37,164 bases of DNA from Euryarchaeota archaeon TMED173 (GTDB lineage: Archaea; Thermoplasmatota; Poseidoniia; Poseidoniales; Thalassarchaeaceae). A program made the position numbers and the translations under genes. Shown here piece after piece: positions 1 to 37,164 of the stretch; positions within the stretch are counted from its first letter, which is position 1, and every line of letters begins with the position of its first letter. Location: positions 1-37,164 of the forward strand of contig NHHW01000009.1 of the NCBI GenBank assembly GCA_002172185.1. Direction: 5' to 3'. The notes below the pieces were generated by a model that worked only from the letters and a program-made list of their open reading frames with translations, had not been told where the DNA came from and ran no database searches.

Positions 1-6
1 TCACGA

Positions 7-91
7 GCAGAGGTACCCGAGCGGTCAAAGGGGCTGGGATGAGGTCCCAGTGCGTAGTGCTTCGCAGGTTCGAATCCTGCCCTCTGCACCA
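7..91 (+). tRNA. tRNA-Leu (anticodon GAG), CCA encoded
   Basis: The acceptor stem pairs GCAGAGG (7-13) with CCTCTGC (81-87), followed by discriminator A88 and an encoded CCA (89-91). The anticodon stem CTGGG/CCCAG encloses a 7-base loop ATGAGGT, giving anticodon GAG, which reads CUC/CUU leucine codons. The T arm is GCAGG-TTCGAAT-CCTGC. The roughly 13-base variable region is that of a class II (Leu/Ser) tRNA, which agrees with the anticodon. There is no intron. Only six bases lie upstream, so its promoter is outside the window. The stop codon of the convergent LysE gene begins at the next base. Confidence 0.96.
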
Positions 92-703
92 TTACTGGAC
101 GGCTATCCAAACTGCCACTGCAAACAGTGATGCCCCCATTGCTCTATTTAGTAAAATGGCAGAACTGGGAGTAGTGAATGCCCTTCTAAGAACCGTACCA
201 AATGCTGTCCATGACATTACAGCTGGAAGTCCGAAAATCACATTGAGTAGAACTAGCATTGACTTTCCCATAAATCCCGATCCGAACACCGTTCCGAAGG
301 TTGTCATGAGAACTAGAAAGTGTATCCAGGCCTTTCCATTAACGAATTGAATTGCCACTCCAGTACTAAACCCTAGACGCTCATTTTCGTGAGGACCATC
401 ATCCAACGGAGTCGATGTGGCGATTTTGTAAGAGAGGTATGCGATATATGCCGCTCCTATGTATGCTAATGTGTTGAAGAACGTCTGATTGTCCTCTATG
501 AAGACCGTTGCACCACCGACGAATAAGCCCAATATCGACCATCCTACTGCCATTCCTGAAATCAATGTTAAGGTCCCATTGAATCCATGCTGTGACCCAT
601 GAGCAGCGCATAGAACGTTATTGGGCCCAGGGCTGAAGCACATTGGGATTATGAACACCAGAGTTGCAACCAGAAGTTCGACGTCCATGATTTCATCCTT
701 CAC
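92..703 (-). CDS. LysE/RhtB-family amino-acid exporter
   Basis: A 203-residue integral membrane protein with about six hydrophobic segments and the family's N-terminal signature FSPGPNN near residues 23-29. LysE/RhtB proteins export amino acids such as lysine, threonine or homoserine. It is the last gene of a minus-strand operon after threonine synthase and cystathionine gamma-synthase, which suggests relief of threonine, homoserine or methionine-pathway overflow (inference). The GTG start overlaps the preceding TGA stop (GTGA, 700-703), indicating translational coupling; an in-frame ATG five codons later is an alternative start. Its TAA stop abuts the CCA end of the tRNA-Leu gene. Confidence 0.88.
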   Translation of the reverse strand: MKDEIMDVELLVATLVFIIPMCFSPGPNNVLCAAHGSQHGFNGTLTLISGMAVGWSILGLFVGGATVFIEDNQTFFNTLAYIGAAYIAYLSYKIATSTPLDDGPHENERLGFSTGVAIQFVNGKAWIHFLVLMTTFGTVFGSGFMGKSMLVLLNVIFGLPAVMSWTAFGTVLRRAFTTPSSAILLNRAMGASLFAVAVWIAVQ

Positions 704-1887
704 AATTGACTTGCTCCAAGGGCCTGGTCTATATCGGACCAGAGATCTTCGACATCCTCAATTCCTACGCTCATTCTAACAAATCCTGGAAGTATTCCAG
801 CCTCAAGTCTGACTTCCTCTGGTACAAATGAGTGACTAGTGTTAAACGGGCAACTGACTAAACTCTCGATTCCGCCTAGGCTGGTTGCTTCGAAAATAAT
901 ATCGAGAGCCCTTAGGAATCGCAACGCGCGACTGTCGCCCCCCTTGACTGAGAAAGACAGCATCCCAGTCCCATTTGGCACTATTCTCTGGGCTACTTCA
1001 TAATCAGCGAAGCTGGAAAGAGAAGGGTGATTGACGCTAATTATGGAAGGATGTTGCTCTAATCTGCGAGCAAGTGCAGAAGAGTTTGAAGCGTGAATTG
1101 GCATCCTAGCATGGAGCGTCCTAATTCCTCGCTCCAATAGATAGCACATTTGAGGGTCTGCAGCGCCCCCAAATCTAGATTTTGCTTCGAACACCCCTCG
1201 AATTAGATCCTTGGTTCCTACGACTATCCCAGCAGTAAGGTCAGTATGGCCGTTGAGGAATTTGGTTCCCGAGTGAATTACTAGATCGAATCCCATTGAA
1301 ATAGGTCGACAAGCCCATGGGGTGGCGAATGTATTATCGACAATCGAGACCAAACCGTGCTTTCGTGCTATAGAAGCCATCTTCTCCAAATCGCAGACCT
1401 TCAAAACTGGATTGGTGATTGTTTCAACATACAGCACCTTTGTATTCTCCTTTATCGCTGCCTCGAAGGAGCTAGGATCTCTAATATCAGCCATAGTTAC
1501 CTCGATTCCGTATTTTGGTAAATTAGAAGTCATTAGACCGTATGTCCCACCATAGATGTCAGCTGAAGTCACAACATGATCACCTTGAGACAAGAGAGAG
1601 AGCAGCGTGGATGATATTGCAGCCATCCCGCTGCTGAAGGTCTCGCCGTCTTCTGCTTGCTCAAGAGACGCAACCTTGCTGGCTACTGCCTCAGAATTTA
1701 CGCTGGCATATCTGCTGTAGAGCAGTGTATGTTGACCTCCTGTTTCCTTCCACTTCTGGTAGGCATCATCGGTAAGTTGGTAGGTTGAAGTAGTGAAAAT
1801 AGGGGTCACTGCGGAACCCTCTGTATGATTCGTACCGGACCAAACCGCCCTTGTTGAGAAATTACGTTCCGAGAACTTGTCGTGCAT
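700..1887 (-). CDS. Cystathionine gamma-synthase/lyase family PLP enzyme
   Basis: A 395-residue Cys/Met-metabolism PLP-dependent enzyme. The Schiff-base lysine is K209 within HSGTKFLNGH, and the cofactor-phosphate/subunit motif YSRY is at 57-60. The family includes cystathionine gamma-synthase, gamma-lyase and O-acetylhomoserine sulfhydrylase; sequence alone does not separate them. Directly following threonine synthase, a synthase working from an activated homoserine (the O-phosphohomoserine branch point) is the most economical reading. The open frame extends to a TTG at 1911, but I chose the ATG at 1887 because it fits the usual family N-terminus and leaves a 36-base gap to threonine synthase. 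It is full length. Confidence 0.9.
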   Translation of the reverse strand: MHDKFSERNFSTRAVWSGTNHTEGSAVTPIFTTSTYQLTDDAYQKWKETGGQHTLLYSRYASVNSEAVASKVASLEQAEDGETFSSGMAAISSTLLSLLSQGDHVVTSADIYGGTYGLMTSNLPKYGIEVTMADIRDPSSFEAAIKENTKVLYVETITNPVLKVCDLEKMASIARKHGLVSIVDNTFATPWACRPISMGFDLVIHSGTKFLNGHTDLTAGIVVGTKDLIRGVFEAKSRFGGAADPQMCYLLERGIRTLHARMPIHASNSSALARRLEQHPSIISVNHPSLSSFADYEVAQRIVPNGTGMLSFSVKGGDSRALRFLRALDIIFEATSLGGIESLVSCPFNTSHSFVPEEVRLEAGILPGFVRMSVGIEDVEDLWSDIDQALGASQL

Positions 1888-1923
1888 GATTCCGCATTGG
1901 CAGGTAAGCAATAACGATGCTCA

Positions 1924-2982
1924 TTACAACCCAATGGCTTCAAGCACCGATTGGAGGTCGGGATCGACTACAACAGATTGGGCCTTAGCGTTCTCTATGG
2001 CAATGCCTGGATCCTTTAGTCCGTGGCCTGTTACAGTTACAACTACAGTTGAATCACGGGCTATTTGGCCTCTTGCATGACTTTTGACTATTCCAGCAAT
2101 ACCAGCAGCTGATGCGGGTTCGACGAAGATTCCTTCAGTCCTTGCAAGCATTCTATGGGCATCGAGAATCTCTTCATCGGAGATGGAGTCGATTGATCCG
2201 TCCGATTCTTCGGATGCTCTGATAGCTTGGTCCCAGCTAGCAGGGTTACCGATTCTGATTGCAGTTGCAATAGTCTCCGGTTCATTAATGACCTCACCCT
2301 TGACAATGGGAGCGGATCCCTCTGCCTGCCAACCCATCATCATAGGAAGTTTGAGGCATTTTCCTGCTTCCTTGTATTCGTTGTAGCCCATCCAGTATGA
2401 AGTGATGTTGCCCGCGTTACCAACAGGTAAGAAGTGCATATCTGGCGCATCTCCAAGTAGATCGCAGACCTCGAAGGCGGCTGTCTTCTGCCCCTGGATC
2501 CTGTATGGATTAATACTGTTCACGATTTCGATATCGTCCCTCAACCCTAGCTCTCTTACCAACTCCAATGCCTCGTCGAAGTTTCCTCTCACCTCAACTG
2601 TCCTAGCACCATGAATCAGCGCTTGAGCCATTTTACCGTACGAAATCTTTCCCTCCGGAATCAGGACCACACACGTCAATCCTGCTCGAGAGGCGTAGGC
2701 AGCTGCCGAAGCGCTAGTATTGCCTGTACTTGCACATACTATGGCCCTAACCCCATTCTCAACTGCCTTGGTAACTGCCATAGTCATGCCTCGATCCTTG
2801 AAGGATGCAGTGGGATTCAATCCCTCATATTTCACAAATAATCTGAATTCACCCCCTATTATTTGGACGAGATTATGAGATTCAATGAGTGGGGTGTTTC
2901 CCTCGTTAAGCGATATTATACATGTATTCTCGGTAACTGGAAGGAACTCACGATATCGTTGAATCACACCGTGGCCACCCAT
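1924..2982 (-). CDS. thrC: Threonine synthase
   Basis: A 352-residue fold-type II PLP enzyme that converts O-phospho-L-homoserine to threonine and phosphate in the cytosol. Visible motifs are LNEGNTPLI (25-33) and NPTASFKDRG (56-65), with K62 as the PLP lysine, plus a glycine-rich phosphate-binding region VGNAGN. The opening GVIQRYREFLP matches archaeal threonine synthases, so the ATG at 2982 is probably the true start. It is first in a minus-strand operon with a cystathionine-gamma-synthase-type enzyme and a LysE exporter, placing the threonine and methionine branches together. I see no convincing TATA box 25-30 bases upstream. Confidence 0.95.
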   Translation of the reverse strand: MGGHGVIQRYREFLPVTENTCIISLNEGNTPLIESHNLVQIIGGEFRLFVKYEGLNPTASFKDRGMTMAVTKAVENGVRAIVCASTGNTSASAAAYASRAGLTCVVLIPEGKISYGKMAQALIHGARTVEVRGNFDEALELVRELGLRDDIEIVNSINPYRIQGQKTAAFEVCDLLGDAPDMHFLPVGNAGNITSYWMGYNEYKEAGKCLKLPMMMGWQAEGSAPIVKGEVINEPETIATAIRIGNPASWDQAIRASEESDGSIDSISDEEILDAHRMLARTEGIFVEPASAAGIAGIVKSHARGQIARDSTVVVTVTGHGLKDPGIAIENAKAQSVVVDPDLQSVLEAIGL

Positions 2983-3063
2983 GAATAGGCGTGAGAGCTT
3001 TCCTGCATGAACCTGCCCGACGTTAGGAGTGTCGTTAAGGCTGGGTGTGCACTCCGAAGAGCC

Positions 3064-3741
3064 ATGGATTCACAGATCTTCTATGCTGCGGTAATGGGTG
3101 TTTACGTAATGATAGTGCTGTTTTCGACTAAGATACCATATGATATGATGGTAGCAAGAGGGATGGAAGAAATCCGTGCTGTTTACTATAACAGAAAAAT
3201 CGTACACATGATGGCTGGAGGCGTGGGATCATTCTGTGTCCCGATTTTATTCGACGATTATTGGTATCCAATGATATGTGGAATAATACTGACAGCATTC
3301 ACATTCGCTGCACATATTAGTGGTACACGAATGTTCTGGTTCCAAACTAGCCAAAATCAAAATGATGTGAAATTTACACTAATGTGGTGGACCTCAATTA
3401 CTCTGATTTGGTATATTGTTGATGATCCCTGGCTTGCGATAATCCCTTCACTTTTCATGGCATTTGGTGACGGAGTAACTGGGATAGTTCGAAACGCTGT
3501 AATCAGGAAACGTTCCAAAAGCCCCATAGGAAATGTGTTCATGTTCATTGTTAGTGCACCAATGGGTTGGATTGTGGCGGGTATGGGTGATCCTGCTATT
3601 CCCGTTTGGGGGCTAATTGCTGCCGCTGTAGCTACTTTTGTTGAACGATACGAGTTTGGACCGATTGATGATAATATTCTGATTACGATATTCGCGACGG
3701 CGGTTCTATTGCTTGGAATTGAGCTTGGCCCTATTCTGTGA
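3064..3741 (+). CDS. Phytol/dolichol kinase-like CTP-transferase family membrane protein
   Basis: A 225-residue polytopic membrane protein (about seven hydrophobic segments) with landmarks of the SEC59/DGK1/VTE5 family of CTP-dependent polyprenol or lipid kinases: an early NRKIVHMMAGG (RKxxHxxxG), a central FGDGVTGIV where the family usually has GDA, and a late ATFVERYEF followed by DDN. By family it may phosphorylate a long isoprenoid alcohol such as phytol, geranylgeraniol or dolichol, but the substrate is not readable from sequence. The open frame begins at 3007; I prefer the ATG at 3064 because a weak TATA-like CGTTAAGG is centred about 27 bases upstream and the first 19 residues are polar and atypical. 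The 3' end overlaps the convergent gene by 36 bases. Confidence 0.75.
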   Translation: MDSQIFYAAVMGVYVMIVLFSTKIPYDMMVARGMEEIRAVYYNRKIVHMMAGGVGSFCVPILFDDYWYPMICGIILTAFTFAAHISGTRMFWFQTSQNQNDVKFTLMWWTSITLIWYIVDDPWLAIIPSLFMAFGDGVTGIVRNAVIRKRSKSPIGNVFMFIVSAPMGWIVAGMGDPAIPVWGLIAAAVATFVERYEFGPIDDNILITIFATAVLLLGIELGPIL

Positions 3742-4398
3742 GCCTATCCTACCTGCAATTGCCAGGCATGAGGCCACCACTGGGCCTATCGCAATAGCAA
3801 ACAGAATAGTCCCGATTCCAAACTTCCCCCCTAAAAATATTCCAATTATCAACACAGATACCTCGATCGAGATTCTCACTCGACCGATAGGTATTCCGGA
3901 TACTCGCTGTATTCCAGTCATCCATCCGTCTCGAGGGCCGGGACCGAGGTTTGCGGTAAGATACATCGAGCTTCCTATTGCGATGAGGAGGATCCCGGTG
4001 AATACTTGTAGAAGGGAAACTGCATAACTTTCAGATTGAGGGATGAGGGGAACGGTGAGATCGATTGTAACTGCAATAATTATTGCATTCAATATGGTCC
4101 CCATCCCTGGTATCTCCTTAATTGGAATCCAAAGGAGGAGGACTGCGGCACTGACTAGGAGGGTCGCCTGACCTACTGTCAGATCTACTTGAAGCGATAT
4201 TCCTTGGGCTAGTACTGTCCATGGCGTATTTCCAATGTCTGCTGCGATTAACATTGCATCGCCCAGACCGAATAGGAACTCTCCAAGAATCAGAATGGCC
4301 ATAGTGGAAGGTTTGGGTTTCAGAGACATGGGGTTTGGAGAGCTCCACCAAGTTGTTGGAACCTTGTTTGCCGGTCGAAGATAGTCGGAAAGGCCCAT
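3706..4398 (-). CDS. YczE/YitT-like integral membrane protein
   Basis: A 230-residue protein with about six hydrophobic segments. The pattern matches the YczE/YyaS/YitT-like family: an N-terminal helix leading into ADIGNTPWTVLAQG, then GTILN, and later NLGPGPRDGWMTG. Family function is unknown; it is often annotated as a membrane or transporter-like protein. The roughly 32 residues before the first helix are an extension, and an internal ATG at 4302 is an alternative start. It lies 15 bases downstream of cutA on the same strand, so the two may be co-transcribed. Its last 36 bases are antisense to the end of the phytol-kinase-like gene. Confidence 0.78.
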   Translation of the reverse strand: MGLSDYLRPANKVPTTWWSSPNPMSLKPKPSTMAILILGEFLFGLGDAMLIAADIGNTPWTVLAQGISLQVDLTVGQATLLVSAAVLLLWIPIKEIPGMGTILNAIIIAVTIDLTVPLIPQSESYAVSLLQVFTGILLIAIGSSMYLTANLGPGPRDGWMTGIQRVSGIPIGRVRISIEVSVLIIGIFLGGKFGIGTILFAIAIGPVVASCLAIAGRIGSQNRAKLNSKQ

Positions 4399-4413
4399 GG
4401 CTACGAATGGGGT

Positions 4414-4728
4414 TCACCCTTCAACCCAACTGGCATATTCAGCTGTAGATTCTGCCAACCAAACTAATATTTGTGGTGTATCGAAGGGGTGCCTTTTCTG
4501 TATTTCGCTTACAAGTTTATCCTTGGTCTTTATTGATGTCTTTAGTTGGATTCTCCACTCGTCTGAACTCTCAATAGAGCCATCCCAGTGATATACTGAT
4601 GTGACTAGGCTCCTCTGTACACAAGATGCAAGTTCGTCTCTAACAAAAGAGGTCGCCCATTCTGCTGCAATGGGTTCCAGCCAATCCTCAGGAAGTGTCG
4701 TCTGAACTATACAAACTACTCTCTCCAT
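4414..4728 (-). CDS. cutA: CutA1 divalent-ion tolerance family protein
   Basis: A 104-residue protein of normal CutA1 length. Matches to the family are an early VQTTLPE, ELASCVQRSLVTSVYHWDG (the usual strand and YxWxG region), EWRIQLKT and HPFDTPQILVWL near the C-terminus. CutA1 proteins are small trimeric cytosolic proteins related in fold to PII; the link to copper tolerance is historical and the true role is unsettled. A TATA-like GTTTAATC lies about 27 bases upstream of the ATG, fitting a leaderless transcript. YczE-like follows 15 bases downstream. Confidence 0.88.
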   Translation of the reverse strand: MERVVCIVQTTLPEDWLEPIAAEWATSFVRDELASCVQRSLVTSVYHWDGSIESSDEWRIQLKTSIKTKDKLVSEIQKRHPFDTPQILVWLAESTAEYASWVEG

Positions 4729-4751
4729 GTTTTATCGAGTGATGCATTACG

Positions 4752-4759
4752 GATTAAAC
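4752..4759 (-). promoter_or_regulatory. TATA box for cutA (leaderless)
   Basis: Minus-strand GTTTAATC is centred about 27 bases before the cutA ATG (4728). This is the archaeal TATA-to-start distance and predicts that transcription begins at or next to the start codon. Confidence 0.5.
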
Positions 4760-4803
4760 CAATGGCATAGTTTGTATGATGAGGCCTGTCGCATTCTAAA
4801 TGT

Positions 4804-6168
4804 ATGGAATCATGGAAGGGCCCCATTGAAACCGGAGAAGTCCCGGATGATGGTGAGTCCTTCGATGTCATCGTCGTTGGTGGGGGTCCCAGTGGTTCGG
4901 CTGCGGCCGCGTATAATGCCATGAATGGATGCAGGGTTCTTCTGATTGAGCGTGAAGTCTGGCCTAGAGACAAAATCTGTGGAGACGCAGTAGGTGGAAA
5001 GTCACTCAGTCATGTTAAGGAGCTAGGAGTTAAAGAAATGATTGAGCAGACCCCCCACTTCATGGTTGATTCCATAATTTTCGGTAGTACAAATGGAAAT
5101 ACTGTCAAGGTAATGCTTCCTCAAGACGAGTTTGAGAAGAAGATGGCTGGATATTCTCTCCCTAGGATTCAGTTTGATTATATGATGTTCAAAAGGGCCA
5201 CTGAGTTGGTCATTGAATCTGGAGGATCGGTAATCCAAGGATTCTCAGTAACAGATGTAGAGGTAGAAGATGGATCTATATTGGGAGTCGTGGGGAAGTT
5301 TGGGAAGAGAGGCGAAGATTTCCCTTTGATGAGGTTCAGAGCACCACTCACAATAGGTGCAGGTGGGTACAGGTGTCCCGTTGCGACGACTCTAGTTGAG
5401 GGAATTAATGAGGAGCAAATGAGGGATGATGCCCACTACTGTGGAGCCTACAGAGAGTACTGGGAAAATGTTGGAGGATTTGAAGGAAGAAGCGGACCTA
5501 TCGAGATTCATTTTATCGATGAGGTTATCCCGGGTTACTTCTGGATTTTTCCAGTTCAGGAAGGTATTGTGAACGTAGGTATCGGCATGGTCATTTCGGA
5601 GGAGAAGGCCAGAAGGAAGAAGGGCATTAAGAAATCCTTGAAGAAGATGCAGGAATGGGTGATTAAGGAACACCCTGTTTTCAAGGAGCGCTTCACTAAG
5701 GCTAGATTGATCGATGGCTCTCAGAAGGGTTGGCAGCTTCCATTCGGTTCTCCGAGAAAGCGAGCCCCCTCCCATCAACCAAGACGTTCTGCTGGTGCTG
5801 GCGTTATGTGCGTGGGAGACGCTGCCAGTCTAGTCGATCCCTTTACAGGAGAAGGGATAGGGAATGGGTTAGTTTCTGCAAAAATGACTTCAAAATATTT
5901 TGATAAAGAACTTCATTCTGACGGCTTTCCTGAAGACCAAGCAGAATTGTATATGGAAGATCTCTGGAGTACCCTAGGGAAAGAGCTGACTAATTCATAC
6001 AGACTACAAAAATTGGTGAAGTGGAAGAGAACTATGAATTGGTTCGTTGGTAGGGCCTCGAAGAAAGAAGAATTAGGCGATATTCTTACTGGAATGATTG
6101 CAGACAAGGAGGCGCAGAAGTCACTCTGGAGTCCATGGTTCCTGTTCAAGACATTGGTTCTGCCATAA
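4804..6168 (+). CDS. Geranylgeranyl reductase family flavoprotein
   Basis: A 454-residue FAD-dependent oxidoreductase. The N-terminal dinucleotide-binding motif is VVGGGPSGSAAA (24-35), ending in acidic E49. It is followed by the family motif KICGDAVGG (57-65), a PGYFWIFP segment matching the YxWxFP substrate motif, and CVGDAASLVDPFTGEGIG, the second FAD-binding signature. In archaea such enzymes saturate the geranylgeranyl chains of membrane ether lipids, often with ferredoxin as donor; homologues also act on menaquinone or chlorophyll side chains. The roughly 20 residues before the first strand are a short extension. A HAD phosphatase follows with little or no spacing. Confidence 0.92.
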   Translation: MESWKGPIETGEVPDDGESFDVIVVGGGPSGSAAAAYNAMNGCRVLLIEREVWPRDKICGDAVGGKSLSHVKELGVKEMIEQTPHFMVDSIIFGSTNGNTVKVMLPQDEFEKKMAGYSLPRIQFDYMMFKRATELVIESGGSVIQGFSVTDVEVEDGSILGVVGKFGKRGEDFPLMRFRAPLTIGAGGYRCPVATTLVEGINEEQMRDDAHYCGAYREYWENVGGFEGRSGPIEIHFIDEVIPGYFWIFPVQEGIVNVGIGMVISEEKARRKKGIKKSLKKMQEWVIKEHPVFKERFTKARLIDGSQKGWQLPFGSPRKRAPSHQPRRSAGAGVMCVGDAASLVDPFTGEGIGNGLVSAKMTSKYFDKELHSDGFPEDQAELYMEDLWSTLGKELTNSYRLQKLVKWKRTMNWFVGRASKKEELGDILTGMIADKEAQKSLWSPWFLFKTLVLP

Positions 6169-6188
6169 CAGAATTTGGAAGTGAGGGT

Positions 6189-6968
6189 GTGATTGATGAA
6201 GGCCTTGCTGGGATTGAAGCGGTTTTCTTAGACCTGGATGGTACGATTTATCTTGGGGACAAGTTAATTGATGGTTCCTTGGATTTTCTAAGCAGATTGG
6301 AGAGTAGGGGAATTAGGAGATTTTTTCTATCAAACAACTCTAGTAAATCCGTTCAACAGTATAAGGAAAAGTTGCAGAGCCTAGGCATCAGCGTTAGTGA
6401 TGATGAAGTGCTTCTATCGACACATGACTTGATTTATTGGCTCAGAAATAAGGACGTTGTTGACACCTACCTAGTTGGAACGGAAGGTATGAGATCAATG
6501 CTTGAAGAAGTTGGTATCAGTACAAAGTCTAGTGAGCCCGAGTTGGTTGTCTTGGGATATGATACAGAAGTAACCTACGAGAAGCTCGCTGCTGCTTCTT
6601 CGTTTCTCCATAAGGGGGTTCCGATGGTGGCTAGCCATCCAGATATGGTCTGTCCCTCCCCAGAGGGAGGTTTGCCTGATGCGGGTGCCTACATTGCCCT
6701 ATTAGAGGCGACTACCGGAAAGATTCCAATCCATGTATGCGGAAAGCCGAATAAGGGGATGATTATGCATAAAATAATCGAATTAGGCCTAGATCCTTCT
6801 AATTGCGCGATGGTCGGGGATCGCCTGTATACAGATATGGAAATGGCCGAAAGGGCGGGAGTTCATGGGATTCTTGTTTTATCGGGCGAGGCTTCAGAAG
6901 AAGACTTGGCATCTAGCGGTCTAGAGCCGTCGCTTGTTATTGACTCGGTTTCCTTGCTAGTGGTGTGA
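6189..6968 (+). CDS. HAD-superfamily phosphatase, subclass IIA (NagD/PGP-like)
   Basis: A 259-residue haloacid-dehalogenase hydrolase. Motif I is FLDLDGTIY (nucleophile D15, acid/base D17), motif II FLSNNSS, the cap follows, motif III lysine lies in GKPNKGM, and motif IV is MVGDRLYTDMEMA. Subclass IIA includes NagD, p-nitrophenyl phosphatases and phosphoglycolate/glycerol-phosphate phosphatases; the substrate cannot be assigned. The longest frame begins at 6135 inside the reductase gene, but the GTG at 6189, preceded by a GTGAGGG purine tract, gives a normal-length N-terminus and starts 20 bases after the upstream stop. It is probably co-transcribed with the reductase. Confidence 0.85.
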   Translation: MIDEGLAGIEAVFLDLDGTIYLGDKLIDGSLDFLSRLESRGIRRFFLSNNSSKSVQQYKEKLQSLGISVSDDEVLLSTHDLIYWLRNKDVVDTYLVGTEGMRSMLEEVGISTKSSEPELVVLGYDTEVTYEKLAAASSFLHKGVPMVASHPDMVCPSPEGGLPDAGAYIALLEATTGKIPIHVCGKPNKGMIMHKIIELGLDPSNCAMVGDRLYTDMEMAERAGVHGILVLSGEASEEDLASSGLEPSLVIDSVSLLVV

Positions 6969-6983
6969 AATCAAATCCTAGTG

Positions 6984-6994
6984 AAATAAATAAA
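6984..6994 (+). promoter_or_regulatory. TATA box for the MMPL/RND gene (leaderless)
   Basis: The A/T block AAATAAATAAA is centred about 28 bases before the ATG at 7017. The spacing predicts transcription starting at the start codon; no Shine-Dalgarno sequence is visible. Confidence 0.55.
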
Positions 6995-7016
6995 CCTGAG
7001 TTAATGCGGCGACCTC

Positions 7017-9377
7017 ATGGAAGGTGCGACTGAGCCTTCTGCATTGGAAGATCGGTTGTACTACAAGATAGGGATTTTTGTTCATGACTATGCTCAAGTC
7101 GTGCTTATGTGCTCTCTTCTGCTCTGCGCAGGGCTAGGGTATATGATCACACTAGAACCAAAGTATATCGAAGGATATGGAGAGGGCGATCTGGAGTCGG
7201 TCGAAGGATGGGAAGCAGCGGGAGAGGGTTTCTCGGACCCGAATGAGACGGCTTTCGAGTCTTTTCACGTTCTATTCCATCACCCCGGATATTCTTACCA
7301 TGATGAAGAGGTAGTGTCTGCAATTCAGGCAACAATTGAGGTGCTTTATGCTAACGAGGATATCGATTTGGATGTACCTTGGGAAACCAATGATGCGAAT
7401 CGCTCTTCACTGGTAAGTAACGTGGATTCATCGTGGTCTAGGGTATACGTAAAGGTGAATATGAATAGGGAGGATTCTAAGATTCTGCTAAAGGATATTT
7501 ATGAAGAAATATCCCTGCCCGACGATGCTCCAGAGGATATGGAGAAGTATCTAACAGATAATTTGGCGATTGACATCACCTTCGACTTGGTTCTAAAGGA
7601 AGAGCTTTTGAGAGCAGAATTAATCTCGGCTCCTTTGACGATTATTATACTCCTATTTGTTTTCGGTACAGTAGTCTCAGCAAGTCTCCCAGCATTATCA
7701 GGAGTTTACACGGTTATAGCCGCAGTGGGCATTATACACGGTCTTACTTACGTTGTCGATGATCTGACGGTATATGCTGTAAATATTGTATCCTTGCTGG
7801 GTATTGGATTGAGCGTTGACTACTCGTTGTTCATAGTGAACAGGTTTAGAGAAGAGTTAGGAAGAGGTCATGATAAGAGGACAGCAATTGCAATGACCAG
7901 CGCAACTGCTGGAAGGGCAATTCTGTTTTCAGGTCTTACCGTAGTCGCTGGCCTAACAGGTATGTTGTTCTTCGACAACACAGGGCTGCCCTCATTGGGA
8001 TGGGGGGGAATTTGTGCGACGCTTGTAGCGCTGACTTCCTCGGTTATCTTGCTCCCTTCGATATTATCCATACTTGGTGACAGAATTAATTTCGGAAAGG
8101 TTCCTTTCGGACTCAGTACAGAGATATCAGATGATGGTTTCTGGTCTAATCTGGCTAGAAAGGTGATGGCTCAGCCTCTATCATTCCTTATTCCCTGCGT
8201 TCTTGTTCTCTTAGCTGCAGGGGCTCCCTTCCTACAGGCTGAATGGGGCATTACGTCTTGGAGGGCATTGAGTCCGGATAATGAAGCCAGAAGCGGAATG
8301 GAACTGACAGATGAAAACTGGCCACAGGAAGTGTCTAACACCGCTCTAATTGTTTATGAAATTCAGGAGGTAGACCAGGGGAATACAGACGTATACTCTG
8401 AAGAGAATATCAGAGATCTCTTCTCATTTTCAAGAGAAATTTTATCTATTGAGGGTGCGAACTACGTTTTCACTTATGCTCACTTTAATTCATCGTGGAC
8501 TGAGGATGAAGTTGTCGAATTCTGGGACGATTCTAAGGATGGGGAGCTTTCTCCGGAAGAGGCAGCCGCTCTTCAGATGGAAAGAAGTTTCTTTTCGGAT
8601 TCATATGTCGGTGATGGAGTCGTAATTATCCAAGTAGCGATTGAAGGGGACCAAAGTAGCGAGTCATCGAGAGAAGTTGTTCAGCAAATTAGGAGTCTTG
8701 AAAATAAGGAAATACAGTTCGGTGGTAACTCAGACGTTAATGTCGCAGGTTTTGCAGCTTACAACCAAGATGTGTTGGATGCGGTCAAGGAAAATCTACC
8801 AATTGCTTTGATGTTTATTCTGGCTTCTAGTTATCTACTAATTTTCTTACAGGTAAGGTCAGTTATTCTTCCTCTAAAGGCTCTGGTGATGAATATACTC
8901 TCCGTAAGCGCCTCTTTCGGAATACTGGTTTGGGTTTTCCAAGAGGGTAACGGAGCGGATTTGCTAAACTTCACTCCACAGCCTATTGATCCGACCACGC
9001 CTGTGATGATTTTCGCGATTCTGTTCGGATTGAGTATGGATTATGAGGTATTGATGCTATCTAGGATTCATGAGGAGTGGGAAAGGTCTGGAGATAATAC
9101 TGTGGCTGTAGCTACCGGCCTACAGAAGAGCGGCCGGATAATTACCTCTGCTGCTTTAGTGATGGTTACCGTATTCTCGGCCTTTGGTTTCTCATCCGTC
9201 TCTCTAATGATGCAGTTCGGCTTTATGCTAGCACTGGGAGTAGCAGTCGATGCCACAATAGTTAGAGCGTTGGTTGTACCTTCGACAATGAGGTTGATGG
9301 GTGATTTGAATTGGTGGGCCCCTAAGTGGCTAAGTGGCTCTCCTGTAGAAGTGAAGTCCAACTTTTCCGAAGAGTGA
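7017..9377 (+). CDS. MMPL/RND-superfamily exporter
   Basis: A 786-residue transporter with the duplicated RND/MMPL plan: one N-terminal helix (about 25-45), an extracytoplasmic domain, a first block of five to six helices (about 200-350), a second extracytoplasmic domain (about 410-590), and a second helical block (about 595-765). Each block carries the family's GxxxDY signature: GIGLSVDYSLF and GLSMDYEVLM. MMPL relatives move lipids or hydrophobic molecules using the proton gradient. The substrate is unknown, but the isoprenoid-type flavoprotein upstream and a short-chain dehydrogenase downstream hint at a lipid. It has its own TATA box and appears leaderless. Confidence 0.88.
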   Translation: MEGATEPSALEDRLYYKIGIFVHDYAQVVLMCSLLLCAGLGYMITLEPKYIEGYGEGDLESVEGWEAAGEGFSDPNETAFESFHVLFHHPGYSYHDEEVVSAIQATIEVLYANEDIDLDVPWETNDANRSSLVSNVDSSWSRVYVKVNMNREDSKILLKDIYEEISLPDDAPEDMEKYLTDNLAIDITFDLVLKEELLRAELISAPLTIIILLFVFGTVVSASLPALSGVYTVIAAVGIIHGLTYVVDDLTVYAVNIVSLLGIGLSVDYSLFIVNRFREELGRGHDKRTAIAMTSATAGRAILFSGLTVVAGLTGMLFFDNTGLPSLGWGGICATLVALTSSVILLPSILSILGDRINFGKVPFGLSTEISDDGFWSNLARKVMAQPLSFLIPCVLVLLAAGAPFLQAEWGITSWRALSPDNEARSGMELTDENWPQEVSNTALIVYEIQEVDQGNTDVYSEENIRDLFSFSREILSIEGANYVFTYAHFNSSWTEDEVVEFWDDSKDGELSPEEAAALQMERSFFSDSYVGDGVVIIQVAIEGDQSSESSREVVQQIRSLENKEIQFGGNSDVNVAGFAAYNQDVLDAVKENLPIALMFILASSYLLIFLQVRSVILPLKALVMNILSVSASFGILVWVFQEGNGADLLNFTPQPIDPTTPVMIFAILFGLSMDYEVLMLSRIHEEWERSGDNTVAVATGLQKSGRIITSAALVMVTVFSAFGFSSVSLMMQFGFMLALGVAVDATIVRALVVPSTMRLMGDLNWWAPKWLSGSPVEVKSNFSEE

Positions 9378-9412
9378 GTGAGACAAAAGCTCAATTCTAG
9401 GATACGTTTCGG

Positions 9413-10438
9413 GTGTTTGTGGTAGTACTAGTTACTGGAGCAAGCGGCTATATCGGTAGCCATATAGTAGCAAATCTACTTTCTAAGGGAAGAGCCGTGA
9501 GAGCCACAGTTAGGGATACATCCGATAATGAAAGAGTTGGTCATCTAAGTAGAATGGATATATCTGATGGGGGATCTTTAGAAATTGTGGAAATGGATCT
9601 GTTGGATTCTGAATCTGTACATAGAGCTGTTTCTGGATGTAAAGAGGTCATACACACTGCAGCAGTAGTTATTCTCAGATCAAAAAACCCTCAAGAGAAG
9701 ATTGTAGATCCCAGTGTGGTGGGTACTCAGAATGTGCTTGATGCTATAGATTCTTCAGAATCTGTGGAGTGCCTTGTCCACACTTCTTCTACTGCAGCTA
9801 TCAGGCCTCAAAGATGGGATGATGGTCAGACTCTTACAACTGAGACTTGGGCAGAAGACGCCAGTATCGAAGACAATCCATATGGTCTCGCGAAGTTTAG
9901 TGCGGAGCGATTGGTTAGAGACTGGCACTCTACTAAAAAAAATGGCCCTCGAATGGTCACGATAAACCCCTGTGTTGTACTTGGGCCTCCACTAAGTAAA
10001 AGGCATCTTAGGGGGAGTCCTTCATTCGTCATGATGTTACTGAAAAGAGAGGTTCCGTTTGTGATTCCGATGCATATCAGCATTGTAGATGTAAGAGATG
10101 TGGCTGAGGCGCACGTCAGGGCACTTTCTAAAGGAGAATCAGGGGGAAGGTATCTCGTGGTCTCTGGTCAAATGTGGTGGAAGGAAGTTGCAATGACAAT
10201 AAAGAAGGGCAACCCAAGCATGAAAATCCCAACCAAGCAGATTCCTTACCTTTTGTCACTTATAGTTTCTATTTTCCATCCGAGAGTGAGCCTTTCATGG
10301 GCGAGGATGCATCTTGGAAAGAGATTGTATTGGGATGCTTCTCCCGCTGAAAGAGATCTTGGAATGGAATGGAGGAGTCCTGAAGAATCCCTGTTGGATA
10401 CAATCCCTCCGATTCTAGAAAATAGTTGGATAGGTTGA
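9413..10438 (+). CDS. Extended short-chain dehydrogenase (NAD-dependent epimerase/dehydratase type)
   Basis: A 341-residue extended SDR. TGASGYIG (8-15) is the Rossmann NAD(P) motif, S125/S126 lie in HTSSTAA, and Y157 and K161 form YGLAK. It resembles dihydroflavonol-reductase/3-beta-hydroxysteroid-dehydrogenase-like and HpnA-like proteins, so a sugar, steroid-like or polyketide-like carbonyl or alcohol substrate is possible; none can be named. The start is GTG (9413, or the in-frame GTG at 9419), 35 bases after the transporter. The lipoprotein gene begins within 15 bases downstream, so the three genes may form one unit. Confidence 0.85.
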   Translation: MFVVVLVTGASGYIGSHIVANLLSKGRAVRATVRDTSDNERVGHLSRMDISDGGSLEIVEMDLLDSESVHRAVSGCKEVIHTAAVVILRSKNPQEKIVDPSVVGTQNVLDAIDSSESVECLVHTSSTAAIRPQRWDDGQTLTTETWAEDASIEDNPYGLAKFSAERLVRDWHSTKKNGPRMVTINPCVVLGPPLSKRHLRGSPSFVMMLLKREVPFVIPMHISIVDVRDVAEAHVRALSKGESGGRYLVVSGQMWWKEVAMTIKKGNPSMKIPTKQIPYLLSLIVSIFHPRVSLSWARMHLGKRLYWDASPAERDLGMEWRSPEESLLDTIPPILENSWIG

Positions 10439-10451
10439 TTTTTTGATTAGA

Positions 10452-11969
10452 GTGGCTCAAATCCTATGTTTATTGATGTTGACATCGACTACTACAGGAT
10501 GCACATTGTGGGAAGAAGATGCAGAGGAGGTTGTGATGGAAGGCACCTTCGATTTTGGAAGAGATATTCCCATCAATACATGGTACCACTTCCCTGGTAC
10601 TCTAGATGAAAGATGGGCAATCGATGCGACGGACTCTGAGGCAGTTGCTTCTTCGAGTATAGTTTTTGATTTCTCAGGAAATAGTACTCCGTTCTACTCT
10701 AGTGGGACATATTATGGGACTGGTTTCGATACATTCGAGCCCACACTTGGGATCACTTCTTCGGGTGCAATTTTCTTTACTAACTACAACGGACTTGGAG
10801 ATGGTACCCACATCATCAGGTCGACCGACATGGGACAGACTTGGGAAGATGTGGGGCCGTTTGGACAAATTGATGATGACTCTGGACAGACCCCCAACTC
10901 AAATGATCCTTACATCTACGTAGATAAATTCACAGATAGGCTCGTCAAATTCGATATGCATGTTCTGGCATCTATGTTCGTCGAGTTCTCTGACGACGAT
11001 GGGGATAGTTGGAGTATACCTTACCCGGTAGAAGGTTACTATGTTACACAGGATCATCAAAGTATAGCCTCGATGCCCCCTCCACCTGGAGTTACTGCAT
11101 TTCATCCTGTAATTTACGTCTACTGCATCAATACAGGATCTCCTGCCGCTGGTGCACAATGTTCTAGATCTCTTAATGGAGGCATGTCTTGGGATATCCA
11201 GAGAATTGGTTTTCCAATAGAGAGCTTCCCTCAGTGCTCTGGTCTTCATGGTCATGTATCTGGGGGAATTGACGGTTCAGTATACAGAGGGAATCCCTCG
11301 TGTGAAGGGCCCGCTGTTTACCGATCTCTTGATGGGGGATACAGCTGGACAGAACACACGATCACAACAGAGATTGGGATGCAAGACGGTTGGCATGCTC
11401 ACGAGGTAGCTACTGCAGTGGATGACGGAGGAAATGTTCACGCGACTTGGATAGGGGAGGATTTGATGCCTTGGTATGCAAATTCTAGAGATCAGGGAGA
11501 GACTTGGAGCCAGCCAATTATGGTGGCAGCGCCTGGAGTCAGTGAAACTGGTTTTCCTACGATTTTTGCTGGATCCTCAGGTAGGGTTGTGATTGGATAT
11601 ATTGGGGAGGTTAATGATGTGACTTCGAACAACTCGACTATCGGTGGAGTAGGTTGGAGCGGGTACATGGCAATAATGACTGATTCTTTCGCTGAAAGGC
11701 CATTGATAACTAGTGTGGCCGTGAACCATCCAGAAGATCCCTTGGACATAACATCTGACTGTGGTGATGTTAGGTGTGGTGGTTTTGGAGATTTTATTGA
11801 TGTAGAGATTGATGACCGGGGTCGCCCTTGGATCGCTCTTGCTCACAATGCTGCAGGCTTCGAAGAGGCAATCATTGGAACATTGATGGAGGGGCCTTCC
11901 CTATATGGTGAGCTCGAGTATCTTGATCCATTGCCTGAAGGTGGAAACTCGACTCTACTTCTTTCATAA
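10452..11969 (+). CDS. Asp-box (BNR/sialidase-like propeller) lipoprotein, copy 1
   Basis: About 505 residues. A hydrophobic signal sequence ends in TTGC, a lipobox-like site, so the mature protein is probably lipid-anchored outside the cell. Five Asp-box motifs (S-x-D/N-x-G-x-S/T-W) are visible: STDMGQTW, SDDDGDSW, SLNGGMSW, SLDGGYSW and SRDQGETW. These cap blades in sialidase-like beta-propellers. I cannot identify the sialidase catalytic Arg triad, so enzymatic activity is unproven; binding or hydrolysis of surface glycans is only a guess. Several Cys pairs suggest disulfides. The longest frame begins at a TTG (10443); GTG at 10452 is more plausible. It is paralogous to the next gene. Confidence 0.82.
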   Translation: MAQILCLLMLTSTTTGCTLWEEDAEEVVMEGTFDFGRDIPINTWYHFPGTLDERWAIDATDSEAVASSSIVFDFSGNSTPFYSSGTYYGTGFDTFEPTLGITSSGAIFFTNYNGLGDGTHIIRSTDMGQTWEDVGPFGQIDDDSGQTPNSNDPYIYVDKFTDRLVKFDMHVLASMFVEFSDDDGDSWSIPYPVEGYYVTQDHQSIASMPPPPGVTAFHPVIYVYCINTGSPAAGAQCSRSLNGGMSWDIQRIGFPIESFPQCSGLHGHVSGGIDGSVYRGNPSCEGPAVYRSLDGGYSWTEHTITTEIGMQDGWHAHEVATAVDDGGNVHATWIGEDLMPWYANSRDQGETWSQPIMVAAPGVSETGFPTIFAGSSGRVVIGYIGEVNDVTSNNSTIGGVGWSGYMAIMTDSFAERPLITSVAVNHPEDPLDITSDCGDVRCGGFGDFIDVEIDDRGRPWIALAHNAAGFEEAIIGTLMEGPSLYGELEYLDPLPEGGNSTLLLS

Positions 11970-11997
11970 TCATGAGAATGTGGTCATCTACAATCCG

Positions 11998-12003
11998 TTT
12001 AAC
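11998..12003 (+). promoter_or_regulatory. Possible TATA box for lipoprotein copy 2
   Basis: TTTAAC is centred about 33 bases before the ATG at 12033. It is slightly farther than the ideal archaeal spacing, so this is a weak candidate for separate expression of the second lipoprotein. Confidence 0.25.
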
Positions 12004-12032
12004 TGATGTAGGAAAAGGTGGGCCGATAGGTC

Positions 12033-13493
12033 ATGCGAGTTGTGGCGTTGGGCATTGCTTCTCTCCTGATTATGATGCCTTTTACCGGTTGCTTTGGCTC
12101 CGAAGAAGAAGTCTTGGAAGAAGAGGGTTTGTTCGGCTACGTTTGTTCGGAAAGCGGGGGATCGATCAGTAATACAACTTGGTATCACTATGATAATGCG
12201 ACTGATGCAACCAAGGTTTCCGATTTGTTGAACGGAACCTCTGTGCTGACGGATGAAAATGCTCCTATTTGTGCGGTTGGAACCTATTATGGGATTGGTA
12301 TGACTACTTTCGAGCCAACTATTGGTGTTTCGTCTTTGGACAATCTGTACATGACTAGTTGGGGAAACGGTCCTGCTGGATCAACGGCAATAGTAAGATG
12401 TTCGGGATTAATCGGGATGTCTCAAATCAGTGACTACGTGTGTGAAGACGTCTACAGCGCTCTTCTTCCTGTTCCAAATAGCAATGACCCGTACGTATAT
12501 GTTGACCCTTGGACGGACAGAATCATGAAATTCGATATGCACGCACTCTTGGGAATGACAGTTGAATGGTCAGATAATGAAGGTCAGAGTTGGGTTGGCC
12601 CGTCTGTCGCTACCGGGTGGTCCGTCCAAGACCACCAAACTATCGCATCATCCCCTTACCCTGCGGCGTTCCACCAAACTACATGGGTCTTCTGTGTAAA
12701 TGGAAATTATCCATACCCCGTCTGTTCGGCAAGTAATGATGGGGGCCTCACATGGGGCCCTGAGCTTCCAGGGACTCCATCAGGTTGCGATAGTGGGGGG
12801 CTTACAGGGCATATCACTGGAAGTGAGAATGGGAACTTCTACAGAGGTAACAGGGGGTGTAATGGGGGAGAAGGATATTCTATCTACAGAAGTACCAATG
12901 GCGGAATTACCTGGACTGAACATCCCCTCCCTACTGAGACCACAGGTACAGCAGAAACCTGGAACTTTGAGGAAGCACAGGTTGCTACAGACTCAGAGGA
13001 TAATGTTCATGCTTTCTGGATGGGTATAGACAACATGCCTTACTATTCGTACTCAAGGGACGAAGGAGACTCTTGGAGCGACCCGATTATGATCGCCCCG
13101 CCAATAGGCCTGAACGGTACTGGATTCCCGGTGGTTACCGCTGGAAGCTCCGGGAAGGTGGCACTAGGCTATCTCGGGGATTCGGGAGGAGACACATGGA
13201 ATGGATATCTAACTGTAATCACCGATGCATTCAGCGTAAAGCCTCTGCTAACTACGGTTCAAGTAAACGGCTGGGGAGATCCCTTGGACACATCTGCTGG
13301 ATGTGGTTACAACCGATGTGGAGGATTCGGTGATTTCAATGACATCATCATTGATCAACATGGAAGAGCTTGGTTCGGGCATGCTCACAACGTTGGAGGG
13401 GAGATTGGAATTTTTGGAACTATGGCAATAGGGCCTTCACTAAGGGATTCACCTCTTGAGTCGATACCTTTGGGCGGACCAATGACCCTCTAG
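12033..13493 (+). CDS. Asp-box (BNR/sialidase-like propeller) lipoprotein, copy 2
   Basis: A 486-residue paralogue of the preceding gene. The signal sequence ends in FTGC (C20), then an acidic EEEVLEEE linker and the propeller. Asp boxes seen are SDNEGQSW, SNDGGLTW, STNGGITW and SRDEGDSW. Segments nearly identical to copy 1 include NSNDPYVYVDPWTDR, KFDMHALLGM and RCGGFGDFNDI near the C-terminus, so the pair arose by tandem duplication followed by divergence. It is probably surface-anchored and of unknown function. Its stop codon is immediately followed by the stop of the convergent LysE-family gene, leaving no spacer. Confidence 0.83.
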   Translation: MRVVALGIASLLIMMPFTGCFGSEEEVLEEEGLFGYVCSESGGSISNTTWYHYDNATDATKVSDLLNGTSVLTDENAPICAVGTYYGIGMTTFEPTIGVSSLDNLYMTSWGNGPAGSTAIVRCSGLIGMSQISDYVCEDVYSALLPVPNSNDPYVYVDPWTDRIMKFDMHALLGMTVEWSDNEGQSWVGPSVATGWSVQDHQTIASSPYPAAFHQTTWVFCVNGNYPYPVCSASNDGGLTWGPELPGTPSGCDSGGLTGHITGSENGNFYRGNRGCNGGEGYSIYRSTNGGITWTEHPLPTETTGTAETWNFEEAQVATDSEDNVHAFWMGIDNMPYYSYSRDEGDSWSDPIMIAPPIGLNGTGFPVVTAGSSGKVALGYLGDSGGDTWNGYLTVITDAFSVKPLLTTVQVNGWGDPLDTSAGCGYNRCGGFGDFNDIIIDQHGRAWFGHAHNVGGEIGIFGTMAIGPSLRDSPLESIPLGGPMTL

Positions 13494-14132
13494 TTAGAAT
13501 ATCTGAGGCGTCAATTCGTACGCTTGGAAAATGAATCCAGTTGCGAAAGCGAACATACCGACGCCACATATCCCCAGCGCCAAACGATATCCGCGTGAAG
13601 AAAGTGCGCCTCTTGTTCTATCGAAAAATAGAGCTATCATCATTTTTACGAGGATTATCGAAATGAGGAAGGAAACAGCGTATGCAATTGGAGCAAGAGG
13701 TTCCTCGTCTGCAGCTGAAGCCATCAACGGCCCACCAATTAGGAACCAAAACACGTATACATTGGGATTTAGTAGATTTGTGATTATTCCTCTTCTGAAG
13801 GAACCGCTCAACTCCTGTTGTGCTGTATCAGAATCGGGAGGGTCAATTCTGAAGCAGTCGATTCCGAACCAGACTAGGAAGCCGGCTCCTAATACGGATA
13901 TGCAAAATAGTATCTTAGGTTGCTCTGCAACCCAACCAGACAATAATACACTAATCAAGATTAGTGGACCGTCTGTAAATATAGGTGCTGCCGCAGCTCT
14001 AGCGCCTGCTGACCACCCTCCAGCTAATGTCTCTCGGATTACCATAGTAAGTAGCGGGCCTGGTCTAATTCCCTCTATTAGCCCGAGTGTGATCCCTGCT
14101 GCTGCCAGAGCCAAAACAAGATCAATTTGCAT
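13494..14132 (-). CDS. LysE-family transporter
   Basis: A 212-residue membrane protein with about six helices and the LysE-type N-terminus GLIEGIRPGPLLTMVIRE, followed by a conserved NLLNPNVYVFW in the middle. It differs clearly from the LysE gene at the left end, so the two are distant paralogues. The substrate is unknown. The TTG at 14135 is in frame, but ATG 14132 is the likelier start, three bases after the stop of the YccA-like gene. It is the last gene of the moeA-uvrA-yccA-like-lysE run. Confidence 0.82.
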   Translation of the reverse strand: MQIDLVLALAAAGITLGLIEGIRPGPLLTMVIRETLAGGWSAGARAAAAPIFTDGPLILISVLLSGWVAEQPKILFCISVLGAGFLVWFGIDCFRIDPPDSDTAQQELSGSFRRGIITNLLNPNVYVFWFLIGGPLMASAADEEPLAPIAYAVSFLISIILVKMMIALFFDRTRGALSSRGYRLALGICGVGMFAFATGFIFQAYELTPQIF

Positions 14133-14135
14133 CAA

Positions 14136-14900
14136 CTAGCGCCTCGAGTAGATTGCGATCTTAGCAAGTAACTTGAGTATTTCCAGGTACAACCATACCA
14201 AGGTAACCATCAACCCAAATGCCGCTCTCCACTCTAATTGCTTTGGAGCGCCCATCTGAACTCCTCTTTCAATAAAATCAAAGTCTGCAACAAGACAAAG
14301 TGCTCCAATTCCTATTACAAATAGAGAGAAGGCGATCCCTACTGGCCCAGCACCGTGGATGTATGGAACATGGAACCAGCCTGTTATTGAACCCACAAAA
14401 GAGAATAAATAAATCAAAACAATTGCAAAAAGCGAGGAGTATACGGCAATTGCGAGGTTTCTGTCCCATTTGATTAGTCCCGCCCTGTATATTGCGATCA
14501 TCGCACCCAGGATCATGAATGTCAGAAGAGCAGCAAGAATCCCGATACCTGGAAGCTCCATGGGGACTTCGAAAAACCACGTTAATCCCCCTAATGCTAT
14601 GCCTTCAAAGGCCGCATAAGTACATATCAGTACAGGATTCATCGAACCAGAAAAAATTACAATCATTGCTACAATGAAGCCACCTAGGAAGCCTATGAAA
14701 ATCAGAGGAGCAGCCTCAGGCATAGAGAACGCGGTTACCAATGCGGTAGTTGTAGTAATCAGAAGAAGCAATCCTGTCTTTTCCGAAACGCCTTCAATGG
14801 TCATCATATTGGATTCAAAGTCTTCCCACCAAGGAGAGTCTTGGTACGCTGATTTTTGGAAAGTCGAGTCGTTTAGGGCAGGGTTGCCTGATCGGTACAT
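14136..14900 (-). CDS. YccA/Bax-inhibitor-1-like membrane protein (COG4760 type)
   Basis: A 254-residue protein with about seven membrane helices. The N-terminal SGNPALNDSTF, the segment EGVSEKTGLLLL and the C-terminal run GFLMVTLVWLYLEI-like (here FGLMVTLVWLYLEILKLLAK) match the COG4760 group of the Bax-inhibitor/YccA superfamily. Members are described as ion-leak or stress-linked membrane proteins; the role here is unknown. The open frame extends to a TTG at 14951 that overlaps the uvrA stop (TTGA), but the family N-terminus is MYRSGNPALN, so I chose ATG 14900. Translational coupling from the TTG cannot be excluded. Confidence 0.85.
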   Translation of the reverse strand: MYRSGNPALNDSTFQKSAYQDSPWWEDFESNMMTIEGVSEKTGLLLLITTTTALVTAFSMPEAAPLIFIGFLGGFIVAMIVIFSGSMNPVLICTYAAFEGIALGGLTWFFEVPMELPGIGILAALLTFMILGAMIAIYRAGLIKWDRNLAIAVYSSLFAIVLIYLFSFVGSITGWFHVPYIHGAGPVGIAFSLFVIGIGALCLVADFDFIERGVQMGAPKQLEWRAAFGLMVTLVWLYLEILKLLAKIAIYSRR

Positions 14901-14947
14901 GTTGTGCCGGTATATGACGCCCTTCTCAAGGGTTGGCACATCTTTTC

Positions 14948-17926
14948 TCAAATCATGCCGATTAGGTGCTGCCCAGTATAGCTTCCAGGCTCCTTTGCTA
15001 CATCAGTTGGAGCTCCATAGACCACCACTTCCCCTCCCAGTTCTCCCCCTTCAGGACCTAAATCGATGATCCAATCAGCACACTTTATGACATCCAAATG
15101 ATGCTCTATGACGATAACTGTGTGTCCATTTCTTCTCAGGCGCAGTAGTACTTCGATTAATTGGTGGACATCGGAGAGAGCTAGTCCCGTAGTTGGTTCA
15201 TCAAGAATGTAAAATGTATGCTTGCGAGGTGGTTTATGTAGTTCTGTAGCTAGTTTGACCCTCTGCGCCTCGCCTCCAGACAGAGTAGTTGCTGGTTGGC
15301 CTAATGTAATGTAGCCCAAGCCAACATCGCTTACTGTCTGAACTATTCTATGTATCCTAGGTTGATTTTTGAAGAAGACGCATGCCTCTTCAATACTCAT
15401 TTGAAGGACTTCATGAATTGTCTTACCTTTCCACTTGACCTCAAGAGTTTCACGAGTGTACCTCTTTCCCTTGCACACATCGCAAGTTACCCAAACATCT
15501 GGTAAGAAGTTCATTTCTAACTTTGTAGATCCTGCTCCGCTGCATGCTTCGCATCTGCCACCTCTGACATTAAAGGAGAACTGTCCTGGAAGATACCCTC
15601 GTTCCTTTGCCATCTTTGTCTGGGAAAATAGTTCTCGAATTGGTCCGAAGGCCCCTGTATAGGTAGCAGGATTTGATCTTGGGGTTCGACCTATTGGGGA
15701 CTGGTCGATTACTATTGCCTTGTCTACCAGCTCAAGACCCTTAATCGAATCCATCGCTCCTGGAGTGGCGTCTGTACCGTGCAATTCCCTGAGAAGGGCA
15801 GGTGCTAGGGTTTCCGTGACTAAGGAAGATTTTCCAGAGCCGGAAACTCCAGTTACTGCTACCATGCATCCTAATGGGATTCTCACATCTATGTCCTGTA
15901 GGTTGTTTTGTCTAGCTCCTGAAATTGTTATCCATCTTTCTTTATCCGGCTTCACCCTATCTTCGGGGATAGGGATGCTTTGTCTTCCTGAGAGGTATGC
16001 AGCAGTAAGGCTCTCTTTGTTGGATAGTAGGTCCTCATAGGTTCCGTTCACTACCAGCTGTCCACCATCTTTACCTGCACCTGGACCTAGATCTACCAGC
16101 CAGTCTGCCTGCTTCATTGTGGCTTCATCGTGCTCGACTACAAGCAGGGTATTTCCTAAATCCGTAAGTTCTCTGAGGGTCTCGAGAAGCCGATCATTAT
16201 CTCTTGGGTGCAAACCGATACTTGGTTCGTCAAGCACATACATTACTCCAGTAAGTCTTGTTCCAATCTGAGTTGCTAGTCTAATTCTCTGGCTCTCCCC
16301 TCCCGATAGTGTATTTGCCCTCCTGTCTAGTGTTAGGTAATCTAATCCAACCAATGCTAGGAAACGTAACCTAGACTCAATCTCTTTGATGATCTCCTTT
16401 CCTATGTACATAGATCGCTCATCTAGCTTTTCAGTCATGCTTACGGTAGGAGAGCTTGGGGGTTCTCGGTCTAGTTTCTTCCAAGTTTCATCTAGTTTCC
16501 CAATACGCCAATTTTGGACTACAGCAAGAGCCTCTAAAACGCTGCACTTTGAAATGCCGGGCAAATTAATTCCTCCGACAGTAACTCTGCATACGGATTC
16601 ATTGAGCTTGTCTCCATTGCAGTTCGTACATGGCTCGTCTGTCATAAATGAAGAAAGTCTGGATCTAGTTCTCTCGGAACTGGTATCCTTGTAAGTTCTG
16701 GAGAGTCTTGAGAAAACCCCTTCCCAAGGTCTTGACATCGTATAGGATGATCCTTTCTCTGAATTGAATTCGAAGTTAACAACTTCGCCTCCTGATCCAT
16801 TGAGCATGATATCCTTACTATCTTCGTCCAGATCTTCAAATGGAATATTCGTAGGAATTCCAAAGTGTTCGCAGGTTTGTGTCATTTGACTACGATACCA
16901 TCCAGACATCATTGATCTGCGGAATGGCCTGATGCATCCTTCCCCTACTGAGGCTGTTCTATCGATTACTAGATCAGGAGAGAATGTTCTCTGAACCCCT
17001 AGTCCTTGACAAGAAGGACATGCTCCAAGGGGGTTGTTGAAAGAGAAAACTCTAGGACTCATTTCAGGGAGAAAGGATCCATGAGTGGGGCATGCGAACT
17101 CTTCTGAGTATGCTATGGTCTCTCCCTCTTCAGTCCGGAATCTCTGCTCTTCAGAATTATCTTGGCCTGGCTTGGGGGCGCTCAGACTCTCTACTGCAAC
17201 TGATCCAGCACCAAGTCTTAGACCGGATTCTATTGCCTCGGTCAGCCTAAGTCGATTGGAGGGAGTTAGGAGCATTCTATCGACTCTGACATCAATATCG
17301 TGCCTCAGATTTTTTTCAAGACGTGGAGGGTCTTCGAAGCTAGCCTCTCTGCCGTTTACCTTTCCTGCCAAGAATCCCTGGTCAACTAGTGCGCCGAAAA
17401 GATCCGCGTGAGTCCCTTTTCTATTTCTAATTGCAGGCGACCAAATTGCGATTCCGTGCCCCTCAAATCTCCAAAGTACATCATCCACTATCTCTTGGAT
17501 GGTTCTTCTGCTAACTTCTTTTCCACACTCAGGACAATGGGGAAGTCCTACTCTAGCCCATAACAATCGCATGTAATCCATCATTTCAGTTACTGTGGCG
17601 ACCGTAGATCTAGGGTTGTGGCTTCCTTGCTTCTGGTCGATACTTATTGCGGGAGAAAGCCCTTCAATGGAGTCGCAATCAGGCTTCTTCATTTGACCTA
17701 GGAACTGTCGGGCATAAGAGCTGAGGCTTTCCACATATCTTCGCTGACCTTCGGCATAGAGGGTGTCGAAGGCCAAACTCGACTTGCCAGAGCCGGAAAC
17801 TCCTGAAATTACTACGAACTTTCCCCTAGGAATGCTGACATCTATATCTTTCAGGTTGTGAGTTCTTGCACCCTTTACCTCAATCCATCCTTCGTCGAGG
17901 TTTCCGTTATTCTCTCTGTCGGACAT
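14948..17926 (-). CDS. uvrA: Excinuclease ABC subunit A (UvrA)
   Basis: A 992-residue protein, slightly longer than the usual 940, with the full bacterial UvrA plan. The first Walker A is GVSGSGKS (42-49); there are CPxC zinc-binding modules (CPECGKEVSRRT; ACPSCQGLG; CTNCNGDKL; CEACSGAGS and CDVCKGKR); an ABC signature LSGGESQRIRLA with DEPSIGLHPRD; and a second Walker A GVSGSGKS with LSGGEAQRVKLA and DEPTTGLA. It recognises DNA damage with UvrB in nucleotide excision repair. In archaea UvrABC is a patchy acquisition from bacteria; uvrB and uvrC are not in the window. It lies 70 bases after moeA on the same strand. Confidence 0.97.
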   Translation of the reverse strand: MSDRENNGNLDEGWIEVKGARTHNLKDIDVSIPRGKFVVISGVSGSGKSSLAFDTLYAEGQRRYVESLSSYARQFLGQMKKPDCDSIEGLSPAISIDQKQGSHNPRSTVATVTEMMDYMRLLWARVGLPHCPECGKEVSRRTIQEIVDDVLWRFEGHGIAIWSPAIRNRKGTHADLFGALVDQGFLAGKVNGREASFEDPPRLEKNLRHDIDVRVDRMLLTPSNRLRLTEAIESGLRLGAGSVAVESLSAPKPGQDNSEEQRFRTEEGETIAYSEEFACPTHGSFLPEMSPRVFSFNNPLGACPSCQGLGVQRTFSPDLVIDRTASVGEGCIRPFRRSMMSGWYRSQMTQTCEHFGIPTNIPFEDLDEDSKDIMLNGSGGEVVNFEFNSEKGSSYTMSRPWEGVFSRLSRTYKDTSSERTRSRLSSFMTDEPCTNCNGDKLNESVCRVTVGGINLPGISKCSVLEALAVVQNWRIGKLDETWKKLDREPPSSPTVSMTEKLDERSMYIGKEIIKEIESRLRFLALVGLDYLTLDRRANTLSGGESQRIRLATQIGTRLTGVMYVLDEPSIGLHPRDNDRLLETLRELTDLGNTLLVVEHDEATMKQADWLVDLGPGAGKDGGQLVVNGTYEDLLSNKESLTAAYLSGRQSIPIPEDRVKPDKERWITISGARQNNLQDIDVRIPLGCMVAVTGVSGSGKSSLVTETLAPALLRELHGTDATPGAMDSIKGLELVDKAIVIDQSPIGRTPRSNPATYTGAFGPIRELFSQTKMAKERGYLPGQFSFNVRGGRCEACSGAGSTKLEMNFLPDVWVTCDVCKGKRYTRETLEVKWKGKTIHEVLQMSIEEACVFFKNQPRIHRIVQTVSDVGLGYITLGQPATTLSGGEAQRVKLATELHKPPRKHTFYILDEPTTGLALSDVHQLIEVLLRLRRNGHTVIVIEHHLDVIKCADWIIDLGPEGGELGGEVVVYGAPTDVAKEPGSYTGQHLIGMI

Positions 17927-17996
17927 CGCGAAGCCTCGGCTGTAGTGAGTAGGTAGCTCGCTCCTTTGAATCCATGCCTAAATGGGTTTCAATTAC

Positions 17997-19265
17997 TCAG
18001 TGCAGCCATAGTGCATCTATTATTTCCCCCTGATCACAATCGGTGTCTGGAGGAAGAAGAGAAAGGCCGTTGTGAGCGACCAAACTGTGTATATTTCCAC
18101 TTCCCTGATGGGTCTTAGTAGAGGCTACCAGACTATCTCCTTCTAATCTAATTGAGATTCTTCTCATACACAATTTTCTTGGGGCCCCTTTGAGAGGTTC
18201 TTCCATTAATACTCTGACTCTATTTGACAATCTTGGGCCGATTGATTGGTCGGACCCCATACTCTCAGAAATCCAAGGTGCGACGAGTACTGTGAAAACT
18301 ATATGGCTACTGACAGGATTGCCGGGCAAACCGAAAATTGGCTTGCCCCTCCATGATCCGAATAACGGTGGCCCTCCTGGCCTGATCAGAATCTTCCAGA
18401 ATTCGATAACCCCCTCTTCTTCCATGATTCTTCTGACGAAATCCCATTTCCCCATACTAACCCCCCCGCTAGTAATTATGGCGTCGCAAGACTCTGAAGC
18501 CTCATCGAGTGCATTACGAAGACTATCGATACTATCTCGAATAAGATCGAACCTTTTGGGGGTCGCACCCATCTTCTCCACCAAAGAAGATAGTCCGAAA
18601 GTATTTGACTCGTATATCGAACCTTCAGCTAGTGGTTTCCCTGGAGAAGTCAACTCATCTCCCACTCCAATTATGGCAATTTTCGGTCGGATTTTCACAC
18701 TTAGCTGACCATGGCCCATTGTTGCAGCTAGAGAGATTCCTGCCGGAGTGAGTAGGGTTCCTGACCTCAGGCCTACCACCCCCTCTCGTAGATTCTCCCC
18801 CTTCCTACGGATGAATCCGGGTCTTGCTGGCCCGTTAATTATTACAAAATCATCTTGATAAGATGAGTCCTCAATCATCACAATAGAATCTGCGCCCTCT
18901 GGGATCGGGGCTCCTGTCATTATACTGCATGCCTCTCCAGTTCCAACGATTGGAGTCACATCGGATCCTGCCTGGCTTGTTCCCACGATCCTCAACTTAG
19001 TACTGGTTTCTGGACAGTCATCTTTTCTGACTGCCCAGCCGTCCATGGCTGAATTATCGAATCTTGGATCGTCCACTTTAGAAGCTATGTCGTCTGAGAG
19101 TATTCTACCTGCGGCTTCCTGCAAAGAGGTTGTTTCTGACGTAGTTTTCATAGTCATTTGGCTCGCAATTTGCAACGCCCGTTCGAGGGAAACCCCGATT
19201 TCCACAGCTACCGGGGACCGGTGGAGTTGAAGTGTCCTTCCCAAAGCGGTCCTCGTGGTTTCCAC
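17997..19265 (-). CDS. moeA: Molybdopterin molybdenumtransferase (MoeA)
   Basis: Up to 422 residues. Motifs are DNSAMDGWAVR near the N-terminus, GTGEACSIMTGAPIPEGAD, GVGDELTSPGKPL, TSGGVSMGKWDFVR and GLPGNPVSSHIVF, all diagnostic of MoeA, which inserts molybdate (or tungstate) into adenylylated molybdopterin. The first roughly 20 residues are not family-like, so the GTG at 19205 is an alternative to the GTG at 19265. The longer start would overlap the divergent permease ORF. The gene implies molybdo- or tungsto-enzymes in this organism. uvrA lies downstream with 70 bases between. Confidence 0.94.
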   Translation of the reverse strand: METTRTALGRTLQLHRSPVAVEIGVSLERALQIASQMTMKTTSETTSLQEAAGRILSDDIASKVDDPRFDNSAMDGWAVRKDDCPETSTKLRIVGTSQAGSDVTPIVGTGEACSIMTGAPIPEGADSIVMIEDSSYQDDFVIINGPARPGFIRRKGENLREGVVGLRSGTLLTPAGISLAATMGHGQLSVKIRPKIAIIGVGDELTSPGKPLAEGSIYESNTFGLSSLVEKMGATPKRFDLIRDSIDSLRNALDEASESCDAIITSGGVSMGKWDFVRRIMEEEGVIEFWKILIRPGGPPLFGSWRGKPIFGLPGNPVSSHIVFTVLVAPWISESMGSDQSIGPRLSNRVRVLMEEPLKGAPRKLCMRRISIRLEGDSLVASTKTHQGSGNIHSLVAHNGLSLLPPDTDCDQGEIIDALWLH

Positions 19266-19269
19266 TGAG

Positions 19270-20013
19270 ATGGTACTAGTTCTATTGGCCCTCTTCGCAG
19301 TGGCATTTCTCTACTCTTCAGTTGGCCTGGGTGGAGGGTCTGGCTACCTTGCGGTGCTATCTATGACCTCCTTCGCATCGTCAAATACAATTTGGCTAAA
19401 GCAATATGCATGGTCATTGAATCTTATTGTCGCAGGAATGGCCTTCTGGCATTATCAGAAGTCTGGGCATCATGTGAAGATTGTGTCTGCACCCTTCATC
19501 GCAGCAAGCGTACCCATGGCTGCTCTGGGCGGTTTCATATTAGTGGAAGGCCGGATATACGATGTGTTACTATCAACCACATTGATTGTAGCAGCATGGC
19601 GTCTGGTTTCCAGTGATGTAGGGGTAAGTGAGACTGTCCGTCCTAGCAATAGTATTGCCGTACTAGTTGGGGGAACGATTGGTTTGGCGAGTGGGGTGAT
19701 TGGTGTAGGGGGTGGGATTTTTCTTCTTCCTGCACTGATGCTAGGAAGGTGGGCTTCAGCGAAGGAGGCTGCCGCAACAACCTCTCTTTTCGTCTGGTTA
19801 AACTCACTTGCTAGTTTGGCTGGAGCGAGTGTTGCTGGTAGAATAGAGTTTGAGGTGGCTCTTCTAGTTCCTTTCGCATCTGTAGTTATGATAGGAGGTG
19901 TTTTCGGCTCAAGGTTTGGATCCCGAGTGTCGTCACAGAGGGGAGTCAAGGAGTTACTGGTCGTGGTACTAATGATCGCAGCCTTCAAGAGAATGGTCGA
20001 ATTGCTGGTTTAG
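19270..20013 (+). CDS. TauE/SafE family (DUF81) permease
   Basis: A 247-residue protein with about eight hydrophobic segments and the repeated glycine-rich half-motifs of the family: SSVGLGGGSGYLAV near the N-terminus and ASGVIGVGGGIFLLP in the second half. TauE/SafE proteins are proposed exporters of sulfite, sulfoacetate or other small organosulfur anions; the substrate here is unassigned. The frame opens at a GTG (19255) inside the moeA 5' end; ATG 19270 is more plausible and leaves only a few bases between divergent starts. The stop overlaps the purQ stop region by four bases. Confidence 0.85.
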   Translation: MVLVLLALFAVAFLYSSVGLGGGSGYLAVLSMTSFASSNTIWLKQYAWSLNLIVAGMAFWHYQKSGHHVKIVSAPFIAASVPMAALGGFILVEGRIYDVLLSTTLIVAAWRLVSSDVGVSETVRPSNSIAVLVGGTIGLASGVIGVGGGIFLLPALMLGRWASAKEAAATTSLFVWLNSLASLAGASVAGRIEFEVALLVPFASVVMIGGVFGSRFGSRVSSQRGVKELLVVVLMIAAFKRMVELLV

Positions 20014-20816
20014 GAATCGAGAACGTATCTGATTGCATTATGAAAAATCCCCATGCCCTCGCCTTCGCCATGTTTGATTTGCTCTCTGGTCCATGTGGCC
20101 CCTAGCCATGTTGAGTGGTTGGCCTCTGGATGTGGCATTAAGCCGAAAACGAGTCCGGATGGATCGCACACTCCGGCAATATTCCTCCAGCTCTGATTAG
20201 GCGAAATCGGGTATGGAAGTATGTCTTCTGAAGCATTGGGATAAGATGTGGAGGGGTCCACATATCGTGCAACCAGCTGCCCTGAGTCAGACCACTTGTC
20301 CATCAAAGAGGAGTCATCTGTAACAAACTTGCCCTCACCATGTCTCACAGGTACTCTGATTCTTTCGAGGCCCTTGGTCCAAATACACGGACTTTCTGGT
20401 TCGAACTCCAATGTTGTCCATCTGTTTTCATAACGTCCGCTGTCATTAAGTGCGAGTGAAGCCGTCTGAGTTAGGCTAACTTGTTCGTCACCGGGGAGTA
20501 GTCCCATCTTCACAAGGACTTGGAAACCGTTACATATTCCTACGACAGGTTTTCCGGAAACCACGAATTCTCGGACACGCTCCCTAAGTCCGAATCTGAG
20601 TCTATTACCTAGTAGCCTCCCACTTCCTAGGTGGTCTCCGAACGAGAATCCACCTGGTATCGCCATAATCTGATAGTCGGCCAATTCAACTTCCTCAGAA
20701 ACCAATCTGTTGACATGTATTCTGTCCGAGGAGCCGCCGGCCATTTCGAAGACAGCCATAGTCTCAGCCTCACAGTTGATTCCGAACCCTGAAAGAACTG
20801 CAACCTTAGGTTTCAC
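20010..20816 (-). CDS. purQ: Phosphoribosylformylglycinamidine synthase, glutaminase subunit PurQ
   Basis: A 268-residue class I glutamine amidotransferase supplying ammonia to PurL in step 4 of purine synthesis. The nucleophile Cys lies in GICNGFQVLVKMG, the early AVLSGFGINCEAET and IPGGFSFGDHLGSG are PurQ-specific, and the catalytic His/Glu lie in MPHPEANHSTW. The start overlaps the purSL stop by four bases (ATGA, 20813-20816), so the two subunits are translationally coupled in the order PurSL then PurQ. The gene is convergent with the TauE-type permease. Confidence 0.96.
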   Translation of the reverse strand: MKPKVAVLSGFGINCEAETMAVFEMAGGSSDRIHVNRLVSEEVELADYQIMAIPGGFSFGDHLGSGRLLGNRLRFGLRERVREFVVSGKPVVGICNGFQVLVKMGLLPGDEQVSLTQTASLALNDSGRYENRWTTLEFEPESPCIWTKGLERIRVPVRHGEGKFVTDDSSLMDKWSDSGQLVARYVDPSTSYPNASEDILPYPISPNQSWRNIAGVCDPSGLVFGLMPHPEANHSTWLGATWTREQIKHGEGEGMGIFHNAIRYVLDS

Positions 20817-23800
20817 AGTTCATCTCCTCCGTGTAGGGTCCTCTTCCACGATTTCCTCAAACCTTGCATGGATGCAGTCAAGACTTGCTCTCCATCTCTA
20901 CAGAAAGAGATAGCATCGTCATTCGATACTTCACCCAGATAGTGGCAAGTCACGCCTATCATGGAATTCATAAATTCCTCCTTATTTTCAGGGCTCGTAC
21001 TGACTAGAATCCTACCTAGACTCTCACCGAAGAGGGCCCCCCAAATGTCTAGATGGTCACAATCGGACCACAATGGCGAAATATCCATTTTGGCTCCTGA
21101 GTCCGATCCGAAGCAGCATTCGGCCAGTGCCACTGCCAGTCCTCCGTCGCTACAGTCGTGTGCGCTAGCTACGAGTTCGTTCCTCATCGCTGAGGTCAGG
21201 GCCCTATATGCGATCATATTCCTATCTGGGTCAATCTCCGGTACTGCTCCACCAATTCCTCCGGAGCCTTCCTCGCGGAGCATATACGAGAGTTCGCTGG
21301 CACCAATTTCCTGGTGTGTCTGACCTACTAAGAATATGGCATCACCGGGATTTTTGAAGTCAGATGTTACCGCCATACGGACGTCTTGATGGTTACCTAG
21401 CAGGCTGAATAAAAGGGTGGGTGGGACGCTGATTTTCTCTCCTCCGAGCATCGCGTCATTCTTCATGGAGTCCTTTCCGCTGATACATGGTAGGCGGTAT
21501 GCCCTACAAACGTCGTCAAGAGCACGGTTGGCCCTAACAAGCTGAGCGAGTTTGTATTTTCCATCGGGTGTCTTGGAGGACTCGATTGGATCGGGCCAGC
21601 AAAAATTGTCTAGTCCAGAGATTAGATCCAAATCTACGCCAACGCACACAGCATTTCGAAGTGCTTCATCTACTGAGGCAGCAGCCATGGCGTACGAGTC
21701 TATGTCGGAATACCTAGGAGCTATTCCATTCGAAACGACTAGTCCCTGAGTACCTCCATGCAATGGAGCGATTACCGCCGCATCCCCAGGTGCATCGTGA
21801 TTAACACCCACAAAGGGCTTGATCACACTCTGAGCTATGACTTCATGATCATAAGATCTGACCCACCACTCTTTACTAGCGACGTTAGGTCTAGCTAGTA
21901 TTCTACCAAGTACCCTACCCATTTCTATATCATCTAGATCGGGAGTCTCCACTGGCAAATGAACTGGGGGTTTCCACTCGGACTCGAGTTTGAGTTGAGG
22001 ACATCCATTGAAAAGAAATTGTATCGGAAGGTTAGCAACTGGGGTTTCGCCATGACGAACAACAAAGTATCCGGAGTCAGTGAATAGACCCACTGCGGTG
22101 GCCTCAACCTCGTGCAGTGTAGCTAGATTCTCAAAATCTGAGCAGTCTTCTGGTCTGACGCCAACTGTCATTCTCTCTTGCGATTCGGAAACCAGTATCT
22201 CCCAAGATGAGAGGCCTGACTGCTTAAGAGGGACGTTTTCTAGGTCCAATTCTGCACCACCGGTGAGCTCTGCCATCTCTCCAACACTGCTAGAGAGGCC
22301 TCCGGCCCCGTTGTCTGTAATGACTTGAATGAGCCCTGCGTCTCTTGCCTCCAAAATCATATCGAGCATCTTCTTCTGTGTGATGGGGTCTCCTATTTGT
22401 ACTGCGGAGCTGGGACTCTCCTCGGTTAACTCTAGGCTGGAGAATGTAGCCCCATGAATGCCGTCACTACCGACTCTGCCTCCGACCATGTAAACAACAT
22501 CGCCTGGTTGGGGCGTTTTCACGTGACTCTCCCTCCCATCTGGAAGGGATCGAGGCATTATTCCAACAGTGCCACAAAAGACCAATGGTTTACCTAAATA
22601 TCTCTCATCGAATACTATTGCCCCATTCACCGTTGGAATCCCGGACTCGTTGCCACCCGACCTGACTCCTGAATGAACGCCCCTGAATACCCTAGAAGGG
22701 TGAAATAGTCCGGGGGGAATTTTTCCTGTATAGTCTGGGGGCGCGAAGCAGAAAACATCTGTATTGGCAATCGGTCTGGCACCTAGGCCGGTTCCGAGGA
22801 TATCTCTATTCACTCCAACTATCCCAGTAATTGCCCCTCCATAGGGATCTAGTGCACTTGGGCTATTGTGAGTCTCGGCCTTGATACAGACGCTCCAGTC
22901 TTCATTCCATGAAATGACACCTGAGTTATCGTGAAATATACTGAGTAGCCAATCAACTTCTTCTTGGATTTCAAGAGTGGGTTGCATTATGTGGGTCTTA
23001 AACAGAGAGTCGATTGTGGTGTCTTCTCCTGTCGCCTTGTCAACGTGCCTGATTCGTGCTGCGAAAATCTTGTGCGAACAGTGTTCTGACCATGTCTGTG
23101 CTAGGCATTCTAACTCTGCGTCAGTCGGCCTATTGGAGGGGAGGCCTGCCTCCTTCCTCATGGACCTAGTATGGGGTTCTCTATAGTGTTCTTGAATAGC
23201 CCTCATCTCATCGAGATTTAGTGCGAGTAGCCCCTTCTCACTAATTTCGATTAGCCGATCATCGCTGACCTCTAAATCAATCGTTGCTGGCTCTTGAAAT
23301 ATTGTACTTGGAACAATTGGGAACTCGAGGAGTGGCCAAATAGCATCGTCACAGTCCTGCCTACCTGCCACTGCTGCCCTCTCAATCATAGGATTATGAA
23401 GAAAAGATGCTAGTTCGGATGATGAGGTTCGGCCTTCAATTCCCCAGAAAGCGTATGTAGTAAAGGTGGCCACTCTCAAAGCAGATTGTTCTGGGAATAG
23501 GGTCATCAGACCGTCCAGACCCGCTTGTGCAGGGTTGTCTGTAACTCCTGGTTTGAAGCCAACTTGAATGACTGCATCGGGTGGTTTTGGAAATTCATCT
23601 AACAACCTAAAATTCAGAGATCCTACTTCGATTACAGGGTCTGCAAATAAGTCGTAAATCAGTGACTGTGCGTCTGAATCTGAAATATTTGATATTACTT
23701 GGTAACCCAGTATCACTCTAACTTTGGATACTTCTATCCCATGGTCTGCTTTGAGCATAGACCTCACTCTCTCCCCACGTGCATCGGGAAGTCCGTCGAG

Positions 23801-23848
23801 ATCCTTGGTTGTAACTTCAAAAAGTCTGGAATGCGTTTCAGAAGGCAT
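20813..23848 (-). CDS. purL: PurS-PurL fusion, FGAM synthase synthetase subunit
   Basis: A 1011-residue protein. Residues about 1-210 hold a PurS-like region, probably two PurS repeats (RLFEVTTKDLDG; PDAVIQVGFKPGVTDNP). A helical linker and a full PurL catalytic part follow: TWSEHCSHK, ETHNSPSALDPYGGA, GGRVGSDGIHGATFSS, ITDNGAGGLSSSVGEMAE and ISGKDSMKND. It performs ATP-dependent amidation of FGAR to FGAM. Unlike one-piece PurL there is no C-terminal glutaminase; PurQ is the separate, coupled next gene. The frame extends to a TTG at 23887, but ATG 23848 has the Shine-Dalgarno AGGTGA just upstream and starts eight bases after the crcB stop. Confidence 0.95.
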   Translation of the reverse strand: MPSETHSRLFEVTTKDLDGLPDARGERVRSMLKADHGIEVSKVRVILGYQVISNISDSDAQSLIYDLFADPVIEVGSLNFRLLDEFPKPPDAVIQVGFKPGVTDNPAQAGLDGLMTLFPEQSALRVATFTTYAFWGIEGRTSSSELASFLHNPMIERAAVAGRQDCDDAIWPLLEFPIVPSTIFQEPATIDLEVSDDRLIEISEKGLLALNLDEMRAIQEHYREPHTRSMRKEAGLPSNRPTDAELECLAQTWSEHCSHKIFAARIRHVDKATGEDTTIDSLFKTHIMQPTLEIQEEVDWLLSIFHDNSGVISWNEDWSVCIKAETHNSPSALDPYGGAITGIVGVNRDILGTGLGARPIANTDVFCFAPPDYTGKIPPGLFHPSRVFRGVHSGVRSGGNESGIPTVNGAIVFDERYLGKPLVFCGTVGIMPRSLPDGRESHVKTPQPGDVVYMVGGRVGSDGIHGATFSSLELTEESPSSAVQIGDPITQKKMLDMILEARDAGLIQVITDNGAGGLSSSVGEMAELTGGAELDLENVPLKQSGLSSWEILVSESQERMTVGVRPEDCSDFENLATLHEVEATAVGLFTDSGYFVVRHGETPVANLPIQFLFNGCPQLKLESEWKPPVHLPVETPDLDDIEMGRVLGRILARPNVASKEWWVRSYDHEVIAQSVIKPFVGVNHDAPGDAAVIAPLHGGTQGLVVSNGIAPRYSDIDSYAMAAASVDEALRNAVCVGVDLDLISGLDNFCWPDPIESSKTPDGKYKLAQLVRANRALDDVCRAYRLPCISGKDSMKNDAMLGGEKISVPPTLLFSLLGNHQDVRMAVTSDFKNPGDAIFLVGQTHQEIGASELSYMLREEGSGGIGGAVPEIDPDRNMIAYRALTSAMRNELVASAHDCSDGGLAVALAECCFGSDSGAKMDISPLWSDCDHLDIWGALFGESLGRILVSTSPENKEEFMNSMIGVTCHYLGEVSNDDAISFCRDGEQVLTASMQGLRKSWKRTLHGGDEL

Positions 23849-23851
23849 AGT

Positions 23852-23857
23852 GTCACC
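23852..23857 (-). promoter_or_regulatory. Shine-Dalgarno for purSL
   Basis: AGGTGA on the minus strand lies three to four bases before the ATG at 23848 and overlaps the end of crcB. It decides the start in favour of the ATG over the upstream TTG and implies translation of purSL from the crcB transcript. Confidence 0.55.
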
Positions 23858-24216
23858 TAAACTAAGAAAGCCTCGCTCAATTGCCAACCAAGCCAGGCAG
23901 TAATTGGCGCCATTAGATTTAGTGCTAAGTACACCCCTGCTGCCATTGTACTGTCATCTTTGAGAAGGTTTACTGTTTCTACCCCGAAAGTAGACATTGT
24001 AGTAAAACCACCCAGGAGGCCTGTCCCAAAAAAGAGGAGTGTATCGGTCTGAAGAGAGGCGGACATGAGTATTCCAAGGAGAAATGCCCCGAGAAGGTTC
24101 ACAGCTATTGTGGCCCATGGTACTTCACCGGATCCAGCAGGCATGGCTTCGGCTACCGCCCATCGAAATATCGAGCCGATGGCCCCCCCCATGCCGACCA
24201 AGGCCACTGGATGCAT
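23857..24216 (-). CDS. crcB: CrcB/FluC fluoride channel
   Basis: A 119-residue, four-helix protein of usual FluC length. Family marks are GGAIGSIFRW at the start, NLLGAFLLG (N40) and GLLGGFTTMSTFGVE (66-80). FluC dimers export fluoride passively. An oddity: the first Phe of the Phe box (usual TTFSTF) is Met (M74). The open frame extends 46 residues upstream, but that extension lacks family similarity and would run through the divergent promoter; ATG 24216 is chosen. A minus-strand AAATATCA about 30 bases upstream is a possible TATA box. No fluoride riboswitch is evident. Confidence 0.92.
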   Translation of the reverse strand: MHPVALVGMGGAIGSIFRWAVAEAMPAGSGEVPWATIAVNLLGAFLLGILMSASLQTDTLLFFGTGLLGGFTTMSTFGVETVNLLKDDSTMAAGVYLALNLMAPITAWLGWQLSEAFLV

Positions 24217-24241
24217 GATGCTGGCGGAAGCTGGAGGGGCT

Positions 24242-24249
24242 TGATATTT
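24242..24249 (-). promoter_or_regulatory. Possible TATA box for crcB
   Basis: Minus-strand AAATATCA is centred about 30 bases before the crcB ATG at 24216, within the 78-base divergent spacer shared with pyrF. Confidence 0.4.
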
Positions 24250-24284
24250 CTCAGAAGGGAAAGAGTTGACATATGGGCTAGCAT

Positions 24285-24290
24285 AGGAGG
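24285..24290 (+). promoter_or_regulatory. Shine-Dalgarno for pyrF
   Basis: AGGAGG ends four bases before the ATG at 24295. It is the strongest ribosome binding site seen in the window and sets the pyrF start well downstream of the longest open frame (24211). Confidence 0.6.
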
Positions 24291-24294
24291 TACA

Positions 24295-25089
24295 ATGATT
24301 GCCGAGGATGCTTGGGGCAAGAGGTGGGCTAACTGTGCTCACCCACTTTCCCACGAATTCATGCGTGTGGCGACGGAGAAAAAGTCGTTGGTAGTACTAG
24401 CAGCAGATTTGCCTAGTGTAGACGCGATTCTGAGGCTTATCGAATCTGTTGGAGACAGTGTGTGTGCACTAAAGACTCATGTGGATATGATTGAAGGATT
24501 CAATATTGAAGACTGGTCCATGGTAGAGGATTCTGCTCGCTCTAAGGGTATGCTTCTGTTTGAGGATAGGAAGTTCGCAGATATTGGTAAGGTGGCTAAG
24601 ACTCAAATGGGCGGCCTCTACGATATTCGGTCGTGGGCAGACTTAGTAACTTCACACAGTATTAGTGGTCCCGATATTATAGATGGTATTGCTGAAGGTT
24701 GGGATGCAGTAGAAAGGATTGGGGGGGTCCTGCTGCTTGCACAAATGTCGAGTTCCAATAATCTTCTTGATGAGAGGTATACCGACGAGACAATTAGAAT
24801 GGGCTCAGCCTCTCCACATGTTGTGGGATATATTGGAAATGGAAGCTCACAGTCAGATCTGAGGGCTCTCAGGAGTAAGGTTGGAGAGGGTAAGATGATT
24901 TGGACCCCTGGAGTGAGCTTGGACGCTGCAGAGGGTAGTTTGGGGCAGAGATACGGCAACCCTGTAGACGCGGTGACCGCTGGCTCAGACGCGGTGATTG
25001 TGGGCTCTGGTATTTACGGGTCCGAAGATCCTGCGACCTCAGCGAAAGAGTATGCCTCGGCTTCATGGAGTGCCTTGCTGGAGAGGTAA
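24295..25089 (+). CDS. pyrF: Orotidine 5'-phosphate decarboxylase, eukaryotic/UMPS-like type
   Basis: A 264-residue TIM-barrel decarboxylase forming UMP from OMP. The catalytic residues lie in ALKTHVD (K60, D64) and FEDRKFADIG (D91, K93, D96). The pattern LLLAQMSS, HVVGYIGNG, TPGVSL and LGQRYGNPVDAV follows the eukaryotic UMPS/Ura3 branch rather than the short archaeal form. An oddity: the usual phosphate-binding Arg of the IVGRGIY motif is Ser (VGSGIY, S238), read directly from GTGGGCTCTGGT. The start is fixed by the strong AGGAGG. The small membrane protein gene follows four bases after the stop. Confidence 0.93.
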   Translation: MIAEDAWGKRWANCAHPLSHEFMRVATEKKSLVVLAADLPSVDAILRLIESVGDSVCALKTHVDMIEGFNIEDWSMVEDSARSKGMLLFEDRKFADIGKVAKTQMGGLYDIRSWADLVTSHSISGPDIIDGIAEGWDAVERIGGVLLLAQMSSSNNLLDERYTDETIRMGSASPHVVGYIGNGSSQSDLRALRSKVGEGKMIWTPGVSLDAAEGSLGQRYGNPVDAVTAGSDAVIVGSGIYGSEDPATSAKEYASASWSALLER

Positions 25090-25092
25090 TTC

Positions 25093-25353
25093 ATGGCGAC
25101 CCAGGACTTAGTTGCCTGGATTTGCTCAGCTTTAGTGATTTTAGCGATTTGTGCTTTCGTCTTTTTCGAGCTACTGAAAAGATGGAGGGTCGGCCTAAGA
25201 CTAACGGAACTGGATGAGACTCTTCTGAGTGATGACGGGGTTTCAGTCGAAGAAATTACAGATGCGCCCAAGGGTAGTATGGTTACGAGCGGTAATGTTG
25301 CTGAGTTGATTGAAGAAAGTCACAAACCTAAGACATCTGGTAAATCTGAATAG
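25093..25353 (+). CDS. Small single-TM protein of unknown function
   Basis: 86 residues. An N-terminal membrane helix (about 8-28, VAWICSALVILAICAFVFFEL) is followed by a basic stretch KRWRVG and an acidic, polar tail, so the C-terminus is probably cytosolic. I do not recognise a family. It begins three bases after pyrF with a GAGGT purine tract upstream, so it is likely read from the pyrF transcript. The final 34 bases overlap antisense with the pseudo-receiver gene. Confidence 0.6.
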   Translation: MATQDLVAWICSALVILAICAFVFFELLKRWRVGLRLTELDETLLSDDGVSVEEITDAPKGSMVTSGNVAELIEESHKPKTSGKSE

Positions 25354-25964
25354 AATGCTGTCAAGATAGCGATTACTGAAAACACAGCAATTAACATCAC
25401 AACTTTTAGGGCCTTTCTTTTCTCTCTCGGATTCTCAATTTTCTCGTTTGTCGGAAGAGGGTTGCCATCTGGGAATAGGCTGGAATGTGGCTCTGGAAGT
25501 TTTGCCTCTATGTTTAGAGGCTGTGGGGGCGTGTCGTCTATTTCGGGATATAGTTCGTCTAGATCCGCCAATCCTGGAGCATCAGGGATTGGTCCGTTGA
25601 TAATCATCCATTTTTGTTCTATGTCGGATCTAGTGATCGGCGTTGTTAGGACTGCGACGGCCCCGGAAGAGTACGCAGCGTCGCTCGCTTTTTCCAGTCT
25701 TGACTTGCTTACCACGAAAATAATCCTAGCTTCTGGATCTCTCTCTCGGATTTCTAATGCTACAACGTGACCGTCCATAGTCGGGAGATTTAGTCCCAAG
25801 AAGACCATCTTAGGTTTGAGTCGAATGTATTGGTCGACTGCTCGGTCACCGTCATCACAAATCTCTGAAACCCATCCTCTCTGAGACATTATTGAACGCA
25901 CCCTTCCAGCGGTGATTGCGTTCTCATGGACTATGAGTGCACGGGGTTTCCCTTCAATCGTCAT
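25320..25964 (-). CDS. Membrane-anchored pseudo-receiver domain protein
   Basis: 214 residues. Residues about 7-120 follow the CheY-like receiver fold: ALIVHEN for the usual VDDE, FLGLNLPTMDG for LLDxxLPxMDG, FVVSKS, and TTPI for KPI. The phospho-acceptor Asp is Gly (G57), the acidic pair is H13/E14 and the conserved Lys is Thr (T108), so phosphorylation is not expected. A proline-rich acidic linker follows, then a basic REKRKALK and a C-terminal membrane helix (about 184-204), a tail-anchored arrangement. It lies 46 bases downstream of ftsY on the same strand. Function is unknown; a protein-binding scaffold is plausible. Confidence 0.75.
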   Translation of the reverse strand: MTIEGKPRALIVHENAITAGRVRSIMSQRGWVSEICDDGDRAVDQYIRLKPKMVFLGLNLPTMDGHVVALEIRERDPEARIIFVVSKSRLEKASDAAYSSGAVAVLTTPITRSDIEQKWMIINGPIPDAPGLADLDELYPEIDDTPPQPLNIEAKLPEPHSSLFPDGNPLPTNEKIENPREKRKALKVVMLIAVFSVIAILTAFYSDLPDVLGL

Positions 25965-26010
25965 CTAACAGTCGACAGGGGTCCTGACTCAAGAAGTGGA
26001 TGGTCGAAAA

Positions 26011-27255
26011 TCATGAGAGAATATCGTCTACAAGCCAATTGGGATCAAACGGAGATAGATCATCATATCCCTGTCCAGTTCCTGCCAAGACTATCGGTCT
26101 TCCAGTAGCATGGGATATGGAGAGCGCTGCTCCTCCCTTGGCATCTGTATCTAATTTGCAAAGGGCAGCTCCATCGAATGAGAGCTTCTTCTGGAATTCC
26201 ACAGCTTGGTAAACCGCATCATTCCCTGCTAAAGCGTCTGCAACAAAGATCACTAAGTGGGGGTTGGTTACTCTGTGGACCTTTCGAAGTTCCTCCATCA
26301 AATTGGATTTGTTTTGCATCCTTCCGGAGGTATCTACGATTACTATATCTTCTCCCTTGGCCTTCGCACTCTCGATTGCGTCTCTTGCGACGGCGGCAGA
26401 ATCGCCCCCCCTCTGGCTCTTTATGCATCTTATACCCAGTCTATCTCCATGAGCTGCTAACTGATCGATTGCCCCGGCGCGGAATGTGTCTGCAGCAGCC
26501 AGAACGACTGCAAATCCTTGATCCTTCATCCTCTTTGCAATCTTAGCAGAAGTAGTGGTCTTTCCTGTGCCATTAACTCCTACCATCATTATGACTACAG
26601 GAGATTCTTCTTCTACGAGGTTTTGGATTGTTCTATCGAAATCCCAATAACTATTCCCAAGGAGAGAAAGAAGGGCTCCCTTTAGTGCCCTCTCTACTAC
26701 CTGGGCTAGGTTCGTCTTCCTATTTACTCTAGATCCTACTAGGTGGTTTGTTAGAGCCTCTAAAAGTTCTATCACTGCAGTGTGGCCCATATCTGAAGAA
26801 AGTAGCTCTTCTTCTAATTCCTCCAAGAGTTGTTGCAGTACTGGGCCATCTTTGATTACTCTCCCACCTCTTGTTCTTGCATCTCCTCCTAGATCTATCT
26901 CAAACTCGATTTTACCGGACTCTACCAGTTTTCGACCAGTGGTAGAGTTCATAGGATTTCTAACGATCTTGGGTGATTCTGTTTTCTGTGATTTTGTACT
27001 CTTTTCTCTCTGTGCCTTCTTCCTTTCCTTTGAGCTAGACGGTTGCCTGAATGGGTCATCTACTTCTTCTTCAAAGATGTCCCACTGGTTCTCATTAGTG
27101 GGAGCAGCCTCTTCGTGGTCTGATGTTATCTTTTTCAGATTCCTGCTTCTGGATTTGGTTGCATTTGTTGCTTCTGCTGATCCCTCTTCTGCCGTTATTC
27201 CAATTTCTCCCTCTACCTCTTCAATCCTTTTTCTAAAGCGATCAAAAAGTCCCAT
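26011..27255 (-). CDS. ftsY: Signal recognition particle receptor FtsY
   Basis: A 414-residue SRP GTPase. A charged N-terminal region (1-105) precedes the N domain. The G domain has the P-loop GVNGTGKTT (226-234), DTFRAGAIDQL (256-266), DTSGR (308-312), CKLDTDAKGG (366-375) with the usual TKxD Thr replaced by Cys, and the C-terminal GTGQGYDDLSPFD. It docks SRP-ribosome complexes at the membrane. Prefoldin alpha lies nine bases upstream, a gene order common in euryarchaea. The start ATG lies directly before the family-typical MGLFDRFRKR. Confidence 0.97.
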   Translation of the reverse strand: MGLFDRFRKRIEEVEGEIGITAEEGSAEATNATKSRSRNLKKITSDHEEAAPTNENQWDIFEEEVDDPFRQPSSSKERKKAQREKSTKSQKTESPKIVRNPMNSTTGRKLVESGKIEFEIDLGGDARTRGGRVIKDGPVLQQLLEELEEELLSSDMGHTAVIELLEALTNHLVGSRVNRKTNLAQVVERALKGALLSLLGNSYWDFDRTIQNLVEEESPVVIMMVGVNGTGKTTTSAKIAKRMKDQGFAVVLAAADTFRAGAIDQLAAHGDRLGIRCIKSQRGGDSAAVARDAIESAKAKGEDIVIVDTSGRMQNKSNLMEELRKVHRVTNPHLVIFVADALAGNDAVYQAVEFQKKLSFDGAALCKLDTDAKGGAALSISHATGRPIVLAGTGQGYDDLSPFDPNWLVDDILS

Positions 27256-27264
27256 TTTTAGTCC

Positions 27265-27783
27265 TCAGTCATCCAAAGTGAGTTCAGTTCCTCTCTTTCT
27301 ACGAGTTTTTCTCTTCGGTAGTGGTGTTTGGGTTTTTTCTAGTATTTCTGAAGATTCTTCTTGACCCTGAAGTCCCTCTACTGCCTGGTTGAATGTTTTA
27401 GCGAGGGACACGATGTATTCCTCTAGTTGTTCATACTCTTTCCTGATTGTATCCAAAATTCCTTTGAGTTCATTATTTCTATTCCTCAGTATTTCTGTAG
27501 CTTCGTCTCTTGTCTTCTCAGCTTGAATTCTACTACCAATATCGACGACTGCTCCTCCTTTTGGTTGAATATCGGCTATTAACTGGACTCCAGCGCCTAG
27601 GGGAATCATCGCCCCCTTAGCACCTTCTTCTGAGATGGAGTGTAATGCCTCGATAGCTTGCTCCTGTTCAAGTCTGATGCTCTCTAGATTTCTGATCTGC
27701 TGATCGAGTGCCTGTAGTCTCTCTCTATTTACTTCCACTAGGTGTGCTAAGCGCTGTAGATCTGCCTTATCTGCCTCAGCCAT
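27265..27783 (-). CDS. pfdA: Prefoldin alpha subunit
   Basis: A 172-residue cytosolic chaperone subunit. Two long coiled-coil helices (about 8-55 and 95-145) flank the beta-hairpin region GAMIPLGAGVQLIADIQPKGGAVVDIG, the alpha-type prefoldin signature. A Lys/Arg-rich then acidic C-terminal tail adds about 25 residues. With beta subunits it forms the jellyfish-shaped hexamer that passes unfolded proteins to the thermosome. ftsY follows nine bases downstream; the CysC-like fusion gene lies 52 bases upstream. Confidence 0.94.
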   Translation of the reverse strand: MAEADKADLQRLAHLVEVNRERLQALDQQIRNLESIRLEQEQAIEALHSISEEGAKGAMIPLGAGVQLIADIQPKGGAVVDIGSRIQAEKTRDEATEILRNRNNELKGILDTIRKEYEQLEEYIVSLAKTFNQAVEGLQGQEESSEILEKTQTPLPKRKTRRKRGTELTLDD

Positions 27784-27835
27784 GGTCTACGGGATGGTCA
27801 CGGTGCAATGAAGTCGTCGCTAATTGGATGGGGAG

Positions 27836-28726
27836 TTACTCCCCGTCCCATATTCCTTCTGAAATCATGAATTGCATTACTCTTTCAGATACATTAGCTC
27901 TATTCCCACCACGAACGCCTGTGGCGGAAACTTCGAAAACCTCTGGAGGAATGTCTTGAGCCTCTCTTAATTCATATCCAACCTTTCTTCCATATGAGAC
28001 GGCTTCGATGTCTGGCATTATCCATGCCTCAACATCCTCTTCCTGATATCTATACTCAATCATTCGCTTCCTAACCTCTGCAGGATAGGGGTCAGATTCA
28101 GTTACTGGCGTATCTCTGATTCCAACGACAACCCTCTTGCCTTGGTCCAGCTCTTGCTGAATAAGCCATTCGTGCCCCACGTGGAGAGGTTGCCATCTAC
28201 CAGGAAGTAATACTGCCTTGGATTTCTCGAAAAGATGGGATAGTTGGTCTACCATGTCTTCAACAGTATGTCCGGCCTCACCACTAGAATTCAGCGTCAT
28301 ATGGGCACACTTTGGCTCATCAAAGGGGTCAGAGACTCCAGTGAAATTAGAAATTTCCCCGGTTCTCGCCTTCGCATACAGTCCTTTCACATCTCTTTCT
28401 TCGCACACTTCTAGAGATGTGGATACGTGGGCCATCACTGAACCATCTGGAAGAATCTCCAGAATCTTTTCTCGAACGTCCTCATAGGGGGTGATGAATG
28501 AGCAAATTACTGGGGTGTGCTTGGAGATTAGTGATGCCATTCTAGCGATACCAAGCAAGTGTTTTTCCCTACCCTCTCTGGAGAAATCGTTGTTTGAGAA
28601 AAAATCCCTAATTGTGTCTCCATCTAGAAGTTCGGCTCCATACCTCTTTACTGCCGCTTCTGCAATCGTAGTCTTACCAGCACCCGAAAGTCCAATCATC
28701 CAAACAACTGTATTCCCCATGCTCAC
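27836..28726 (-). CDS. CysC-like (APS kinase-like) kinase fused to an HxGH nucleotidyltransferase
   Basis: 296 residues, two domains. Residues 5-168 resemble adenylylsulfate kinase: P-loop GLSGAGKTT (12-20), LLDGDTIR (33-40), FSREGR (48-53), CSFITPYEDVRE (75-86), ERDVKGLYAKARTGE (110-124) and NFTGVSDPF (127-135). The APS-binding NIRR segment is replaced by HLLG (56-59). Residues 170-296 form a NadM/cytidylyltransferase-like domain: PGRWQPLHVGHEWLI (HxGH 182-185) and SATGVR (267-272) for the ISxTxxR motif. It is too short to be ATP sulfurylase, so this is not a normal PAPS synthetase. The sulfate- or nucleotide-linked substrate is unknown. CysQ is 31 bases upstream on the same strand. Confidence 0.85.
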   Translation of the reverse strand: MSMGNTVVWMIGLSGAGKTTIAEAAVKRYGAELLDGDTIRDFFSNNDFSREGREKHLLGIARMASLISKHTPVICSFITPYEDVREKILEILPDGSVMAHVSTSLEVCEERDVKGLYAKARTGEISNFTGVSDPFDEPKCAHMTLNSSGEAGHTVEDMVDQLSHLFEKSKAVLLPGRWQPLHVGHEWLIQQELDQGKRVVVGIRDTPVTESDPYPAEVRKRMIEYRYQEEDVEAWIMPDIEAVSYGRKVGYELREAQDIPPEVFEVSATGVRGGNRANVSERVMQFMISEGIWDGE

Positions 28727-28757
28727 ACCTGATGAGCCTTCGTCCGGTGATTCGCAT

Positions 28758-29567
28758 TTAATCCTGATTCTCCGACCAGACGTCGTTCCACTTCGTACTA
28801 CAGGTAACTAGGAAAAATGGATTGATCACATCTGTTACCAAATCGTAATCGAGAGTTTCACAGTCTGGCCCGAGCACTTTCCCTCCTGCTGACTCAACTA
28901 CTGCATGGGCTGCGGCTATGTCCCAGCATGATGTAGGTCCGAATCGCGGGTAAAGGTCTGCCGACCCTTCTGCGACAATGCATGCCTTGAGAGATGAGCC
29001 CATCCTGATTATCTCATGCTCTCCGATAGAGCTTGCAAATGCTTCGTCAGTCTTTGACCGATGGCTACCGCTTGCTACTAATCGGACGGGGCCTTCTGGG
29101 CGATTATTCACTGAAATTTCCCTTGTATGTCCTTTCGATATCTTAATTCCGGGTCTCTTTTTTCCGCCATACCACGTGGTTTGAGTAACTGGAGCGTGAA
29201 CTACTCCAAAAACGGGGTCCCACCTGTATGCTTTTCTTCTCATCAGTGCGATGTTTACAGTAAACATGCCATTTCTCTTGATGAATTCCTTAGTGCCATC
29301 GAGTGGATCAACTAACCATGAAAATTCATTGGACATCGCATCTCCGACACGGCCTTCCTCCGAAACAATTGGGGTACTGGGATCGAGCTTCATGAGTCCT
29401 TCAACGATTGTTTCGTGCGCTGCTATGTCAGCTATTGTCAGCGGAGAGTCGTCTTCCTTGGTATGCACCTGAGCATTTGTTGCTGAATCGTAGATGCCCA
29501 TTATTGCACTGCCAGCTTCTATTGCTAGGTCTACAATATCCAGATCTTCATAATCCATCGTTACCAC
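28758..29567 (-). CDS. cysQ: CysQ-type 3'(2'),5'-bisphosphate nucleotidase
   Basis: A 269-residue member of the inositol-monophosphatase fold. Metal-site motifs are SPLTIADIAAH, IVSEEG, WLVDPLDGTKEFI and, near the C-terminus, SCWDIAAAHAVVESAGG. DGTKEF and FTVNIAL are typical of CysQ, which hydrolyses PAP (and PAPS) to AMP (or APS). The start is GTG 29567, overlapping the preceding TAG by one base, or ATG 29558. Placement directly before the CysC-like fusion suggests recycling of a 3'-phosphonucleotide by-product of that pathway (inference). Confidence 0.92.
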   Translation of the reverse strand: MVTMDYEDLDIVDLAIEAGSAIMGIYDSATNAQVHTKEDDSPLTIADIAAHETIVEGLMKLDPSTPIVSEEGRVGDAMSNEFSWLVDPLDGTKEFIKRNGMFTVNIALMRRKAYRWDPVFGVVHAPVTQTTWYGGKKRPGIKISKGHTREISVNNRPEGPVRLVASGSHRSKTDEAFASSIGEHEIIRMGSSLKACIVAEGSADLYPRFGPTSCWDIAAAHAVVESAGGKVLGPDCETLDYDLVTDVINPFFLVTCSTKWNDVWSENQD

Positions 29568-30118
29568 TAGAAGTCCTCTAGTTTAGAAGCAGCTGTTTCT
29601 AGCCTATGTCTTGCATCCTCTTCAAGATAGAATAAGAATGGGTCTTCATCTTCCATAATGTCTTTCCACGAAGACATTGCCCTTGCCCATATCTCTTCTC
29701 TTGAGTTCCAATCTAGCATCCTGTCTACAAATCTACAATATCGTTGGATGTCTTCGTCATCAGGTGCCACTCTTCGCAGAATTTCATTAGTCTGAGCAAT
29801 CATTAGCCCTTGTGTTGGGTTTAGTTTGTATGTGGTGAAAGGGTTTCTTTCTTGATTTATCGTGATATGGTCCCTCCATAGGCCAAAGGTAACGTCGTAT
29901 GAAAACCCCACCAACAGAACGATTGCCAGAACTACCACTGCTATTCCGATTAATCCTAGATAGGTTAGTGGGATTAGAAAGAATGTCTCGCTGGATACGA
30001 ATCTCCATGAGACATATGGCCAGACCAAAAGCGTGATAGTGGCTGTCCAGAAGCCCAGACTGATTATAGCCTGACTCTGCTGAATTCGCCAATATTGCCT
30101 CATCAGCCACTTCTTCAT
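29567..30118 (-). CDS. Two-TM protein of unknown function
   Basis: 183 residues. Two membrane helices (about 17-40 and 48-72) are followed by a charged, Trp-rich soluble region (FVDRMLDWNSREEIWARAM; ending EEDARHRLETAASKLEDF) that is probably cytosolic. I recognise no family. Its stop overlaps the first base of the cysQ GTG, so it is tightly coupled to cysQ and the CysC-like fusion and may be the membrane partner of that module. The L20a gene lies 68 bases upstream. Confidence 0.65.
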   Translation of the reverse strand: MKKWLMRQYWRIQQSQAIISLGFWTATITLLVWPYVSWRFVSSETFFLIPLTYLGLIGIAVVVLAIVLLVGFSYDVTFGLWRDHITINQERNPFTTYKLNPTQGLMIAQTNEILRRVAPDDEDIQRYCRFVDRMLDWNSREEIWARAMSSWKDIMEDEDPFLFYLEEDARHRLETAASKLEDF

Positions 30119-30186
30119 CGGTCTAGGCCCGGTTAGAGTTAGTTTTCACCATTGCCCAGAAATATCGGCTCTCGAAGACAAAGCGC

Positions 30187-30453
30187 CTACTCTTCCTCTG
30201 ATTCTGGTGAGTCGGTGCCCAAGGAGTCGGTGCCGCCAAAATATGCTACGACCACATGAGAATGTGAATTAGATGGGTCTATCTGTTCGATCTCATCGAC
30301 CAGAACGAACCGCCTAGACACCCTGTGCCTGCTTCCGAAGTTTGACATTACCCTCTCCATAGCGTCTTCCTTATTTTTTGCCACCAAATCTATGTTGAAT
30401 GGTTGGTTCTTCTTACCGGCTCTGAAAGAACCCTTGGCCCTGAATGCCTTCAT
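30187..30453 (-). CDS. rpl18a: Ribosomal protein L20a/L18Ae (LX)
   Basis: 88 residues. MKAFRAKGSFRAGKKNQPFNIDLVA and the SRHRVSRRFV segment match archaeal LX/L18Ae, a large-subunit protein. A serine/acid-rich tail (about 68-88) extends beyond the usual domain. It heads a minus-strand series that reaches pfdA and ftsY, matching the known archaeal L18a-pfdA-ftsY neighbourhood but with three nucleotide/membrane genes inserted. A TATA box 27 bases upstream predicts a leaderless transcript. Confidence 0.93.
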   Translation of the reverse strand: MKAFRAKGSFRAGKKNQPFNIDLVAKNKEDAMERVMSNFGSRHRVSRRFVLVDEIEQIDPSNSHSHVVVAYFGGTDSLGTDSPESEEE

Positions 30454-30475
30454 ATCGCAACCGAGTTAGGTTTCC

Positions 30476-30483
30476 GATTTAAC
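30476..30483 (-). promoter_or_regulatory. TATA box for rpl18a (leaderless)
   Basis: Minus-strand GTTAAATC is centred about 27 bases before the rpl18a ATG at 30453, predicting a start at the AUG. It probably drives the whole series down to the pseudo-receiver gene. Confidence 0.55.
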
Positions 30484-30567
30484 CCAAGCGGGTCCTAGAT
30501 GTGGTTTCTGTCAGAAGATCTCCCTCAAGGTTCAAGTGGATGCATGCATGGTTAGAATCGATTAGGC

Positions 30568-30987
30568 ATGACTGTGAACACCCCTCCGAAGGACGGAGTC
30601 GTCGATCTTAGGAAAAGATTGGCTGGAATTCCACGAAATAGGCTTGTTGAAGAGGTGGTTTCAAGATGGGACGATGTGATTCGCCTGGAAGGGGAGATCG
30701 CGAATCTAAGAAGGCGTTTGCGAGAGGCCGAGTTAGTTACCGATGGTGGCGTCTTAGAATCTTCTCGCATCAGTCAAATGGAAGAGCGTTTGCGTATTGC
30801 TGATTCAAAAGTTAGAAAGCTAGAGGGTTCCCTAATTAATGAGAAGTCGAGGAGAAAGTCGGTCGAGGAGGAATCTAGTCGCTTGGTGGAGCTGCAAGCA
30901 GAGAATTCTAGGCTACTCAAAAATGAGGAGGAGTTGCTACTACTCGTCCTAGATATGGAATCGGAGATAGATCGGCTGACGAAATAG
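30568..30987 (+). CDS. Coiled-coil protein of unknown function
   Basis: 139 residues, highly charged, with heptad patterns across about 35-65 and 75-139 (DDVIRLEGEIANLRRRL; MEERLRIADSKVRKLEGSL). It is predicted to be a soluble cytosolic coiled coil with no membrane segment. I recognise no family; N-terminal GVVDLRKRLAGIPRNRLVEEV looks like a short folded or docking segment. It is divergent from rpl18a (114-base spacer) and convergent with the zinc-ribbon gene (4-base spacer). Confidence 0.65.
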   Translation: MTVNTPPKDGVVDLRKRLAGIPRNRLVEEVVSRWDDVIRLEGEIANLRRRLREAELVTDGGVLESSRISQMEERLRIADSKVRKLEGSLINEKSRRKSVEEESSRLVELQAENSRLLKNEEELLLLVLDMESEIDRLTK

Positions 30988-30991
30988 GAAG

Positions 30992-31474
30992 TTACTCCTC
31001 CTCTGAATCGTCGTTCTTCTTTCCTGTAAACGAAGTGAACACACCGAAAACCTCGGAAATCAAGCCTCTTGCCACAGCTGAAGGGGAGTTAGCTATACTA
31101 GAATCTCGCCTTTTATCGGTTTTCTTCGTTATTTCCCTTATTTCTGGCATGAAAGGTTCCATTTCTCTATTGTCGAACCATAGAGACCCGCATTTTAAGC
31201 ATCCATCTACTTCGATTGTCGTTCCTTCTGTGGTACGGACTGGTCCCTTGACCATTTCACCATCACAGGTCGGACATCTGTATCCTGCGCTGGTTCCTGC
31301 TTCGAAAACTCCATTCCTGACATTCCTGAGCACTGGCTGTTTCATATTCGATGATAGCCACCTGTCACTGGCCATAATCCCATAGCAAAAACTGCAGTAG
31401 TGCATATGTCCAGAAACCACATCTCCGTGCAGTTCCATCTCAGAATTACAGCATGGACAGGATGCGTCCGCCAT
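30992..31474 (-). CDS. Double zinc-ribbon (TFIIB-type zf) protein
   Basis: 160 residues. Zinc ribbon 1 uses C6/C9 and C27/C30 (HYCSFCYGIM); ribbon 2 uses C67/C70 and C92/C95 (CPTCDGEM and CLKCGSLWFDNRE), the zf-TFIIB domain pattern in which the second knuckle is followed by WxDxxE-like residues. The C-terminus is charged and ends in DDSEEE. Such proteins are widespread and uncharacterised. It lies 45 bases after the GGGP synthase stop on the same strand and may end that operon. Confidence 0.8.
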   Translation of the reverse strand: MADASCPCCNSEMELHGDVVSGHMHYCSFCYGIMASDRWLSSNMKQPVLRNVRNGVFEAGTSAGYRCPTCDGEMVKGPVRTTEGTTIEVDGCLKCGSLWFDNREMEPFMPEIREITKKTDKRRDSSIANSPSAVARGLISEVFGVFTSFTGKKNDDSEEE

Positions 31475-31519
31475 GGGCGATGTGTATCGTTGGAGCGTAA
31501 GAGGGTGCCTGCTCCCTGT

Positions 31520-32317
31520 CTATCTACTGATGCCGTTAACTAAGGTGGTTAGAATCTCCTGTAACTTACTTGCATCATCGAACTCTTCGGTTAGGTTTCC
31601 CGTTACAATCCAGTCTGCACCCGCGTCTGCCGCCTTACTTGCGGCCTCCAAATCCCTTATTCCCCCGCCGACAATTAGAGGAAGATCGCATGCTTTCCTA
31701 GCAGCGCGAATTAGTGCTTGGTTCACTGGGGTTTCCGCACCGCTTCCAGCTTCTAGGTACAGCATGCTGAAACCGAGAAACTGCGCTGCCATTGCATACG
31801 CTGATACTCTGTCCGTTTCTTCTGGGCCAATCAGATCCGCCTTTCCTACCTGTCCTGCCTTCCCCCCCGGTTCACAAATCACGTAACCTAGGGGAACTGG
31901 CTCAATTCCTGCCTTCTTGACAAAAGGTGCTCCTTGGATTTGCTCTCCTATGAGAAATCTGGGTTCTGTCGAGTTCATTAGCATCATGAATGTAATCCCA
32001 TCAGCTGCGGGTGACAGTGCTGCTGCGCCCTGTGGGAAGAGTAATACTGGGACCTGAAGATCTGTCTCGGCATCTGAATCTTGGCTTGAAGCCCAGGTGA
32101 CTAGTTCTAGAGCCTCCTTAATTGCAACAACTGTCCTGTGAACATTTTCCATGTCGGTGTCTGATGATCCCCCCACTAGCACCATTCTAGATCCTGCATG
32201 GACAGCAGCCATGGCTCTATTAGCTGCCACCTCAGGTATCTGATCGGCTGGATCGATTAGGATGCTGTGTCTGCAACCCATGCTCGTGTCACAGAGGTAT
32301 TCGCGTACCGTACTCAT
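31520..32317 (-). CDS. Geranylgeranylglyceryl phosphate synthase
   Basis: A 265-residue TIM-barrel prenyltransferase that joins geranylgeranyl diphosphate to sn-glycerol-1-phosphate, the first committed step of archaeal ether-lipid synthesis. Motifs are ILIDPADQ near the N-terminus, MVLVGGSSDTD, FMMLMNSTEPRFLIG, YLEAGSGAETPVN, LIVGGGIRDLE and ADWIVTGNLTEE (phosphate loops). It starts three bases after the upstream dinucleotide-binding-like gene, so it is co-transcribed with that gene and the ferredoxin. Confidence 0.95.
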   Translation of the reverse strand: MSTVREYLCDTSMGCRHSILIDPADQIPEVAANRAMAAVHAGSRMVLVGGSSDTDMENVHRTVVAIKEALELVTWASSQDSDAETDLQVPVLLFPQGAAALSPAADGITFMMLMNSTEPRFLIGEQIQGAPFVKKAGIEPVPLGYVICEPGGKAGQVGKADLIGPEETDRVSAYAMAAQFLGFSMLYLEAGSGAETPVNQALIRAARKACDLPLIVGGGIRDLEAASKAADAGADWIVTGNLTEEFDDASKLQEILTTLVNGISR

Positions 32318-32320
32318 ATG

Positions 32321-32971
32321 CTACCTACTATCAGAAGACTGTATAATTGTATCAACTTTTGTTCTTGCTTTGAAAATGCCCTCCTCGATATCTTGGACCA
32401 GTGCATTCCTAGGATCTTCACCGTTCCACGTAGCTGTCTGAATCCAATTCTTTATCCGGTTACCTTCCTCATTAATCCAAACCTCTGTAGTTCCGTCGGA
32501 CCTAACTCCAGAAATTTCCCCAGGTGCTTCCAATCCAGATGAAAGCGTCCCCCCAAACCACTCTGGCCCGATATTTTCATGTCTGAAGTCTAAGATCGCG
32601 TCGTAGTGGATGGTGCCCATTCCAATAGCGCCGGCGCCTACGACTTGAATTTGATCTGGGGAAATTGCCGAGGTCCTGGTTTTCAGGTGTATAGTACACC
32701 CCCTATTAGATAGTTGAATTCCAAGAGCCTTTTCAAACCACGATCTTCTAACTGCAGTTGATTCTTTGGTTGGAGTCTGGGATTTCATATCCGAGATCCA
32801 ATGGGTTGGGCAGGGAGGCCATTTCTCGAATATTCCTGGAGCTTCTACAGATAGCCCTATCTCTGCAGTTTCTGCAACTAGCTGAATTTTAATGTTCTGG
32901 CAAGTGTCTAGAATGTAATGAGCTGCAGAGAGAGCATCAAGTGTATTGCCCAAAATTAAGACGTTTCTCAT
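32321..32971 (-). CDS. Putative dinucleotide-binding protein in the GGGPS operon
   Basis: 216 residues. The N-terminus NVLILGNTLDALSAAHYILD resembles a Rossmann FAD/NAD strand-loop-helix, but the GxGxxG glycines are mostly missing. A second strand-rich part has QVVGAGAIGMGTIHYDAILDFRHE, recalling the YDAVIDA region of lycopene-cyclase/GGR-like flavoproteins. It lacks the C-terminal GD FAD motif and is about half the size of a GGR, so it is not a standard reductase. It is sandwiched, three bases either side, between ferredoxin and GGGP synthase, suggesting a redox role in lipid synthesis. Function is unknown. Confidence 0.5.
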   Translation of the reverse strand: MRNVLILGNTLDALSAAHYILDTCQNIKIQLVAETAEIGLSVEAPGIFEKWPPCPTHWISDMKSQTPTKESTAVRRSWFEKALGIQLSNRGCTIHLKTRTSAISPDQIQVVGAGAIGMGTIHYDAILDFRHENIGPEWFGGTLSSGLEAPGEISGVRSDGTTEVWINEEGNRIKNWIQTATWNGEDPRNALVQDIEEGIFKARTKVDTIIQSSDSR

Positions 32972-32974
32972 ACG

Positions 32975-33232
32975 TTAAGCCCCAATGGCAGAGACAACTG
33001 ACGCTTGAGAGTCCAACTCAAAATTAGTGATTGAGAGAGCGTATACGGGACATGCAGGTATACAGTGCTCACAATGAGTGCACTTTGGCTCATCTACTAC
33101 CGCTAAAATGCCCTCCAGTGATAATGCATCCACCGGACAGAGTGCTACGCAGGCTGCACATCCAAAGCATCGATCATCATCAACTTCGAAAAGATGTCCG
33201 GGTGTTCTGGGCACGCTCTTGGCAGGTGGCAC
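32975..33232 (-). CDS. 2[4Fe-4S] ferredoxin
   Basis: 85 residues with two complete cluster motifs: C22xxC25xxC28xxxC32P and C51xxC54xxC57xxxC61P. A short 18-residue N-terminal and a 15-residue C-terminal extension flank the core. It is a cytosolic electron carrier. It heads the operon ferredoxin / dinucleotide-binding-like / GGGP synthase with three-base spacers. Its 5' end borders the proposed replication origin, from which it is transcribed outward. Confidence 0.9.
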   Translation of the reverse strand: MPPAKSVPRTPGHLFEVDDDRCFGCAACVALCPVDALSLEGILAVVDEPKCTHCEHCIPACPVYALSITNFELDSQASVVSAIGA

Positions 33233-33250
33233 TCCATCTCAATGTTATGT

Positions 33251-33276
33251 CCCCTACCCCTATGTTTCATATGGAA
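33251..33276 (-). other. ORB-like element, left
   Basis: Read on the minus strand from 33276: TTCCATATGAAAC, then ATA, GGGG, TA, GGGG. Compared with the archaeal ORB pattern (TTCCAGTGGAAAC, short spacer, G run), 16 of the first 20 bases agree as I recall the consensus. It has the same 26-base layout as the right element but the opposite orientation. Confidence 0.5.
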
Positions 33277-33294
33277 CTGAATAATCGATCAATA

Positions 33295-33322
33295 ACTAAA
33301 TAAAATATTTCTATTATTTAGT
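33295..33322. repeat. 9-bp perfect inverted repeat in the AT-rich core
   Basis: ACTAAATAA (33295-33303) is the exact reverse complement of TTATTTAGT (33314-33322), with a 10-base loop. It lies inside the proposed unwinding region and could be a melting hairpin or a dyad binding site. Confidence 0.7.
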
Positions 33323-33402
33323 ATGTTGAGACATCCATCTGAAGATCTTTCATCTGGGGACGATAATTATTTGTCTTTTTTTCGTAATTGACTATAATTG
33401 AA

Positions 33403-33410
33403 CATATAAG
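33403..33410 (+). promoter_or_regulatory. Possible TATA box toward the beta-CASP gene
   Basis: CATATAAG would give a transcript starting near 33433-33437, leaving a leader of about 55-60 bases before the ATG at 33492. A weaker CATATC at 33464-33469 would fit a leaderless transcript instead. Confidence 0.3.
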
Positions 33411-33430
33411 AGATTCATTGTGCTAATGTA

Positions 33431-33456
33431 TTCCAGTGGAACTGATGGGGTTGGGG
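33431..33456 (+). other. ORB-like element, right
   Basis: TTCCAGTGGAA (33431-33441), then CTGAT, GGGG, TT, GGGG. The 11-base dyad core is identical to the archaeal mini-ORB core as I recall it, and the G string sits at the expected distance on the same side. It is inverted relative to the left element. Confidence 0.6.
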
Positions 33457-33491
33457 TCTGATTCATATCCTTGATGTGATTAGGGCCTTCT

Positions 33492-34796
33492 ATGGTTCTC
33501 TACAGTGCTGGTAGTACAACCCCATATCCAGAAAAACCCCCAAAAAAAGGGATAAGAATACATTTCCTTGGTGGTGCTGGTGAGGTTGGGAATGTAGGGT
33601 GCATTCTAGAGGATAATACAGGGACTAGATTGCTGATAGACTATGGCCTAGCACCCACCAAGCCACCCCGATATCCTTCCGAGGCACCCTTTGTAACAGA
33701 CGCTATATTTACTCATGCGCACATCGACCATATCGGCATGGCTCCATGGCTAACGACTCATGGAGCAAAGCTACACGGAACCAGACTAACGGCAGCAGTA
33801 TCAGAGATAATGTGGTCAGACACATACAAGGTATCAGATATCGAAGGATACCCACTGGGTTGGGATAAAAGAGACCTCGAAGAGGCCCTTTCTTCATGGG
33901 TGGGACACGAGTTTGACACTTGGTTCGAGGTAGGACAATGGCAGTGTAGACTTCTCCCCGCAGGACACATTCCAGGCGCAGCAATGATTGAGATAAAGAC
34001 GCCTGAGTTGCATATCCTGTGGACAGGGGATTTAGACACTAGAGATAGCCCTAATGCAATTAGGGCAATGCCGAGGAAATGTGACATCCTTTGCATAGAG
34101 GGGACATATGGGGGCAGACAACATCCAGATAGAACTGAAGAGGAAAGCAGACTTGTGTCTCGAGTCCTGGAGGTAGTCTCCAGAGGTGGCACCGCATTGA
34201 TCCCGGCTTTCGCTTCGGGGAGAGGTCAAGACATCCTCAGGATACTTCATAGAGAGACACCAGAGCTGAATGTCCATTATGACGGAATGGGTACGAGAGT
34301 CACAAGGGAATGGCTTACTTGCCGGGATTTTATTAGAGACCCAAATGAGATGGAAGCAGCATACAAGTGGGCGAAGAGGGTGAGCGGAAAGTCAGACAGA
34401 AAAAAGGCGATGGGTGCGGATGTAATCGTCACCACCAGCGGTATGCTAGACGGGGGCCCAGCAATTTGGTACCTAAATAGGCTAAGACATGATAGCTCGA
34501 ATGCAGTACTGCTAACAGGCTACCAGGCAGAAGGCTCGGGAGGTCGGAAGCTGTTAGAGACGGGAGCCTTGAACGTTTACGGTCGCCAGACAAGAATCCC
34601 TCTGGAAATAGACAAGTTCGACTTGTCCAATCATGCTGATCATGACTCGATCTGTGAATTTGTTAGACAATGCTCTCCGGATGAAACCATAATTTTCCAT
34701 GCCGAAGACGGGCCCGCTCAAGCGATAGCCACAGAAATTGCAGAGGAAACAAGGGTGCACATTCCATCAAATACTGAAACTCTGGAACTAGGATAA
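33492..34796 (+). CDS. CPSF-type metallo-beta-lactamase/beta-CASP nuclease
   Basis: A 434-residue zinc-dependent nuclease. MBL motifs are THAHIDHIG (H75, H77, D79, H80), PAGHIPGAA and LWTGDLD; beta-CASP motifs are IEGTYGGR, PAFASGRGQDIL and DLSNHADHDS (the usual SAHAD with S-N). It belongs to the aCPSF2/Ysh1-like group without N-terminal KH domains, likely acting in RNA 3'-end processing or decay. An in-frame TGA at 33477 limits the start to ATG 33492. It is the first gene rightward of the proposed origin. Confidence 0.9.
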   Translation: MVLYSAGSTTPYPEKPPKKGIRIHFLGGAGEVGNVGCILEDNTGTRLLIDYGLAPTKPPRYPSEAPFVTDAIFTHAHIDHIGMAPWLTTHGAKLHGTRLTAAVSEIMWSDTYKVSDIEGYPLGWDKRDLEEALSSWVGHEFDTWFEVGQWQCRLLPAGHIPGAAMIEIKTPELHILWTGDLDTRDSPNAIRAMPRKCDILCIEGTYGGRQHPDRTEEESRLVSRVLEVVSRGGTALIPAFASGRGQDILRILHRETPELNVHYDGMGTRVTREWLTCRDFIRDPNEMEAAYKWAKRVSGKSDRKKAMGADVIVTTSGMLDGGPAIWYLNRLRHDSSNAVLLTGYQAEGSGGRKLLETGALNVYGRQTRIPLEIDKFDLSNHADHDSICEFVRQCSPDETIIFHAEDGPAQAIATEIAEETRVHIPSNTETLELG

Positions 34797-34821
34797 TTCA
34801 TGATCTGATCCGAAAAATCCC

Positions 34822-34829
34822 AATTTATC
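34822..34829 (+). promoter_or_regulatory. Possible TATA box for the purine permease
   Basis: AATTTATC lies about 88 bases before the chosen ATG (34914), so the transcript would have a leader of about 60 bases, consistent with the clear Shine-Dalgarno there. Confidence 0.35.
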
Positions 34830-34903
34830 TAGAAATTGTACATAAGCCGAGGTGTCAGTGGGCCAACTAGGTGAGTGACAACTCATCATTGGAATAGAAA
34901 AAA

Positions 34904-34909
34904 AGGTGA
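34904..34909 (+). promoter_or_regulatory. Shine-Dalgarno for the purine permease
   Basis: AGGTGA ends four bases before ATG 34914. It selects this start over the GTG at 34875 that opens the frame. Confidence 0.55.
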
Positions 34910-34913
34910 AAAA

Positions 34914-36365
34914 ATGGAAGTAAAACAATTGGATGACTACTTTGGATATACAGAGAAGGGTAGTTCCCTCGAGGGAGAGTTGAGGGCGGGTCTTACCACC
35001 TTCCTCACGATGGCGTACATTCTGTTCGTCAACCCAGATATGCTTGAACTAGGGTTCACAGCAACAGATACATCTGGACCTATAGGGATACCCTTCGATG
35101 ATGCACTATTCGCGACTGCAGTTGCTGCGTTCGTGGGTTGTGTCATCATGGGACTGTGGGCGAACCTACCGTTTGCCTTGGCACCGGGAATGGGCTTGAA
35201 CGCATACTTTGCGTATACAGTCGTACTCGGCGATAATGGGATTGGTTGGCAGATGGCGCTTTTCGCCGTCTTCCTAGAAGGAGTGTTGTTCCTGATATTA
35301 TCTCTCCCTCAGGTTGGAGCAAGAACGGCCATGATAAACGCCATCCCGAAGGATCTGAAGATTGCAACAGGTGCAGGTATTGGAATGTTCCTGGCAATCA
35401 TCGGACTTAGAGAAATGGGATGGATAATAAACGACCCCGCGACGTTAGTTCAGTTGACACATGAATTAGACGGAATAACGTACACAAACGGAGAGTTTTG
35501 GGCCATGGCGTGCCTTATTGCAACTACAGCTATGATGGCGCGAGGAATAAAGGGAGCGATTGCTTATGGCATCCTTGGAACAAGCGCAATCGCTTGGATA
35601 ATTGCTTCCATCGGGGATCCAGTTGTAGACACATACAATGTTACAGATTTTAACGCTGCAGAGGTCACTTTCTCATTCTCGGCAATATTCGATGTCGCCA
35701 ACTTCCCTGAAGAGTCATTCTTCGCCGCATTTGGGTCAGACGGTCTCGGGAACCTGGGAGATGGTGTATCTTATGCTGACTTCTTCTTGATCATGGTGGC
35801 TTTCCTGTTCGTAGATATTTTTGACACCGCAGGGACACTATATTCCGTCGGGAGGCAGGCAGGATATGTTGACGAGGAGACTGACGAGCTGCACAACTCC
35901 GATGAAGCGTTCATGGCAGATGCCGGCGCAACGATCGTAGGAGCTGCATTCGGGACGAGCACGACAACAACCTACATCGAGTCTGCAGCCGGTGTAGAAG
36001 AAGGAGGCAAGACCGGTCTAACGGCAGTCACAGTCGGAGTTCTAATGCTCTCAGGACTTCTGCTTGCGGGATTGTTCAAGCAAATACCAACATTCGCAGC
36101 AGCACCTGCTCTGGTGGTAATCGGCGCAATGATGATGAGGCAAGCAGCGGATATCGACTGGTCCGATATTGGAAACTCCATTCCAGCTTTCATAACCATG
36201 GTTATGATGCCGTTTACGTACTCCATCGCTGCAGGAATAGCTTGGGGCATAATCACTTACGTTCTGATTAACGCCCTCTCAGGAAAGCACAAGGACATTA
36301 GCATGGTGATGTGGGGTCTCGCTATAGCGATGATTCTGTTCTACGGAAACGTCACGATTGATTGA
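34914..36365 (+). CDS. AzgA-type (NCS2-like) guanine/hypoxanthine/adenine permease
   Basis: A 483-residue transporter with about 12-14 membrane helices. Family motifs are ELRAGLTTFLTMAYILFVNP at the N-terminus, APGMGLNAYFAYTV, a central DIFDTAGTL and FGTSTTTTYIESAAGVEEGG, which read as the AzgA branch of nucleobase:cation symporters. It probably imports purine bases. apt follows in the same direction after 64 bases, so uptake and phosphoribosylation are paired for purine salvage. A leader of about 60 bases with a Shine-Dalgarno distinguishes it from the leaderless genes. Confidence 0.92.
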   Translation: MEVKQLDDYFGYTEKGSSLEGELRAGLTTFLTMAYILFVNPDMLELGFTATDTSGPIGIPFDDALFATAVAAFVGCVIMGLWANLPFALAPGMGLNAYFAYTVVLGDNGIGWQMALFAVFLEGVLFLILSLPQVGARTAMINAIPKDLKIATGAGIGMFLAIIGLREMGWIINDPATLVQLTHELDGITYTNGEFWAMACLIATTAMMARGIKGAIAYGILGTSAIAWIIASIGDPVVDTYNVTDFNAAEVTFSFSAIFDVANFPEESFFAAFGSDGLGNLGDGVSYADFFLIMVAFLFVDIFDTAGTLYSVGRQAGYVDEETDELHNSDEAFMADAGATIVGAAFGTSTTTTYIESAAGVEEGGKTGLTAVTVGVLMLSGLLLAGLFKQIPTFAAAPALVVIGAMMMRQAADIDWSDIGNSIPAFITMVMMPFTYSIAAGIAWGIITYVLINALSGKHKDISMVMWGLAIAMILFYGNVTID

Positions 36366-36376
36366 TCATGTGAAAG

Positions 36377-36408
36377 CGAAACATAGCCTAGAATAACGAG
36401 GTGTTTCG
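36377..36408 (+). repeat. Inverted repeat between permease and apt
   Basis: CGAAACA (36377-36383) pairs exactly with TGTTTCG (36402-36408), extended by one T-G pair, around a loop of 16-18 bases. No T run follows, so a processing or regulatory hairpin is as likely as a terminator. Confidence 0.4.
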
Positions 36409-36429
36409 AACCCAAAAGGAGCTAACAGC

Positions 36430-36972
36430 ATGTCAGATGACTTGATCCAGACGCTCGAGAACACAGTCAGAACTGTCCCGAACTTTCCTATTGAGGGGGT
36501 GATGTTTAGGGACATCACACCGGTCCTCGCCGAACCGGGTCTGCTTTCTTCCATTACAGACCGGTTCTCCGAGGACCTACAAATGCTCGGCTGGACTCCG
36601 GACGTGATCCTTGGCCCCGAAGCAAGAGGATTCATCTTCGGACCTCTGTTAGCAGATAGAATTGGCTGCGGCTTCGTCCCGGTTAGAAAGCCTGGCAAGC
36701 TCCCTCACGTCACACTGAGTGAGGAGTATTCTCTTGAGTATGGATCCAATACTCTAGAAATCCATGAAGATGCAATAAAACCTGGACAGCAGGCTATCTT
36801 CATAGATGACCTTTTAGCTACTGGAGGAACAATCTCTGCCTGTGCTAGTCTATGCGAAGCCTGTGGGGCGTCAGTTCTCGGTGCAATGTTTTTGATTGAA
36901 TTGGACGGACTTGGAGCTAGAGACGCGATATCTCCGATTCAGGTGCATTCTTTGCTAACCTACCCAGCATGA
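36430..36972 (+). CDS. apt: Adenine phosphoribosyltransferase
   Basis: A 180-residue type I PRTase that makes AMP from adenine and PRPP. Matches to bacterial Apt are strong: FRDITPVL, GPEARGFIFGPLLA, VPVRKPGKLPH, LEYGSNTLEIHEDAIKPG, and the PRPP loop FIDDLLATGGT. The purine tract AAGGAG lies about eight bases before the ATG. It follows the purine permease, forming a salvage pair. It is full length. Confidence 0.94.
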   Translation: MSDDLIQTLENTVRTVPNFPIEGVMFRDITPVLAEPGLLSSITDRFSEDLQMLGWTPDVILGPEARGFIFGPLLADRIGCGFVPVRKPGKLPHVTLSEEYSLEYGSNTLEIHEDAIKPGQQAIFIDDLLATGGTISACASLCEACGASVLGAMFLIELDGLGARDAISPIQVHSLLTYPA

Positions 36973-37030
36973 AACGAACCCCCCTCCCGATTCTTTCAAA
37001 GGGAGCAAGCCTCCCCTACGTCTGATACCC

Positions 37031-37164
37031 ATGTCTGAGGACGGAGCCAAACGACCACCACCTCCGCCCCCAGCCGCGCCCAAGGCTCCACCACCTCCGC
37101 CCCCAGCCGCGCCCAAGGCTCCACCATCCAAGACAAGACCAGATGCAAAAAAGAAGAAGATGAA
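37031..37164 (+). CDS. Proline-rich protein, 5' part only (runs off the window)
   Basis: Forty-four codons are visible: MSEDGAKR, then two identical copies of PPPPPPAAPKA, then PPSKTRPDAKKKKM, open at the window edge. The 11-residue unit is repeated exactly at DNA level (33 bases, twice). It has no signal or membrane segment so far; a low-complexity proline/alanine/lysine head before an unseen domain is likely. Function is unknown. It starts 58 bases after apt. Confidence 0.65.
   Translation, partial: MSEDGAKRPPPPPPAAPKAPPPPPPAAPKAPPSKTRPDAKKKKM
37055..37120 (+). repeat. 33-bp perfect tandem repeat, two copies
   Basis: 37055-37087 and 37088-37120 are identical and in frame, each coding for PPPPPPAAPKA. 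Identity at synonymous sites points to recent duplication or slippage. Confidence 0.9.

Follow-up and report, generated by a model that had tools for sequence, protein, structure and literature searches.

A kinase-nucleotidyltransferase fusion of Marine Group II archaea: a probable PAPS synthetase of miniature size with a proposed new ATP sulfurylase type

To our knowledge, two types of ATP sulfurylase are known, Sat and CysDN. In the known fusions of a sulfurylase with a kinase, the unfavourable sulfurylase step is driven by coupling and by removal of pyrophosphate. Such bifunctional PAPS synthetases, including PAPSS1/2 and the Sat-CysC fusions (Aquifex, PDB 2gks), carry Sat and an APS kinase on one chain of ≈ 550-630 residues, with the kinase at the N-terminus in human PAPSS1 (PDB 1x6v). 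The sulfurylase of the CysDN system consists of CysD and the GTPase CysN, ≈ 900 residues with CysC included. A pathway of the same general logic, nucleotidyl transfer followed by 3'-phosphorylation through a CysC-type kinase, is the CDP-phosphoramidate pathway of Campylobacter (Cj1415/Cj1416). An earlier study described CysD, CysN and CysC in Marine Group IIb archaea and proposed that they supply PAPS to sulfotransferases (PMC6864105).

The gene considered here lies in a window of 37,164 nucleotides (the whole stretch of DNA that was analysed) from a Thalassarchaeaceae (Marine Group IIb) genome whose bin is 45% complete; the records of its relatives go under the names Marine Group II euryarchaeote, Candidatus Poseidoniales, Thalassarchaeaceae or Thalassarchaeum. 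Its product would resemble PAPSS1/2 and the Sat-CysC fusions in uniting a sulfurylase and an APS kinase on one chain, with the kinase N-terminal as in human PAPSS1, but it measures 296 residues and holds no Sat domain (PF01747). Compared with CysDN, the proposed sulfurylase has ≈ 129 residues, another fold and no GTPase. An earlier note on this DNA had drawn attention to the gene on account of a presumed non-APS substrate; the fusion proves more interesting than was thought there, for a different reason: it very probably represents a PAPS synthetase of miniature size, whose ATP sulfurylase is of a new type. To the reading of the protein as a bifunctional PAPS synthetase, with the C-terminal domain as a third ATP sulfurylase class besides Sat and CysDN, we assign a probability of about 0.8.

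Table 1. Features of the fusion gene and its surroundings, in positions of the window
Feature	Position	Strand	Basis
CysC-nucleotidyltransferase fusion gene	27836..28726	(-)	ORF and translation, Pfam, family-wide conservation
N-terminal APS kinase domain, residues 6-166	28229..28711	(-)	PF01583; structure matches; residue map to PMC4373884
C-terminal HxGH nucleotidyltransferase domain, residues 168-296	27839..28225	(-)	A2 profile, AF2 model, Foldseek, NadM alignment
GRWQPLHVGH motif, residues 176-185, putative ATP site	28172..28201	(-)	A2 conservation
YGRKVGY signature, residues 245-251	27974..27994	(-)	A2 conservation; replaces the NMN segment of NadM
SATGVR motif, residues 267-272, ISATxxR-type, putative phosphate binding	27911..27928	(-)	A2 conservation
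cysQ, 3'(2'),5'-bisphosphate nucleotidase (PAP phosphatase), next gene upstream	28758..29567	(-)	TIGR01331
Conserved 183-aa protein, upstream anchor	29567..30118	(-)	No Pfam match; syntenic in fusion and CysD/CysN-CysC loci
Prefoldin subunit, downstream anchor of the slot	27265..27783	(-)	PF02996; same neighbour in fusion and CysD/CysN-CysC genomes
FtsY-like SRP GTPase, downstream anchor	26011..27255	(-)	PF00448 2e-72; synteny

The open reading frame is intact and opens with GTG, although translation more likely begins at the ATG at 28720, because the alignment of homologues begins at Met3 in most cases. The architecture given in the earlier note, a CysC-like kinase fused to an HxGH nucleotidyltransferase, is borne out by the open frame, by matches to PF01583 and PF01467 and by full-length recurrence across genera: since the complete fusion is met again in 40-odd loci from several genera, at 78-95% identity, chance is excluded as its origin. 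Over twelve locus pairs, the mean amino-acid identity of the fusion amounts to 81%, against 58-75% for six neighbouring genes, and the fourfold degenerate sites of fusion and neighbours are saturated alike (≈ 30% identical). Because these silent sites match those of the neighbours, the high conservation reads as constraint, without recent transfer; horizontal transfer had been considered as its cause and was discarded, the fourfold sites having diverged as much as those of the neighbours.

Residues 6-145 match APS_kinase PF01583 (E 6.8e-37; 127.3 bits vs a curated cut-off of 21.1), the top structure matches of the domain are APS kinases (5cb8, 2yvu and PAPSS1), and the domain is 38% identical to the CysC domain of Thalassarchaeaceae CysN-CysC. 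In the NCBI equivalog model TIGR00455 it stays under the cut-off (128.7 vs 138.7 bits); the kinase appears divergent, and its APS specificity is suggested by other features and not assigned by TIGR00455. The P-loop (G12-T20), LDGD (34-37) and KGLYAKAR (114-121) are retained as stated in the earlier note, which had also pointed to HLLG in place of the canonical CysC segment NIRR and concluded that the APS site was altered. The replacement itself stands, with HLLG occupying residues 56-59 and recurring in all aligned Poseidoniales fusions, but this segment does not belong to the core of the site. In the CysC-APS complex of M. tuberculosis the contacts are made by the side chains of D480, R483, F492, R497, K562 and F576 and by backbone atoms of 523/524 (PMC4373884), and the NIRR segment is not among them. 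The aligned counterparts of the six side chains, D37, R40, F48, R53, K114 and F128, are all present in the fusion, and R111 aligns with R559 of M. tuberculosis CysC, one of the APS/ATP-contacting set. As the six contacts are kept and the Aeropyrum APS kinase structure 2yvu likewise shows His-Leu at the NI position, the step from an altered NIRR segment to a non-APS substrate does not hold. Judged from these alignments, nothing in the kinase site speaks against APS as substrate, and robust APS kinase activity would be expected.

It is nevertheless conceivable that the fusion serves a pathway resembling that of PAPS, in which AMP or CMP is transferred onto another small anion (phosphoramidate, a sugar phosphate or a polyol phosphate), the kinase adds the 3'-phosphate and sulfotransferase-like enzymes pass the group on. 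The Cj1415 precedent quoted in the earlier note and the score under the APS kinase equivalog cut-off are in keeping with such a scheme, which we regard as improbable, all the more as the APS-contacting side chains are preserved to the last of the six; the genomic evidence bearing on it is given below.

The C-terminal half matches CTP_transf_like PF01467 over residues 173-226, barely over the cut-off (E 9e-5); a match to PF01747 was absent from the Pfam search of the fusion protein, and the domain matches no ATP sulfurylase model. By profile and by fold it is nearest to NadM and phosphopantetheine adenylyltransferase (PPAT), archaeal NadM being the closest homologue. With the AF2 model of the domain (pLDDT 82), Foldseek places NadM/PPAT nearest, at weak E-values (best 1.5e-3), and the ATP sulfurylase 1jhd at rank 41 (E 0.024). 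The structure models were computed from an alignment that left out the phage rows of annotated records; their confidence is moderate (pLDDT 78 and 82), and the YGRxVGY loop falls below 50 in the full model. With Sat (PF01747; 1jhd) the domain may have the HxGH nucleotidyltransferase fold in common, and the same reaction is proposed for it, but there is no family-level match, the domain is much shorter and its motif spacing is NadM-like. In A2, the alignment and profile of the nucleotidyltransferase domain, GRWQP, H182 and GH are invariant, as are S, A, T and R of SATGVR, and YGR.VGY is invariant both there and in the aligned phage members while missing from aligned NadM.

Homology to NadM spans profile columns 4-77. 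In comparison with five archaeal NadM sequences, the N-terminal ATP half is kept, ≈ 21 residues with the W-V and SxN motifs are missing, RD replaces GSS, and YGRxVGY as well as two conserved arginines have been gained. We take the deleted residues to be the segment that holds NMN in NadM. The shortened domain is compatible with a small anion as acceptor, and R204 and R247 probably line an acceptor pocket that would hold sulfate. NadM is the nearest known homologue and Casjensviridae homologues stand beside a NADAR gene, which might suggest an ordinary NadM or NAD-salvage enzyme that happens to share its chain with a CysC of separate function; such a reading is hardly credible, however, in view of a TIGR01527 score of 20.9 bits, far under the NadM cut-off of 181.2, the loss of the W-V and SxN segment, and partners that are sulfotransferases and APS kinases. 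Moreover, fusion genomes such as G010, G028, G054, G064 and G076 contain a second, weaker NadM-type match in a separate gene, so that the fusion need not supply the NMN adenylyltransferase. This second match and the missing segment also disfavour the plain NMN adenylyltransferase that the earlier note had named as its refuting case, and the NAD-salvage reading of the archaeal protein, tried because of the Casjensviridae neighbour, was abandoned on account of the former. The earlier description of the C-terminal half as NadM-like and not ATP sulfurylase is thus retained in part: the domain lies outside the classical family with NadM nearest, yet it is best read as a new ATP sulfurylase class.

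In most related loci, the fusion is located between CysQ (accompanied in some cases by one or several additional genes) and the prefoldin-FtsY pair; some loci have it inverted or at another place. In four sister genomes without the fusion (G087, G155, G097 and G193; loci L085-L088), the slot CysQ-[X]-prefoldin-FtsY is filled by CysD followed by CysN-CysC, which have the same neighbours, CysQ and sulfotransferases, and both states are found within the genera g3 and g9. An APS kinase is present in 69 of the 148 family genomes, one in each, as 49 fusions, 19 CysN-CysC proteins and one fragment. CysD occurs in exactly the 19 genomes with CysN-CysC and in none of the 49 with the fusion; the overlap of the two systems among the 148 genomes is zero (hypergeometric P 2.5e-4), this and the other co-occurrence P value being approximate, weakened by incomplete metagenome-assembled genomes and shared ancestry. 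Classical Sat (PF01747) was found in 0 of 195 genomes of the class, the same search recovering it in 5 of 14 control genomes. Genome G074, the single member of the class in which both systems appear, was rejected as such a case: its fusion sits on a contig of 4,655 bases (C43, locus L093) with Thalassarchaeaceae-like genes in a bin of another family, which has its own CysD/CysN-CysC, and the contig is probably mis-binned.

The exchange bears on two of the alternatives. That makers of PAPS swap into the slot of the fusion tells against a pathway built on another anion. The lack of both Sat and CysD in fusion genomes, in turn, argues against the idea that the C-terminal domain is inactive or a regulatory nucleotide-binding unit and the protein an APS kinase alone, fed with APS from an unrecognised sulfurylase elsewhere. 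The domain does match no known ATP sulfurylase, and its structural matches are weak; still, HxGH, SATxxR and YGRxVGY are conserved from archaea to phages, and a separate gene encodes the domain in phages and in genomes G025 and G019, which would be odd for a mere regulator, so that we deem this reading quite improbable.

The CysQ neighbour scores above the cut-off of TIGR01331 (238.7 vs 228.8 bits), and the majority of related loci have cysQ close to the fusion. The gene adjoining the fusion is often a sulfotransferase. Sulfotransferases of PF00685 are encoded in 38 of 49 genomes with the fusion, in 16 of 19 with CysD and CysN-CysC, and in 18 of the 79 other family genomes (fusion vs other genomes, Fisher P 1.4e-9, approximate as above); these 18 have a sulfotransferase-like gene although they lack an APS kinase, and in the window's own genome, 45% complete, PF00685 was not found, both of which weigh against the proposed reading. 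In another family, the fusion of G104 stands among different genes, with sulfotransferases at a distance of 2-4 kb, and a divergent fusion (G053; L092) is directly followed by one. Because of the replacement by CysD and CysN-CysC, the adjacent CysQ, the linked sulfotransferases and the pairing with canonical CysC in phages (see below), the small molecule is taken to be sulfate and the product PAPS; it is from replacement and linkage that we infer the sulfate specificity of the C-terminal domain. The same observations lead away from the phosphoramidate analogy of the earlier note, the fusion being set apart from Cj1415/Cj1416 by its context (CysQ, sulfotransferases, exchange with CysDN).

A gene pair in another family of the class (G033; L091, 8443-9474) comes closer to the Cj1415/Cj1416 idea than the fusion of the window does: there, a CysC of 175 residues is followed by an RfaE/TagD-like cytidylyltransferase of 166 residues within a surface-polysaccharide cluster; it was considered as a member of the present family and set aside, its nucleotidyltransferase looking RfaE-like.

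In the mechanism that we infer from the genes, motifs, replacement and linkage directly seen, ATP would be bound by the C-terminal domain through HxGH and SATxxR, and sulfate would attack its alpha phosphate, giving APS and pyrophosphate. APS would then move to the CysC domain of the same chain and be phosphorylated at the 3'-OH to PAPS, a step suggested by the kinase family and the retained residues, and coupling together with pyrophosphate removal would pull the unfavourable first reaction. The linked genes suggest that sulfotransferases spend the PAPS on sulfation and that CysQ hydrolyses the leftover PAP. The logic put forward in the earlier note, one protein that activates a small molecule with a nucleotide and then adds a 3'-phosphate, is thereby preserved, with sulfate as the probable small molecule. 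In the open-access papers that were searched, no mention was found of an ATP sulfurylase described as minimal, alternative or new.

When the full fusion was used as query, no relatives were found in viral contigs; the A2 alignment of the nucleotidyltransferase retrieved at least 573, most of which are separate proteins with a length of 111-154 residues. Of 80 viral nucleotidyltransferase loci, 68 contain a CysC homologue, usually abutting or overlapping. The partner in L116-L120, which overlaps the nucleotidyltransferase, is a canonical CysC that carries NIRR and KGLY (PF01583 1.6e-67 in L117, where the standalone nucleotidyltransferase spans 5998-6399), and further canonical partners occur in L109, L111 and L113. 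This repeated pairing suggests that the nucleotidyltransferase makes the substrate of the APS kinase. The viral nucleotidyltransferases also have sulfotransferases in their vicinity, which belong to the Pfam families 1, 2 and 3. Since the L115 sulfotransferase as sole query returned 6 loci, an alignment of phage sulfotransferases was used instead; of the 80 loci so obtained, kinase and nucleotidyltransferase occur together in the same 44, never one alone, in the constant order sulfotransferase-kinase-nucleotidyltransferase and on a constant strand, and CysD/CysN in none of the 80. The sulfotransferases used as queries stem from contigs that carry the module, and many loci are related, so that the linkage is strong but represents fewer than 44 independent events.

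The majority of the phage partners have a short lid and lack KGLY, and the substrate of these kinases may differ from APS. A tree of CysC sequences resolves the partner kinases into distinct clades, one of the archaeal fusions, one of the short-lid kinases and two of canonical phage sequences. The frequent lack of KGLY is in line with a pathway for an anion other than sulfate, against which stand the phage members paired with canonical NIRR/KGLY CysC. Returning to sulfate activation, it is on the whole likely that the NadM-derived domain of ≈ 115-135 residues is a third, independently evolved ATP sulfurylase class, which forms half of a compact PAPS synthetase in Marine Group II and is carried, with APS kinase and sulfotransferases, by many aquatic viruses that activate sulfate in order to sulfate surface glycans or other targets. 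If true, a third type of ATP sulfurylase of about one third the size or less would be at hand, and with it the smallest PAPS synthetase with which to produce sulfated compounds. For abundant ocean archaea, the annotation of sulfate activation would be corrected, as fusion genomes now seem to be without ATP sulfurylase, the purpose of some virus-borne APS kinase genes would be explained, and the slot would provide a clean case of an enzyme swapped in place for an unrelated one.

Several minor observations concern the viral modules and their relatives. The short-lid CysC-like kinases upstream of the nucleotidyltransferase in L115-L188 comprise ≈ 135-160 residues with the pattern HIDGDDLR...GREHFHV...YEPP and no KGLY; in the sulfotransferase-seeded set they are always accompanied by the nucleotidyltransferase, and some may carry a viral cysC annotation. 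Kinase-nucleotidyltransferase fusions of ≈ 245 residues occur in the phages Bhz60, AhaSv and DLP_6 (L077, 5989-6729; L080, 5989-6735; L078, 5995-6726), with both domains covered at ≈ 26% identity, and the gene in L077 adjoins genes annotated NADAR and DNA methyltransferase. In G025 and G019 (L089, 8721-9484; L090, 8960-9728) the two domains are split into adjacent genes, a short CysC-like kinase that groups with the phage short-lid kinases and a nucleotidyltransferase of 112-114 residues, located beside an S-adenosylmethionine synthetase-like gene. Finally, a DUF2061 membrane domain is fused to or adjoins the viral APS kinase-nucleotidyltransferase module in L111 (3110-3820), L113 (4923-5633) and L112 (6320-6745), a possible tie to sulfate handling.
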